From contig CALUVG010000014.1 in assembly GCA_944324165.1 (NCBI GenBank), forward strand, positions 1 through 57,354: DNA of 57,354 nucleotides, given 5' to 3'. A program made the position numbers and the translations under genes. This stretch comes from Candidatus Gastranaerophilales bacterium. GTDB lineage: Bacteria; Cyanobacteriota; Vampirovibrionia; Gastranaerophilales; Gastranaerophilaceae. The notes under the pieces are model-generated. The model had not been told where the DNA came from. It searched no databases and worked only from the letters and a program-made list of their open reading frames with translations. Positions 1 to 57,354 of this stretch are shown one piece after another; positions within the stretch are counted from its first letter, which is position 1; each line of letters begins with the position of its first letter.

Positions 1-416
1 TGCATACTTGCCCAACAATAATTTAGTCTTGCATGAGGCTGAAACCCGCATGAATAGTGCATTTGCGGGGGGGGGGGGTATCTAACTTCAAGCCCCACAA
101 GGCTTTCACATACATCATTCAAAAATGTAACCGACTTAACGTCTTAGCGGATTTGCGTACGGATGTAGCGAACGAATGTGAGCAAATCCGGATAGCGAAC
201 GGAATGAGCCGGCTTGTGCGTAAGCACAATAGGCGAGACTCCGTGAGCGTGGAGCAAATCCAAGACACGTCTTATAGTCTTAACGTCTTTATTAACTCCT
301 TAGTGCCTTAGCAACTTAGCCCCCTAGTGCCTTTTCATAGTACTCATCCTTTTAACTTTTCCCTTACAAAAAATAATTTGTATAGCATTTCACTTACTGT
401 TTTTATTTCTTATTTG
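1..416. other. intergenic region upstream of lysS, no convincing gene
   Basis: I see no protein gene here. The stretch holds a run of 12 G at 67-78, an inverted pair CGGATTTGC/GCAAATCCG at 148-156 and 182-190, a third GCAAATCC at 253-260, a compact hairpin TTGTGC-GTAA-GCACAA at 214-229, and four 8-nt units beginning CTTAG or CCTAG at 299-330. A GTG-initiated frame at 57-311 is open but runs through these repeats, has no Shine-Dalgarno and does not look like a protein. The region may be a mosaic repeat element or an RNA structure; I do not recognise a family. Confidence 0.6.
148..330. repeat. cluster of short inverted and tandem repeats
   Basis: The 9-bp inverted repeat 148-156/182-190, the hairpin at 214-229 (6-bp perfect stem, GTAA loop) and the octamer series CTTAGTGC, CTTAGCAA, CTTAGCCC, CCTAGTGC at 299-330 lie close together. 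The series recalls the short tandemly repeated sequences of cyanobacterial intergenic DNA, but that link is inference. It is more G+C rich than its surroundings. Confidence 0.5.
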
Positions 417-425
417 TGCTATTAT
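417..425 (+). promoter_or_regulatory. extended -10 promoter of lysS
   Basis: TG-C-TATTAT at 417-425 is an extended -10. Transcription would start near 432, which excludes an ATG at 430 as start and supports initiation at 463. I see no clear -35 box. Confidence 0.5.
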
Positions 426-462
426 ATTCATGAAAGATTACACTAACATAAGGAAGTTAAAA

Positions 463-1959
463 ATGACACAACTTACACGTGAAGCTGGTTCCGCTATTGA
501 ACAAATCCGCCAAACTCGTATACAAAAACTCGCTGATTTGGCTGATAAAGGAGTTAATCCGTATCCTTATACGTTTGACAAAACAGCGTCAGCAAAAGAA
601 TTACAAGAAAGATATAAAGACCTGCCTGCAGGTGAAGAAACAACCGATGTTTATTCTGTTGCAGGTCGCGTTATGGCTATTCGTAACACAGGTATGTTTA
701 TTGACTTAATGGATGATACAGGTAAAATTCAAATTTTTTCTCACAAAGAAAATTTGCCTGAAGAACAATTGAAAATTCTTAAACTTGTTGATATCGGCGA
801 TATCGTTGGTTTCACAGGGTCAATAAGAAGAACTCCTCGCGGAGAATTATCTATCAAGTCAACGGATTTGAAATTATTATCAAAAGCACTTCTGCCTTTG
901 CCTGAAAAACACCACGGGTTAACAGATGTTGAAATTCGCTATCGCCAAAGATATGTTGATTTGATTGTTAATGAAGATGTTCGCGATACTTTCCGCAAAA
1001 GAAGTCTAATTATTCAAAAAATCAGAGAATATCTTGCTAAAGAAGGATATTTAGAAGTCGAAACACCTATTTTGCAAACCATGGCGTCAGGTGCTAATGC
1101 AAGACCTTTTACAACGCATCATAATGCATTAGAAATGGATTTGACACTCAGAATTGCTCTTGAGTTATATTTAAAACGATTAATAGTCGGCGGCGTTTCC
1201 GAAAGAGTTTATGAAATAGGTAAATGTTTCCGCAACGAAGGTATAGACACGCGTCACAATCCTGAGTTTACAATGATTGAATTGTATCAGGCTTATGCCG
1301 ATTACAATGATATGATGACATTGACTGAAAACATGGTTGCATATGTTGCGCAAGAAGTGCTCGGTACAATGAAAATTCAGTATGGAGAACACGAAATTGA
1401 TTTAACTCCTCCATGGGACAGAAAAACAATGCTTGGGTCAATCAAAGAAGCAACAGGGGTTGATTTTCTTGAAATTTACAGCGCAAAACAAGCTATAGAA
1501 ACGGCCAGACGTCTCCATGTTCCAGTAGAAGATAACATGAACTGGGGACAGGTTGTTGAGGCTGTATTTGAAGAAAAAATTGAACCGGGTTTAATTCAGC
1601 CTTGCCACATTATCGACTATCCGCGTGAAATTTCTCCACTGGCTAAAGTTCATAGAGAAAATGACCGTTTGACCGAACGCTTTGAAACTCGTGTTAATGG
1701 CTGGGAAATTGCAAATGCATTCTCAGAATTAACTGATCCGATTGATCAAAGAATGAGATTTGAAGCTCAGGCTAAAGCAAAAGCTGAAGGTGACGAAGAA
1801 GCAATGGATATTGATGAAGACTTTATCAATGCTTTAGAATACGGTATGCCTCCTACAGGCGGCATGGGGATGGGAATTGACCGGCTTGTTATGTTATTAA
1901 CAAATTCACCGTCTATAAGAGATGTTATAGCATTCCCGACAATGAGAAACAAAGACTAA
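463..1959 (+). CDS. lysS: lysyl-tRNA synthetase, class II
   Basis: This cytoplasmic enzyme charges tRNA-Lys with lysine using ATP. The 498-residue product has the family's full length. It has an N-terminal OB-fold anticodon-binding region (VAGRVMAIRNTGMFIDL) followed by the class II core: motif 1 around RYRQRYVDLIVNEDVR, motif 2 CFRNEGIDTRHNPEFTM, and motif 3 GMGMGIDRLVMLLTNSPSIR near the C-terminus. I chose ATG 463 because AGGAAG lies about 7 nt upstream; an in-frame ATG at 430 lies in front of the expected transcription start. The gene is monocistronic, with a strong terminator directly after the stop. It is an ordinary housekeeping gene. Confidence 0.97.
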   Translation: MTQLTREAGSAIEQIRQTRIQKLADLADKGVNPYPYTFDKTASAKELQERYKDLPAGEETTDVYSVAGRVMAIRNTGMFIDLMDDTGKIQIFSHKENLPEEQLKILKLVDIGDIVGFTGSIRRTPRGELSIKSTDLKLLSKALLPLPEKHHGLTDVEIRYRQRYVDLIVNEDVRDTFRKRSLIIQKIREYLAKEGYLEVETPILQTMASGANARPFTTHHNALEMDLTLRIALELYLKRLIVGGVSERVYEIGKCFRNEGIDTRHNPEFTMIELYQAYADYNDMMTLTENMVAYVAQEVLGTMKIQYGEHEIDLTPPWDRKTMLGSIKEATGVDFLEIYSAKQAIETARRLHVPVEDNMNWGQVVEAVFEEKIEPGLIQPCHIIDYPREISPLAKVHRENDRLTERFETRVNGWEIANAFSELTDPIDQRMRFEAQAKAKAEGDEEAMDIDEDFINALEYGMPPTGGMGMGIDRLVMLLTNSPSIRDVIAFPTMRNKD

Positions 1960-1964
1960 TAATA

Positions 1965-1993
1965 GGGCGCGGCTTAAAGCCGCGCCCCCTTTA
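1965..1993 (+). terminator. intrinsic terminator after lysS
   Basis: A perfect 9-bp G+C-rich stem, GGGCGCGGC-TTAAA-GCCGCGCCC at 1965-1987, is followed by CCTTT. Confidence 0.85.
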
Positions 1994-2030
1994 ACTTTAA
2001 CTAATACCGTATTCCCTTTTAATCCAATTG

Positions 2031-2039
2031 TGTTATAAT
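2031..2039 (+). promoter_or_regulatory. extended -10 six nt before the TPR gene start
   Basis: TG-T-TATAAT lies at 2031-2039 and the ATG begins at 2046, leaving 6 nt. Transcription would start at or next to the A of the start codon, so the mRNA is probably leaderless. No Shine-Dalgarno is present. Confidence 0.6.
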
Positions 2040-2045
2040 TACATT

Positions 2046-2957
2046 ATGAAAAAATTATTAATTGCAGGTTTATTTTTATCAATAACTTTTTTACCTTGCC
2101 AGGCTGATGATATTACAGAGGATTTTCTTGATATAGCAGCGGATTATTGTGTACAGGGGAATTATACCGAGGCTGTTAATTATGTAGATAAGGCTATTGC
2201 GCATGAACCTGACAATCCTGATTTAGTAACAATAAAAGAAGGCATTTATCGTATTCAAAATCCTACAGCACAATCTTACTTAAATCTAAACAATCCACAG
2301 ATAAAAACAGCTGAAGAGTTTCGTAAAGCAGGTAATGAAAACAAAGAATTACAGGCTCTATTAGCAGGATCACAAGCCCAAAATCCATGGGCAACATATT
2401 ATCTTGCTGAATTTTATCGTAAGAAAAAAGATTTTAATACGGCATTGAATTATTATGATAAAACTCTTGAATTAAAAGAGGGATTTGCTCAGTGTTATCT
2501 GGGGATTACATTAACATTGATGGAAATGAACAACTATGAAGCGGCAATGAATGCTATTGCTTATTATCTTGACAGATGTCCGAAATCAGATTTGGGATAT
2601 GCACTGCGTGCAGAAATTAATCTTCATTTGAAAAATTATGTTAACGCCGAAGCCGACATAATTACAGCATTATCTATATCTAATGATATTGATTATCAGC
2701 TTTTGGAGGGCAAAATACTTTACTATCGCGGCAGTTATAAAACAGCTAAAGAAAAACTGGAAAAATTAACTCCATATATTAAAACAGCAGAGTTATATAA
2801 ATATATCGGACTATCTTATTACCAGTTGAAAGATTACAACAATGCGTTATTGAATTTAAACAATTCAATCATCCTCTCTGATGACGACATAGAAGTTAAA
2901 AATAAATATAATGAAGTAAAAGACAAGTTAACAAATGGAACTCAAAATAATGGCTAG
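2046..2957 (+). CDS. exported TPR-repeat protein
   Basis: The 303-residue protein starts with a signal peptide (MKKLLIAGLFLSITFLPCQA) and continues as tetratricopeptide repeats, visible in segments such as YYLAEFYRKKKDFNTALNYY, YVNAEADIITALSIS and YKYIGLSYYQLKDYNNALLN. TPR arrays are protein-protein scaffolds; the partner is not known. It is probably periplasmic or surface-attached. I chose ATG 2046 because it gives the clean signal peptide and lies 6 nt behind a TATAAT box. It heads an apparent operon with a membrane phosphoesterase, an MBL-fold hydrolase and a second TPR protein. Its end overlaps the first possible start of the next gene. Confidence 0.85.
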   Translation: MKKLLIAGLFLSITFLPCQADDITEDFLDIAADYCVQGNYTEAVNYVDKAIAHEPDNPDLVTIKEGIYRIQNPTAQSYLNLNNPQIKTAEEFRKAGNENKELQALLAGSQAQNPWATYYLAEFYRKKKDFNTALNYYDKTLELKEGFAQCYLGITLTLMEMNNYEAAMNAIAYYLDRCPKSDLGYALRAEINLHLKNYVNAEADIITALSISNDIDYQLLEGKILYYRGSYKTAKEKLEKLTPYIKTAELYKYIGLSYYQLKDYNNALLNLNNSIILSDDDIEVKNKYNEVKDKLTNGTQNNG

Positions 2958-3927
2958 AAGAAAATATAAAAAGACTGAAAGTACTGCAACCAGAATTAAA
3001 AACTGGACTATATCAATAGCACTTGCTGTCATAATGTTCTGCGGATTACAAAGTTACAGCGCGTCCAGTCTGAAATTTGCACAGGTAAGTGATGTGCATT
3101 TTTCTACAGGAAATGCCAATACAACATATAAACTTACCGGCGAATCCTCAAAATTGTTAGATGATGCCATAGAGCAAATTAACGAAACTCCGAACATAAA
3201 TTTTGTTATGTTTACCGGTGACCAAATTGATAAGTCATTTGAAAAAGAATTATCTGCATTTCTGCCGCATGCCGAAAAACTAGCGTATCCGTGGTATGTA
3301 GTTTTTGGCAATCATGATACCTGTATTGGCGGATATCTTACGCCGGATGTTTATTTAAGTCTTGTAAGAGCTCATAATACCAACTTCACTTTTACAACAC
3401 CTTATTATTCATTTGTTCCGCAGAAAGGATACAAAGTGATTGTACTTGATACAATAATCCGTGATAGAATTACTGCCACAGGTGAAATTAATAAAGAACA
3501 ACTTAAATGGCTTGATGAACAGATAAAAACTTCACCTAAAGATACAATACTGATTTTTATGCATGTTCCTATAGTTGAACCATATAACAGCCCGAGTCAT
3601 AAATTACTTAACGCTGATGAGGTGGAAAGTGTGTTGACAAAATATAAAAATCCAATTGCCGTGTTCCAGGGACATTATCATGGTGCAAAAATATCGCAAA
3701 AAGATAATATTCTGTATGTCAGCACTCCGGCATTGGTCAGCTATCCAAATGCATTTAGAATCATTAATGTAACTAATTACCGTAAACGTGTAGTTTTTGA
3801 TATAAAAACAAAAGAAACACGTTTGCAAAATTTACAAAAACTTGCTAAAATTTTAGTATTTGGTACAACTATTTATTCCGGTGAGCAACAAGATCAGAAT
3901 GGAATTTATGTAATTAAGAAAAAATAG
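2950..3927 (+). CDS. membrane-anchored calcineurin-like metallophosphoesterase
   Basis: The five blocks of the calcineurin-like phosphoesterase fold are visible in order: DVHF (DxH), FTGDQID (GDxxD), FGNHD (GNHD), MHVPI and GHYHG (GHxH). These bind a two-metal centre that hydrolyses phosphate esters. The substrate cannot be told from sequence. One hydrophobic stretch near the N-terminus (SIALAVIMFCGLQSYSA) looks like an uncleaved anchor or signal peptide, placing the enzyme outside the cytoplasm. Two in-frame ATGs, 2935 and 2950, are possible and neither has a strong ribosome-binding site; I prefer 2950 (MARRKYKK) with GGAA upstream. It overlaps the preceding TPR gene end and is followed closely by an MBL-fold gene. 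Confidence 0.88.
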   Translation: MARRKYKKTESTATRIKNWTISIALAVIMFCGLQSYSASSLKFAQVSDVHFSTGNANTTYKLTGESSKLLDDAIEQINETPNINFVMFTGDQIDKSFEKELSAFLPHAEKLAYPWYVVFGNHDTCIGGYLTPDVYLSLVRAHNTNFTFTTPYYSFVPQKGYKVIVLDTIIRDRITATGEINKEQLKWLDEQIKTSPKDTILIFMHVPIVEPYNSPSHKLLNADEVESVLTKYKNPIAVFQGHYHGAKISQKDNILYVSTPALVSYPNAFRIINVTNYRKRVVFDIKTKETRLQNLQKLAKILVFGTTIYSGEQQDQNGIYVIKKK

Positions 3928-3950
3928 AATAATGAAGACAGAGGTTGAGT

Positions 3951-4877
3951 ATGAGTGATTTTAAAATAAAATTCAGAGGCGTTAGAGGCAGCTATCCTAT
4001 TGCGAATGGTAATTATCTGCAATATGGCGGCAATACCTCCTGTGTTGAAGTCAATGTAAACGGTCATCTTATAATACTTGATGCAGGAACCGGACTTATT
4101 GATGTAGGAAATGATCTTATGGAAAAATACATTTCGTCAGGACTTACACCGGAAGAAAGAGTGCCAATTCATGCTACTGTCCTAATTTCGCATATACATC
4201 AAGATCATATCCAAGGATTTACATTTTTTAGACCACTGCATATTCCGACAAGCCAGATCAATGTATTTGGCAATGTAAGCTATGACGAAACACTTTCTGA
4301 TGAATTGGCACATTTACTGTTTGGAAAATCATTCCCGCTTGATCTTGGCGATATAGCAGGGAATTTAAATATTACGGATATAACTGATACTGATGGAATT
4401 ATATTACGCCACGGCTGTGACCCTATTATAAAACGAATAGAACGCGATGATGATAAAATACCACAGAATGAAGATGTTTTAATTACCTGTTACCGTTCAT
4501 ATGCACATCCGCAAGAAGGCGTTATTATCTACAAAATTGCATACAAAGATAAAACTCTTGTTTATGCAACGGATAAAGAAAGTTATCTCGGCGGAGACAA
4601 AAAACTCGCAAATTTTGCACGCGGCTGCAATATTATAATTCATGATGCTCAATATACGACCGAAGATTATCTTAATCCTTTTGTACCAAAACAAGGATAC
4701 GGACATTCAACATTTGATATGGCTATTGAATGCCAAAAACAAGTAGGGGCTGAAAAACTTATTTTCTTCCATTTCGATCCAACATATGATGACAACAAGT
4801 TAAATATCATTAAAGAACATTATAGTGCACTGGAAAATGTTCAGCTTGCCTATGAAGGTTTGGAAATAGAATTATAG
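3951..4877 (+). CDS. MBL-fold metallo-hydrolase
   Basis: The 308-residue protein has the metallo-beta-lactamase fold signature HIHQDH (HxHxDH) after LDAGTG, then YATDKE, HDAQY, GYGHST and HFDP as later metal or active-site positions. The start FRGVRGSYP...YGGNTSC is typical of the branch related to cyclic-nucleotide phosphodiesterases and RNase Z-like hydrolases; the substrate is not predictable. It has no signal peptide, so it is cytoplasmic. I start it at ATG 3951, with AGAGG 6 nt upstream, rather than the TTG 6 nt earlier. It is the third gene of the TPR/phosphoesterase operon. Confidence 0.85.
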   Translation: MSDFKIKFRGVRGSYPIANGNYLQYGGNTSCVEVNVNGHLIILDAGTGLIDVGNDLMEKYISSGLTPEERVPIHATVLISHIHQDHIQGFTFFRPLHIPTSQINVFGNVSYDETLSDELAHLLFGKSFPLDLGDIAGNLNITDITDTDGIILRHGCDPIIKRIERDDDKIPQNEDVLITCYRSYAHPQEGVIIYKIAYKDKTLVYATDKESYLGGDKKLANFARGCNIIIHDAQYTTEDYLNPFVPKQGYGHSTFDMAIECQKQVGAEKLIFFHFDPTYDDNKLNIIKEHYSALENVQLAYEGLEIEL

Positions 4878-4915
4878 AAAAGTTGAATAATTATAATTCC
4901 GAAATGGTAAAAGTT

Positions 4916-5485
4916 ATGAAAAAGTTTCTAATACTAGCATTAATATTTGTGTCGCTGACTGCATCCGGATACAGAAAACCTGATATCTATGTTATTGATG
5001 CTCACAAAAATGGTGCCAAACATAATGATTGGGGGCTGAGATATTTAAATGAAAAATGTTATTATGCCGCAATTCAGGAGTTCAAAATAGCAATTAGTTT
5101 AAATCCGGATACTCAAGCAACCTCTACTTATTACAATAATCTGGGTGAAACTTATATGATTATAGGATATCCGGACTGGGCACAGGATTGTTTTGAACGT
5201 GCAATTACGCAGTATAGTTTAAATTTTAAATATTATCAAAATCTGGCAAAATGTCTTAAAGCCCGCGGACTTTTACAAGTAAAAATACAGGAATACAGTC
5301 AGGATGGATCACCGTTAAATAAAGTAATGCTAGGTTTATTGTATGTAGAAAGCGGAGATGTACGCAGGGGGGTAATTATTCTGGATGAGTTTGCAATGTC
5401 TGAACCGGATTTAGTTATTACAGTTGCCGTAAAAGCTTATATTAAAGAACTGGTAAATCAGATTAATAATACTCAAGCGTTATGA
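4916..5485 (+). CDS. exported TPR-repeat protein
   Basis: This is a 189-residue protein with an N-terminal signal peptide (MKKFLILALIFVSLTASGY) and two to three TPR-like helical pairs (LRYLNEKCYYAAIQEFKIAI, YYNNLGETYMIIGYPDWAQ). It ends the operon that began with another exported TPR protein, suggesting the two form an envelope scaffold around the phosphoesterase. The start is uncertain: ATG 4904 and TTG 4883 are in frame upstream. I chose 4916 because it gives the cleanest signal peptide. A bidirectional terminator follows the stop. Confidence 0.75.
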   Translation: MKKFLILALIFVSLTASGYRKPDIYVIDAHKNGAKHNDWGLRYLNEKCYYAAIQEFKIAISLNPDTQATSTYYNNLGETYMIIGYPDWAQDCFERAITQYSLNFKYYQNLAKCLKARGLLQVKIQEYSQDGSPLNKVMLGLLYVESGDVRRGVIILDEFAMSEPDLVITVAVKAYIKELVNQINNTQAL

Positions 5486-5522
5486 TATTTTTATCCATTC
5501 TAACAAATATTTTTAACAATAA

Positions 5523-5559
5523 AAAACGAATCGTTATTTTATTGTTAACGATTCGTTTT
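5523..5559. terminator. bidirectional terminator between convergent genes
   Basis: A perfect 13-bp inverted repeat (AAAACGAATCGTT at 5523-5535 and its complement at 5547-5559) has A and T tracts on both sides. It can end both the TPR operon and the HEAT-repeat gene. Confidence 0.85.
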
Positions 5560-5595
5560 AAAGAGTTATCTAGCATAACAAAGAAAGAACAAATT

Positions 5596-6453
5596 CTAGA
5601 AAGTTGTAGCCGGTTTTTTCTGAGCAGTAGCCCCAGGGATAGATTGCCAGTTAGCGGCCATAATTTTCTTAAATGATTTCAAGGCTGTATCTTCCAATTC
5701 GCCAAGTTCTTCAGCTTCCATAATCAGTTCTCTTAAAGGAAGTAGTGCTCTCTGGTCGCGAAGTACTCCAAGTGCAGCAGCTGCTCCGGCTCTGACTAAT
5801 TCATTTTCTGAACGGTTTTTCATAACGTCAATAAGTGCCGGCACAGCTCTTGTATCGTTTAATTTACCAAGAGAAGTTACCGCATAAATTCTAACGTTAA
5901 CCCATTCGTCATACAACATATTAATAACTTTTTCAACAGCTTTCTTATTACCTATTTCACCTAATGCTCTTGTAGCATCGCAGCGTACATTAACTTTTTC
6001 GTGGTCTAAAGATGCAATTAAAGCGTCAGTTGCAACATCACCAATTTCAATTAGTGCATCAGTTGCAGTGATACAAACCTGTGGGTTTTCATCATTGAGT
6101 GCTTCAACAAGCGGTTCAACAACAATTTCACCGCCAAGACGTCCTAATGCGCGTGCTGCGCGAACTCTTACATCAACATTACGGTCTTCACGTAAAGATT
6201 CAATCAGATGAACGGTTGCTTTTGAATCACCGAGTTCTCCAAGTGCTCTAGCTGCATAAAGACGAACTGAACCGTTTTTATCATGTTTAAGAACATCAAT
6301 TAACGGTTCAACAGCTTTAGAATCGCCCATTTCACCTAATACACGGGCTGCATTGTATCTTACTTTTTCTGAATTGCTTGTTTTTAAATCCATTAGTAAT
6401 TCGTCAAATGATTTTTTGACCTGTTTCTTTTTGCTGTTTACACTAATTGTCAT
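5596..6453 (-). CDS. HEAT-repeat (PBS-lyase type) protein
   Basis: The 285-residue protein is almost wholly built from about eight HEAT-like repeats of roughly 31 residues with the recurring core VR.YAARALGELGDSKAVEPL. This repeat type is known from phycobilisome lyases (CpcE/CpcF) and many scaffold proteins; no photosynthesis gene is near, so a chromophore-lyase role is unlikely. It is probably a cytoplasmic protein-interaction scaffold. GGAGG lies about 6 nt before the ATG. It is transcribed alone, convergent to the TPR operon. Confidence 0.85.
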   Translation of the reverse strand: MTISVNSKKKQVKKSFDELLMDLKTSNSEKVRYNAARVLGEMGDSKAVEPLIDVLKHDKNGSVRLYAARALGELGDSKATVHLIESLREDRNVDVRVRAARALGRLGGEIVVEPLVEALNDENPQVCITATDALIEIGDVATDALIASLDHEKVNVRCDATRALGEIGNKKAVEKVINMLYDEWVNVRIYAVTSLGKLNDTRAVPALIDVMKNRSENELVRAGAAAALGVLRDQRALLPLRELIMEAEELGELEDTALKSFKKIMAANWQSIPGATAQKKPATTF

Positions 6454-6792
6454 TATTTTCCTCCGACACTACACAATAAAATATTCTAACATTACACTAC
6501 TTATGTATATAATAAAAATATTTGGAATAAATTATTGTCTCTTTACCTACTTTTTATGAATTTTTTGTTACAATTAAAATTCCTTTAGTGATATTGCCTT
6601 ATAAAGTATTTTCTCTATTGACTATTTAACTTAAAAGGGTAATTTAAACACTTTATACTATAACTATAGCATATTTTTTTTATCTTGTCTTGCACTGAAT
6701 GGATTATTTGTATAATTTAAATGTTTGTTTAATTAAATATAAAGGTGTTTCAAATATAGCATAGGCATTTCTGTAATAAAACTTAATATATA
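6454..6792. other. A+T-rich intergenic region, no gene seen
   Basis: This stretch lies upstream of the HEAT gene and downstream of the kinase gene. I see no open frame of note, no RNA gene and no strong hairpin. A direct repeat ACACTAC occurs twice within the first 50 nt upstream of the HEAT gene and might be regulatory, but the support is weak. Confidence 0.5.
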
Positions 6793-8454
6793 CTACTTAC
6801 CATGGATAGTAATAATAAACTCGCTGCCTTTGCCTACTTCACTATTTACGCAGATTTCACCCTCATGCTTTTCTATTATTTTTGTGCAAATAGCTAATCC
6901 CAATCCGGTACCTACGCCTACACCTTTTGTTGTATATCCGGCTGTAAATATCTTGTTAAGCTGGTTTGCCGGTATTCCTTTTCCTGTATCTTTTATCTTT
7001 ACAATTAGTTTATTATCTGTAAATTCAGTACTGATTGTAATTGTTCCTTCACCGTCTATCGCCTGACATGCATTGATTAATATATTGGTAAAAACTTGGT
7101 TAAGCATGTTTGGAAAGCATTTAATAGCGGGTATTTCACCATAATTTTTTATTATTTTAATTCTGTTTTTTGTCTCATGTCTTATCAAATCCAGAGTCAA
7201 ATCCAGCTCTTTATTTATATTGGCTTCCTGAAGTTCTGCCTCATCAAGGCGAACAAATTTTTTCAATGAGGTTACGATATTACTAATTCTTTGAATTGCC
7301 TCTCTATCAATATCATTTAATTCTTTGAGCATGTCATGCAATTCGCTGTCCTGTATTTGTACAAGCAGCTTTGCGGCTATTGCATTGTTAGACTTAATTG
7401 AGGCTGTTGGAGTATTTATCTCATGTGCAACCCCTGCTACAAGCTGCCCGAGGGATGCCATTTTTTCTGAATTTATGAGTTGAATTTGAGTTTCCTTTAA
7501 CTCTTTCAAAGTATGTTTCAACTCATTAACTGTTTTTAAGTTTTTGTTATACAACTCAGCTCTGGTAATTGCGTTTGAAAGCTGCGCTGATATTGCTTCT
7601 AAAATCTCAAGCTCCTCGTTTAATTCACGTTTTTGTCTGCATAACAATACTATTATGCCTTTTAACTTTTGCATATGATAAACAGGAACAATTATTCTCA
7701 AAACAGACTGCTTAAACGGCTTTGCATTAATAAATTCACGCAAACAATTACTGACGGATATTTTCTTTTTTGTAATTCTTTCATATGTCAACTCATCAAG
7801 AACAAAAGTAGTCTCTGCGGGCAAATCATCCTTTTCTCCGTATATTTCCGAAATTGTAAACATGTTATTACTGAAACCTGCATAATAAGCGCGATATGCC
7901 CCAAACATCATAGCAAGCTCTTTAAGTGCTGATTGTAAAATTGTAGAGATATCCATAGATTCTCGTATGATATTTGAGACTTTATTAATCAATGCAATTC
8001 TTATTGCCTGCGACTGGGCTTTTTGTTTAATTTTCAACAGATCTTCATTTTCTTCTTCAAGAGATTTATATTGTTTTTTAAGTGCTGCGTTATCACGTTG
8101 AAAGCTTTGGCTTTCAATAGATGCTGTCACATCAGTAAGAAATATTATAGTATATTTTGATTTTTTTACGGCAGTTAAATCATAGAAGTTTGTTTTATTA
8201 TTATCAAAAGTAAATGATACAAAAGCAAAGAAATTTTCATCTGATGTAATTGCATGATAAATAGGCGAATAGGTTGCAATATTTTCACTATTCAAAGGGC
8301 ATATATCGAAATTCATGCCGTGAGATAATTTTTTCAGACCGGGGAAATTGCTGAATAATTTTTTAAACGTATTATTTTTATAAATAATCTCAGAGTGATT
8401 ATTTACGACAAACACTGCATCCCTAAATTGATTGAGAAAATCAAACTTCTTCAT
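6793..8454 (-). CDS. soluble PAS-GAF sensor histidine kinase
   Basis: The 553-residue protein has a PAS-like sensor domain (about 1-110), a coiled coil (about 115-150), a GAF domain (about 165-300), a second coiled coil, then HisKA with the phosphoacceptor H344 in GVAHEINTP, and a HATPase domain with N-box NACQAI and G-boxes DTGKGIP and GVGTGLGLAI. It lacks transmembrane segments, so it senses a cytoplasmic signal. No response regulator lies beside it, so it is an orphan kinase. No Shine-Dalgarno precedes the ATG; an extended -10 ends 6 nt upstream, pointing to a leaderless message. Confidence 0.92.
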   Translation of the reverse strand: MKKFDFLNQFRDAVFVVNNHSEIIYKNNTFKKLFSNFPGLKKLSHGMNFDICPLNSENIATYSPIYHAITSDENFFAFVSFTFDNNKTNFYDLTAVKKSKYTIIFLTDVTASIESQSFQRDNAALKKQYKSLEEENEDLLKIKQKAQSQAIRIALINKVSNIIRESMDISTILQSALKELAMMFGAYRAYYAGFSNNMFTISEIYGEKDDLPAETTFVLDELTYERITKKKISVSNCLREFINAKPFKQSVLRIIVPVYHMQKLKGIIVLLCRQKRELNEELEILEAISAQLSNAITRAELYNKNLKTVNELKHTLKELKETQIQLINSEKMASLGQLVAGVAHEINTPTASIKSNNAIAAKLLVQIQDSELHDMLKELNDIDREAIQRISNIVTSLKKFVRLDEAELQEANINKELDLTLDLIRHETKNRIKIIKNYGEIPAIKCFPNMLNQVFTNILINACQAIDGEGTITISTEFTDNKLIVKIKDTGKGIPANQLNKIFTAGYTTKGVGVGTGLGLAICTKIIEKHEGEICVNSEVGKGSEFIITIHGK

Positions 8455-8460
8455 GTTTAT

Positions 8461-8469
8461 ATTTTAGCA
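8461..8469 (-). promoter_or_regulatory. extended -10 six nt before the PAS-GAF kinase start
   Basis: On the minus strand TG-C-TAAAAT occupies 8469-8461, and 6 nt separate it from the ATG at 8454. The spacing matches the other putative leaderless genes of the window. Confidence 0.55.
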
Positions 8470-8509
8470 TAAAATTGCATTTTGCTGCCGAAGAATTTTA
8501 ATAAAAGAA

Positions 8510-9523
8510 TTAAGCCCCGAAATAAGTTTTAAGTCCTATTGCGAGTTTTTTATTTTTGCATAATTTTTTCAATTTAGACATTGCACGATTTTCTATTTGT
8601 CTTATTCGTTCTCTTGAAACACCGTATTGTACACCAATTTCGTCGAGAGTTTTTCTGTCTCCCTGATTATCTAGCCCGTAACGCAGAATCAAAACATCAC
8701 GTTCTTTCTGACTTAACTGATTAAGCATTCTGCGAATATCATCAAACAAATTTTCTTGAGAAACTCTGCTTTCAGGGGCAATAGTAGCTTCATCAACCAG
8801 AAAATCAGATATTTTGGCTGAAGTATCCTCATCAGAATTTGTTGGAGTATCCATGCTTATAGTAGATTGGGCAGCTTTTATTATGGAAGTAAGCTTGTTC
8901 ACAGATACGCCAAGTCTATATGCGATTTCCTGCTTTGTTGGCGCGTGTCCTAATTCCGTTGTTAAATCAAGTGTTGCACGCCGAATTTTACTTAGAGATT
9001 CAATCATATGAATAGGAAGTCTGATAATTCTTGCCTTGTCGGCAATAGCGCGTGTTATTGCCTGTTGAATCCACCAGGTTGCATATGTTGAAAATTTGTA
9101 CCCTTTAGTATAATCAAATCTACCGGCAGCTTTAATTAAGCCCATATTACCCTCCTGAATTAAATCCAGAAAAGAAAGCCCACGTCCGATATATCTTTTG
9201 GCAATGCTTACAACAAGCCTGAGGTTTGCATTCACGAGAATATCTTTTGCAAAATTATCATTATTATCGCGAATTTTTTTTGCAATTTCAAGTTCTTGTT
9301 CAGTTGAAAGCATAGGGATTTTCCCAATTTGCTGAAGATATATTTTTACACTGTCATCGGCATTAACAGAGGATATATTTTCTTGTATTTTCGGATCTTC
9401 AACCGAATGTAAAACATCTTCTCCATCTGCATTATCGGCATCTATTTGAAGTTCATGGAAATTGACATTTTCATCAGATATTTCATCCGACATCAGTCCG
9501 AATTGTTCTATTGCTTTTTTCAT
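8510..9523 (-). CDS. RNA polymerase sigma-70 factor (group 1/2)
   Basis: The 337-residue protein contains region 1.2 (DSVKIYLQQIGKIPML), region 2 with the core-binding and -10 recognition helix (GNMGLIKAAGRFDYTKGYKF, STYATWWIQQAITRAIAD), region 3, and region 4 with the -35 recognition helix (TLDEIGVQYGVSRERIRQIE). It lacks the long region 1.1 of classical RpoD, so it could be the primary factor of a small genome or a group 2 paralogue as in cyanobacteria. The promoters seen here (TTGACA-17-TATAAT type and extended -10) fit this class. AGGGAG precedes the ATG. It follows rlmB and nadA on the same strand. Confidence 0.9.
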   Translation of the reverse strand: MKKAIEQFGLMSDEISDENVNFHELQIDADNADGEDVLHSVEDPKIQENISSVNADDSVKIYLQQIGKIPMLSTEQELEIAKKIRDNNDNFAKDILVNANLRLVVSIAKRYIGRGLSFLDLIQEGNMGLIKAAGRFDYTKGYKFSTYATWWIQQAITRAIADKARIIRLPIHMIESLSKIRRATLDLTTELGHAPTKQEIAYRLGVSVNKLTSIIKAAQSTISMDTPTNSDEDTSAKISDFLVDEATIAPESRVSQENLFDDIRRMLNQLSQKERDVLILRYGLDNQGDRKTLDEIGVQYGVSRERIRQIENRAMSKLKKLCKNKKLAIGLKTYFGA

Positions 9524-9575
9524 ATATTTTGCGCTCCCTATGTATATCTTATCTAATTTATGAATATTATGTCAA

Positions 9576-10316
9576 TTATTTACTTTGCTTAACTTTTTGC
9601 CGTACAGTTTCAAACAAAATAGCACTAAGGGCGTTTGATACATTTAATGAATTAAAATTGTTTGCCATTGGTATCTTTACAACAAAATCTGAATTTTTCA
9701 AAAGTGATTTTGACACACCTGCATGCTCTGCCCCCATAATTATAGCAAAGTTCATATTGCAATAATTGATATCAAAATAATTATCATTTGCATGAGCATC
9801 TGCGGCAATTATCCACCAGTCGCTATTTTTCAATTTTTGAATAGCGTTAATGAGGCTATTGACTTTTATTATAGGAATATGGTTAATTGCGCCTGCGCTT
9901 ATTTTTTCAACCACAGAATTAACCTGAACATTGCGTCTTGATGGCAATATTATTCCGTCAACACCTGCACAGACACAAGTTCTTATAATAGCTCCGAGAT
10001 TATGCGGATCTTCAACTCCGTCAAGAATTACCAGTGATGAATTATCATGATTTTGTTCTAAAAAATCATCTAAATCTGTATATTGTATTGGAGAAATTTG
10101 TGCAATAACGCCTTGATGGTTAAATTCTGCATACTGGATAAATTTTTCTTTTGCCACAAACTGAAAAACTATACCTTTTTCTCTTGCTAGTTCTTTTATT
10201 CTGTTGAGTTTGGCATCAGAATGAATATTCTTAGCAATAAGAATTTTATTTATCTCGCGATTTCCGCTGTCCAATGCCTCAAGAACGGAGTTTTTTCCGA
10301 AAATAATATCATCCAT
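9576..10316 (-). CDS. rlmB: SpoU-family 23S rRNA (guanosine-2'-O)-methyltransferase
   Basis: This is a SPOUT (TrmH/RlmB) methyltransferase of 246 residues, using S-adenosylmethionine to methylate a ribose in rRNA. The N-terminal L30e-like substrate domain is visible (IFGKNSVLEALDSGNREINK), followed by motif 1 (LDGVEDPHNLGAIIRTC), motif 2 (IIMGAEHAGVS) and motif 3 (IPMANNFNSLNVSNALSAIL), which form the knotted cofactor site. A 1-nt TAATG overlap couples it to nadA upstream. A paralogue acting on tRNA cannot be wholly excluded. Confidence 0.9.
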   Translation of the reverse strand: MDDIIFGKNSVLEALDSGNREINKILIAKNIHSDAKLNRIKELAREKGIVFQFVAKEKFIQYAEFNHQGVIAQISPIQYTDLDDFLEQNHDNSSLVILDGVEDPHNLGAIIRTCVCAGVDGIILPSRRNVQVNSVVEKISAGAINHIPIIKVNSLINAIQKLKNSDWWIIAADAHANDNYFDINYCNMNFAIIMGAEHAGVSKSLLKNSDFVVKIPMANNFNSLNVSNALSAILFETVRQKVKQSK

Positions 10317-11224
10317 TATTTTGATACCTCAAGCATTCTGTCAATACAGTTTAATGCTTTTGCAGCAATATCTTTATCAACATCAATTTCATGTTCTTCA
10401 TTTTGTAATGCATTAAGAATATCTGCCAACGTATGCCATTTCATATTCGGGCAAATGATATTATCTTTTATAAGAATAAATTCTTTCTCGGGATAATCCC
10501 GTTTCAGACGATCAACAACACCTTTTTCGGTTGCGATGATAAATTGCTTATCGTCATGTACTGTTGTATATTTCATAATACCTGTTGTACTACCGACATA
10601 ATCTGCAAGTTTAGTGACAGATTGATGACATTCCGGATGAGCAAGAACTTTTGCCTCAGGATATTTTTTTCTTGCCTCGATAATATCTTCCGGACGTATT
10701 CTCAAATGCGTAGGACAATACCCAGGATATGTAATAACTTCTACATTATTTAACTGACTTTCGACCCATTTTCCGAGATATGTGTCAGGTAAAAACAGCA
10801 CTTTAGTGGCTTTTAAACTTTCCACAATCTTTAATGCATTAGAGCTTGTACAGCAAATATCACATTCGGATTTAACTTCCGCGGTTGAGTTAATGTAACA
10901 CACAACAGGAATATCCGGATATTTCGCTTTAAACTCTCTTAGTTGCTGCAAGTTAACCATGTCAGCCATAAGGCAGCCTGATTCCAGACGCGGCAACAGT
11001 ACCTTTTTATCAGGGCAAAGTATTTTAGCGGTTTGTGCCATAAAATATACTCCCGCAAATAAAATAATTTCAGCGTCAGTTTTTGCTGCCATCTGACTTA
11101 AGTATAGAGAATCTCCAACATAATCAGCGACTTCATCTATCTCGATATTCTGATAACAATGAGCTAATATAACGGCTTTTTTCTCTTCTTTTAATCGTTT
11201 AATCTCTTCTATAATCTTTTTCAC
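10316..11224 (-). CDS. nadA: quinolinate synthase A
   Basis: This enzyme condenses iminoaspartate with dihydroxyacetone phosphate to quinolinate in de novo NAD synthesis, using a [4Fe-4S] cluster. The 302-residue product shows AVILAHCYQNIEIDEVADYV, VYFMAQTAKILCPDKKVLLP, GCLMADMV, HPECHQSV and the late cysteine in IICPNMKWHTL, with the cysteines spaced as in the family. The start is GTG 11224; an in-frame TAA lies just upstream, and AGGAG lies unusually far (about 13 nt). No nadB or nadC is adjacent; the gene is coupled to rlmB instead. Confidence 0.95.
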   Translation of the reverse strand: MKKIIEEIKRLKEEKKAVILAHCYQNIEIDEVADYVGDSLYLSQMAAKTDAEIILFAGVYFMAQTAKILCPDKKVLLPRLESGCLMADMVNLQQLREFKAKYPDIPVVCYINSTAEVKSECDICCTSSNALKIVESLKATKVLFLPDTYLGKWVESQLNNVEVITYPGYCPTHLRIRPEDIIEARKKYPEAKVLAHPECHQSVTKLADYVGSTTGIMKYTTVHDDKQFIIATEKGVVDRLKRDYPEKEFILIKDNIICPNMKWHTLADILNALQNEEHEIDVDKDIAAKALNCIDRMLEVSK

Positions 11225-11334
11225 TTTTACAGATTATCTCCTACATTTAGTGTAAATTTATGTTAAAAATGTTTTGTTTTCAAAATATATTGTATAATAA
11301 AAGAATAATTGAGTAAATAGAATAAGAAAAATTT

Positions 11335-13086
11335 ATGAATATTAATATTAATGACATACTTGTACAATTAGGTATAGGAAGTAAAGAAACTGTATATATG
11401 TCAGTTTCCCCTCGGGTTGGACTTGAAGTAATTAAGGTTGATACTTCTGCAAAAATGATTACGGCATATTCCAATCGTCCGTTAGAATATAACGAATCTC
11501 TAAGAGAGATTAGTGATTATGAAGATTTTAAAATAGCTGTAAAAGAAATTTTTGATGAACTGGGTATTAGTACTCACTGTAATATTGTCTTAAATTTGCC
11601 GCTTGTACTTTTTGCAAGCAATACATTACCGCTTATTCTGGGTGATGATGCTATTAACGAAGTGCTTATATCAGAAGCCGAACAAACTTATACCTTTAAA
11701 CGTCATGACCCATTGATAGGTTGGACTGATGCCAACACACCCGCAAATGGAGATAATAGAAAAGTCTTTTATTCTGCACTCCAAAAAGATGTAGTTGAAA
11801 ATATAAGGACTGCACTTGCTGAAATAGGTGCCACTTTAGTCAGCGTAAATGTTTCATTAACATCAAGTATAAATGCCTTATATTTTTCCGGATTAACATC
11901 AGAGTTTATGCAGGAAAATCATGCATGGAATTTGATTACTGTAAATATAAACGGATATTCAATTTGTTCAATGCAAGGCTCAAAATTAATAGATTATTAT
12001 GAAGAACCTTTAGCAATAAGATCTTATGAAGGAGAAGAAATATATAATGCCATATCTTCATCTATACAACTTGCTTTAATGAATTATCCGGCAGATTCTT
12101 TATATATAGTTTCAGATACTGACTTTGTCAGTGCAGGCATACTGGCATCAAGAATTTCAGGCAACATAGGCAAAATAGGATTCTTAGAGAATAACACTTA
12201 TAGAAAAGATGAATTTATTTCAACAAGCCTTGAAATATTGAGTGACAAAGCCGCAAATATTACTCTTGAAGCACTTGGTATTGCTGTATCTCAAATGACC
12301 AATATGCCTCTGCATATTGAATTTATGAATAATTTATCATCAACCGGTACTGTAGATGATGATTCTCCGGTTAAGCTTCGCATTGGTGAAAAAGAATTTG
12401 AAATAACTCCACAGGCTGCATTAAAAATAGTTGGAATATTTATCGCAATTATTCTTGTACCTATAATTGCGCTTACTATTGCTATGCCTTTATTTACAGG
12501 CAAATTGCAGACTAAGCTTGATGGATTAAATGAACAGGCAAAACAACTTGAAGCACAGGTTAAAACTTATTCTGATGAAGAAGCCCAACTTGAATCTTTT
12601 GATGTTAAGCGTGAAATACAGGAAACATTAAAACATAACCGCTCCAAATTAATGGCTTACAGTGCACTTGGAGAATCTGTACCAAAAGGATTGTGGATTA
12701 CATATTTCTTCACACAAAAAGACGGTAAAATAGATATTAAAGGGGCATCTACAAATGTAGAAGATATTTACACATTCTATCGTAATTTAAAAGACTCTTT
12801 AATAAATACAAAATTACGTCTTTACAGATTGGAAATGGCAACTTCTGATATTGACGACGCGGTTGAAAATTCTCAACAGAGTTATATTTTTGAAATAACC
12901 AACATGACAGAAGCCGAATTGACAGAGATTGCAAATACTGCAGGAGGAAACGCAGCTGCAACATCTAATGCGCAGGGTAACAGCAGCAAACAACAAGCTG
13001 CCCCTGCAGCTAATCAACAGCCTCAAAAAACATCTAAACCTGATACAAAATCAAATCCGGCTGTTCCAAAAACTTTGCCATTATAA
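11335..13086 (+). CDS. GspL/PilMN-like secretion or pilus assembly protein
   Basis: I read this 583-residue protein as a fusion of a PilM-like cytoplasmic domain (about 1-350, actin/ASKHA-like by its layout), one transmembrane helix (about 362-386, AALKIVGIFIAIILVPIIAL) and a PilN-like extracytoplasmic part: a coiled coil (LDGLNEQAKQLEAQVKTYSD) then a ferredoxin-like segment (GLWITYFFTQKDGKIDIKGA), ending in a low-complexity Ala/Asn/Pro/Lys tail (about 540-583). That order matches GspL of type II secretion. The next gene has PilO/GspM layout, which supports the call. Such proteins form the inner-membrane alignment platform for pili or pseudopili. It fits the pseudopilin genes elsewhere in the window. 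The assignment rests on architecture, not on strong motifs. Confidence 0.65.
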   Translation: MNININDILVQLGIGSKETVYMSVSPRVGLEVIKVDTSAKMITAYSNRPLEYNESLREISDYEDFKIAVKEIFDELGISTHCNIVLNLPLVLFASNTLPLILGDDAINEVLISEAEQTYTFKRHDPLIGWTDANTPANGDNRKVFYSALQKDVVENIRTALAEIGATLVSVNVSLTSSINALYFSGLTSEFMQENHAWNLITVNINGYSICSMQGSKLIDYYEEPLAIRSYEGEEIYNAISSSIQLALMNYPADSLYIVSDTDFVSAGILASRISGNIGKIGFLENNTYRKDEFISTSLEILSDKAANITLEALGIAVSQMTNMPLHIEFMNNLSSTGTVDDDSPVKLRIGEKEFEITPQAALKIVGIFIAIILVPIIALTIAMPLFTGKLQTKLDGLNEQAKQLEAQVKTYSDEEAQLESFDVKREIQETLKHNRSKLMAYSALGESVPKGLWITYFFTQKDGKIDIKGASTNVEDIYTFYRNLKDSLINTKLRLYRLEMATSDIDDAVENSQQSYIFEITNMTEAELTEIANTAGGNAAATSNAQGNSSKQQAAPAANQQPQKTSKPDTKSNPAVPKTLPL

Positions 13087-13111
13087 AAATTAGCTAAAAG
13101 GAATTCATTTG

Positions 13112-13789
13112 ATGGATAAAAATACAATTATACTTTATGCAAAAAAATTACAACTGCCAATAATGGTTTTAATACTCGGATTGTTAATAGCAGGGGTATT
13201 AATTAACGGACTTATACCAAAGATTAAAGATTTTATAAAAGTACACTCTGAAATTTCTACACAATCCAAATCAATAGAAGATAATCAGAAAAAACTGGAT
13301 GAGTTAAAAGCCTCTATCAAGAAAAGTGCAGAAAAAGCTGATACACAGATAAAAGCCTTTTATAAACCTATAGAAAGCGGACTGGATGCTGAAACCATAA
13401 TGTCAGAAGCTTTTGGTGATATATTAAAAATGATACGTGATAATTCAATAAAAACACGTGCCGTTAAATATGATTATAATCCATCAGATGATAAATTTGT
13501 TAAAAATGCCTCAAGTAAATATAATGTATGTATTCTTAGTCTTGAAATGATAGCTGACTACAAACACTTTCAAGCTTTTTTAAGAGACCTTTACAAACAT
13601 GAACATTTTCTTGAAATTTCTAACATTGAAATTATTCCTTATGAAAAAGATAAAACAATATTGTTAATCAAATGCGGATTGAAACTATATTCACAAAAAA
13701 CAGAAGCAGATATTGCCGCAAGCAATGCCGAAGCTGTAAGTGAACAAAAATCTGAGACTCCGCCTGATTTAGAAAAAAAGGCTGAGTAA
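13112..13789 (+). CDS. PilO/GspM-like inner-membrane protein
   Basis: This 225-residue protein has a short cytoplasmic N-terminus, one transmembrane helix (about 17-35, LPIMVLILGLLIAGVLINGL), a coiled coil (SKSIEDNQKKLDELKASIKK) and a C-terminal alpha/beta region (MIADYKHFQAFLRDLYKHEH, FLEISNIEIIPYEKDKTILL) of the kind found in PilO and GspM. ATG 13112 has AAAGGA upstream; a TTG precedes it directly. It follows the GspL-like gene by about 25 nt, and the two probably form a heterodimer. No PilP, PilQ or secretin gene is present. It converges on the radical SAM gene with only 1 nt between the stops. Confidence 0.65.
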   Translation: MDKNTIILYAKKLQLPIMVLILGLLIAGVLINGLIPKIKDFIKVHSEISTQSKSIEDNQKKLDELKASIKKSAEKADTQIKAFYKPIESGLDAETIMSEAFGDILKMIRDNSIKTRAVKYDYNPSDDKFVKNASSKYNVCILSLEMIADYKHFQAFLRDLYKHEHFLEISNIEIIPYEKDKTILLIKCGLKLYSQKTEADIAASNAEAVSEQKSETPPDLEKKAE

Positions 13790-13790
13790 C

Positions 13791-14648
13791 TTATTCAAAT
13801 AATTTGTAATTAATCCCGAAAAACGGATTTTGATTATTGATACAAACTGCACAAAAATCTGTTTCTAAGGCTGTCTTGTCGGCAAAATCTTTAAATGAAC
13901 TGCCGCATCTTCCTCTATGATCATTTGCAAGAAACGGACAGGTATATACGCCTTTTGTTGTTAATATTCTTCCGAATTCACAATCCAAACCTTTCCAGTG
14001 AGGATTTTCAGGAAAGTTATCTGCACAATTTTTATCATAATATTTATTAATACTTATATTGGATGCATCAGCCTGAAAGCCGATTTTAGAACAAAGTCTT
14101 AAAAACTCTTCACGCATTACATTCTCATCTTCTTTATAATAATTTGTTATACATAATATGGGATTAAACCCGTATTTTACCAAACTTTTAATAGCATGAA
14201 GAACCTGTCTGTATGACCCGCGCCCGCGTAAATCATCACTCTTGACTTCATCATAATGATCAATGCTTAATTTGAAGATAATTTCAAAATTACTTTCATC
14301 TTCAACACGTTTCAAAAATCTGGCTTTTTTTTCATTTATAAATGTTCCGTTAGTAAAAATACAAACATTAGTACGTTTCAGACACATGCGTAAAATAGTA
14401 TTAAAATCAGGATGTGTCATAGGTTCAGCCCCGGTTAGATAAATACATTGAATATTTTGATTTGCAGTATCATTAAGAGCCTCTTTTATAAGATCAACTG
14501 ATATAAAATCTTTCACATTTTTATTCAGCGGAAAATCAATATAACAATGTTTGCATCTCTGATTACAATTTTTTGCTGTAAGTTCAATAAAAAGGTTGTT
14601 TAGTTCTTTAAGTTCGCATACCGGTGATTGATAAATTATACTCTTCAT
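13791..14648 (-). CDS. radical SAM protein with SPASM-like tail
   Basis: The 285-residue protein carries the radical SAM cluster motif CNQRCKHC (CxxxCxxC) near residue 32, followed by YLTGAEPMTHPDF, the usual SAM-binding GGEP-like loop (here GAEP). A cysteine-rich C-terminus (CEFGRI, YTCPFLAND, RGRCGSS, DFCAVCINNQNP) resembles a SPASM auxiliary-cluster domain, as in enzymes that modify peptides. No precursor peptide is seen nearby, so the substrate is unknown. GGAG lies 8 nt before the ATG. The gene is separated by about 90 nt from the comF unit. Confidence 0.85.
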   Translation of the reverse strand: MKSIIYQSPVCELKELNNLFIELTAKNCNQRCKHCYIDFPLNKNVKDFISVDLIKEALNDTANQNIQCIYLTGAEPMTHPDFNTILRMCLKRTNVCIFTNGTFINEKKARFLKRVEDESNFEIIFKLSIDHYDEVKSDDLRGRGSYRQVLHAIKSLVKYGFNPILCITNYYKEDENVMREEFLRLCSKIGFQADASNISINKYYDKNCADNFPENPHWKGLDCEFGRILTTKGVYTCPFLANDHRGRCGSSFKDFADKTALETDFCAVCINNQNPFFGINYKLFE

Positions 14649-14739
14649 GTCTACACTCCAATTTTAATATCTTTTTTCAAAACTATTTTAGATTTGAAAA
14701 AAATAAATAAAATCCGCCGACAAGGTAATTTGAAAAAAA

Positions 14740-15054
14740 CTAACCGGTAAAATCTTCAGGTAATTTATCATTTAGCCATTTGCTTAATAAATAATGTTCA
14801 TAACTCAACGCATAATTATACAATGCTTTAACCAGAACACGCCCGCTTTCCGATTTGCCGGTAATCAAAAAATCTCCGACCTTGTTTTCCGCAAGCATGA
14901 TTTCTTTATGAACTATTTTATCAACGTGATTTTTAGGATTTTTATTAATAACAAGCCTTATCCAATTGCATAGAAGTTTTGTTGCTGTTGTCCTGCTGTT
15001 TATAATTTCTTCTTTGTGTTTTTGTAAGTATATTGAAAATGCTTTTAAAATCAT
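14740..15054 (-). CDS. hypothetical protein downstream of comF
   Basis: I do not recognise this 104-residue protein. It is mostly helical by composition, with basic and acidic stretches, no signal peptide and no transmembrane helix. It starts 2 nt after the comF stop codon and is very likely co-translated with it. A weak GGTGA lies a few nt before the ATG. The close coupling suggests a lineage-specific partner, but no function can be given. Confidence 0.65.
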   Translation of the reverse strand: MILKAFSIYLQKHKEEIINSRTTATKLLCNWIRLVINKNPKNHVDKIVHKEIMLAENKVGDFLITGKSESGRVLVKALYNYALSYEHYLLSKWLNDKLPEDFTG

Positions 15055-15056
15055 TT

Positions 15057-15704
15057 TTATTCACCAAACGGGGTAGTTGCCGCAAAACATATTATATCCT
15101 GAATACCTGACTTTTTCAATTGTTTTATCATCTCTTCAAATGTCGAGCCGGTTGTAAAGATATCATCAATCAATAAAAGAGTTTTGCCATGATAATTTTC
15201 TTTGTTCACTTTAAATGCCCCGGCTAAATTTTGAATACGCTCATACTTTTTCAAATTATACTGCGGCTTTGTATTTTTAATTCTCTTTATTAAATTATTA
15301 TTCAGTTCGTAACCTGTTAATTTACAAAATTCTTCAGCAACAAGAGACATGTGATTATATTTTCTCTGCTTTTCACGCGTTGGATAAATCGGCACAGGAA
15401 CGACTTCAAAAATTCGATTATCTGTAATTTCCCGCCAGTATTCATACATAAATTTCGCCAGATAATATGCCAGATCTCTCTGGTTGTGATATTTCAGACC
15501 GCGGATGAGTTTTTGAAGATTTTTAGAATAAATTCCTGCGCAATAAACTTTTTTGCCTTCAACTATTCTTTGTGGAGTTAAAGGCAGATGCTCAAGTTCA
15601 GCATAGCAGTTTGAACACATTTTTACGCATTCTTTAGAACTTTTGCAAAAATAGCATTTCTTTTTATATATCCAATCTAAAAGTGATAGCAAAAAGTCTT
15701 TCAT
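15057..15704 (-). CDS. comF: ComF-family phosphoribosyltransferase-like protein
   Basis: The 215-residue protein has the two parts of ComF: an N-terminal zinc-finger-like cysteine set (CYFCKSSKECVKMCSNCYAE) and a C-terminal PRTase fold with the PRPP-type loop LLLIDDIFTTGSTFEEM. ComF proteins act in uptake of transforming DNA in several bacteria, probably at the cytoplasmic face. Pseudopilin and GspL/M-like genes elsewhere in the window would fit a competence machine, but linkage is loose. No Shine-Dalgarno is seen; an extended -10 box lies 6 nt upstream, suggesting a leaderless mRNA. Confidence 0.88.
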   Translation of the reverse strand: MKDFLLSLLDWIYKKKCYFCKSSKECVKMCSNCYAELEHLPLTPQRIVEGKKVYCAGIYSKNLQKLIRGLKYHNQRDLAYYLAKFMYEYWREITDNRIFEVVPVPIYPTREKQRKYNHMSLVAEEFCKLTGYELNNNLIKRIKNTKPQYNLKKYERIQNLAGAFKVNKENYHGKTLLLIDDIFTTGSTFEEMIKQLKKSGIQDIICFAATTPFGE

Positions 15705-15710
15705 AAATAT

Positions 15711-15719
15711 ATTGTAACA
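15711..15719 (-). promoter_or_regulatory. extended -10 six nt before comF
   Basis: On the minus strand TG-T-TACAAT occupies 15719-15711, and 6 nt separate it from the ATG at 15704. No ribosome-binding site lies between. Confidence 0.55.
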
Positions 15720-15728
15720 CAGACGGAC

Positions 15729-16433
15729 TTAAATATTGGCACCGCCTTCTTCTTGAATTTTTTTAAGAACTTGTTTGCTGCCGTCTTTGTGTTTTGCCAG
15801 TGCAATAACAAAATCGCTGGCTTCATTATCACGTGCAATAGCTTCTTTCAAAGCCAGCATGTCGTCAAGATTTAAATTTTTTAGACGTTCGTCATTTGCA
15901 TTTTTCAAAAATATTTTTAGAAGTTTTTGAGCCTTACTGTCAAAGCCGGGAAGTCTGTATTTCATGGCATACCAGCGGTAAAAATGATGTAAAAAATAAT
16001 ACGGATCAATATTGCCTTCGCGCATGACAAACATAGGAACAGATTTAAAGCTTATTCCGCGTCCTGTGAAAATATTTAACAATAAAGCATCCTTACCATG
16101 CTGTTCTACAATAAATCCTTCTTCTTCACCAATCAGGTTTAAAAATTTATCAGCATTTGCAGGTCTGTAAACCGGTGTTCCTTTACTTTTAATAAATTCT
16201 AATAACTCCAGAGGATTGCCGCCGGTCTTTTTTACAATTGCTTCAACATTTTCCCTGACAAGCTGTGCATTTTTCAAAGTCTCAGACGTTAAAGTCAAAG
16301 TGGCATTTGAAGACATGACTGTTTTAGAAGTTGAATTAGTGGAACTTCTTTTAAAATGTTTATCTAATCTTATTTTCAAAGATTTTTCTTTTTTTTCAAG
16401 CAGTGCATAGATAATTTTTTGAAAAATATTCAT
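15729..16433 (-). CDS. hypothetical cytoplasmic protein
   Basis: I do not recognise this 234-residue protein. It has a basic N-terminus rich in Lys, Ser and Thr (KSLKIRLDKHFKRSSTNSTS), a central globular part (PVYRPANADKFLNLIGEEEG, DPYYFLHHFYRWYAMKYRLP) and a helical C-terminus. No signal peptide or membrane segment is seen. A TATAAT box lies 11 nt before the ATG on the minus strand (16450-16445), leaving a very short leader without a Shine-Dalgarno. It is divergent from atpD and upstream of comF on the same strand. Confidence 0.7.
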   Translation of the reverse strand: MNIFQKIIYALLEKKEKSLKIRLDKHFKRSSTNSTSKTVMSSNATLTLTSETLKNAQLVRENVEAIVKKTGGNPLELLEFIKSKGTPVYRPANADKFLNLIGEEEGFIVEQHGKDALLLNIFTGRGISFKSVPMFVMREGNIDPYYFLHHFYRWYAMKYRLPGFDSKAQKLLKIFLKNANDERLKNLNLDDMLALKEAIARDNEASDFVIALAKHKDGSKQVLKKIQEEGGANI

Positions 16434-16508
16434 AATTAAAATATATTATATCTGTTAGTACATGAAAAGTTCTCCTCTAAACGTTGTATACCTTAAAAAA
16501 ACAGTTAA

Positions 16509-17970
<1,462 letters not shown>

Positions 17971-18002
17971 TCCGTAAAATAATAATTTGAAAAGGTATAA
18001 TA

Positions 18003-18395
18003 ATGCATTTAAAAATAATCACGCATGAAAAAGTTGTATTTGATGACAATGTTGATGAAATATACACAAAAGGCACAGACGGTGAATTTGGTGTCTTGAA
18101 AAATCACGTTCCTTTAATGGCATCTCTTGATATTGGTGTAACAAAAGTTGTTAAAGACGGGCATGACAAATATTTCACAACAATGGGCGGTGTCTTTCAG
18201 TTTAAAGACAATGAAGCACTAATCCTTACAAATACCGCAGAATGTAGTGATGATATTGATGTTACCCGTGCGAAAGCTGCACTGGAAAGAGCACAGGCAA
18301 GACTGGCTGAAGCTGATGCCGCACTTGATGCTAAACGTGCAGAGGCTGCAGTTGCAAGGGCAATGGCAAGATTAAAAGCTACATTTAATAAATAA
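18003..18395 (+). CDS. atpC: F1Fo ATP synthase subunit epsilon
   Basis: The 130-residue subunit belongs to the central stalk and can inhibit ATP hydrolysis. The beta-sandwich domain (HLKIITHEKVVFDDNVDEIY, GEFGVLKNHVPLMASLDIG) is followed by a two-helix C-terminus rich in Ala, Arg and Glu (ALERAQARLAEADAALDAKR). It lies 32 nt behind atpD, with AAAGG before the ATG, and is followed after 2 nt by a ChrA-like gene, so the transporter pair is probably co-transcribed with the ATP synthase genes. Confidence 0.95.
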   Translation: MHLKIITHEKVVFDDNVDEIYTKGTDGEFGVLKNHVPLMASLDIGVTKVVKDGHDKYFTTMGGVFQFKDNEALILTNTAECSDDIDVTRAKAALERAQARLAEADAALDAKRAEAAVARAMARLKATFNK

Positions 18396-18397
18396 TC

Positions 18398-18979
18398 ATG
18401 GAAAAGACTTTTTATAATATTTTCAAAACTTTTTTCAAAGTCGGTACATTACTGCTCGGAGGCGGTTATGTAATATTACCTTTATTACAATCGGAACTGG
18501 TTGATAAGAGAGATTGGATTGACAATGAAGAGCTTTGTGAATATTATGCGCTGGGGCAAAGTGTTCCCGGAGTAATCGCAGTTAATATGTCGGCTTTTGT
18601 CGGATATAAATTGATGGGATTTTGGGGAGCTGTTGCTGCAATGTTAGGTATTGTTGCGCCATCTTTTCTTGCTATTGTAATTATCGCTAAAATGCTTGAT
18701 GAAATTGTAGGATTAAAATTTATTCAAAGCATTTTTTGGGGCGTGGGAATAGGTGTTTTAATGCTGATTTTTCTTGCTGTCAAAGAAATGTGGATGAAAA
18801 GTATTGTTGATAAATACACAAGCTGGGTATTTTTCTTTGTATTTATACTGTCAGCTTGTTGTAAAGTTTCACCCGGTATTTTGATTGTTGCAGCTATTTT
18901 TCTCGGGATATTCAGAGAAAGTAAGCGTCGTGTAGAAGCAGCAAAGGTTGCTGAAATTAGTGAGGATGACGAGTCATGA
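18398..18979 (+). CDS. ChrA-family transporter, first half-size subunit
   Basis: The 193-residue membrane protein is a single CHR domain: LLGGGYVILPLLQSELV, then YALGQSVPGVIAVNMSAFVG, followed by several hydrophobic helices. Paired half-size ChrA proteins work together in place of one long two-domain ChrA. The family name comes from chromate export, but many members near housekeeping genes have no proven substrate. It starts 2 nt after atpC and overlaps the second half by 4 nt (ATGA). The acidic C-terminal tail (EISEDDES) is cytoplasmic. Confidence 0.88.
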   Translation: MEKTFYNIFKTFFKVGTLLLGGGYVILPLLQSELVDKRDWIDNEELCEYYALGQSVPGVIAVNMSAFVGYKLMGFWGAVAAMLGIVAPSFLAIVIIAKMLDEIVGLKFIQSIFWGVGIGVLMLIFLAVKEMWMKSIVDKYTSWVFFFVFILSACCKVSPGILIVAAIFLGIFRESKRRVEAAKVAEISEDDES

Positions 18980-19506
18980 TTTTAGCACAGTTGTTTTTTG
19001 AATTCTTCCATATCGGACTATTATCATTTGGCGGCGGTTACGCGACATTACCATTTTTGTATCATATCGCAGAATTCAGACACTGGTATACTGCTAAACA
19101 ATTAACCGATATGATCGCGGTATCATCAATAACACCTGGACCAATTGGAATAAATGTAGCAACATTTGCAGGATTTAAAACAGCCGGAATAGTTGGATCG
19201 CTTGTGGCAACTGCATCAATAGTTTTGCCTTCATTCATACTTGTTTTAATAATTTCAAGGTTGCTTGAACAATTCAAACATAATAAGTATGTCCGATCTA
19301 TAATTTATACATTGAAACCTGCAGGATGTGGACTTTTAGCTGCGGTCGGAGTTGACATGTTTGTAAATAATACAAATGTTTTGGGGATGTTTTTGCTTGT
19401 AGTTTTATTTGTTCTCAGTCTTATTGAAAAGCGTGATCCGCTATTTTATCTTGGAGTTTCAGCAGTTGCGGGAATAATTGCCGGACTTTTTGGCTGGATC
19501 AATTAA
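18976..19506 (+). CDS. ChrA-family transporter, second half-size subunit
   Basis: The 176-residue partner has the second CHR domain with LLSFGGGYATLPFLYHIAEF and AVSSITPGPIGINVATFAGF, and five to six hydrophobic helices. The ATGA overlap with the first half indicates coupled translation in equal amounts, expected if the two insert in opposite orientation as a heterodimer. It ends the atpDC unit. Substrate unknown; chromate, sulfate or another anion is possible. Confidence 0.88.
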   Translation: MILAQLFFEFFHIGLLSFGGGYATLPFLYHIAEFRHWYTAKQLTDMIAVSSITPGPIGINVATFAGFKTAGIVGSLVATASIVLPSFILVLIISRLLEQFKHNKYVRSIIYTLKPAGCGLLAAVGVDMFVNNTNVLGMFLLVVLFVLSLIEKRDPLFYLGVSAVAGIIAGLFGWIN

Positions 19507-19545
19507 AGCAGCGATTTTACCATTGTATTTAAGAGCATAAGCTTT

Positions 19546-21087
19546 TTAATTACAAAGCGCAGGGATGTTAAGCATCCTGTATTGAAGTGCCTGAGTTAAA
19601 TGGGAAACTGATATTTGTTCAGATTCATTCAAATCGGCGATTGTTCTTGCGAGTTTGAGAACTCTGTCATAACGGCGTCCTGAAAGCTGATATTTAACGG
19701 CAGCAACGCGCATCAGTTCTTCGCATTTTGAGTCAAGCTGACAATATTTTCTGACTAACTTTGGTGTAAGTTCTGAATTTGTTAAAATTCCGTCATTTTT
19801 ATATCGTTTTGATTGAATTTTTCGCGCTTTAATTACGCGCTTTCTTATTTCAGACGATGGTTCTTCTTTCATAGTTGAATTTATTAATTCTTCTGATGTA
19901 AGCCGCGGGACATCAATTTGTAAATCAATTCTGTCCAGTAATGGACCTGAAAGTCGCGATAAATAGCGATTAATTTGAAAATCCGTACATGTGCATTGTT
20001 TTTCTTTATCTCCGAGGTACCCGCAAGGACAAGGATTCATTGCTCCGAGTAGCATGAATTTTGCGGGATATTTCACGGATAATTTGGAACGTGTAATTAC
20101 TACTTCGCCATCTTCAAGCGGCTGGCGCAAAACTTCTAATACATTTCTCGGAAATTCTACCATTTCATCAAGAAACAGGACCCCTCTGTGAGCAAGAGTA
20201 ATTTCTCCGGGTTTGGGATTGGTTCCTCCGCCGACAATTCCGTTTGCAGATGCTTTATGGTGCACAGGACGAAACGGGCGTTTAGTCATTAAAGGTTCAT
20301 CAGGAGGCAATAACCCGCTTACACTATAAATTTTTGTTAGTTCAAGAGCTTCCTGAAGTTCAAGAGGCGGCAAAATTGACGGGAAACATTTTGCCATTAA
20401 TGTTTTCCCTGAGCCCGGAGAGCCTACCATAAGGATATTATGTCCGCCGGCAGCCGCTATTTCCAGTGCTTTTTTGGCTTTTTGCTGACCTTTTACATCT
20501 TTAAAATCATATAAATATTCTTCCTGACTGTTTTCATTCAGATAATTATTTATATTGATAACCGTAGGCTGTAACGGGTTAGAACAAAAATGTTCCGCAA
20601 CATCACGCAGATATTTTGCACCGTAAACATTAATTCCTTCAACAAGTGCTGCCTCTCTGGCATTTTTTTCGGGCACAATAACATTTTTAATACCCATTTC
20701 TTTCAAGCCGAGCACAAGTGATAATACGCCGCTGACTTCCCGAATAGTCCCATCAAGCGAAAGTTCTCCAATAAATGCATAATCCTTTATCGCTTCTGCA
20801 TTAATCACTTCTTCTTCTGCGAGAATTCCCACAGCTATCGGCAAATCAAAGTTTGTGCCTTCTTTTTTCAGGTCTGCCGGAGCAAGATTAACAATTACCT
20901 TTCTTTGCGGAAAGGTAAATTGTGAATTTTTAATTGCCGAACGCACTCTGTCACGGGCTTCATTAACCGCCGCATCAGGCAGCCCGACAACAGAAATTGC
21001 AGGCAAAGAATTGTTTGTGTCAATTTCTACTTCCACTTTATATGCATTTAAACCGATAACTGTTGCGGTTGTAACCTTATTTACCAT
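19546..21087 (-). CDS. comM: YifB/ComM Mg-chelatase-like AAA+ ATPase
   Basis: The 513-residue protein begins with the ChlI-type N-terminal domain (SVVGLPDAAVNEARDRVRSA, VNLAPADLKKEGTNFDLPIA), then an AAA+ module with Walker A GSPGSGKTLMAK and Walker B GVLFLDEMVEF, a zinc-type cysteine cluster (MNPCPCGYLGDKEKQCTC) and the C-terminal Mg_chelatase domain (LSGRRYDRVLKLARTIADL). ComM is known as a hexameric helicase promoting branch migration during natural transformation. No Shine-Dalgarno is clear. It is divergent from a glycosyltransferase gene, sharing a 40-bp intergenic region. Confidence 0.93.
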   Translation of the reverse strand: MVNKVTTATVIGLNAYKVEVEIDTNNSLPAISVVGLPDAAVNEARDRVRSAIKNSQFTFPQRKVIVNLAPADLKKEGTNFDLPIAVGILAEEEVINAEAIKDYAFIGELSLDGTIREVSGVLSLVLGLKEMGIKNVIVPEKNAREAALVEGINVYGAKYLRDVAEHFCSNPLQPTVININNYLNENSQEEYLYDFKDVKGQQKAKKALEIAAAGGHNILMVGSPGSGKTLMAKCFPSILPPLELQEALELTKIYSVSGLLPPDEPLMTKRPFRPVHHKASANGIVGGGTNPKPGEITLAHRGVLFLDEMVEFPRNVLEVLRQPLEDGEVVITRSKLSVKYPAKFMLLGAMNPCPCGYLGDKEKQCTCTDFQINRYLSRLSGPLLDRIDLQIDVPRLTSEELINSTMKEEPSSEIRKRVIKARKIQSKRYKNDGILTNSELTPKLVRKYCQLDSKCEELMRVAAVKYQLSGRRYDRVLKLARTIADLNESEQISVSHLTQALQYRMLNIPALCN

Positions 21088-21115
21088 AAAGTTATTATAC
21101 TACAAATTTTTGGGT

Positions 21116-21121
21116 TATAAT
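21116..21121 (+). promoter_or_regulatory. -10 box six nt before the GT9 gene
   Basis: TATAAT at 21116-21121 ends 6 nt before ATG 21128. There is no Shine-Dalgarno and no convincing -35, so a leaderless start is likely. Confidence 0.6.
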
Positions 21122-21127
21122 ATTTGT

Positions 21128-22147
21128 ATGCAAAACATAAAAAAAATACTTGCAATAAATTTTGGCGGCATTGGTGATGAAATATTCTTTTTACCAACCT
21201 TGATATCATTAAAAAAAGAATTTCCAAATGCCGAAATTACCCTTGCACTAGAACCAAGAAGCAAAGGGGTCAAGGATCTAACCGAAATAATTGATGATTT
21301 AATTTTTGTTGATGTAAAGGGTAAGAGTAAATATTTTGAGCTTTTAAAATTGATTGTTAAAGCCCGTAAGGGAAAATTTGATATGGTAATTTCCTCCGGC
21401 GGAAATAAAATGATAGCACTTTTGCTGGCTATGACAGGTATAAAAAAGCGTTATGGTTATGATACCGGTAAATTAAGCAAATTACTGTTAACAGAGACAG
21501 TGACACTAAATAAAAATCAATATGCCTGTGACATGTACCATGATTTGATTACACCTGTTACAAATTATAAAACATACCTTCCGGAAATAAACGTTAAACC
21601 GCAGGAAAAAATTCCTAATACAGTTTTAATCCACCCTGGGGTTAGTAAATTGAGTGTACAAAAAGGTATGATTAAAACAATCAACGCAGATATCTGGGCT
21701 AAGGCGATGAGTTTGCTTATTAGAAAAGGAAAACGTGTAATGCTTGCCGGCGGTCCTGATGATACGGAGTGTATTGAAACGATTCGCCGATATCTAAAAG
21801 CAAACGGGCAGGAAAATAATTATGAGGATTACTACGGTAAAACAAAAAGTCTGCATGATCTTGCTGAACTCATAGCAAAAGCAGAAATTTTTATCTGTTC
21901 GGATTCAGCTCCTTTGCATGTGGCAGTTGCCCTGAAAACAAAAACATTTGTAATTTTTGGACCTACTGATGATAAAAAACTTATTCCTCAATCCGAACTT
22001 GTAACCCCTATTAAGGCAAAAGATAATTGCCCCATAAAACCGTGTCTGTGGGAACATCGCCAAACTACATGTGAAACCTTAGACTGTTTAAAAATTACTG
22101 CAGAGGATGTGGTAAATTCTGTTTTAGGAAGTTTTGTTACCAAATAG
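21128..22147 (+). CDS. glycosyltransferase family 9 (heptosyltransferase-like)
   Basis: The 339-residue protein has the GT9 fold: N-terminal INFGGIGDEIFFLPTLISLK (the GIGD turn with downstream Pro), VLIHPGVSK, KRVMLAGGPDDTECIETI, and the donor-binding end ICSDSAPLHVAVALKTKTFV with FGPTDDKKLIPQ. Such enzymes add heptose or related sugars to the lipopolysaccharide core at the cytoplasmic face. No other LPS gene is adjacent. The frame runs on upstream through yifB, but ATG 21128 is the first start that leaves the conserved N-terminus intact and does not overlap yifB. Confidence 0.9.
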   Translation: MQNIKKILAINFGGIGDEIFFLPTLISLKKEFPNAEITLALEPRSKGVKDLTEIIDDLIFVDVKGKSKYFELLKLIVKARKGKFDMVISSGGNKMIALLLAMTGIKKRYGYDTGKLSKLLLTETVTLNKNQYACDMYHDLITPVTNYKTYLPEINVKPQEKIPNTVLIHPGVSKLSVQKGMIKTINADIWAKAMSLLIRKGKRVMLAGGPDDTECIETIRRYLKANGQENNYEDYYGKTKSLHDLAELIAKAEIFICSDSAPLHVAVALKTKTFVIFGPTDDKKLIPQSELVTPIKAKDNCPIKPCLWEHRQTTCETLDCLKITAEDVVNSVLGSFVTK

Positions 22148-22212
22148 TTAGTAATAAGAAATTTAATTCAAAATTACGGTTACGGACTTTATAGTGGTGA
22201 CTATTTTAAGAT

Positions 22213-22431
22213 TTACGGTATATTTTTCATCAGTTCGTTCATATCTATTTCAAACGTTTTTGCAATGTCGTACACAAGAAAAACGGACGGTGTTTGCAGT
22301 CCTCTTTCCAGAAGGCTGATAGTGCTCTCGCTTACATTAATACTTTCTGCAAGTTCAGACTGTGTCAAGTTTTTTCTATATCTTTCCGCCTTCAAATTTC
22401 TGGCAAATATTTTATTTCTTTCATCTTTCAT
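22213..22431 (-). CDS. small XRE-family regulator divergent from pseudopilin
   Basis: The 72-residue protein is one Cro/C1-type helix-turn-helix domain: FARNLKAERYRKNLTQSELA, SINVSESTISLLERGLQTPS, then a short helix (FEIDMNELMKNIP). It is all DNA-binding domain, with no sensor. I start it at ATG 22431 because TATAAT ends 6 nt upstream; an in-frame ATG at 22455 would lie in front of the transcription start. It is divergent from a pseudopilin gene and likely represses it and itself. Confidence 0.88.
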   Translation of the reverse strand: MKDERNKIFARNLKAERYRKNLTQSELAESINVSESTISLLERGLQTPSVFLVYDIAKTFEIDMNELMKNIP

Positions 22432-22437
22432 ATCAAG

Positions 22438-22504
22438 ATTATACTTACTTGACAAAATTAACTTAAGCGAGTAAACTATTAGTTGCTGGTAGTAAACTAC
22501 TAGT
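22438..22504. promoter_or_regulatory. divergent promoters with repeated operator, XRE and pseudopilin
   Basis: Plus strand: TTGACA 22449-22454, 17-bp spacer, TAAACT 22472-22477 drives the pseudopilin. Minus strand: TATAAT at 22443-22438 drives the XRE gene. A 14-bp direct repeat, AGTAAACTATTAGT at 22470-22483 and AGTAAACTACTAGT at 22491-22504, is spaced 21 bp (two helix turns) and its first copy covers the pseudopilin -10 box. The repeat is a good candidate operator for the XRE protein. Confidence 0.65.
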
Positions 22505-22532
22505 AGAAACGATTAGAATATGAGGTATGAAT

Positions 22533-23303
22533 ATGTCAAAATACAAAATTTATTTATGTTTCAATAAAATGATAAAAGCTTTTACGCTGGCAGAAGTCTT
22601 AATTACTCTTGCAATAATAGGGGTTGTTGCGGCATTTACCATACCGTCTCTCGTGCAAAAATACAAAGAAAGAGAAACCATCACCAGGGTTAAGGAATTT
22701 TACAGTGTTTTTTCTCAAGCATATCAGTTAGCAATATTGGAACACGGTACTTTTGACCAGTGGGGGCTTGGTGACACACACGAGAAAGTAGAACAAGAAG
22801 ATGGCAGTTTTCAAAGAGATGAATATTCTTTAAATAATTACAATAAATTCTTTGATATTATTAAACCTTATTTAAAATATGATTCTTACACACCTTTTGA
22901 TAATACCAATGTCGGTCAAGACCCTAATGGGCATGACCTTGAAGTAGATGCCAAAAGTAGGGGGTTGAGATTGGCAAACGGTACTGCAATAAGAGGTATT
23001 CATCTGGCAACATCCAAATGTGATGAGATTGATTATTGTGGAGATTTTTATATCGTAACAGATGGCGGTTCAGTGTCGGAAGAAAAAGGGGATAATCAAG
23101 CGTATAAACGCCCGCAAACTTTCAACTTTAGGCTGCATAAAGATCATATTGCCCCACTAACATTAACACAAAGTAGTTTTGAATCTTATTGCATTCAGGG
23201 AAATAATTATTCATACTGTACAGAATGGGTATTAAAAAACGGAAATATGGATTATTTGCACTGTGATGATCTTGAAATAAACGGCAAAAACAAATGTAAT
23301 TAG
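22533..23303 (+). CDS. pseudopilin with N-terminal methylation motif
   Basis: This is a 256-residue type IV pilin-like protein. The leader ends KA, followed by FTLAEVLITLAIIG, with the Glu at position +5 of the mature protein and a hydrophobic helix. Prepilin peptidase would cut A|F; Ala at -1 is less usual than Gly. The C-terminal part is globular with paired cysteines and ends in GNMDYLHCDDLEINGKNKCN, a tail shared with the pseudopilin at 23877. GAGG lies 9 nt before ATG 22533; ATG 22527 is also in frame. A divergent XRE regulator shares its promoter region. It may be a minor pilin, a secretion pseudopilin or a competence pilin. Confidence 0.85.
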   Translation: MSKYKIYLCFNKMIKAFTLAEVLITLAIIGVVAAFTIPSLVQKYKERETITRVKEFYSVFSQAYQLAILEHGTFDQWGLGDTHEKVEQEDGSFQRDEYSLNNYNKFFDIIKPYLKYDSYTPFDNTNVGQDPNGHDLEVDAKSRGLRLANGTAIRGIHLATSKCDEIDYCGDFYIVTDGGSVSEEKGDNQAYKRPQTFNFRLHKDHIAPLTLTQSSFESYCIQGNNYSYCTEWVLKNGNMDYLHCDDLEINGKNKCN

Positions 23304-23415
23304 GCAATTTAGGGCATCAATAGACTTGAATTTGTGCTGTCATTATAATTTTTTAAATACAAATATATTGATGAAGAAAGACTAAAATTTTATCTTCAAG
23401 CAAGTTATATTCTGC

Positions 23416-23733
23416 TTAATTATAAAATCCGTGTATAATTTTGTGAAATATACGCAGTTTTTCATCGTCAAGCTTTTGTGCTGTCTCATTTATGTCTTTT
23501 AGTATTTTTTCTCGGCTTGCCAGATGTTCAGTGATAAAAAAGTCGTTAATTTCTATATTAAAAGCTTCTGCCAGTCTTGTAAGTGTTTCTAAAGAAGGTA
23601 CATTACGTCCTGTTTCAATACGTTGAATTGTTCTAAAATTAACATCGATCAGTTCAGCAAGCTGTTCCTGTGAAATATGTCTATTGCGTCGTAATTCTTT
23701 TATTCTTAAGCCTATACTATTTAAATCGAACAT
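23416..23733 (-). CDS. XRE-family regulator divergent from pseudopilin
   Basis: The 105-residue protein has an N-terminal helix-turn-helix (IKELRRNRHISQEQLAELID, FRTIQRIETGRNVPSLETL) and a helical C-terminal extension of about 35 residues that may dimerise. AGGA lies 9 nt before the ATG. It stands between two pseudopilin genes: the stop faces the end of the first, and it is divergent from the second (23877). By position it probably regulates the second pseudopilin. Confidence 0.88.
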   Translation of the reverse strand: MFDLNSIGLRIKELRRNRHISQEQLAELIDVNFRTIQRIETGRNVPSLETLTRLAEAFNIEINDFFITEHLASREKILKDINETAQKLDDEKLRIFHKIIHGFYN

Positions 23734-23770
23734 AATGTTATCCTACTATTTTTTTGTTAATGTAAGTACA

Positions 23771-23820
23771 ACATTTATATATCAATTTTGCTTGACAATG
23801 TTATATAAATGTCGTAATAT
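23771..23820 (+). promoter_or_regulatory. pseudopilin promoter with inverted-repeat operator
   Basis: TTGACA at 23792-23797 and TAATAT at 23815-23820 are 17 bp apart. An 11-bp perfect inverted repeat, ACATTTATATA at 23771-23781 and TATATAAATGT at 23802-23812, brackets the -35 box, with its second arm inside the spacer. This arrangement fits repression by the divergent XRE protein. Confidence 0.65.
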
Positions 23821-23876
23821 CATGACATTAATATGCATAAAGTTTTTAATTCATACATAAACATATGGAGGTATAC

Positions 23877-24623
23877 ATGAAAATAAAAAAAGCTTTTACG
23901 CTGGCAGAAGTCTTAATTACTCTTGCAATAATAGGAATTGTAGCAGTAGTGACAATTCCTACACTTGTTCAAAAATACAAGGAGCAGGTTACTGTAACCA
24001 AAGTTAAAAAAGCTTATGCTGTTTTGACTAATGCAATGCAGATGGCAATAATTGAAAATGGCACTCTGGACACATGGGGATTTGACGGGACATACGAAGA
24101 TGAAGAAGGAAATACTCAAATATCTCAGGAAGGTTCAGCAAAGTTTGCCAGAATATTTTCCAAATACCTCAACAAAAGTACAATATGCGAAGGAAATATG
24201 GATTGTATAGGCGGTTACGATCAAAAAGTTATGAATGGTGATGATTATACTATCGAAGCACAAGGTGCCTATGCAATAATCTTAAATGATGGAACAGGCG
24301 TCGCATTTACTCCATGGTACAATGGTGCAGTCTGTGAAAATCGTGCGAATGCCTGTGGATCAATTACTATATATACAGATTTAGGTAAAACAGCACAATA
24401 TGGTGTGAATACATTTACTTTTTATGCTTACAAAGACAGAATAGTACCTTTTGGATATCGTGGTCAAACGGGTGACAACTCGTTTGAAGAAAAATGTAAG
24501 TATAATGGCGGAAATTTTGAAAACGGACTTGCCTGTACAGGATGGGTTATTGAGATTGGTAATATGGAATATCTTCGTTGCGGTGATTTGTCATGGGATG
24601 GCAAGCATAAGTGTAATGAATAA
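23877..24623 (+). CDS. pseudopilin with N-terminal methylation motif
   Basis: The 248-residue protein has the short leader MKIKKA followed by FTLAEVLITLAIIG, the prepilin cleavage and methylation motif, and a globular cysteine-containing C-terminal domain. Its tail GNMEYLRCGDLSWDGKHKCN closely matches the pseudopilin ending at 23303, so the two are paralogues. GGAGG lies 5-6 nt before ATG 23877; an earlier ATG at 23865 overlaps that site and is unlikely. The divergent XRE gene at 23733 shares its promoter region. It ends at a bidirectional terminator. Confidence 0.87.
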   Translation: MKIKKAFTLAEVLITLAIIGIVAVVTIPTLVQKYKEQVTVTKVKKAYAVLTNAMQMAIIENGTLDTWGFDGTYEDEEGNTQISQEGSAKFARIFSKYLNKSTICEGNMDCIGGYDQKVMNGDDYTIEAQGAYAIILNDGTGVAFTPWYNGAVCENRANACGSITIYTDLGKTAQYGVNTFTFYAYKDRIVPFGYRGQTGDNSFEEKCKYNGGNFENGLACTGWVIEIGNMEYLRCGDLSWDGKHKCNE

Positions 24624-24628
24624 AAAAT

Positions 24629-24657
24629 AAAAAAGGCTCAAATTAAGAGCCTTTTTT
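24629..24657. terminator. bidirectional terminator, pseudopilin and lysC
   Basis: The stem AAAAAAGGCTC (24629-24639) and GAGCCTTTTTT (24647-24657) is perfect over 11 bp with A and T tracts at its ends. It lies between the convergent pseudopilin and lysC genes. Confidence 0.88.
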
Positions 24658-24685
24658 AATAATTTACTATATAATTAAATTAAAA

Positions 24686-25951
24686 TTAAACATCAGGCAA
24701 GTCACCTTTTACAACCGCAACTTCATCGCTTTCAAGTTCAAAGACTTTATGCAATGCTTTTACGGCCTGCTGGGCTTTTTCTTTATCAACAAGACAACTT
24801 ATCTTTATTTCACTTGTAGATATCATACGAATGTTAATATCATTTTGCGCAAGGGTCTCAAACATGGTTGATGCAATACCCGGTCTGTCAATCATGCCTG
24901 CTCCGACGATTGACACTTTTGCAATATTATCATCAACTTTTATTTCGCCGCAATTTAATTCATTTTTCATACTTTCAAGTGTTGCCATTGTTTTAGGTAA
25001 ATCAGATTTTTCAATAGTGAAAGCTATATCGTTAGTGTTTGAAATTTTTCTTGCATATGACTGGATAATCATATCTACAGAGATATTTTCTTTTGCGAGT
25101 TTACTGAATATTAAAGCAGCAGAGCCGGGTTTATCCGGAACATCACAAACTACAATTCTTGCCTGAGAAAGGTCAGCAGCAACTCCTGCGACCGGTTTAT
25201 AAATTTCCATGTTGTCAACTCCTAGTATTAAAGTACCTAAATTTTCCAGTTTAAAACTGCTTCTTACACGCAGCGGAACATTAAACTGTTTAGCAGTTTC
25301 AACACTGCGCGGATGAAGGACATTTGCGCCGGCATGTGCAAGTTCAAGCATTTCTTCATAGGATATCTGCTCAAGTCTTGATGCATTAGGAACAACACGC
25401 GGATCAGTTGTATAAACACCTTCAACATCAGTATATATATCACAGCGTTCTGCGTTCAATGCTGCGGCAAGTGCAACGGCAGATGTATCTGAGCCTCCTC
25501 TGCCAAGCGTTGTAATTTCACCGTCCTCTGTTACCCCTTGAAATCCGGCAACAACAATAATTTTTCCTTCATTGAGATTTTTTCTTAATTTTTCAGTTTT
25601 TATATCTATAATTCTGGCTTTTGAGTGAACATTTTCAGTCATTATGCCCACTTGCATTGCATTAAAACTTACCGCCTCATAACCTGCTGCCTGTAGTGCT
25701 ATTGCAAGCAAAGCAATAGATACGCCTTCACCTGTTGACAAAAGCATGTCCATTTCACGCCCTGAAGGATTCGGGTTAAGGTCATGAGCCATTTTTACAA
25801 GGTAATCTGTAGTGTGCCCCATTGCAGAAACTACAACTACTACGTCATTCCCGTTTTCTTTTTCTTTAATGACCGTTCTTGCTACATTCTTAATTTTTTC
25901 GGTATCTGCTACAGAAGTTCCTCCGAACTTTTGAACAATAATTTTTCTCAA
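24686..25951 (-). CDS. lysC: aspartate kinase
   Basis: The first step of the aspartate pathway to lysine, threonine and methionine: aspartate is phosphorylated at the beta-carboxyl. The 421-residue product has the kinase signature VQKFGGTSV, the GRGGSDTSAVALAAAL loop and two C-terminal ACT domains for feedback control (PGSAALIFSKLAKENISVDM; RPGIASTMFETLAQNDINIR). The start is TTG 25951, with AGGA upstream, only 3 nt after the stop of the TPR gene, so the two genes are co-transcribed. Confidence 0.96.
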   Translation of the reverse strand: MRKIIVQKFGGTSVADTEKIKNVARTVIKEKENGNDVVVVVSAMGHTTDYLVKMAHDLNPNPSGREMDMLLSTGEGVSIALLAIALQAAGYEAVSFNAMQVGIMTENVHSKARIIDIKTEKLRKNLNEGKIIVVAGFQGVTEDGEITTLGRGGSDTSAVALAAALNAERCDIYTDVEGVYTTDPRVVPNASRLEQISYEEMLELAHAGANVLHPRSVETAKQFNVPLRVRSSFKLENLGTLILGVDNMEIYKPVAGVAADLSQARIVVCDVPDKPGSAALIFSKLAKENISVDMIIQSYARKISNTNDIAFTIEKSDLPKTMATLESMKNELNCGEIKVDDNIAKVSIVGAGMIDRPGIASTMFETLAQNDINIRMISTSEIKISCLVDKEKAQQAVKALHKVFELESDEVAVVKGDLPDV

Positions 25952-25954
25952 TTT

Positions 25955-27439
25955 TTATTTTTCCTGTATATTTTTTAAAAGTTCCGTTAGTTCCGATTTT
26001 TCTTCGGGGTATATAAAGTTTCCAAGATTTTCCGCTTTTTCGGCAAATCCTATTGCTTCTTTAACATTATATTCACAAACATTATCTTTTACAAGTTTGT
26101 AACAGGAATAAAATAACAAATTTAATATTTCTACATTATTTTCATCCAGTTTCAGAGCTTTACGCAATTTTCTCTGAGCATCAGCATAGTCATTTTGTGA
26201 AAACAGATATTTTGCAAAATCCATATATGCCTTGAAGAATATAGGATTTTTATCCAGAGCAGAATTATATGAGTCTTTAACTTTATTGGAATTATCTTGT
26301 TGTTCATAGCATTTTGCCATGAAATAATCAATTAGCGCGAAGTCATTTTTTTCTTCTCTTAATTGACGAAGTTTGGAAAGAGCGGTATCTATGTCATTAT
26401 TTTGATAAGCTATGAGAGCATTCGTAAGTTTGGATGTAAACATATCAGGAGTGTTTTCAGCCAATCTTTTTGATTCTTCCGTATTACCTGTCATAAAATA
26501 GTTCAAAGCAAGATTTGATTGAATTTCTTTATCATCTGGTTTAAGTTCCAATGCTTTTAAAAGTTTTGCGGTTGCCTCATTGAATCTGTCGAATTTATGA
26601 AGTGCAATAGCCCATTCAAGATATAAAGGCGCAGAGATTAACTCTTTTTCTTCGGCTGTTTGAAAATATTTTAAGGTATTTTCTACATCCCAATTTATCG
26701 TGTAGATATTTGCTATAAGTATATAGCATGGCAGCATATTTGAATTGTATTCCAGCGATTTTTTAGCGTAAAACAATGCATTGTCATAATCTTTTTTTAT
26801 AAATTTCAAATGAGCATATTCATAAGTATTGGACTCATTAGGACTTATATTCGCAAGAAAAGCAAGCCGCGTTTCAGCTTTGTCCAATTCGTTTAGCCTG
26901 ATATCCATGACTGCAGCCAGAAATAGAGCCGAAAAGTTATATCTGTTTACTTTTGCCGCTTCTACAAATTTTACACGTGCTTCTTCATAACGTTTTTGTT
27001 TCATTAAAGCCATACCCCAGCCTGTGTATGTATCCGTGTTGCTGTGTGCGACTTTATCGGCATTTTCAAACGATTTTTCAGCCTCTACATACTTGTTGAT
27101 ATTTATTAAAGCAAAGCCTAATTTCTGCCAGATAGTTTTGTCTTCAGGATTTAAGTCTGCAGAATCCTGATAAAATTCTACAGCCTGCTCATAATTGTTA
27201 AATTTTTCAGCTATCATCCCCTGATATTTCAAAACACGCGCATCTTTTTGCGGTAACTCCATTGCCTCATCAAGAATTAACTTCGCTTCCAGATATTTTT
27301 CCTGATCGTACAATTTTTTTGCTCTATTTACATAAGCAACCGACGGCAGGGACTGAATAACGGAATCTTTCTGATAACTGTTAATTGAGTGATTTAGAGT
27401 TCTAATTTTTTCAATAATTTTTTTTAACCATTCACCCAT
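25955..27439 (-). CDS. large cytoplasmic TPR-repeat protein
   Basis: The 494-residue protein is a nearly continuous run of tetratricopeptide repeats (for example VKYQGM-like YQGMIAEKFNNYEQAVEFYQ, KLGFALININKYVEAEKSFE, YLEWAIALHKFDRFNEATAK, YMDFAKYLFSQNDYADAQRK). It has no signal peptide; the N-terminus MGEWLKKIIEKIRTLNHSIN is amphipathic. I chose ATG 27439 with GGAAG 8 nt upstream rather than the TTG at 27454. It is co-transcribed with lysC. A scaffold role is likely; the partner is unknown. It is divergent from a histidine kinase gene. Confidence 0.85.
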   Translation of the reverse strand: MGEWLKKIIEKIRTLNHSINSYQKDSVIQSLPSVAYVNRAKKLYDQEKYLEAKLILDEAMELPQKDARVLKYQGMIAEKFNNYEQAVEFYQDSADLNPEDKTIWQKLGFALININKYVEAEKSFENADKVAHSNTDTYTGWGMALMKQKRYEEARVKFVEAAKVNRYNFSALFLAAVMDIRLNELDKAETRLAFLANISPNESNTYEYAHLKFIKKDYDNALFYAKKSLEYNSNMLPCYILIANIYTINWDVENTLKYFQTAEEKELISAPLYLEWAIALHKFDRFNEATAKLLKALELKPDDKEIQSNLALNYFMTGNTEESKRLAENTPDMFTSKLTNALIAYQNNDIDTALSKLRQLREEKNDFALIDYFMAKCYEQQDNSNKVKDSYNSALDKNPIFFKAYMDFAKYLFSQNDYADAQRKLRKALKLDENNVEILNLLFYSCYKLVKDNVCEYNVKEAIGFAEKAENLGNFIYPEEKSELTELLKNIQEK

Positions 27440-27508
27440 ATACAAAACTTCCAATCTTTGCTATAATCAAAGTATAGCATAAATCAGAAGTAAATTAAAA
27501 AAGGTTAA

Positions 27509-27514
27509 GATAAT
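27509..27514 (+). promoter_or_regulatory. -10 box six nt before histidine kinase gene
   Basis: GATAAT at 27509-27514 ends 6 nt before ATG 27521. The only purine-rich motif upstream, AAGG, is about 16 nt away, too far for a ribosome-binding site. Confidence 0.45.
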
Positions 27515-27520
27515 TTAAAT

Positions 27521-28792
27521 ATGGCATGGTATCTTTTAAATATTGCAATTCTTACATCTCTTGTGCTTTTGTTTATAGTCACAAGACAGACAAACCGGCG
27601 CTGGTCAAAAATTAATGATTATTTAGGCATAGTTACCAATACCGTTAATTCAGTTCGTTACGGGAATTTGTCAACAAAGATTGAAGAGATAAGCCATCCT
27701 ACTTACCAGAATGTCACAGACAGTATTAACAGAATGGTTGATACACTTAATGATCGTGAAAAAATGATTATTGAATATCAGGCTGAGCTTATGCGTCAGA
27801 ACAAATTACTTGAAAGTGTTATTAATTCACTTTCTGATGGTATCTTAATCGTAAATGAAAAAGGCGTTATCCTGCGTGCAACTCCAAAGATTTCAACATG
27901 GTTTGGAGTAAAAGGAGCAGATTTAATAGGAAAAAACATCTTTGATTATATTCAGATAACAGAAAATATTAGTATTGAACGCCTGAATAATCTTGATATC
28001 TTTATTAAACATTCTCCGGCAAACAATTTTTATATTTCTTCAATAAAACTGTCGCTTGATGATAACAAAAAACGCTATGTACTTTTAATTACCGACGTAA
28101 CTAACGAACGTGAACTTGAAAAGCTTAAAGAGGATTTTGTTGCTACACTTACACATGATTTAAAAGTACCAATCGTGGCAGAAAGTAATATGCTTAACTT
28201 TTTTCTTGATGAAAAATTCGGAGCTATTAATGACAAACAAAAATTAGCCCTTCTGAATATGAAAAATTCAAACAAAGAACTTGTGGATCTTGTACAAATC
28301 CTTCTGGAAACTTACAAAATGAAAGAAAAGGGCATACAATTATACAAAGAAAACATTATGTTAAACGGATTTTTAACCTCGGTTATTGACGAAATGCAGC
28401 CAATTGCTGAAAATGCCGGTCTAAAAATTAATTTTACCCTCAAACGTGATATAAAAGTTTTTGCGGATGCTATGCAGCTGGAAAGAGTTGTTAAAAATCT
28501 TATATCAAATGCAATTTCTCACAGTAATACTTCCGAAAATATTGATATACTGACCGGAGAATTACCCGGCTTTATAACCGTATCAGTTGTTGATTACGGT
28601 CAAGGAATACCACAGGAAGAATTAAAACTTATTTTTAATAAGTATTATTCGGCAGCTAAAAAGTTCAGAAAAATTGGAACAGGTCTGGGACTTTACTTAT
28701 CACAGCAGATTATACAGGCACATGGCGGGGAAATTATAGTAACAAGTGAAGAAAATGTGCGCACAGAGTTTTGTGTAAAACTGCCTATATAG
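27521..28792 (+). CDS. membrane PAS sensor histidine kinase
   Basis: The 423-residue protein has one N-terminal transmembrane helix (about 3-21), a HAMP-like linker (about 30-80), a PAS domain (about 95-190), HisKA with phosphoacceptor H212 in LTHDLKVP, and a HATPase domain with N-box NLISNAISHS and G-boxes DYGQGIP and GTGLGLYLSQ. With only one membrane helix and almost no outer domain, it probably senses a cytoplasmic or membrane signal. No response regulator is adjacent. No Shine-Dalgarno is present. Confidence 0.92.
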   Translation: MAWYLLNIAILTSLVLLFIVTRQTNRRWSKINDYLGIVTNTVNSVRYGNLSTKIEEISHPTYQNVTDSINRMVDTLNDREKMIIEYQAELMRQNKLLESVINSLSDGILIVNEKGVILRATPKISTWFGVKGADLIGKNIFDYIQITENISIERLNNLDIFIKHSPANNFYISSIKLSLDDNKKRYVLLITDVTNERELEKLKEDFVATLTHDLKVPIVAESNMLNFFLDEKFGAINDKQKLALLNMKNSNKELVDLVQILLETYKMKEKGIQLYKENIMLNGFLTSVIDEMQPIAENAGLKINFTLKRDIKVFADAMQLERVVKNLISNAISHSNTSENIDILTGELPGFITVSVVDYGQGIPQEELKLIFNKYYSAAKKFRKIGTGLGLYLSQQIIQAHGGEIIVTSEENVRTEFCVKLPI

Positions 28793-28866
28793 CCGGTTTA
28801 AACGAAAAATATCTTCACTCAGACATTGTTGTGAAGTAAAATTATTTATCAAACTCTCATATCCAC

Positions 28867-28893
28867 AAGCCGGACCCGCAATGGGTCAGGCTT
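28867..28893. terminator. hairpin between convergent genes, possible terminator
   Basis: AAGCC-G-GACCC (28867-28877) and GGGTC-A-GGCTT (28883-28893) pair over 10 of 11 positions around a 5-nt loop. There is no T tract directly after it, so it may be a factor-dependent terminator or a small palindromic repeat element. Confidence 0.45.
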
Positions 28894-28910
28894 AACAACA
28901 TTCTCTCACT

Positions 28911-29276
28911 CTATTTGGCAAATTCATCTGCAAAAGCTTTTGAAATATTTATCCCCGTGAAATAAGCTTGTGCAGAAGGCTGTCCCTTAGCTAACTGCTC
29001 TTTTTCTGCCTTTTCGCCTACAGCCATTGATTTTTTAACCAGTTCAGGATTTTCTTCCAGCATTTTCAAATCATTTTCAATTGAATCAGCCGCTTTAACT
29101 TGAATTTGAGATTGTCCGATAGCTGCTGCCGGATCATTACCCAAATCTTTTTGAGTCATTTCTTTAGGCGGATCTTGAATTTGATTCACTGCCGGAGGCT
29201 GTTCTGCCGGTTTTGTTTCTTTCGGGGTTACGTTCGGTTGGATTGGCAACCCTTTGTTTGGATTAATTTCTGTCAT
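28911..29276 (-). CDS. hypothetical low-complexity protein
   Basis: I do not recognise this 121-residue protein. The first half is rich in Pro, Gln, Lys and Glu (NKGLPIQPNVTPKETKPAEQ), probably disordered; the second half is helical with a charged stretch and ends INISKAFADEFAK. No signal peptide or membrane helix is seen. The ATG at 29276 has GAGG 8 nt upstream; a GTG 6 nt earlier is in frame. It is monocistronic and convergent with the histidine kinase gene. Confidence 0.7.
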   Translation of the reverse strand: MTEINPNKGLPIQPNVTPKETKPAEQPPAVNQIQDPPKEMTQKDLGNDPAAAIGQSQIQVKAADSIENDLKMLEENPELVKKSMAVGEKAEKEQLAKGQPSAQAYFTGINISKAFADEFAK

Positions 29277-29453
29277 AGGCACTTCCTCATTTTCTCCAAA
29301 TACATATTTGTTTTCGTGTTTTATGCTTTAAAACCCAAAGATTATTTTTTTTGCTAGTTTACCATAAAAAAATTACAAAAATTAATAATAAATTTTTCTT
29401 AATATTTTTTATGCTATCATTTATTATATACTAATTAAGAAAGTAATGCAACT

Positions 29454-30572
29454 ATGAACTTGAGTAAATTATTAACAGCAATAAGCCCGAAAGAAGTTTT
29501 AAGCAACCTGCCGGATGCGGTATTTGTTCTGGAATTAGACGGCAAAATATGCTGGGTAAATAAAAAAACTGTTGCATTATTTGAAGTAGAAAAATCAATT
29601 TTGCAAAATTGTAATTTTGATGATTTTGTGACCGACGGAATGAAAGATGTTGCGAAATCAGCAAATAAACGTACATCTGTTATTACCGGCGCAGTAAGCG
29701 GGGAAGGCAGAGAATTCTTTGTGGAATTGAATGCCAGATTTTATGATGATCAGTATTATGTAACTCTTCGTGATGTTACGGCAATGACTGATATCTTTAA
29801 TAATGCGGAAGAAACAAATCGTCTGACAAAAGATAAAAATCTTATGCTGGACAAATTATCTATAGATATAAAAGGTCCTTTACAATCTATGCTTGGATTT
29901 TCTCAAGCTTTGCTGGACGGGCTTGGCGGTGAAATTTCCGAAAAACAGGAAAAATATATTAAAATAATTAATAAAAATGCAACGGATATGCTGTTTTTTA
30001 TGGATAAATTCCTGGAATTTTCTAAATCTGAAGCTAATTACTACAAGCCGGACTGTCAGATGTTTGATGTAATAAATACAATTCAGGCAGTGTTAAGGAG
30101 TAATGAAGTTGCATTTGCCGCAAAAAATCTGGCTGTAAACTTTGATTATGAAGAGTTTGATAAGAAAACTATCTATTCAGATGAAAATTTTCTTAAGCTT
30201 ATACTGCAAAATATTCTGGAAACAGCCATTAAATTGACTGAAATAGGCAGTATTACAATAAAACTGTTCCATCCTGAAAACGAAACACTCAGAGATTATG
30301 GAATAAGTCATAAAGATGACAGCAATAAATATTTACAGCTAACTATTACCGATACAGGAATGGGGTTGACTGAAAATGAACAGGAAGACCTTTTCAATCC
30401 ATATTCTCATCTTGATAAGGTAAATAAAAAGAATATAGTCAGAGCATTCGGGCTTGGAACAGCTTTAAATCTTGCTGAAAAATTGAATGGAACAATTCAG
30501 GTAAAATCTGAAGTTATGAAAGGATCCGAATTTAATATTATATTACCGATAGATAAGGAAATTGATGAGTAA
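29454..30572 (+). CDS. degenerate histidine-kinase-like PAS protein
   Basis: The 372-residue protein has a PAS domain (about 15-112), a HisKA-like helical pair and a HATPase-like domain. The expected phosphoacceptor box reads LSIDIKGPLQ (135-144), so the position of the catalytic His is I137. The N-box reads NILETAIKLT, so the second, Mg-binding Asn is T257. The G1 box DTGMGL (300-305) and a G2-like GLGTALNLAEKL remain. It is therefore unlikely to autophosphorylate and may act as a sensor or dimer partner of another kinase. It overlaps the following ABC ATPase gene by 8 nt. Confidence 0.85.
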   Translation: MNLSKLLTAISPKEVLSNLPDAVFVLELDGKICWVNKKTVALFEVEKSILQNCNFDDFVTDGMKDVAKSANKRTSVITGAVSGEGREFFVELNARFYDDQYYVTLRDVTAMTDIFNNAEETNRLTKDKNLMLDKLSIDIKGPLQSMLGFSQALLDGLGGEISEKQEKYIKIINKNATDMLFFMDKFLEFSKSEANYYKPDCQMFDVINTIQAVLRSNEVAFAAKNLAVNFDYEEFDKKTIYSDENFLKLILQNILETAIKLTEIGSITIKLFHPENETLRDYGISHKDDSNKYLQLTITDTGMGLTENEQEDLFNPYSHLDKVNKKNIVRAFGLGTALNLAEKLNGTIQVKSEVMKGSEFNIILPIDKEIDE

Positions 30573-31608
30573 AGTTGTTTTAAAAAACGTAACAAAGATT
30601 TACGATAAGAAAAAAGTTATAAACAATATTGATTTAACAATAAATGATAAAGAATTTGTAGTCCTTGTAGGTGCCTCAGGTTGCGGCAAATCAACTGTAT
30701 TACGTATGATAGCAGGGCTTGAGGAGATTACGGAAGGTGAAATATATATAGGGGATAAAAGAGTAAACGATATTCCGCCTAAAGACAGAGATATAGCTTT
30801 TGTTTTTCAGAGTTATGCATTATATCCTCATATGACGGTTAGGGAAAATATTGCATTCGGGCTGAAAATGCGTAAAGTTGATAAAGCAACAATAGAAAAA
30901 AAAGTTCAGGAGGCTGCTGAAATACTGGATCTTGGAGAATATTTGGATAGAAAACCTAAACAGCTTTCAGGCGGTCAAAGACAGCGTGTTGCTTTAGGAC
31001 GCGCCATTGTACGGAATCCTAAAGTTTTTCTTATGGACGAACCTTTATCTAATTTAGATGCAAAATTGCGTGTTCAAATGCGTTCTGAAATAAAAAAATT
31101 ACACGAAAAATTGCAGACCACATTTATTTACGTAACTCATGATCAGACAGAAGCACTTACAATGGGAGATAGAATTGTAGTCTTAGACAAAGGAGTTATA
31201 CAACAGGCTGATAAACCGGAAGTTATTTATAGTGAACCTGCAAACACCTTTGTAGCAGGCTTTATCGGATCTCCTCAAATGAATTTCATCAATGCCAAAG
31301 TTGTATCCGGCGGACTTAATTTTGATAATGTTTTTTTGCCGTATGATAATGATTTTTCAGGGAAAAAAGAAGTAATTATCGGTATCAGACCTGAAAAAAT
31401 GGTGTGCGGCGGTGAAATTCGGCTTGATGTAAATGTAGATATGGTTGAACTGCTTGGCAGTGAAAAAGTTGTCTATTTTACAATCGACGGACAAAAATGT
31501 TCAGCCAAATTACCGGCAGAAAAAGAACTCCAAAATGTCTTGAAATTAAGTATTGAAAAATCCGATATTTATATTTTTGATGCTGATACAGGTGTCAGAA
31601 TTTTCTAA
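30565..31608 (+). CDS. MalK/UgpC-type sugar ABC transporter ATPase
   Basis: The 347-residue protein has Walker A GASGCGKST, Q-loop FQSYALYPHM, signature LSGGQRQR, Walker B VFLMDEPLSNLD, H-loop VTHDQTEA and a C-terminal TOBE-like regulatory domain, the layout of MalK, UgpC and MsmX. It powers carbohydrate importers at the inner face of the membrane. No permease or binding protein is nearby, so it may be a shared ATPase serving several importers. AAGGA precedes ATG 30565, which lies inside the end of the degenerate kinase gene. Confidence 0.93.
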   Translation: MSKVVLKNVTKIYDKKKVINNIDLTINDKEFVVLVGASGCGKSTVLRMIAGLEEITEGEIYIGDKRVNDIPPKDRDIAFVFQSYALYPHMTVRENIAFGLKMRKVDKATIEKKVQEAAEILDLGEYLDRKPKQLSGGQRQRVALGRAIVRNPKVFLMDEPLSNLDAKLRVQMRSEIKKLHEKLQTTFIYVTHDQTEALTMGDRIVVLDKGVIQQADKPEVIYSEPANTFVAGFIGSPQMNFINAKVVSGGLNFDNVFLPYDNDFSGKKEVIIGIRPEKMVCGGEIRLDVNVDMVELLGSEKVVYFTIDGQKCSAKLPAEKELQNVLKLSIEKSDIYIFDADTGVRIF

Positions 31609-31696
31609 AATAATTTTTTAAAGAGCTTTATTATTACCATTATAAATTTGTTTGTGATACTTTAATATTATACGCGAATTATATAAGGATATAAAA

Positions 31697-34351
31697 ATGA
31701 TTGATACATCAATGAAAATAGAAGATTTACCTACAGTTTATGACCCTAAAGAAACTGAAGAAAGCATATATAAATTCTGGGAAGAAGGCGAGTTTTTCAA
31801 GGCTGATGCCAAAAGCCCTAAACCACCTTATTCTATTGTTATTCCACCGCCTAATGTTACAGGTGTACTGCATATGGGGCACGCATTGGATGAGACATTG
31901 CAGGATATTCTGATACGTTATCACAGAATGGCGGGATATGAGACTCTCTGGATGCCGGGAACCGATCACGCCGGCATTGCAACACAAAATGTTGTAGAAA
32001 AAAAATTACGTGAACAAGGATTGTCACGTTATGATTTAGGTCGTGAAAAATTTTTGGAAGAAACATGGAAATGGGCAAATGAACATAAATCAGCTATCCT
32101 TGATCAGTGTAAACGTCTGGGCGCATCATTTGACCGCTCAAGAGAAAGATTTACTTTTGATAAAGGCTGTTCTGATGCAGTAAAAGAAGTTTTTGTAAGG
32201 CTTTATGAAAAAGGGCTAATATACAAAGGGGCATATATTGTCAACTGGTGTCCTCGCTGCAACAGTGCAATTTCTGATGTTGAGACGGAATATGAAACTG
32301 AACAGGGGCATTTGTGGGAAATTTCTTACCCGCTGAAAGGTGAACCGGGAGCAATTATAGTTGCAACTACAAGACCGGAAACAATTTTTGGTGATGTCGC
32401 AATTGCTGTTCACCCTGATGATCACAAGTATTCGGAATTGGTAGGCAAAACAGTTATTATCCCGCTTTCAGGTCGTGAAATACCTATTATTGCGGATGAA
32501 TATGTTGATAAGAATTTCGGAACAGGAGCTGTAAAAATTACTCCTGCGCACGATCCAAATGATTACGAAGTTGGAAAACGACACAATTTAGATCCGATCT
32601 GGGTTATAGATACAGAAGGCAAAATGAAGGCTTGCGGTGAAGTGCCGCCTGAATTACACGGGCTTGACCGATATGAAGCACGGGAAAAAATTGTAGGAAT
32701 GTTGTCTTATAACAATTTCCTTTTAAGAACACGTGATCACGAACATAATGTAGGCAAATGTCAGCGTTGCAACACAACAATTGAACCGCTTTTGTCCGAA
32801 CAATGGTTTGTAAAAATGGAACCGCTTGCAAAAGAAGCAATTGCTGCAGTAAAAGACGGACGTATCAAATTTGTTCCTGAACGTTGGGAAAAGAATTATC
32901 TCGGCTGGATGGAAAATATACGCGACTGGTGTATTTCCCGTCAGTTATGGTGGGGACATCAAATACCTGCTTATTATCACAAAGTAACAGGCGAAATGGT
33001 TGTTGCACGTGAAAATCCTGATCCGGAAAATTATGTACAGGACCCTGATGTTCTGGATACATGGTTTTCTTCTGCGTTGTGGCCGTTCTCTACTATGGGC
33101 TGGCCTAATACAGATGCTGAAGATTTCAAAAAATTCTATCCGACAACAACTCTTGTAACAGGATTTGATATTATTTTCTTCTGGGTTGCAAGAATGATTA
33201 CCATGGGATTGGAATTTACAGGCAAAGCTCCATTTTCAACTGTTTATATCCACGGGCTTATCCGTGATGAAAAAGGGCAAAAAATGTCTAAATCTAAAGG
33301 CAATACAATTGACCCTGTAAAAATCATTGATAAATACGGCTGTGATGCTTTAAGATTTACAATGACATCTCTTTGTACTTATGGAGGTCAAGATATAAAA
33401 ATCAGTGATGAAAGATTTGAATACGGTCGAAACTTTGCTAACAAAATCTGGAATGCCTCAAGATTTGTATTAATGAATTTGGATGGTGTTGATAACAAAG
33501 ACATTGATTTTTCAAATCTAACAATTGCTGATAAATGGATTCTGGATAAATTAAATACCACTGCAAAAGAAATTAATGAAAATATTAAGGAATATAGAAT
33601 CGGTGAAACCGCGCATGTATTATATGATTTCTTCTGGAATTCATACTGTGACTGGTATGTTGAAATTGCCAAAATTCAACTGCAGGACAATTCTTTAAAA
33701 CTCAATACTCAACGAGTTTTGAGATATGTTCTTGATATGGCGTTGAGAATGTTACATCCTATAATGCCGCATATTACTGAACGTGTATGGCAGCTTATCC
33801 CGAAACAATCTGAATTTAAAGCTATAATGATTGCAGATTACCCGCAATATAATGAAAAATTGGCGTTCCCTCAAGAGGCAAAAGAAATGGAGCTTGTATT
33901 TGAAACCATTAAATCACTTAGAAATGTACGTCAGAGTTTCAATATTGCGCACTCTGTAAAAGTAAATATAGAAATACGTGCAGACAAGGACGAAGAACCG
34001 GTATTTAAAGCAATTGAGTCATATATAAGACGGCTTGCGAGAGTTGAGGGGATTACATATGCACAAATGGATGCAGCTGTTCCTCCAAAATCTGCGACGG
34101 CTGTTGTTTCAGCATCAAAAATTATAGTGCCGCTTGCTGATTTAATTGATCTTGATGCAGAAATTGCCCGTCAGCAAAAGAAACTGGATAAATTGACCGC
34201 TGAAAAAAAATCTCTGCAAGGAAGAATTAACAATCCTAAATTTGTTGCAAATGCCCCAAAAGAATTAATAGAACAAACAAAAGAACGCATTGCAGAAATA
34301 GATATTCAGGAAAATACCATTTCTGAACTAGTAAAATCGTTAACAGCTTAG
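31697..34351 (+). CDS. valS: valyl-tRNA synthetase
   Basis: This class I synthetase charges tRNA-Val. The 884-residue product has full length: the HIGH-type motif PPPNVTGVLHMGHALDE near residue 50, the editing (CP1) domain with TTRPETIFGDVAIAVHPDD, the tryptophan-rich catalytic part, KMSKS in GQKMSKSKGNTIDP, the anticodon-binding helical domain and the C-terminal coiled coil (LDAEIARQQKKLDKLTAEKK) typical of ValRS. AAGGA lies about 9 nt before the ATG. It ends at its own terminator. Confidence 0.98.
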   Translation: MIDTSMKIEDLPTVYDPKETEESIYKFWEEGEFFKADAKSPKPPYSIVIPPPNVTGVLHMGHALDETLQDILIRYHRMAGYETLWMPGTDHAGIATQNVVEKKLREQGLSRYDLGREKFLEETWKWANEHKSAILDQCKRLGASFDRSRERFTFDKGCSDAVKEVFVRLYEKGLIYKGAYIVNWCPRCNSAISDVETEYETEQGHLWEISYPLKGEPGAIIVATTRPETIFGDVAIAVHPDDHKYSELVGKTVIIPLSGREIPIIADEYVDKNFGTGAVKITPAHDPNDYEVGKRHNLDPIWVIDTEGKMKACGEVPPELHGLDRYEAREKIVGMLSYNNFLLRTRDHEHNVGKCQRCNTTIEPLLSEQWFVKMEPLAKEAIAAVKDGRIKFVPERWEKNYLGWMENIRDWCISRQLWWGHQIPAYYHKVTGEMVVARENPDPENYVQDPDVLDTWFSSALWPFSTMGWPNTDAEDFKKFYPTTTLVTGFDIIFFWVARMITMGLEFTGKAPFSTVYIHGLIRDEKGQKMSKSKGNTIDPVKIIDKYGCDALRFTMTSLCTYGGQDIKISDERFEYGRNFANKIWNASRFVLMNLDGVDNKDIDFSNLTIADKWILDKLNTTAKEINENIKEYRIGETAHVLYDFFWNSYCDWYVEIAKIQLQDNSLKLNTQRVLRYVLDMALRMLHPIMPHITERVWQLIPKQSEFKAIMIADYPQYNEKLAFPQEAKEMELVFETIKSLRNVRQSFNIAHSVKVNIEIRADKDEEPVFKAIESYIRRLARVEGITYAQMDAAVPPKSATAVVSASKIIVPLADLIDLDAEIARQQKKLDKLTAEKKSLQGRINNPKFVANAPKELIEQTKERIAEIDIQENTISELVKSLTA

Positions 34352-34375
34352 GTTGTTAAGATATATTAAAGATAT

Positions 34376-34414
34376 ACAAAACATGCCGCAAATTCCGGTA
34401 TGTTTTGTTTTAAT
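34376..34414 (+). terminator. intrinsic terminator after valS
   Basis: ACAAAACAT-G-CCG and CGG-T-ATGTTTTGT form a stem with one G-T pair between 34376 and 34408, followed by a T-rich run. Confidence 0.8.
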
Positions 34415-34454
34415 ATTATCAGTATTTTAATAAAAAAACAGAAAGGACAAAAAT

Positions 34455-34751
34455 ATGGCTATACAAAAAACTGGCTGGGATTTTACCAAAATGGCAGTAA
34501 AAAACAGACAAAAATTGATGAGTGTTCCACTTAACGATAAAAGTACTGCAAAAGTTCTCTGGAATGATAATTCTGTTGACTGTTTTATAATGAAAAATGG
34601 TCAAATGATTGAAGGACGCGGGGCTCAGGGTAACCCGGATTTTATTAGTAATGAGCTTGCCATAATTTTGGATAAAGTTAGAAAAGTTGCAGAACCCGGA
34701 TTCGACTTATTGACAAATTTTATCAAAGCGTCTTTAAATACAGTAAAGTAA
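34455..34751 (+). CDS. hypothetical small protein
   Basis: I do not recognise this 98-residue protein. It reads as a compact alpha/beta domain (VPLNDKSTAKVLWNDNSVDC, FIMKNGQMIEGRGAQGNPDF) followed by helices (ELAIILDKVRKVAEPGFDLL). It has no signal peptide or membrane helix. AAAGGA about 7 nt before the ATG is a good ribosome-binding site. It stands alone between the valS terminator and the rpsA promoter. Confidence 0.75.
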   Translation: MAIQKTGWDFTKMAVKNRQKLMSVPLNDKSTAKVLWNDNSVDCFIMKNGQMIEGRGAQGNPDFISNELAIILDKVRKVAEPGFDLLTNFIKASLNTVK

Positions 34752-34773
34752 TGTAAAGTTAGTTTACAAAAAC

Positions 34774-34802
34774 TTTACAAAAATGTAATCATATGTTAAA
34801 AT
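34774..34802 (+). promoter_or_regulatory. promoter of rpsA
   Basis: TTTACA 34774-34779, a 17-bp spacer ending in TG-T, and TAAAAT 34797-34802 make a combined -35 and extended -10 promoter. The leader would be about 55 nt. A second TTTACA lies 11 bp upstream and a GTAAAGT/ACTTTAC inverted repeat overlaps the region. Confidence 0.6.
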
Positions 34803-34863
34803 ATATACATAAATTATTGTTATATATGTCGTAGAAAAGGATGACAATGGAGTAAAGTAAAAA

Positions 34864-35979
34864 ATGGCATCAAAAAGTGAATTAGATTTTGAAGAGTTAT
34901 TAAAACAGTATGACTACAATTTCCAAAAAGGAGATTTAGTGAAAGGGGTTGTCTGCGGTTACGATAATACAGGCGCGATGGTTGATATAGGAGCAAAAAC
35001 AATTGCCGTTGTGCCGGAACGTGAAGCCGTAGAAAAAGGTGAAAGTATAGAAAATAAACTTGTTAAAGGCAATGAGTATGAGTTTTTAATTATTCGTGAA
35101 GAAGACGAAGATGGTAAGTTCCTGTTATCACGTAAAAAAGTAGACTTAGCTTATGCCTGGAAAGAACTTGAAAAAGCAAAAGCTGCAGATGAAACAATTC
35201 TTGGTACTATCGCCGGTATTGTTAAAGGCGGCTTGTTAATAGATATCTCAGGCGTTAGAGGATTTGTACCTTCAAGTCAGTTGCGTTCAAAGGAAACTGA
35301 TTTAGAAGTTGGAAGTAAAATCGAGTTAAAAATCTTAACTCTTGATGCCCAACAAAATAACTTTATTTTATCTAATAAAAAAGTATATGATGACAGTGTA
35401 GTAGAAGCAAGAAAAAATGTATTCTCACAAATTGAACCGGGTCAAATTGTAAAAGGTGATGTTGTGAGAATTACTGATTTTGGAGCATTTATCGACTTAG
35501 GCGGCATTGACGGATTGTTACCGCTTTCTCAGTTAAGCTGGCGTTGGATTGACCATCCTACAGATATATTAAAAGTCGGCGACAAAATTGATGTTGAAGT
35601 TATTGCTGTTGATCACGACAAACAACGTGTCTCTTTAAGTTTGAAAAACCTTGAACCGGATCCATGGCTTGAGGCAGAAAAACAAATTAAAGAAGGCGAC
35701 AAGGTAGAAGGTACTATTACAAGAATTAAACACTTCGGGGCTTTTGTTGAAGTATTCCCGGGCGTTGAGGCATTGCTGCCGCATAATGAAGTTGAAGAAC
35801 TTCAAAACAAACAAGATTGTATCTTGAAAGTTGGCGACAAGGTAATGACTTATATTCTGAAATTCAATCCTGCAGACAAACGTATTGCCTTAACAGTGAA
35901 TGAACCGGAAATAAAAACTGAAGCTGTTGAAGAAACCGTTGAAGAAACAACTTCGCAGGATTCAGAATCTGTTGAATAA
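34864..35979 (+). CDS. rpsA: 30S ribosomal protein S1 homologue
   Basis: The 371-residue protein is a chain of four S1 RNA-binding domains, at about 18-90 (GDLVKGVVCGYDNTGAMVDI), 105-170 (GTIAGIVKGGLLIDISGVRG), 190-260 (GQIVKGDVVRITDFGAFIDL) and 275-350 (GDKVEGTITRIKHFGAFVEV), ending in an acidic Glu/Thr tail. S1 brings mRNA to the 30S subunit. Cyanobacterial S1 is described with three domains and E. coli S1 with six, so four is intermediate. GGAG lies about 11 nt before the ATG. It ends at a bidirectional terminator shared with a convergent pseudopilin gene. Confidence 0.92.
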   Translation: MASKSELDFEELLKQYDYNFQKGDLVKGVVCGYDNTGAMVDIGAKTIAVVPEREAVEKGESIENKLVKGNEYEFLIIREEDEDGKFLLSRKKVDLAYAWKELEKAKAADETILGTIAGIVKGGLLIDISGVRGFVPSSQLRSKETDLEVGSKIELKILTLDAQQNNFILSNKKVYDDSVVEARKNVFSQIEPGQIVKGDVVRITDFGAFIDLGGIDGLLPLSQLSWRWIDHPTDILKVGDKIDVEVIAVDHDKQRVSLSLKNLEPDPWLEAEKQIKEGDKVEGTITRIKHFGAFVEVFPGVEALLPHNEVEELQNKQDCILKVGDKVMTYILKFNPADKRIALTVNEPEIKTEAVEETVEETTSQDSESVE

Positions 35980-35998
35980 ACAATATTAAATAATATAT

Positions 35999-36027
35999 AA
36001 AGACCGCATTATTAAAATGTGGTCTTT
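35999..36027. terminator. bidirectional terminator after rpsA
   Basis: AAAGACCGCATT and AATGTGGTCTTT pair over 12 positions with one G-T pair, between the convergent rpsA and pseudopilin genes, with T-rich ends. Confidence 0.8.
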
Positions 36028-36041
36028 TGGTTATGAGAATG

Positions 36042-36833
36042 TTAAATTTTATACGGATAATCGTCTTTGTATTCCCAGTTATCAAGATAGATTAGATGAG
36101 AACAATATTTTCCGTTTCGGGTACATTGTTCATGAATATATTCACGATAGTCTTCTGTGTTTGTAGTATATGTGCCATAACTATATGTTCCGAAATATTG
36201 TTTTTCAGAACCAAAAGAGGTTTGTCTAAATTTATTAACAGGAGAAAATATAAATCTATATATGTCATATCCTTCCTTATTGGGTCCCTTATTGCCATTA
36301 ACATCATAAAAGAAGTCTATACAATCTCCGTTATAAATATAGAAAGTGGCTCCATCATTTAAATAAACTTTTGAAAGTTTGAAAATCTCACTATTATTAA
36401 CTGTTAAAGGTTGCTCCTCTTCTACTTTTGAATATTTCATGTAAGGTAAAATATATTTATTTACGAATTCAAATCCATCTTTTGCATTTGTTAATTTCGC
36501 CTGTTCCTTTTCATCCTCATCTTCTATCTCAGTGTATGGAATATCATCCTTTTTATCCCAGGTATCAACTTCACCATTTTGTACGGTTGAAAGCTGTATT
36601 GCCTGCTGCATAGTGCTATAAAATTTCTTTAATTTTGTTGAGTATTCTTTCTTTTTGTAGCTTTGCATAAGTTCAGGAATAGTCAATGCAGCTACTATGC
36701 CGATTATCGCAAGTGTGATCAGCACTTCGGCAAGAGTGAATGCGGCTTTAGCCGTTTCCTGCGTAGTGGTACAGCCTCTCTTGTTTTCTGTAGCAGCAGA
36801 GCCAAAACTTTTGGATAGATTTATTTGGTGCAT
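36042..36833 (-). CDS. pseudopilin with long leader
   Basis: The 263-residue protein has an unusually long leader of about 31 residues (MHQINLSKSFGSAATENKRG onward) ending in KAA, then FTLAEVLITLAIIG and the hydrophobic helix. The globular part is rich in Lys, Tyr and Glu and ends NWEYKDDYPYKI; it lacks the cysteine tail of the two other pseudopilins here. AAAGGAG lies about 7 nt before the ATG. The promoter region is shared with the divergent XRE gene at 36933. Its function could be a minor pilin or a secretion pseudopilin. Confidence 0.85.
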   Translation of the reverse strand: MHQINLSKSFGSAATENKRGCTTTQETAKAAFTLAEVLITLAIIGIVAALTIPELMQSYKKKEYSTKLKKFYSTMQQAIQLSTVQNGEVDTWDKKDDIPYTEIEDEDEKEQAKLTNAKDGFEFVNKYILPYMKYSKVEEEQPLTVNNSEIFKLSKVYLNDGATFYIYNGDCIDFFYDVNGNKGPNKEGYDIYRFIFSPVNKFRQTSFGSEKQYFGTYSYGTYTTNTEDYREYIHEQCTRNGKYCSHLIYLDNWEYKDDYPYKI

Positions 36834-36863
36834 ATTTTAACTCCTTTCATAATTTTTGTAAAT

Positions 36864-36932
36864 TTATAACTATATTATTGACATGTTATAGCATGATGTA
36901 AGTTATAAGTCAACAATTTTAAAATTATAACT
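36864..36932. promoter_or_regulatory. pseudopilin promoter with TTATAA-type operators
   Basis: On the minus strand TTGACT (36913-36908), a 17-bp spacer and TATAAC (36890-36885) drive the pseudopilin. Four copies of a GTTATA/TTATAAC core lie at 36864-36870, 36885-36891, 36902-36909 and 36925-36931; AGTTATAA at 36901-36908 and TTATAACT at 36925-36932 are a perfect inverted repeat. One copy covers the -10 box. They are candidate sites for the divergent XRE protein. Confidence 0.65.
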
Positions 36933-37157
36933 ATGAACAAAACAGAATTGCTAAAACGTTTCGGTAAGAATATAAAAATTGAACGCATAAAAAAAGATAT
37001 GACACAGGAACAGCTCGCAGAAAAACTCGATGTAAGCCGAACATATCTTGCCAGTGTAGAATGCGGTAAAGAAAATATGTCACTCGGCAAAATTCTTGAA
37101 ATTGCTCAGGTATTAGATATTGATATAGAAAAACTGCTTAAATTTTCAGATGATTAG
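36933..37157 (+). CDS. small XRE-family regulator divergent from pseudopilin
   Basis: The 74-residue protein is a single Cro/C1-type helix-turn-helix domain (IKIERIKKDMTQEQLAEKLD, VSRTYLASVECGKENMSLGK) ending DIDIEKLLKFSDD. No Shine-Dalgarno precedes the ATG; TAAAAT ends 7 nt upstream, so it is probably close to leaderless. Its start lies next to an operator-like inverted repeat, suggesting that it controls both itself and the pseudopilin on the other strand. Confidence 0.88.
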   Translation: MNKTELLKRFGKNIKIERIKKDMTQEQLAEKLDVSRTYLASVECGKENMSLGKILEIAQVLDIDIEKLLKFSDD

Positions 37158-37365
37158 TATAAAAATTCACATTACTAAAGTAACAGCACTACATTATTTA
37201 AATTAATTGTCTTGAAACTTCTACTGCAAACGTATGATTTTGTAGTATCTCCGATATATTTTTTTAATCCTGTGCCGTATAATTTATTATAGTTATGTTG
37301 ACTTTTCTAAAAACATAATTAATAGATAAATGTAGTAGTATTAAAATTTTATATAATCAGGAGAA

Positions 37366-38637
37366 TTGCTTATGGGTATGGCAGCTTCACAAGCCAGATA
37401 TCTGGCATTAACAGCAAGAAAAACTAACGTAGAATATGAAGGTCAACAGGTAAACCAGGCACGTACAGCACTGGCAAACCAGAGTGCAAACACATTTAAT
37501 GACCTGCTTGCTCTGGAAGTACCTACAGCCCCTAGTACAAATGATTACACAACTGTTCAATATTCATATGAAGATGGAACTATTGGAGAGACAATAACCG
37601 ATATGACCCCTCTATATGATGACCCTGACTATAATTATATGGTTACCCATTACCACTATTCAGATGTGTTTACAGGTGTGCAATCAATGAAAACAAACCC
37701 GCAAGTCGTTATGGGGGTTGATCCTGTACGTAATACCGTGGATCGTGCTAATATTACTCAGGACGCTGCAACAGGTACATATCTGGTTAACGGTCAGCAA
37801 GTTCAAGATTATAATCCTTTAGATAATGTCCAAAGTGATAGTTTAAATCAGATTTATGAAGAATATCCGGAATTTGAAGATGTTGCTCCTGGAGATATCG
37901 GATATTATCTTGATGCCGATAATAATATGCATTTCCTTGATAAAACACAGTTAAATGGCACAGAAAATATGTTTGATTATCATGTGGAATCAGAAGTTCC
38001 AACTTATGTAGGTAATTGTGAACTAGACTCATACACAGAGCTAATAAATGATCCTGATGTAAACTATGAGGATTTGAAAGAAGCAGTAGAACAAATTAGA
38101 GAAGATTTTCCAAATAGCACATTTGCTCAAGCTGCAGATGAAGATATTTATACCTGGGAGTATCAGGGGAAAAGATATTTTGCCTGCAGAGATGACTTAT
38201 ATGCAAGTGCAATATCCGGACCTGATCCGACATTACCGACCGAAAATCAGGATAAATTAACTTATTACAATGCACAGGATGTCAAAACAAAAATTGAACG
38301 TACAGAAAAAGCATTTGTTGATTTTGATGATCAAGGACGTGCTGAAACTATCCGTTTTGAAGATTCCTCACTGACGTTTTCACTTAATACAGAAACAATC
38401 ACTGATGAAGCGGCATATCAAGATGCGATGAATCAATATAACTATGAACGTGATGTCTATGAAAAAGCAATTGAAGATATAAATGCAAAAACTAAACAAA
38501 TTCAAGAACAGGATAGAACGCTGGAATTACGTTTGAGACAACTTGATACAGAACAGCAGGCTTTACAAACAGAAATGGAAGCCGTTGCTAAGGTAATTGA
38601 AAAGAATATTGAATCTACATTCAAAACATTTGAATAG
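37366..38637 (+). CDS. lineage-specific protein with conserved helical ends
   Basis: I recognise no named family. The 423-residue protein has a helical N-terminus (MGMAASQARYLALTARKTNV, EYEGQQVNQARTALANQSAN), a long acidic and Tyr-rich middle (about 50-360), and a C-terminal coiled coil ending AVAKVIEKNIESTFKTFE. The helix/variable middle/helix layout recalls flagellar and needle-type proteins, but no homology can be claimed. The 107-residue protein at 40000 has the same two ends with almost no middle. There is no signal peptide. AGGAG lies about 8 nt before the ATG. It heads the 37.4-42.4 kb block of unknown genes. Confidence 0.8.
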   Translation: MLMGMAASQARYLALTARKTNVEYEGQQVNQARTALANQSANTFNDLLALEVPTAPSTNDYTTVQYSYEDGTIGETITDMTPLYDDPDYNYMVTHYHYSDVFTGVQSMKTNPQVVMGVDPVRNTVDRANITQDAATGTYLVNGQQVQDYNPLDNVQSDSLNQIYEEYPEFEDVAPGDIGYYLDADNNMHFLDKTQLNGTENMFDYHVESEVPTYVGNCELDSYTELINDPDVNYEDLKEAVEQIREDFPNSTFAQAADEDIYTWEYQGKRYFACRDDLYASAISGPDPTLPTENQDKLTYYNAQDVKTKIERTEKAFVDFDDQGRAETIRFEDSSLTFSLNTETITDEAAYQDAMNQYNYERDVYEKAIEDINAKTKQIQEQDRTLELRLRQLDTEQQALQTEMEAVAKVIEKNIESTFKTFE

Positions 38638-38664
38638 TAATAGTCAACTTTAAGAGAGGATCTT

Positions 38665-39483
38665 ATGGCATACAAAAATGACAGCTTTCTGGTAATAGCA
38701 AACAAATTTGGTTCAGCAAGCGGCGACGCGAAAGCAATGCTGTTTGAAACATATGATAAATTGAGAGACTTAACCGTATCCGGCAGCGGTCAGGGTACGG
38801 GGTTTGAAGCGACCGGCGGGTTCTTATACAGTCTGGCCAGTATGCTCGCCCCTTCATCATTTGCTACTGTGTTTGGTGGATCAGATTCTATGAATGTACC
38901 GGGAACTTCCTATTATTCGAATTTTTCAGGCGGCACATCATTTGGTATAGACTCATTATATAACTACTCAGGATTTCCGGGTGGCGCAGCTCCTATTTCA
39001 TGGGGATTAAGCGGAACTACCACGGGTGGAGCAGCAAATATTTTAGGCTGGGGCTCTTCAACGAGCGGTGTTGCAACAGGTTATGCGTCAAATATGGGCG
39101 GTATTGCAGATATTGCAAGTGCTGCGGCTTATGGTGTGGGAGCGGCAAATGGCTATGGATTCTTTGCAAAAAATATTGTCCTTCCGGTTGCCGGCGTTAT
39201 TTCCGGTTGGGGCGGTATTATGCAGGCTGCAGCTCCATATTTGGGTGAATACGGGCTGCCGGCTCTTGTTATGGGGAACTTAATGCAAGGTACAACTTCA
39301 TCTGCTCTGGCTGCTTACCAGCGTGTTACCGGTAACATTACTGCAAATGCCGATACTATCCTGTCTAATAAAGTTCGTAACATTGAAACAGTATGCAAAA
39401 TGTTAGATACACAGGGTGATGTAGTTAAAAAAATGCTTAAAGAATCTATTGATGGTGATAGTAAAGCCATTCAAAACTTGTAA
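38665..39483 (+). CDS. Gly/Ala/Ser-rich hypothetical protein
   Basis: I do not recognise this 272-residue protein. The middle (about 45-215) is very rich in Gly, Ala and Ser with aromatic residues (SSFATVFGGSDSMNVPGTSY, VATGYASNMGGIADIASAAA) and moderately hydrophobic; the ends are ordinary helices (SASGDAKAMLFETYDKLRDL, VRNIETVCKMLDTQGDVVKK). There is no signal peptide. GAGAGGA precedes the ATG. It lies 27 nt behind the 423-residue gene and is followed by a terminator, so the two probably form one unit. A secreted or surface role is possible but unproven. Confidence 0.75.
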   Translation: MAYKNDSFLVIANKFGSASGDAKAMLFETYDKLRDLTVSGSGQGTGFEATGGFLYSLASMLAPSSFATVFGGSDSMNVPGTSYYSNFSGGTSFGIDSLYNYSGFPGGAAPISWGLSGTTTGGAANILGWGSSTSGVATGYASNMGGIADIASAAAYGVGAANGYGFFAKNIVLPVAGVISGWGGIMQAAAPYLGEYGLPALVMGNLMQGTTSSALAAYQRVTGNITANADTILSNKVRNIETVCKMLDTQGDVVKKMLKESIDGDSKAIQNL

Positions 39484-39517
39484 TAACTCATGTAAAAATT
39501 TATTACAAAAGACATTT

Positions 39518-39556
39518 AAGTTGGCTTATTGATTAAAGTTTAAGCCAACTTTTATC
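39518..39556 (+). terminator. intrinsic terminator
   Basis: AAGTTGGCTTA at 39518-39528 and TAAGCCAACTT at 39541-39551 form a perfect 11-bp stem with a T run following. Confidence 0.85.
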
Positions 39557-39707
39557 GTTAGTAAAAATAGTAATGTATGTATTCGTTTGAAATCAGAATT
39601 TAGACTTATCAAATGATTAAGACATGTTAAGACGCCATTAAAAACATGGCAATAATTGCCCGAAACTTGTTTTATTATATGTAGGTCTAAAGTTACAAAG
39701 GAGAAAA

Positions 39708-39980
39708 ATGCTTCGAGAAACTTTAGAATTGAATATAAAAAGGTTGATAGACTTTTTAATATATTCAAGAAACTTCATAATAAGAAAAAATCCAATAAAA
39801 GCCATGATAAATTCAATAACAGACGGCTTAAGAGATTTTCTTACTATGAAAAAAAAGTTAAAGATGGCACAATACAGGTTGAACTATCACCGTCATCAGT
39901 TTCATAAAATGGAGCAGTTGATCGCCGAAAATAACCAGCATAGTTTCCTGAAAGGTACCCATCTTAACGAAACCAGATAA
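39708..39980 (+). CDS. small basic hypothetical protein
   Basis: The 90-residue protein is strongly basic (NIKRLIDFLIYSRNFIIRKN, MKKKLKMAQYRLNYHRHQFH) and probably helical. I do not recognise it. AAAGGAG lies 4-5 nt before the ATG, which favours this frame over an overlapping one starting at 39656 that has no ribosome-binding site. The next gene starts 20 nt after its stop, so they are probably co-transcribed. Confidence 0.6.
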   Translation: MLRETLELNIKRLIDFLIYSRNFIIRKNPIKAMINSITDGLRDFLTMKKKLKMAQYRLNYHRHQFHKMEQLIAENNQHSFLKGTHLNETR

Positions 39981-39999
39981 AAGTAAAAGGTAAAAGGTA

Positions 40000-40323
40000 A
40001 TGGGCATACTGGTAGCAACAATACGACTTCAATATCTTATACAACAGAAGTCCAATTTGGAGTATAAGATACAGTTGATTACACAAGCTAAAATGGGCTT
40101 GATGCAATCAACAAATGAATTGATGTCTGTTGGTAACGATTATGATCCGGACTCCCCGATTGTAAAAATATTGCAGCAGCGGCAGGCGAAGATGAAAATA
40201 CTTGAAGCGCAATTAGATGCCCAGATGCAGCAGTATCAAAATCAACTAAAAGCAGTCGAAACTGAAATGGAATCAGCTAGAGGCATAATAGAAAAGAATA
40301 TTGAACACTCATTTAAGTATTAA
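40000..40323 (+). CDS. small paralogue of the 423-residue protein's ends
   Basis: The 107-residue protein shares its N-terminus pattern (MGILVATIRLQYLIQQKSNL, EYKIQLITQAKMGLM) and its C-terminus (QLKAVETEMESARGIIEKNI, EHSFKY) with the protein at 37366-38637, whose corresponding parts read KTNVEYEGQQVNQARTAL and EMEAVAKVIEKNIESTFK. Its middle is only a short linker followed by a coiled coil (QRQAKMKILEAQLDAQMQQY). No function is known. AAAGG precedes the ATG. It ends at a strong terminator. Confidence 0.78.
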   Translation: MGILVATIRLQYLIQQKSNLEYKIQLITQAKMGLMQSTNELMSVGNDYDPDSPIVKILQQRQAKMKILEAQLDAQMQQYQNQLKAVETEMESARGIIEKNIEHSFKY

Positions 40324-40347
40324 GGTATAATGTGAATAATAATATAT

Positions 40348-40383
40348 AAAAAAGGTCAAAAATTTTTGACCTTTTTATTTTTT
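40348..40383. terminator. strong bidirectional terminator
   Basis: AAAAAGGTCAAAAA and TTTTTGACCTTTTT form a 14-bp perfect stem between 40349 and 40376, followed by more T. It separates the plus-strand small genes from the minus-strand gene whose stop begins at 40388. Confidence 0.88.
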
Positions 40384-40385
40384 GA

Positions 40386-41126
40386 TTACGGACGCAGCTG
40401 CATTTGCAGTGAAGTTAATTCATATTCATACATATATTCATGCAATTGTTTTTCTCCGGATTTTTTGAAGATTTTCGAAAACTTCAATTTATCAAAAAAA
40501 TTCATATCTTTGACGGGCTTGTTTGCTTTGATAAGCATTATTCTGGTTGAGGCTGTTCGTGGATAAACATTTGCCCAGCCTTTTTCTGGTTCCAAAATAT
40601 ATTTTCTTTCAGATTTTGGAAATTTTGGAGTAACACGATCCATTCTAATATTAAATTTAGTCAATTTTTCACGAATTTTACCTGTTTTGGGATACATTTG
40701 ATGATATAAAGACTCAAACTCTTGTTTTAATGGTTTAACTTTATCAGAAACCCGCTTTCCAATATCTGTTACCAGATACATAGCTCTTAAATGAGTTGCC
40801 ATATGACCTAAAATATTGGCTGAATACCCCTGTATTTTGATCTCCATAACCATTTGGGGCATTGATAAAGCCTGTAATGGGGTCTGCGGTTGGACTTTTT
40901 CGGCGTTGTTTATTAGCCCATCAATTTTTTTAGAAAATTCCTTCTGTTTTATAAACATTGTACGTGATTCATTAATAACTTCATTATGCATTATGATTTT
41001 TGCAACGGCAGGATTTTTACGCCCTTCATTATAAAAAGTTTCCAATGCCGAATTATATTGTTGCTTATTTTTGCTAAAAGACTGAGCTGCCTGACGTGCG
41101 CTTTTGGTTATTATATCATAATTCAT
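40386..41126 (-). CDS. hypothetical basic helical protein
   Basis: I do not recognise this 246-residue protein. It is mostly helical and basic (SARQAAQSFSKNKQQYNSAL, PAVAKIIMHNEVINESRTMF) with a basic C-terminal half containing VKPLKQEFESLYHQMYPKTG and ERKYILEPEKGWANVYPRTA. No signal peptide or membrane helix stands out. A possible GAAGGGATA ribosome-binding site lies upstream of the ATG. It is separated by about 95 nt from the tandem membrane proteins on the same strand. Confidence 0.72.
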   Translation of the reverse strand: MNYDIITKSARQAAQSFSKNKQQYNSALETFYNEGRKNPAVAKIIMHNEVINESRTMFIKQKEFSKKIDGLINNAEKVQPQTPLQALSMPQMVMEIKIQGYSANILGHMATHLRAMYLVTDIGKRVSDKVKPLKQEFESLYHQMYPKTGKIREKLTKFNIRMDRVTPKFPKSERKYILEPEKGWANVYPRTASTRIMLIKANKPVKDMNFFDKLKFSKIFKKSGEKQLHEYMYEYELTSLQMQLRP

Positions 41127-41220
41127 ATTAATATATCCCTTCTGAATTTTAAAAAATCATAACATAGATAAGTACATGTGTCAATTTTCTTAAAACAATA
41201 TTAATAACGACAAAAAATTC

Positions 41221-41838
41221 CTAAGCATTTTTATTAAGTTTGCCTTTAGGCTTTTCAAAACCTAATCCGCGCATTATTGGATGCAGAATGTAATTACTAA
41301 TTTCAGATGCTATCCAGGCAAGTCCTATTACTGTCCCAACAAGATTGCTCAACTCAATTGCCCCCTTTGCCACTGGAAATTCCGGAGGCTTATTTTCAAT
41401 CAAAAGATGTTCTTTCAGGGTTAATTTGTCGTCAGGATTAATTTTCAATTTATCAGAAATTTTTGCCAGCAATTTATTTCCCTGCCGCTCTTTTTTATCC
41501 ATTTTAGAAAGTTTATTATAATTTAAATATTCTGTAGCATTTTTAAATGCCGGAATTGAGGTATCACCTTTCAATATTTTTTGAGCAATTTTAAATCCAT
41601 ATTTCTGAAAAATAAATGGTATCATTGTTAAATAAATTCCAAGACACAATGCCTGATACAAGCCTTCTTTTGTTGCGGCATATTTTCTTGTATCCTTATC
41701 AACATGTTTATCCATCATTATTGCAGCGGGTCTGCCGGTAGCTTTGAATAAGGATTCTGTTGAGACAGTGTATTTGGTATTATTTGCAAAATTTACAAAA
41801 GCAGGATTTAAAAGTATACCGGCAACTTTATCTATCAT
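41221..41838 (-). CDS. hypothetical membrane protein, tandem paralogue B
   Basis: The 205-residue protein shares a segment with the gene upstream of it: here RPAAIMMDKHVDKDTRKYAA then TKEGLYQALCLGIYL, there RPTFTMMDKKQEINSRKYTA then FREGFTGAVALVSYL. A hydrophobic stretch follows this segment and another lies near the C-terminus (LVGTVIGLAWIASEISNYIL), so two membrane helices are likely. The family is not known to me. GGAGG lies 6 nt before ATG 41838, which overlaps the preceding TGA by 1 nt. The two are co-translated. Confidence 0.78.
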   Translation of the reverse strand: MIDKVAGILLNPAFVNFANNTKYTVSTESLFKATGRPAAIMMDKHVDKDTRKYAATKEGLYQALCLGIYLTMIPFIFQKYGFKIAQKILKGDTSIPAFKNATEYLNYNKLSKMDKKERQGNKLLAKISDKLKINPDDKLTLKEHLLIENKPPEFPVAKGAIELSNLVGTVIGLAWIASEISNYILHPIMRGLGFEKPKGKLNKNA

Positions 41839-42359
41839 CACATACCTCCAATCTTCATTCCTGAATTATAAAAATTCTTGAAATGATACTGAGGAGCATA
41901 GCCATAACCCTGAAAATTTATCGGATTAGTATTTTTTTTAGGGGGAAGTTTTTCATGATTATTAAATATTGCATTCATAAGCGGTTTAGTACCGGCATTA
42001 CATACTGCCGGAATTACAAAAAGTGCAGTAAGGCTTACGCCTATAAGTGATAATGTAGATTTCATTTTAGGCAGTTCATTTATGTGATTTGTTTTTTCTG
42101 CAATATGTTTGGCGAGTTTATTTACGAGTTTATCCGTTATCAAATAAGAGACCAATGCAACAGCCCCGGTAAATCCTTCTCTAAAAGCGGTATATTTTCT
42201 GGAATTGATTTCCTGTTTTTTATCCATCATTGTAAATGTAGGACGCATTATACCTTTAGACAATGCAATGGTCAAGGCTCCATATAAAGCTTTGTTATTT
42301 TTTCCGAGGTAAGTACATAAATTTTTAAATTTTTGTTGAAACGGGGTTAAATTATTCAT
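41838..42359 (-). CDS. hypothetical membrane protein, tandem paralogue A
   Basis: The 173-residue protein has the RP..MMDK....RKY.A..EG motif shared with its neighbour, two hydrophobic segments (GFTGAVALVSYLITDKLVNK; STLSLIGVSLTALFVIPAVC) and a Tyr/Asn/Gly-rich C-terminus (INFQGYGYAPQYHFKNFYNS). It is an unknown membrane protein. AAGAAG precedes the ATG. It is the first gene of the minus-strand part of this block. Confidence 0.77.
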   Translation of the reverse strand: MNNLTPFQQKFKNLCTYLGKNNKALYGALTIALSKGIMRPTFTMMDKKQEINSRKYTAFREGFTGAVALVSYLITDKLVNKLAKHIAEKTNHINELPKMKSTLSLIGVSLTALFVIPAVCNAGTKPLMNAIFNNHEKLPPKKNTNPINFQGYGYAPQYHFKNFYNSGMKIGGM

Positions 42360-42657
42360 TATAAAAATCTTCTTTGCAATTGAATATTAACACTTGAATT
42401 TTAATTTGCAATATGCAATTTTGATATACGGAGTAAAGGCAGGTTGTGTATAACTGTCCACGATAAAATTGAACTCGGAATTTTCTTGATTTTGGAAGTT
42501 AGGGTTGCTCACACAACCTACAAACTACAGACTTTGCTATTTTATATCCTCATAAAGTCCGATTTAGCCTTATGTTAATCATTTCACGATATAAAAACGG
42601 TATGCTAAACACTTTTACCTTCTGCAAATGACCATTCAGTTCACAATCCGCGAGTGC
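42360..42657. other. intergenic region with a 9-bp inverted repeat
   Basis: This stretch separates the unknown-gene block from the glycan operon. AGGTTGTGT (42441-42449) and ACACAACCT (42511-42519) form a perfect inverted pair 61 nt apart. No gene, tRNA fragment or clear terminator is seen. The pair could be the trace of a small mobile element or an island edge, but no target duplication was found. Confidence 0.45.
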
Positions 42658-44835
42658 CTAATTATTATACCAAAAATGTTTCAAATCATTAGTTAAATTT
42701 TTAGGATTATTTTTTAAACGTTCTAAATTAACTGAATTTATTATTAAATTTCTATTTTTTATTCCCAACAATTTAAAATCATACTCCAGGTCTAATTTTT
42801 TCATTAGATAAAACCAGTATTCTTTAAATTCTTCCGGAGTTTGAACTTCTAACATTGCCAGAATTGAGTCTATTCTTATTTTTGTTGTTTCAACTAAAGA
42901 TGGCAAATCACAAGAGTTTAGATCTATTTTGCTGTTTGCAAATAATAAATCAGCAATAGATAGTGCAACAGCATGTCCATGAGGAATATTGTATTCACTT
43001 GTTATCTTATAAGACAGCGCATGCGCAGCAGTTGTTCTTGAAATATTAATAGCTTTACCGGCGAGGTGGGCTACTAACATCATATTATCTGAAGATATTT
43101 CATCATTTGAGTTTACATATTTGATAATATTATCTCTGCATAATTCAATTGCTTGTTTTGCATAGTCTCTACTTTCTTGTGTTGATGCAACTGCCCAATA
43201 GCTCTCAATTGCATGACAATATGCATCCATAGCGGTACAGGCTTTCAAATATTTTGGGTTATTATCAACAAGTTGACTATCTGCTATTGCATAATCCGGT
43301 AACACCGACTTTTCATCAATAGAATATTTAATACCATCATTATAAATAACTGCAAATTGTGTACTTTCCGCCCCTGTTCCTGCTGTTGTCGGTATTGCAA
43401 TTAATTTTTTATCTGATTTTGAGTAATAGCGATATGCCTTTGCAAAGTCCAGGACACTTCCCCCTCCAACTGCTACTATAATATCAAAATTTTGATCCAA
43501 TTGCTTAATTGCATTATTCACTTCATCTTTTTTAGGATTTGTTGAAAAATTGTTGTAATAGTGACAATTAAGTCCTGATAATTCTTTTTCAATAATCGAT
43601 TTTATTTGGTCAAATGATTTTTTTCCTGTAAAAACAAGAAGATTTTTTACATTTTCTTCTTTTAAAATTTTTGATAAATTTGTAACAGCCCCTCTATAAC
43701 AAAAATCAACTTGTGATAAATTTTCCATAAAAAGTTTTTTATTTTCCCGAGGTTTTTCTTTGGGTCTGCCCAGGTCACTTCTTGCTCCGCATTTTACCTT
43801 TATTTCTAATAAAGCAGTACATTTATCCGATATAAATTCAGGTAAAATCTTAATCAATTCTTCTTTTGTTTGAACAGAATATGATTTCTTATAACCACAG
43901 TCAAGGGCAGCTTTAGAAACATTTTCTTTATATACAGCAGTAGGTTGCGAGCCTACAGAATCGTGTGCTTCATTATTAAAGACAATATGTTTGAAATTTG
44001 ACAGTTCTTTTGTTGAGTTAACACTCAAAGCTCCTTGATGCATTAATAAAGCACCGTCTCCATCAAAACAATATACATTTCTATTTGCTTTTTCTAATGC
44101 AATACCTAAAGCAATGGAACTGGAATGTCCCATTGAGCCTACGGTCAAAAAATCTTGTTTGTGAGTTTGTCCTAAACGTTCCCTTATCTCATATACTTCT
44201 CTTGAAATATGTCCCGTTGTTGACACTATAATATCTGATAGTTTTAATTCCTTTAATACCGTTTCAATTGCTTCTTCTCTTTTCAAAGTATATGAATTTT
44301 CTTTTTTATTTTTTAACGTATATTTTTCAAATGTACCTTTTCTTACAATAAAAGCAAAAGGACATTTTGTTTCTTTCATGTATTCAAATGCTTTATTAAT
44401 TAATACTTTAGCGACTTCAAAGTTATCCGGTAAAATTTCATATTTTATTCCCATAGCTTCGAGCAATTTATCTGTAACTTTACCCTGTTTTATATGTTGT
44501 GGTTCATCTTTTTTATCAGGTTCACCACGCCAGCCTATAAACATCAACAATGGGATATTATACACTTCTTCATCTGTCAATGATAAAAGAGGATTTACGC
44601 AATTTCCTATTCCTGAATTTTGCATATATACTAAAGCCGGATAACCTGTTGCAAGAAAGTGCCCTGCGGCAAGCCCTATTGCATTCCCTTCATTTGCAGT
44701 AATTGTATGGCATTTGGCATCTGTGTTATCCGTGATATATGCACAAAAGTCTTTTAACAAACTGTCAGGAACTCCACAAAAACAGTTAATTTTATTTTCG
44801 GTTAACAAATTGTATAAATCAGCTACATTAATCAT
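42658..44835 (-). CDS. phosphonopyruvate decarboxylase / iron alcohol dehydrogenase fusion
   Basis: The 725-residue protein joins two enzymes. Residues about 1-370 are a thiamine-diphosphate decarboxylase of the phosphonopyruvate type: cofactor Glu in TANEGNAIG (E49), PLLMFIGWRGEPDKKDEPQH, and the ThDP motif GDG (259-261) to NN (287-288). Residues about 385-725 are an iron-dependent alcohol dehydrogenase with GGGSVLDFAKA (457-467), IPTTAGTGAES, and metal ligands in MDAYCHAIESYW and NIPHGHAVALS. Together they would convert phosphonopyruvate to phosphonoacetaldehyde and then 2-hydroxyethylphosphonate. ATG 44835 overlaps the PepM stop (TAATG), with GGGAG upstream. It is the last gene of the operon. 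Confidence 0.88.
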   Translation of the reverse strand: MINVADLYNLLTENKINCFCGVPDSLLKDFCAYITDNTDAKCHTITANEGNAIGLAAGHFLATGYPALVYMQNSGIGNCVNPLLSLTDEEVYNIPLLMFIGWRGEPDKKDEPQHIKQGKVTDKLLEAMGIKYEILPDNFEVAKVLINKAFEYMKETKCPFAFIVRKGTFEKYTLKNKKENSYTLKREEAIETVLKELKLSDIIVSTTGHISREVYEIRERLGQTHKQDFLTVGSMGHSSSIALGIALEKANRNVYCFDGDGALLMHQGALSVNSTKELSNFKHIVFNNEAHDSVGSQPTAVYKENVSKAALDCGYKKSYSVQTKEELIKILPEFISDKCTALLEIKVKCGARSDLGRPKEKPRENKKLFMENLSQVDFCYRGAVTNLSKILKEENVKNLLVFTGKKSFDQIKSIIEKELSGLNCHYYNNFSTNPKKDEVNNAIKQLDQNFDIIVAVGGGSVLDFAKAYRYYSKSDKKLIAIPTTAGTGAESTQFAVIYNDGIKYSIDEKSVLPDYAIADSQLVDNNPKYLKACTAMDAYCHAIESYWAVASTQESRDYAKQAIELCRDNIIKYVNSNDEISSDNMMLVAHLAGKAINISRTTAAHALSYKITSEYNIPHGHAVALSIADLLFANSKIDLNSCDLPSLVETTKIRIDSILAMLEVQTPEEFKEYWFYLMKKLDLEYDFKLLGIKNRNLIINSVNLERLKNNPKNLTNDLKHFWYNN

Positions 44836-46160
44836 TATTTTGCTCCCGGAATTAAAGTAATAATATCTTTTATATTCATGCAATATTCATCGCTTGCCTC
44901 TTTGCATCTGTGATTTTCAAGAATAGACTTTGCAGCATTAACCATTGCCGGATATGCGGCTCTTAATAAATGGTTTGCATATATAACAACATTAATATTG
45001 TTTTCAATTAATTCTGACTCTGTTACTTGATTATATGAAGAAGGTACAACCACCAATGGCTTTCTGTTTGAAAATTGGTTATACAATCTTGCGAATTCTT
45101 TAATCTCATCAAAAGTTTTTTTACGTGAGTGAATCATAATACCATCAGCCCCCGCATCTAAATATATTTTTGCTCTTGCAATTGCATCATCCATTCCTTG
45201 TTCAAGAATTAAACTTTCTATTCTTGCTATTATCATAAAGTCTTGAGTTATTTGTGCCTGTTTGCCTGCTTTAATTTTTTCTGCAAAATCTTCAGGGTTG
45301 TCTTGTTGTTGAAAAACTTCTGTTCCAAATAACGAATTTTTCTTTAAGCCGACTTTATCTTCTATAATAATTGCACTTACACCAAGTCTTTCCAATGTTT
45401 TTACGGTAAAAACAAAGTGTTCTTGTGGTCCACCGTTATCTCCGTCATAAATAATTGGTTTTGTTGTTACTTCCAATATTTCATTCAGTGTACCCATACG
45501 AGATGTTGTGTCCAAATAACCGATATCAGGTTTCCCTTGAGCTGCTGATTGAGTTAAAGATGAAATCCAAATACCATCAAATTCGATTTTCTTCCCGTTT
45601 TCTTCGATTGAAGTATTTTCAACTATTAATCCGGATAATCCATTATGACTTTCGCAAATTGTAACTATATCTTTTGAATCAAGCAGCCTTCTTAATCTAT
45701 GACATCTTATTTCAGGGGTAGTTCCTATTTCTTTTAAAGCATTATTTAATTGTGTAGAGGAAATTCCTTCTGTATAAGGAATGTCTATTACTTTTCCACC
45801 CCATTGAGACATAATATCAACAATTCTTTGCCGCGTCTTAGCTTGAATACCGGTTTTCCAATCGTCACCGTGCAGAACATAATCCGGTTTTATTTTCAAT
45901 AGATTTGGGACATAATCAAGTGTTTCTTGCGGCACAACAGAAGTAACACCTTTTACATTTTCAACCACAATCCTTCTTTGTTCCCAGGACATATATGGAA
46001 GCCTTTTGTAGCTTGCTATTGCCTTATCTGTTAACAAGCCGACAATAAGCTCTCCACCACCACTTTTTTCTAATATTTTACGTCCTTCATTGATAATATT
46101 TAGATGTCCCGGATGTATTAAATCCGCACTCATACCTATATAAATTTTCTTCATAGTCAT
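44835..46160 (-). CDS. cytidylyltransferase / phosphoenolpyruvate mutase fusion
   Basis: The 441-residue protein starts with a nucleotidyltransferase domain (about 1-145) of the TagD type: HPGH at 16-19, YMSWEQRR, and [10 protein letters not shown] (131-140). Residues about 155-441 are PEP mutase, which makes the C-P bond; the diagnostic EDK.....NS motif is present as [10 protein letters not shown] (267-276), with IYDGDNGG and MIIARIESL. The mutase feeds the following decarboxylase; the cytidylyltransferase probably activates the finished phosphonate with CTP. GAGGG precedes ATG 46160. It starts 3 nt after the TagB/F-like gene. Confidence 0.92.
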
Positions 46161-46163
46161 TTT

Positions 46164-47597
46164 TTAATCCCTCAATATATTTTCCAAATATGTAGTTATT
46201 GTTTTGCCCGCCTTACCGATATTTATAAAAATTTCTTGTTGCACATTTATTCTATCGTTCTTTAGCGGATCCTCTTTTTTGTTTATAATTAAGTCAAAAT
46301 ATCTACTTATATCATCTGTGTTGTGGCATAGATAGTATTTTTCCAAAATTTTTCTGGTGGAAGTAAAAAATCCATCAAAATACTGTTTTTGATTCCGTTC
46401 AGGATTAATCAAGTACATACACGGTGCATTTGTTGGCAGCCACTCAGCTATAAACGAACCGCAATCTGTAATTAGCAAACTGCTTTTTCTAAATAAATCA
46501 ATATATTCACCGTCATATACATATAATCCGTTCGGCAGAGAATCCCATTCATTTATATAATTTTGATATTCTTCTGTTGTCATGATATTTTTTTCAACAA
46601 CTTTTAAAATTAGAACGGGATGGGGTTTAAATACGAAATTAACATCCGGATTTGATTTCGCCAAATTTAAAAAATATTCATGGTAAAGATGAAATGTTGA
46701 TAAATTACATGGTTCCCAATCATTCATAATAGAGTGATGCGGGGCATATATTACAATCGGTTTCCCATTGTCAATTTTTTTATTGATTTTACACTCATTG
46801 ATAGACTTCTGGTATACATCCAGTTTAGGATACCCTGTCAAAATGCAATTTGTACCACAGTATTTTGAATATTTAACAAACTCTTTGTAATCCTCTTTAG
46901 AGGCAACAAAATTTTTCCAGCAAGAAGCTATTCTTCTATTATTATAATGGTAATTGTAATTATTTATTGTTGGAAAATAATATGATAAATAACATACTAA
47001 ATAATTTATATTTAAATAAATGTTATTTAATATTGTATCATGATAGTCGTCTAAATATGGCGCGGTCATAAATAAAATATCAATGTCGAATTTTTCAAGA
47101 GGGATTATAGATCTATCACTATCAAAACAATCGTATACATCGAAATTATTATTTTTAAAATATTGTAGAGCTTTAACATGATTTTTATATATTATATCAT
47201 TTTCACAAAAGCTGCCGTCTTTGTGGTCATATAATAGTATATATGGTTCAAATAAATCACTTTTTTCCATTTCTCTATAAACACTTGAAGCTGAAAATTT
47301 GGCAATATCATCTATCAAGAAACAAACGTTTATTTTTTTCCCTTCTCGGACCTTTCTTTTTAAATCAAGTTCTTTAATTTTATTTAATGCTGCAGAAAGC
47401 ATTAAACCATCCAACTGCTCATTAAAGTTATAATCATTTCTTATTTTTTCGCCATCTAAACGATTATATTCATATGACATAATATCAGGGACGACAGTCT
47501 TATATTTGTTCATTTTGTTAACAAAAGAATTTCTTACAGTTCCCTTTGTTATATAAGTTAGCGTTTTATATAGTTGATATTTTATCTTCTTTTTCAT
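46164..47597 (-). CDS. CDP-glycerol glycerophosphotransferase-like (TagB/TagF) protein
   Basis: The 477-residue protein resembles the teichoic-acid polymerase family: an N-terminal Rossmann part (KINVCFLIDDIAKFSASSVY), then PIVIYAPHHSIMNDW, NFVFKPHPVL and LITDCGSFIAEWLPTNAPCM, which line up with the donor-binding motifs of TagB/TagF. These enzymes transfer an alditol phosphate from a CDP donor. In this operon a CMP-phosphonate is the natural donor to propose, with transfer onto a glycan; that is inference. AAAGGAAA lies 8 nt before the ATG. It is probably peripheral to the inner membrane. Confidence 0.8.
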   Translation of the reverse strand: MKKKIKYQLYKTLTYITKGTVRNSFVNKMNKYKTVVPDIMSYEYNRLDGEKIRNDYNFNEQLDGLMLSAALNKIKELDLKRKVREGKKINVCFLIDDIAKFSASSVYREMEKSDLFEPYILLYDHKDGSFCENDIIYKNHVKALQYFKNNNFDVYDCFDSDRSIIPLEKFDIDILFMTAPYLDDYHDTILNNIYLNINYLVCYLSYYFPTINNYNYHYNNRRIASCWKNFVASKEDYKEFVKYSKYCGTNCILTGYPKLDVYQKSINECKINKKIDNGKPIVIYAPHHSIMNDWEPCNLSTFHLYHEYFLNLAKSNPDVNFVFKPHPVLILKVVEKNIMTTEEYQNYINEWDSLPNGLYVYDGEYIDLFRKSSLLITDCGSFIAEWLPTNAPCMYLINPERNQKQYFDGFFTSTRKILEKYYLCHNTDDISRYFDLIINKKEDPLKNDRINVQQEIFINIGKAGKTITTYLENILRD

Positions 47598-47620
47598 TGT
47601 TATTTCCTTTCAGTTCCTGC

Positions 47621-49774
47621 TCAAGTACAGTTACTTACATCCCCGGCAATTATTTTTCTTAAGTCATTAATAAATTTTTTAATATTGTGTGTTTCCCGGA
47701 TATATTCAATGGCGCGTTTTGCTTTGTCTTCATACAAAACATCATTTTGCATCAATTCTTGAATAGCAGGGATAAATAAATCTATCTTATCAAATCCATC
47801 ACCCAAAATTTCACCAACATATGCTCCAAATCTTGAAGGCAAATTTTCGTTATCTAAGCAACTTACTATTGCTGTTCCGTATTGTAATGCTTCAAGCCAG
47901 GAAATTGGTATACCTTCCCAAATAGAAGTATTTAGCAAAATTCTTGATTCTTTAATTAATTTTTCTTTCTCTTCACCCTCAAGGTGTCCTGTAAAGTGCA
48001 AGTTTTTAGGAGTATTTTCTAAATACGGCAGAAGGGGTTTTTTATTATTTTCTTTATCTCTAAAGAATTTACCCATTACAAAAAATTCATATTCAGGCAT
48101 TCTCTTTGCTACTTCACAAAATAACCAGGCTCTTTTTTGAGCTTCTAATCTTCCTAAGAAAATTACTTGTTTTTTCTTTTTAGAAATATCAAAGTTGTAA
48201 CTGTTATCTATTTCTATCGGGTTAGGAAGATATTGGATAGGTGTATCTATTGATAAATTATAAAGTATTTTTGCTAATGGATTAAGAGAATAGCCCTGAG
48301 ATATAAATTTAACTAAACCTTTTGAATTTAAATTATTAATTAGTTTGGGTATATTCTCATTTGTGACACAAGGATCCTTGATTAAAGAAACAGTTTGTCT
48401 TTTTTCTTCCCAAACCGAGGTCGGTCTCGGGTCCTGAATCCATAAAATTAACTTTTTATTATCTACTAACTTCATTATATTGTAAGATGGATAAGTCATT
48501 TCAATTGATAAAAATAGGTCATAATTCTGTTTTTTTAACCATTTTTTAGCAAGAACTGCAGGTCCCGGTAATCTATAAACTTTTATGCCATCTACAATTT
48601 GACACTCTGCATTTAATAATCCTTTTTTACGCTCTAAAAGCACATCAATTTGAATGTTCCCACAAGAAATATATTTTGTGATATAATTTCTTGCCAAAAA
48701 ACCGTATCCTCCAAAGGCTGTATTTGCGCCGCCAAAATATTCATCAATTAACAGCGCAACTTTTATTGTTTTTAGGTTTCGTTTTATATAATGTTTACAG
48801 CCCAAAAGAGTTAGAATTTTATATTCGCCATTGTTTTTAAGAGAAAATATTTGCTGTAAAATATTTTTTAAACAATACGATTTTATTTTTTTGTCTATTT
48901 TTTCTTTAACCTGTATATCATTTTTTTGGAAATACGGGGTTGATTTATAATAATCCCACCATTTGTTAATATAATTATAATTATATTTAAATTTTTTATC
49001 GTAATACCAGGGTTTTTCGGGTCCAACAAAATGATAAATATATGGGTTAAGTTCACCAAAACCTTTTAAACAATTCCATTTCGGATCGACATATTTAACA
49101 TTACCTTCCAATACTGCATTTAAAATATCTTGATCCTGAAACTCCAAAGGAGATTTTTCTTTAGCAAAAGACCATAATTTTTGTTCAATATTATCTTTTC
49201 TTATTTTATCTAAATTGAATAATAAAACTCCGGCATTAAAATAGTTATAATCTTTCATGCCTAAAACTGTTATAAAATATTGCAGATAAGACAAATTAGG
49301 GTATTGCGACGTATTATTTTTTTGATTTCTAATACAAGTCATCATAAAACTATCTTTAACTGCCGCGCAATAATAATCATCAATATTTTCCTTATACAGT
49401 AGAGATACATCTTTAAGTACAATGAGATCTGCATCTAAATAAAGAATCTTTTCATATTGTTTAAAAAGTCCGGGAATATAAAATCTAAAATACGTTTCAG
49501 GAGAAATATAAGTGTAATTTTCTCTTCTGGACATAAATTTTTCCAAGTTTGCATTACAGGCAATATCGCTCATATTAATAAATTCAATGGTGGCATTTTT
49601 CAATGAATTTACATAAGATCTAGAAATTTTTTGGTTATTTGCATCAATGTCTAAATGCATAACAAAAAAATTGTAATTATCATTGGGATTACTGCAATAC
49701 AAAATTGAATTTATTGTAGTTAATAACTGTTTTACATAACTATTATTTATTGCAAATACTATTGGTATATTCAT
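47621..49774 (-). CDS. bifunctional GT8-GT4 glycosyltransferase
   Basis: The 717-residue protein is a fusion. Residues about 1-300 are GT8: a nucleotide-sugar domain with the DxD motif in KILYLDADLIVLKDVS and a later YFNAGVLLFNLDKIR. Residues about 340-700 are GT-B fold, GT4-like: FGGANTAFGGYGFLARNYI, IFLGRLEAQKRAWLFCEVAK, NTSIWEGIPISWLEALQYGT with the conserved E..P.. donor loop. One protein would thus add two sugars in turn to the growing glycan. TACTCC-type sequence upstream corresponds to GGAGTA, a fair ribosome-binding site. It follows galE by about 15 nt. Confidence 0.88.
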   Translation of the reverse strand: MNIPIVFAINNSYVKQLLTTINSILYCSNPNDNYNFFVMHLDIDANNQKISRSYVNSLKNATIEFINMSDIACNANLEKFMSRRENYTYISPETYFRFYIPGLFKQYEKILYLDADLIVLKDVSLLYKENIDDYYCAAVKDSFMMTCIRNQKNNTSQYPNLSYLQYFITVLGMKDYNYFNAGVLLFNLDKIRKDNIEQKLWSFAKEKSPLEFQDQDILNAVLEGNVKYVDPKWNCLKGFGELNPYIYHFVGPEKPWYYDKKFKYNYNYINKWWDYYKSTPYFQKNDIQVKEKIDKKIKSYCLKNILQQIFSLKNNGEYKILTLLGCKHYIKRNLKTIKVALLIDEYFGGANTAFGGYGFLARNYITKYISCGNIQIDVLLERKKGLLNAECQIVDGIKVYRLPGPAVLAKKWLKKQNYDLFLSIEMTYPSYNIMKLVDNKKLILWIQDPRPTSVWEEKRQTVSLIKDPCVTNENIPKLINNLNSKGLVKFISQGYSLNPLAKILYNLSIDTPIQYLPNPIEIDNSYNFDISKKKKQVIFLGRLEAQKRAWLFCEVAKRMPEYEFFVMGKFFRDKENNKKPLLPYLENTPKNLHFTGHLEGEEKEKLIKESRILLNTSIWEGIPISWLEALQYGTAIVSCLDNENLPSRFGAYVGEILGDGFDKIDLFIPAIQELMQNDVLYEDKAKRAIEYIRETHNIKKFINDLRKIIAGDVSNCT

Positions 49775-49788
49775 ATTTACTCCTGTAC

Positions 49789-50781
49789 TTAATTATTAAT
49801 AAGATCTTTTATTTCCCACCTGTATGCGCTATTAATACTCATATTCAAACTTTTTTCAGGTTTCCATTTTAGAATATCTTTAGCTTTTGCATTATCAGCA
49901 ATAAGGCTTTTAGGATCACCTTCTCTTCTAGGCATTAGTTTAACCGGTATTTTTTTACCGGTTATGTCTTCACACATTTTAAATACTTCCTTGACGGTAT
50001 TACCATTATTTGTACCAAGATTAAAATAATCAGTTTTACCTCCATTATCTAAATATTTAAGAGCTAAAATGTGTGCATTAACTAAATCTTCAATATTTAT
50101 ATAATCTCTTACACAGGTGCCGTCTTTTGTATCATAATCATACCCATACAATTCAAAAGTTTTACCTCCTTCAAGAGTGGATTTTAAAATATTTGGAATT
50201 AAATGAGTTTCAGGCTCATGCCACTCGCCTATCCTGCTTTGATTATCGGCTCCCGCAACATTGAAATATCTTAATCTGACAGATTTCAATCCATAAGCTT
50301 TATCATAATCATCCATAATTTTTTCTATCATCAATTTTGTTTGCCCATAAGCATTGATTGGTTTTTGCGGATGAATTTCGTCAATTGGAATATAATTAGG
50401 TTCTCCATAGGTGGCTGCGGTTGAAGAAAATACAATTTTTTTAACTCTATATTCAATCATAGAATCTAATAGATTTAAAGTTCCTACGACATTATTTCTA
50501 TAATATTTTTTAGGATTTTTTACAGATTCGGCAACTTGAGAAAAAGCTGCAAAATGAAATATTGATTCAATATTTTCTTTTTCAAAAACTTTATCAATAC
50601 TGTTTTTATCTAATAAATCACCTTGATAAAAATTTAAATTACCGTATTTTTTTAAGGTTTCTATTGTTTCTATGTGTCCCGTAGAGAGATTATCAAATAT
50701 AACTATATTTTCTCCTTTTTCAAGAAGTGCCAAAGCTAAATGACTTCCTATATATCCTGCTCCACCCGTAATTAAAATCAA
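49789..50781 (-). CDS. galE: UDP-glucose 4-epimerase
   Basis: The 330-residue extended SDR enzyme interconverts UDP-glucose and UDP-galactose (or the N-acetyl forms). It has the NAD-binding ITGGAGYIGSHLALALLEKG, VFSSTAATYGEP and the catalytic YxxxK in YGQTKLMIEK, with RYFNVAGAD and the C-terminal REGDPKSLIADNAKAKDILK. The start is TTG 50781, with AAGGAG about 7 nt upstream; the TTG overlaps the stop of a 54-residue gene. It supplies a sugar donor for the operon's glycosyltransferases. Confidence 0.95.
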   Translation of the reverse strand: MILITGGAGYIGSHLALALLEKGENIVIFDNLSTGHIETIETLKKYGNLNFYQGDLLDKNSIDKVFEKENIESIFHFAAFSQVAESVKNPKKYYRNNVVGTLNLLDSMIEYRVKKIVFSSTAATYGEPNYIPIDEIHPQKPINAYGQTKLMIEKIMDDYDKAYGLKSVRLRYFNVAGADNQSRIGEWHEPETHLIPNILKSTLEGGKTFELYGYDYDTKDGTCVRDYINIEDLVNAHILALKYLDNGGKTDYFNLGTNNGNTVKEVFKMCEDITGKKIPVKLMPRREGDPKSLIADNAKAKDILKWKPEKSLNMSINSAYRWEIKDLINN

Positions 50782-50942
50782 TTTTTATCTCCTTTTTGTG
50801 TATCTTTTAATAACTCATTTAAAAATGAATTATAGAAAGGGTTTCTATGTAAATTTGGTTTTTGTTTTACGTTCAATAAAACTCCATTAACTAAGGCTAA
50901 AAATTTATAATTTGTACTTTCAAAACAATGTAAAAATCTCAT
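50778..50942 (-). CDS. small 54-residue protein between GT2 and galE
   Basis: This short frame (MRFLHCFESTNYKFLALVNG...) is in the right place to be a gene: AAGGAG lies 8 nt before its ATG, it starts 2 nt after the GT2 stop, and its TGA overlaps the TTG start of galE. It fills the whole gap between the two. I do not recognise the product, which ends in a charged tail (LLKDTQKGDKN). It may be a real small protein, or a translated linker that keeps galE translation coupled. Confidence 0.6.
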   Translation of the reverse strand: MRFLHCFESTNYKFLALVNGVLLNVKQKPNLHRNPFYNSFLNELLKDTQKGDKN

Positions 50943-50944
50943 AT

Positions 50945-51811
50945 TTATACACTCCTTCTTATCTCAATAAAAGGAATTATGTTAAACAAATATAATTTTT
51001 TAGTTGCCCTGTAGATTTTTTTCTTAATTATTGGAATTTTGAAAAATGTAATTTGTTCTTTATATAAAAGTTCATTTTTAATATTAGTGTTAATTGCATA
51101 TTTGATACATTTTTTTCTTATATATTCCGTGCCCAAAAGTTTATCAGCTCTTGATTTATCACTATCTTTTTTAATTAAGCTATCTTTTCTTTTCCAATAG
51201 TGATAGTTTGTGTTGGGGCAAACCACAAGAAAATCTGACTTTTCTAAAACATCAGGAGTAAAACACAAATCCTCATAAATCATTCCTGAAATAAATTTGA
51301 TGTTATTTGAAATAAGCATTTCTTTTTTATAGATTTTATTCCATACAAAATTATATTTTGGACTTTTAGCCAGAAGATATTTTTCTTTAATATCTTTTGC
51401 AAGTTCTACTTGTTTATAGTTAAAAAGCAGATTCTTTTTCTTTTCATTTTCTCTAACAATACCTGCACATGCTATATCCGCATTATTTTTAACCGCACAA
51501 TTGTATAATGTTTCATAAAAATTCTTATCAATATAATCATCCGAATCTATAAATGAAATATATTCACCGGTTGCTTGTGCTAAACCGATATTTCTTGAAT
51601 CTGAAAGTCCAATGTTTTTTGAGTTTAAAATAATTTTAAAATTAGGATAATTTTTATATTTTTCTAATATTGTTTTTGAGTTATCAGTTGAACAATCTTC
51701 AATACATATTATTTCAATATCATTCAATGTTTGATTAAGTATACTCTCAAGACATCTGTCCAAATATTTTTCGACATTATACACAGGAACAATAACTGAT
51801 ACTTTTATCAT
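50945..51811 (-). CDS. glycosyltransferase family 2
   Basis: The 288-residue enzyme has the GT-A fold: SVIVPVYNVEKYLDRCLESI, IEDCSTDNSKTILEKY, NIGLSDSRNIGLAQATGEYI and the metal-binding DxD in FIDSDDYIDKNFYE. It would add a sugar to the glycan from a nucleotide donor at the cytoplasmic face. No C-terminal membrane helix is seen. Its ATG overlaps the stop of the 61-residue gene upstream (ATGA), indicating coupled translation. Confidence 0.92.
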   Translation of the reverse strand: MIKVSVIVPVYNVEKYLDRCLESILNQTLNDIEIICIEDCSTDNSKTILEKYKNYPNFKIILNSKNIGLSDSRNIGLAQATGEYISFIDSDDYIDKNFYETLYNCAVKNNADIACAGIVRENEKKKNLLFNYKQVELAKDIKEKYLLAKSPKYNFVWNKIYKKEMLISNNIKFISGMIYEDLCFTPDVLEKSDFLVVCPNTNYHYWKRKDSLIKKDSDKSRADKLLGTEYIRKKCIKYAINTNIKNELLYKEQITFFKIPIIKKKIYRATKKLYLFNIIPFIEIRRSV

Positions 51812-51993
51812 TGCACCTCCTTTGGAATAAATGTTTTTAATAATGCTACATAAAATTTTGGACGGAGAAAAAATAATGGTCTGCCTTTAAAATACTCCGG
51901 CGTAGTTGATTTTAACATTTGTATTAATTCCTCGTCTTGTTTACGTTTACTACAATATTGTTTCCAATACCTTTGTTTTAAGTAATAACCCAT
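51808..51993 (-). CDS. 61-residue protein, first gene of glycan operon
   Basis: The short basic protein (MGYYLKQRYWKQYCSKRKQD, PLFFLRPKFYVALLKTFIPK) has AAAGG before its ATG and overlaps the GT2 gene by 4 nt. It is not a recognised family. Its length and Tyr/Lys/Arg content look like the C-terminal tail of a glycosyltransferase, so it may be the remnant of a larger gene or a true small leader protein. It is the first gene downstream of the inverted repeat. Confidence 0.6.
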   Translation of the reverse strand: MGYYLKQRYWKQYCSKRKQDEELIQMLKSTTPEYFKGRPLFFLRPKFYVALLKTFIPKEVQ

Positions 51994-52061
51994 ACACTAC
52001 CTTTACTTTAAAAATAAATCTTTATATAAATTTTAAAATTCCATCACTTCTATTTTTATTT

Positions 52062-52251
52062 CTTAACTTTATATCCATTTTGTTAAGATAATAAAAAAGC
52101 ACTATTTTAAAGGGTTTTAAACTTAAAATACCAAACAAAAACAGAAATTCTTAACATTTTTTAATAAATACAAGTTTCCATTTCCATTTATGGTATCCTA
52201 ATTTTAGGGAATAGCATAAATAATTCTTAACAAAATGGATATAAAGTTAAG
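52062..52251. repeat. 26-bp perfect inverted repeat, candidate invertible promoter segment
   Basis: The arm at 52062-52087 begins CTTAACTTTATATCC; the arm at 52226-52251 is its exact reverse complement over all 26 bp. They enclose 138 bp of A+T-rich DNA with no gene. Each arm is itself near-palindromic, CTTAAC at one end and GTTAAG at the other, as two recombinase-binding half-sites around a core. The left arm ends 69 bp before the glycan operon and the right arm lies 44 bp from the stop of a small tyrosine recombinase. A weak minus-strand promoter, TTGGTA (52134-52129) and TAAAAT (52109-52104) with a 19-bp spacer, may lie inside. Confidence 0.8.
52104..52134 (-). promoter_or_regulatory. weak candidate promoter inside inverted-repeat segment
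   Basis: On the minus strand, TTGGTA and TAAAAT are separated by 19 bp and point to the glycan operon. The spacing is long and the match is modest. It is the best candidate I found in this orientation. Confidence 0.3.
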
Positions 52252-52295
52252 ATGATAAGATATTCAGTTTATCATTGAACATAGAGGATTTGAGA

Positions 52296-52838
52296 CTACA
52301 AAATAAAATTGTTATAACTTTCGTCAATTTGATCCTGTTCAATGCCGATATACCTTAGAGTTATATTAGGGGTTGAATGATTAAAGATTTTTTGCAGCAT
52401 GGCTACATCTTTAAATTTTTTGTAATGGTGATAACCGAATGTTTTTCTCATGGTATGCGTGCCGATTTTTTCTTGTAAACCAACGGCTTGACCTGCTGTT
52501 TTTATAATATAATATGCCCCAAACCTATCAAGCCGATTTTTAAATATAGAAACGAATAAGGCCTCATCAGAATGTTTACCTTTTATAAACTCTTCTATCA
52601 TTGGCTTTAATTTTGAATTAATGGGAAATTTTTTAAATTTTCCTGTTTTCTTTTCAATAATCTGAATATGGCTTTTGTTACGCACATCACCGACATTAAG
52701 GGCTACTATGTCTGAAATTCTTAATCCGCAATTTGTACCGATAGTAAATAATAACAGATCTCTCGGACTATGTTTTGCAAAATACTTTTCTAATTTTTTG
52801 ATACTTTCAATTTTTCTGATTGGTTCTACTGTTGTCAT
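52296..52838 (-). CDS. small tyrosine recombinase, FimB/FimE-sized
   Basis: The 180-residue protein is essentially a bare catalytic domain, like FimB and FimE (about 200 residues), which invert a promoter in Escherichia coli. All catalytic residues are visible: R40 in GLRISDIVAL, K63/K64 in IIEKKTGK, H128 and R131 in HTMRKTF, H154 in FNHSTPN and the nucleophile Y163 in LRYIG. It lacks the N-terminal arm domain of phage integrases. I chose ATG 52838 with AAGGAGA close upstream; the frame also runs to 52904. It is transcribed towards the inverted repeat. No excisionase or phage gene is nearby. Confidence 0.88.
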   Translation of the reverse strand: MTTVEPIRKIESIKKLEKYFAKHSPRDLLLFTIGTNCGLRISDIVALNVGDVRNKSHIQIIEKKTGKFKKFPINSKLKPMIEEFIKGKHSDEALFVSIFKNRLDRFGAYYIIKTAGQAVGLQEKIGTHTMRKTFGYHHYKKFKDVAMLQKIFNHSTPNITLRYIGIEQDQIDESYNNFIL

Positions 52839-52988
52839 AAACTCTCCTTTTCTAATTCCATAAGAACTATCCTTTGAATGGCAAAGCCTGTTCAAAAACT
52901 TCAATCAAATAATTATTATGGAAAAACGCCAACTTAAAGTTATCAGGGCAACAAACCGAACATTAAAGTATATACGTAAACTACAAAT

Positions 52989-53019
52989 AAAAAGAGATAG
53001 ACGTTTTCTATCTCTTTTT
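52989..53019 (-). terminator. terminator of tRNA-Arg
   Basis: AAAAAGAGATAG (52989-53000) and CTATCTCTTTTT (53008-53019) form a 12-bp perfect stem directly behind the tRNA 3' end on the minus strand. Confidence 0.8.
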
Positions 53020-53021
53020 AT

Positions 53022-53095
53022 TACGCGTGGAGGGATTCGAACCCCCGACCTTTTGGTTCGTAGCCAAACACTCTATCCAACTGAGCTACACACGC
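53022..53095 (-). tRNA. tRNA-Arg (anticodon ACG)
   Basis: On the minus strand GCGTGTG begins the acceptor stem, followed by TAGCTCAG (D arm), anticodon stem-loop TTTGG-CTACGAA-CCAAA with anticodon ACG at 34-36, and the T arm GGGGG-TTCGAAT-CCCTC. The length is 74 nt and CCA is not encoded. The first acceptor pair is G-T. The ACG anticodon is normally edited to ICG to read CGU, CGC and CGA. An open frame on the other strand here (RGGIRTPDLLV) is the usual tRNA artefact. Confidence 0.95.
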
Positions 53096-53225
53096 TTATT
53101 AAATTGTCTTTTCATCTATTATACTATCTAATAAAGATTTTTTTTCAAGTCTTTTTTATTTTTTTTATTTGTTTTCTAAAATATAAATTTCATCGTTACA
53201 ATTTGTACACAAAATAAAATCGTTA

Positions 53226-53231
53226 TATAAT
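53226..53231 (+). promoter_or_regulatory. -10 box of amidase gene
   Basis: TATAAT at 53226-53231 places transcription start near 53238, leaving room for AGGA (53241-53244) before ATG 53254. A second TATAAT overlaps an upstream ATG and argues against that start. Confidence 0.5.
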
Positions 53232-53253
53232 TATAATGACAGGATTATTATAT

Positions 53254-55113
53254 ATGAAAAAAATCATTGTTTTTCTAATTTTAATATTAGCATTTATCTT
53301 GAACTTTTGCCCGAAAGCCTTTTGTGCAGAAGTATTTAAAATCACTTCTGCAAATTTTGATACGGCAAATTCAATAGTTATTCTAACTGCAAAAGATACT
53401 GTCAGTACTGAAAATATTATGAAAGATATCAAATTAATAAAACTTGATAATCCATCAAGAGCTTATTTTGATATTGATTCTGCTATATTAACTATCCCCA
53501 AACAAGACTGGACACTTAACACCGGCGGCATTAGACAGGTTAAAATAAATCAGTTTACGACAAATCCTAATGTTGTAAGATGTGTTCTATATTTTAATGA
53601 TGACTATAACCCTGATAATTTGAAATTTTATAGGATAAAAAATAATATTATTATAAAAGCAAAAAATAATAATTTTAGCAGTGATTATTTTCAACAAATA
53701 TATCGCGATGAACACACTTCTTCAAGTGACTTTTATGAAGCCTTAACTGTTACATATCCTGTTATTGAGCCAACAAATCCACCAAGTGTAGTAACTCAGA
53801 TTCAACAGGCTTTCGATACTGCAGTGGCACCAAAATTGGATTCAACACCTCAAAGTAAAATTGAAAAAAAATCACTGAAATTAAATACTCAATTTTATAT
53901 GAGCAATGTTACGGTAAAACCCTATGGGATACTAATAAATGGATTTGGGTCTGCTGCAATTGAAAAACCAATGATTTTGCAAAATCCTACAAGAATAGTA
54001 TATGATATCCCCAACGCTTTAACCTCTCAAACAATCCGCAACAAGGAATTTAAAATAAATGAAACAGAAACCGCTAAAATCGGACAATTTGAAATGAACA
54101 AAGCACGTATAGTTATTACAACTAACGATGTCAATAATTATATACCTATTTTTTCAAGCGATAACCAGTCATTACTTCTTGCAAATGCTCAAAAACTCGA
54201 CAAAACAGCACTTTTCACAAATACAAGTGATGTCATTGCATACGATAAAGAAAGATTAAATGATCAGACAAACTCAATGATTTTATCTTTTTCTCATCCT
54301 GTTGTACCAGGAATAGAAAGAAAAAACAATTGCTTGAACATATATTTATATAATGTTTCCAAATACAGTGAAGAATTATTTAAATCAGAATATTCAAATT
54401 CAGTATTCGCAAATGCTAAAATAACTCTTATGCCGCAAGTAGGATTGATTTTATCTATTCCACTGGAAAATGATTCGCTCGTAAATACTTATCTCGGGGC
54501 AGACGGAAAAACAATAAAGATAAAAGTTAAAGGCGTCAAAAAAGTAGTTAAACAACCGGCAGTTTCTCAGCATAACGGAGTCAAAACCGTTGTTATAGAT
54601 GCAGGTCATGGCGGCTCTGATTACGGGGCTATCAGAAACTCCATAAATGAGAAAGATATTACTCTGGATGTAGCTAAAAGATTAAAAACGTTATTAACCC
54701 AAAAGGGCTATAATGTTATTATGACCAGAGACACAGATAAATATTTGTCTTTGCAGGAACGATGCGATATAACAGAAACGGCTAATGCTGATATTTTTGT
54801 CAGTATTCATGTGAATTCAAGTGTTAAGCCTGAAATTACCGGCATTGAAACTCACTATTATCATCAGGAAAGTCTTGCCCTTGCACAAACTGTTCATGCC
54901 GCAATTGCAAGTAACATCAAATCAAATAACCGCGGCTTGTTTAAGTCAAAATTCTATGTTATAAATCATACTAATGTACCGGCAATACTCTGTGAAATAG
55001 GATTCATTTCAAATGACTCAGAAAGATCTCAGCTTAATGGAGATAAAAGAAAGCAGGACACAGCAAAAGCAATTATGGAAGGAGTGAATAACTATTTCAA
55101 GCAGCAACACTAA
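53254..55113 (+). CDS. amiC: exported N-acetylmuramoyl-L-alanine amidase with AMIN-like domains
   Basis: The 619-residue protein starts with a signal peptide (MKKIIVFLILILAFILNFCP, ending near CAE). An AMIN-type beta domain follows (about 28-140), a linker, a second beta-rich region (about 210-430) and the Amidase_3 catalytic domain (about 444-617): VVIDAGHGGSDYGAI, INEKDITLDVAKRLK, FVSIHVNSS and ILCEIGFISN supply the zinc His/Glu and catalytic Glu. It cuts the amide between MurNAc and the stem peptide at cell separation. I chose ATG 53254, with AGGA 9 nt upstream, over ATG 53236, because it gives a clean signal peptide. murI overlaps its end. Confidence 0.93.
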   Translation: MKKIIVFLILILAFILNFCPKAFCAEVFKITSANFDTANSIVILTAKDTVSTENIMKDIKLIKLDNPSRAYFDIDSAILTIPKQDWTLNTGGIRQVKINQFTTNPNVVRCVLYFNDDYNPDNLKFYRIKNNIIIKAKNNNFSSDYFQQIYRDEHTSSSDFYEALTVTYPVIEPTNPPSVVTQIQQAFDTAVAPKLDSTPQSKIEKKSLKLNTQFYMSNVTVKPYGILINGFGSAAIEKPMILQNPTRIVYDIPNALTSQTIRNKEFKINETETAKIGQFEMNKARIVITTNDVNNYIPIFSSDNQSLLLANAQKLDKTALFTNTSDVIAYDKERLNDQTNSMILSFSHPVVPGIERKNNCLNIYLYNVSKYSEELFKSEYSNSVFANAKITLMPQVGLILSIPLENDSLVNTYLGADGKTIKIKVKGVKKVVKQPAVSQHNGVKTVVIDAGHGGSDYGAIRNSINEKDITLDVAKRLKTLLTQKGYNVIMTRDTDKYLSLQERCDITETANADIFVSIHVNSSVKPEITGIETHYYHQESLALAQTVHAAIASNIKSNNRGLFKSKFYVINHTNVPAILCEIGFISNDSERSQLNGDKRKQDTAKAIMEGVNNYFKQQH

Positions 55114-55897
55114 AAATTTACCCGTAGCTTTTTTTGATTCCGGAGTTGGCGGTTTAACCGTTTTTGAAAAACTTAAAAAACTTCTTCCGGATGAAAATTA
55201 TTTGTACTTTGGCGATACCCAAAATATGCCTTATGGTGAGAAAACAGAAGAACAATTAATTGAATTTGCCGATAAAATCTTCAAGTTTTTTGAACGCAAA
55301 CAAGTAAAAGCTGTTGTTATGGCATGTAATACAACATCTGCCGTGACTTATGACAAATTAAAAGACAGATATGATTTTAAGATATATCCAATAATTCAGT
55401 CTGTAACCGGTATTCTTGCGTCATTACCAATAAAAAGACTCGGAGTATTCGCGACCCCTGCAACCATTAATACCGGTATCTACTCAAAAGAAATTCACAA
55501 AATAAACCCGGAAATGAAAGTTTTTGGAATGGATTGTCCTCAGTGGGTAAAAATTGTCGAAGGCAAATTGGAAAACTTAAAAGAAAGTCAAGCTATTATT
55601 TTTAACAACCTTGAAACTATGTTAAAAAATAATCCTGATAAAATCGTCTTAGGATGCACTCATTATCCTTTTTTGCTGCCTGTCTTAACGCAAATTGCGC
55701 CTGAAGACTTATTTATTGATCCGGCGATTTATTTTGCAGACTTTATCAAATCTGATTTAATGAAAAATGATTTATTAAATAATGATAATAAAAAGCCTAT
55801 TGAAAAATTTTATGTAAGTTCTGCGCCCGAAAATTTTAAACAAGCCGGTGCCATGTTTTATGAAATAAATCAGATACCTGAATTAATAAGTTTATAA
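55094..55897 (+). CDS. murI: glutamate racemase with non-canonical start codon
   Basis: The enzyme makes D-glutamate for peptidoglycan. The family's N-terminus is present (LPVAFFDSGVGGLTVFEKL), with both catalytic cysteines in ACNTTSAVTYD and LGCTHYPFLLP. No ATG, GTG or TTG lies upstream of this N-terminus in frame: an in-frame TGA ends at 55087, and codons from 55088 on are ATA, ACT, ATT, TCA. AAGGAG at 55079-55084 sits 9 nt before ATT 55094, which I take as the start (267 residues). The TTG at 55202 would delete the DSGVGG active-site loop. The gene overlaps amiC by 20 nt. Confidence 0.85.
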   Translation: MSSSNTKNLPVAFFDSGVGGLTVFEKLKKLLPDENYLYFGDTQNMPYGEKTEEQLIEFADKIFKFFERKQVKAVVMACNTTSAVTYDKLKDRYDFKIYPIIQSVTGILASLPIKRLGVFATPATINTGIYSKEIHKINPEMKVFGMDCPQWVKIVEGKLENLKESQAIIFNNLETMLKNNPDKIVLGCTHYPFLLPVLTQIAPEDLFIDPAIYFADFIKSDLMKNDLLNNDNKKPIEKFYVSSAPENFKQAGAMFYEINQIPELISL

Positions 55898-55902
55898 ACG
55901 AA

Positions 55903-55936
55903 AAGAGTGCGACATATAACCTCGCACTCTTGTTTT
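55903..55936. terminator. bidirectional terminator after murI
   Basis: AAGAGTGCGA (55903-55912) and TCGCACTCTT (55922-55931) form a perfect 10-bp stem, followed by GTTTTAT and preceded by A-rich sequence. Confidence 0.87.
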
Positions 55937-55953
55937 ATATATTATTCCAACAA

Positions 55954-57354
55954 TTACATATTTTCTTTAATAATTGCTTTGTATTTATTTCTCAATGCGG
56001 TTACAACCTGTGGTACTTGTTCGTTCAAAAGTTTTATTTCTTCATCAGTGAAATCACTTTTTTTGTACCCCGGATTGTTGCCGGCAAGAGACTGTAGTTT
56101 AGGATTTTTAATGCCGAATTCATTACCGACTTTTAGTAGTTTTTTCAGTACAGGATCCATATATTCTCTGCCCAGTCCAAACCCCCATTCATTATTTACA
56201 TATTCAAATAAAGGTTCTTTTGGAGACAATCTCTGGAATCCTTCGAGAACATCCACAACATTATCTTCTTTAATTTTACTAAGCATTTCTTCTGTTATGT
56301 CGTTGTCACTATACCATCTAAGTTGTTTATACAAATCATCGGCAAGTTTACAAGATTTCAGGTTGCCTTGTGCATCAAAGGTTGTACCATCATCTTTCTC
56401 ATATCCGGTTATTTTGCCTTTTGCATCATATTGAGGTTTGAATGTCTGATGACTTATCATGTCTTCACGCAGCTCTGCAACTTGATCAAGATTATTATCT
56501 TTAAACTGTTTCAGTACAACATAGGCATTATTAGGGTAAGTTTTTGCAATTGACATAACCTTTGTTGTGTCACCATCACGGTAAACGGTTGTTGTTGTAT
56601 AGCCGTCTCTATAAGTTTGCAAAGTATCAATTTTATTCAAATCGCCATCTCTATAGGTAATTGTTTTGACTTTTTTACCATTGACAAATTCAGAACGTTC
56701 AGAAATAAGCGGTTGTCTTATGAAATTTGCCGTATCAAATTTTTCGCCGTTCTTTAAGCGTTCGCTCATTATTCTGTTTTTCTGTTCTTCACTGTAACAT
56801 TTAACTTCACGGAATATTACGCCGTCACGATAGCCTCTTTGTACTGCAATTTTACGTGGATTAGTATCATAATATTCTTTTTCCATATAAATGACACCAT
56901 TTTTATATTCTTTATCATAATAACGACGTGATACTAACTGTTCTCCCTCTGTATTTACAGCATCGGATGGATAAGCCGCTTCATGAGTTTTTATACCATT
57001 TTTATAAGTCATGATAACATTTCTGCCCTGGCTGTCTTTGTAAGTTAGTTTATTTCCGTTAACAGTATATTTAATACCTTGTTCATCAAGTTGTTTTTTA
57101 GTTTTGGTAAGGGTATTAACTTTCGGATCTTTTACATCGACAGACCCCTGTACATCACCGGCATTCTTCTTATCTTCGTCATTAATAACTTTGCCTGTAG
57201 GCTCTTTCGGTGTAGCTGATACTGCCGGAGTCTCTTCTTTGCCTTTGACATCCTTATCTTTTGGTGCGGTTGGCGCAGCCGGAGTTTCTTCTTCACCTTT
57301 GACATCTTTATCTTTTGGTGCGGTTGGCGCAGCCGGAGTTTCTTCTTCACCTTT
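55954..57354 (-). CDS. repeat protein with Pro-rich and YRDG repeats, 5' end beyond window
   Basis: The frame stays open to the window edge, so the N-terminus is missing; 466 residues are visible. It begins with at least two 18-residue repeats (KGEEETPAAPTAPKDKDV) and a third decayed copy, then a linker (KVNTLTKTKKQLDEQGIKYT) and a beta-rich part with short repeats around YKNG, YRDG and TYRDGDLNK, like the MORN/YwqK-type or YD-like repeats. The C-terminus is helical (FTDEEIKLLNEQVPQVVTAL). It is probably a surface or secreted protein; no membrane segment is visible. An ATG at 57012 is internal and not the true start. Confidence 0.75.
   Translation of the reverse strand, partial: KGEEETPAAPTAPKDKDVKGEEETPAAPTAPKDKDVKGKEETPAVSATPKEPTGKVINDEDKKNAGDVQGSVDVKDPKVNTLTKTKKQLDEQGIKYTVNGNKLTYKDSQGRNVIMTYKNGIKTHEAAYPSDAVNTEGEQLVSRRYYDKEYKNGVIYMEKEYYDTNPRKIAVQRGYRDGVIFREVKCYSEEQKNRIMSERLKNGEKFDTANFIRQPLISERSEFVNGKKVKTITYRDGDLNKIDTLQTYRDGYTTTTVYRDGDTTKVMSIAKTYPNNAYVVLKQFKDNNLDQVAELREDMISHQTFKPQYDAKGKITGYEKDDGTTFDAQGNLKSCKLADDLYKQLRWYSDNDITEEMLSKIKEDNVVDVLEGFQRLSPKEPLFEYVNNEWGFGLGREYMDPVLKKLLKVGNEFGIKNPKLQSLAGNNPGYKKSDFTDEEIKLLNEQVPQVVTALRNKYKAIIKENM
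57247..57354 (-). repeat. 54-bp tandem repeat within the coding region
   Basis: Two 54-bp units at 57247-57300 and 57301-57354 differ at one or two positions and encode the same 18 residues. A third, more diverged unit precedes them at about 57193-57246. The array continues past the window edge. Near identity of the DNA indicates recent expansion or slippage. Confidence 0.85.

Follow-up and report, generated by a model that had tools for sequence, protein, structure and literature searches.

Genomic context of the candidate switch

The window (the whole stretch of DNA that was analyzed, 57,354 nucleotides from a Candidatus Gastranaerophilales genome) contains a tyrosine recombinase gene and a surface-glycan operon, both on the minus strand, with a perfect inverted repeat and the segment it encloses in the middle. 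From the recombinase toward the end of the operon, the features are as follows.

52296..52838, minus strand: tyrosine recombinase of 180 aa, the candidate inverter, with the full R40 K67 H128 R131 H154 Y163 set
52225..52252, minus strand: right arm of the repeat, on the recombinase side, exact reverse complement of the left arm
52187..52199, plus strand: promoter-like extended -10 element TTTATGGTATCCT, a variant of the family motif TTTRTGNTANNAT, facing away from the operon
52148..52164, plus strand: internal half-site-like element TTCTTAACATTTTTTAA, kept in related segments
52089..52224, no strand: candidate invertible segment between the arms, 136 bp; homologous segments of relatives lie in both orientations
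52061..52088, plus strand: left arm of the repeat, on the operon side, TCTTAACTTTATATCCATTTTGTTAAGA, 28 bp
51808..51993, minus strand: 61-aa ORF without a family match, first after the switch
50945..51811, minus strand: family 2 glycosyltransferase
49789..50781, minus strand: UDP-glucose 4-epimerase GalE
47621..49774, minus strand: glycosyltransferase fusion, family 8 plus group 1 (GT8/GT1)
46164..47597, minus strand: possible surface polysaccharide glycosyltransferase, with weak NCBIfam matches under the cut-off
44835..46160, minus strand: cytidylyltransferase-PEP mutase fusion, phosphonate synthesis
42658..44883, minus strand: phosphonopyruvate decarboxylase-Fe alcohol dehydrogenase fusion, phosphonate synthesis

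Because two of the operon's genes are fusions of phosphonate enzymes, these enzyme families suggest a phosphonate-decorated glycan; the operon product is probably a phosphonate-bearing surface glycan, and the fusions (42658-46160, minus strand) suggest a decoration of the hydroxyethylphosphonate type. A tRNA-Arg (acg) lies directly upstream of the recombinase gene (53022-53095, minus strand), and a variable region linked to this tRNA may adjoin the glycan locus. At the edge of the window, a protein that runs off the contig end (57000-57354, minus strand) carries tandem repeats of KGEEETPAAPTAPKDKDV.

Geometry and uniqueness of the inverted repeat

The two arms match perfectly over 28 bp and enclose 136 bp of intergenic DNA. 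The original prediction had recognized a perfect inverted repeat at this position, and this stands, but its dimensions of 26 bp around 138 bp fell one base short at each arm end. The CTTAAC...GTTAAG half-site layout that it described is present, as TCTTAAC-14 nt-GTTAAGA, so that each arm holds its own inverted half-sites. Its distances to the two neighboring genes likewise hold: 67 nt separate the left arm from the start of the 61-aa ORF (51993), which precedes the first glycosyltransferase, and 43 nt separate the right arm from the recombinase stop codon (52296-52298).

Among repeats with arms up to 600 bp apart, the 28-bp pair is the longest perfect inverted repeat in the 57-kb window, and a chance origin was excluded by 60 first-order resamples, in which the longest arm reached at most 17 bp (mean 13.6). 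Allowing up to 3 mismatches, the 2.05-Mb genome yielded no further copies of the arm. A genus-wide search recovered, beyond the two arms themselves, a single arm with 3 mismatches (in genome G003), and viral contigs searched for the arm plus its left flank gave no match.

At face value, the 192-bp unit looks MITE-like, as it is bounded by long inverted repeats at its termini. A repeat that does not invert, be it the termini of a MITE or an RNA hairpin acting as a terminator or attenuator, is nonetheless very improbable: the arm sequence recurs nowhere else in the genome, the unit lacks a flanking target-site duplication, a hairpin would have a 136-nt loop on an AT-rich stem with no terminator-like site there, and in relatives the segment is inverted in place between colinear flanks (described below). 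The MITE and terminator identities were rejected on these grounds.

The adjacent recombinase

The recombinase gene begins with an ATG at 52838, behind AGGAGA, and its product matches PF00589 with 85.5 bits against a cut-off of 27.1, which together with the complete catalytic residues places it in the tyrosine recombinase superfamily and confirms the small tyrosine recombinase of the original prediction. The R-K-H-R-H-Y set is intact in 147 of 148 distinct relatives, the remaining one being gapped at the Tyr column, and a dN/dS of ∼0.03 against near relatives points to strong purifying selection. An AlphaFold model (pLDDT 93) resembles XerA and the catalytic domain of HP1 integrase; at only 180 aa, the protein has no room for a core-binding domain. 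It thereby agrees with FimB/FimE-type invertases, which consist of the catalytic domain only and have about 200 aa, whereas the corresponding NCBIfam models scored far under their cut-offs (NF007371, 41.1 bits with a cut-off of 222; NF007370, 34.5 with a cut-off of 221), so that the recombinase would act like such invertases, yet is not filed among them.

Recombinase-switch units across Gastranaerophilales

The relatives of the recombinase in named genomes belong to Candidatus Gastranaerophilales metagenome-assembled genomes. In 99 genomes sampled around that of the window, matches of at least 50% identity were spread throughout the window's family, with some in a few further families of the order. 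At E ≤1e-30, all of the matches listed for the samples of the class and of the phylum fall in the window's family. The window's own genome carries four copies (on contigs C14 and C17, and two on C2), and immediately 3′ of each gene lies a separate repeat pair. This placement recurs in the family: counting repeats with a score of at least 14 within 700 nt, at genes with enough downstream DNA, an inverted repeat lies 3′ of 60 of 120 distinct recombinase genes versus 5′ of 3 of 115. When the set was enlarged, a repeat pair was present at 65 of 130 loci, the other half being without a clear pair by the finder used, and the arms are mostly 97–168 bp apart, with a minority at 219–303 bp. The arms vary from locus to locus, but arm similarity tracks recombinase similarity (r 0.51, with 0 of 2000 permutations as high); shared ancestry adds to this value, and the correlation therefore supports, without proving, a private pairing of recombinase and arms.

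The genes downstream of the family's switches are mostly glycan genes. Fourteen of the 57 first long genes match family 2 glycosyltransferases (a raw count, with the catalytically dead paralogs described below left out), and sugar transferases, Stealth proteins, aminotransferases, epimerases, and UDP-galactopyranose mutase were also found in this position.

Two further arrangements were observed in the survey. On contig C2 of the window's genome (locus L035, positions 3780-6437), two recombinase-switch units stand in tandem, in the order first switch, small LuxR-type HTH ORF, and recombinase of the second switch; the same layout occurs in L036 (G037:C46), and the tandem units are possibly a cascade of switches. 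Additionally, four IMG/VR contigs filed as viral (L233–L236) encode recombinases 69–76% identical to that of the window and may represent prophage or misfiled host DNA.

Segment orientation among relatives

Both orientations of the segment occur among relatives, in different genomes. Across 130 locus contexts, 62 pairs differ by the inversion of a 3′ segment at least 70 nt long. The clearest examples include L169 and L170, which encode identical recombinase proteins and share 1.7 kb of colinear sequence at 95% identity with 189 bp inverted at 97%; L035 and L063, with 318 bp inverted at 96% between colinear flanks; and L120 and L148, with 197 bp inverted at 80%. The switch of the window is itself colinear with five relatives (L125, L128, L129, L130, and L132; 80–82% identity over about 800 bp) and inverted relative to L147, whose recombinase is 96% identical to the window's. 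In that comparison, colinearity at 87% ends inside the first arm, immediately beyond which 120 bp match in inverted orientation at 71% (47 bp at 85%), a modest match; L139 likewise matches the window segment inverted. The original prediction had singled out one orientation in all relatives as one of the results that would count against it, and the comparison instead returned L147 in one orientation, the five colinear loci in the other, and the 62 inverted pairs. From these relatives, we infer that the window locus may flip in its own species.

The assembly contains a single orientation, as would be expected if a former switch were now locked in this strain, with the recombinase silent or unable to act and the repeat a relic. 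This is improbable given arms that are perfect over 28 bp and an intact recombinase with so low a dN/dS: an unused pair of sites would drift, and the mismatched arms at other loci show such drift. Across the family, contig ends also agree with inversion: among 78 loci of named genomes, 14 contigs stop no more than 200 nt from the recombinase on the switch side and 0 do so on the other side; mixed orientations in the sampled populations would produce such breaks, which are thus an indirect sign of them.

In L124, L054, and L147, and again in L169 and L170, the region 3′ of the recombinase seemingly contains three sites, with only one of two sub-segments inverted between genomes. Such three-site switches could give more than two states.

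Promoter motif and predicted state

The extended -10 motif TTTRTGNTANNAT is present in 32 of the 65 segments, against 0.9 expected from resampling, a figure that is somewhat optimistic because the motif was spotted by inspecting the same segments. Elsewhere in the window only four copies occur, three of which closely precede a gene start and point in the right direction. Generic sigma-70 scanning and an initial promoter score failed to discriminate in this AT-rich DNA, whereas the conserved family motif did; a consensus scan also yields an operon-facing candidate in the window's segment, in a number of hits compatible with chance. The window's own element, TTTATGGTATCCT, is a weakened variant of TTTRTGNTANNAT and occupies the same position as the motif in L132. 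Since it faces away from the operon, the assembled orientation is probably the OFF state. This predicted state refines the original prediction, which had called the inside promoter weak and had named no ON orientation.

Because the motif is aimed at the 3′ end of the recombinase gene, as it is at 21 of the 32 motif-bearing loci (the other 11 being operon-facing), it might be argued that the switch chiefly controls the recombinase, by transcription into its 3′ end, and that the operon is transcribed from elsewhere. This is unlikely: in most loci the first downstream ORF begins tens of bases past the second arm, and the first downstream gene is often a surface-glycan gene, which together place the operon as the target of the switch. 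Control of the recombinase and of the operon by one switch can coexist, and a promoter firing toward the recombinase 3′ end in the OFF form could also tune the recombinase.

Catalytically dead paralogs

Sixteen loci carry a second recombinase-like gene in the same orientation as the recombinase and downstream from it. In 13 of these, a clear repeat pair separates the two; in L124, L126, and L147, which are of the three-site type, the finder gave only short repeats. Examples beside switches are:

L065:6525-7052, dead paralog
L150:4143-4670, dead paralog
L128:6905-7432, dead paralog
L211, L216, L218, L177, L179, L182, L173, and L221, further loci with a dead paralog

All 28 paralogs that were found, beside switches or elsewhere, lack between 2 and 5 of the 6 catalytic residues, with losses of the first Arg in 25, of the first His in 28, of the second His (to Gln) in 24, and of the Tyr (to Phe) in 17. 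They form a single clade with 100/100 support, close pairs show dN/dS of 0.04–0.27, and a structural model keeps the fold (pLDDT 91). Twelve have no active recombinase within roughly 1.5 kb upstream (L213, L203, L214, L217, L223, L225, L226, L227, and L228, among others) and are possibly stand-alone regulators. The window's own locus is of the plain form, with no dead paralog gene.

The dead paralog is presumably a recombinase turned regulator that would be made when the switch is ON. A more extended reading, which we offer tentatively and consider doubtful as a whole, is that the units are lineage-specific cassettes, some of whose switches control a dead paralog made only in the ON state and binding the sites without cutting them. 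Acting as a feedback brake or direction factor, such a protein would let the switch regulate its own flipping. In a survey of gut invertons, inverton promoters generally did not control invertase genes, one group being a possible exception (PMC11892184).

Proposed mechanism

We propose, with a probability of about 0.9, that the window locus is a phase-variation switch in which the adjoining recombinase inverts a promoter segment ahead of the surface-glycan operon. Each 28-bp arm would serve as a complete recombination site; the 180-aa recombinase would bind both arms and invert the 136-bp segment lying between them. The segment would bear one directional promoter, which in one orientation drives the operon; in the assembled orientation, it would point at the 3′ end of the recombinase gene, leaving the operon off save for read-through. 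At the level of sequence comparison, the arms, the intact recombinase, the position of arms beside recombinases across the family, and the opposite orientations among relatives are all established; the action of this recombinase on these arms is the presumed link between them, and the promoter activity within the segment is putative. The candidate invertible promoter of the original prediction is therefore supported by the intact recombinase, by both orientations among relatives, and by a motif that faces either way.

If this is true, many Gastranaerophilales would tune their surface glycans via DNA inversion, with one recombinase per switch, and would provide many matched recombinase-site pairs for studies of site specificity. 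As the operon encodes phosphonate synthesis, a phosphonate-bearing surface glycan may be phase-variable. The dead paralog clade would additionally offer a testable example of a recombinase turned regulator.

Comparison with known systems

Gut relatives of cyanobacteria, the Gastranaerophilales have been little studied. One survey reported DNA inversion from six bacterial phyla, Cyanobacteria not among them (PMC5903667), and the literature covered, which is partial and makes absence weak evidence, held no report of phase variation, invertible DNA, or surface polysaccharides in Gastranaerophilales or Melainabacteria, nor of invertons in Cyanobacteria. As far as searched, the switches in Gastranaerophilales, the cassette family with one recombinase per switch, and the dead paralog are new.

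Invertible promoters served by tyrosine recombinases are themselves well known, as in fimS, hyxS, ipuS, and the RecV switches. Mpi, which flips the capsule promoters of Bacteroides, belongs to the serine recombinases and works on many promoters sharing one arm. The window differs from the Mpi type in its tyrosine-type recombinase and in a private arm that is unique in the genome. With XerA, XerC, XerD, and XerH, the window recombinase has the catalytic fold and active site in common, but it lacks their N-terminal core-binding domain, is 180 rather than about 290 aa long, shows about 20% identity in the structural match, and is encoded next to inverted repeats.

The fimS, hyxS, and ipuS switches of E. 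coli (with FimB, FimE, FimX, IpuA, and IpuB) likewise use a tyrosine recombinase of about 180–200 aa that consists of the catalytic domain only, and in them, as in the window, the recombinase gene adjoins a short segment with a promoter, ahead of an operon for surface structures (PMC6083910). The dimensions differ, however, as ipuS comprises 260 bp with 7-bp repeats (PMC6083910), whereas the window has 136 bp, and each of its 28-bp repeats contains a complete site. Another gut bacterium, Clostridioides difficile, has switches made of intergenic promoter or regulatory segments that the tyrosine recombinase RecV inverts (PMC5903667, PMC7446863), but RecV is one enzyme for several distant switches (PMC5903667), while the recombinases described here lie beside their own switches and the window arm is genome-unique. 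The capsule loci of Bacteroides are similar in that, as is well known, operons for surface polysaccharides vary in phase there through promoters that invert (cited in PMC11892184). The original prediction had likened the locus to fimS and the Bacteroides capsule loci; the closest kin of the locus are instead the recombinase-switch cassettes specific to the order.
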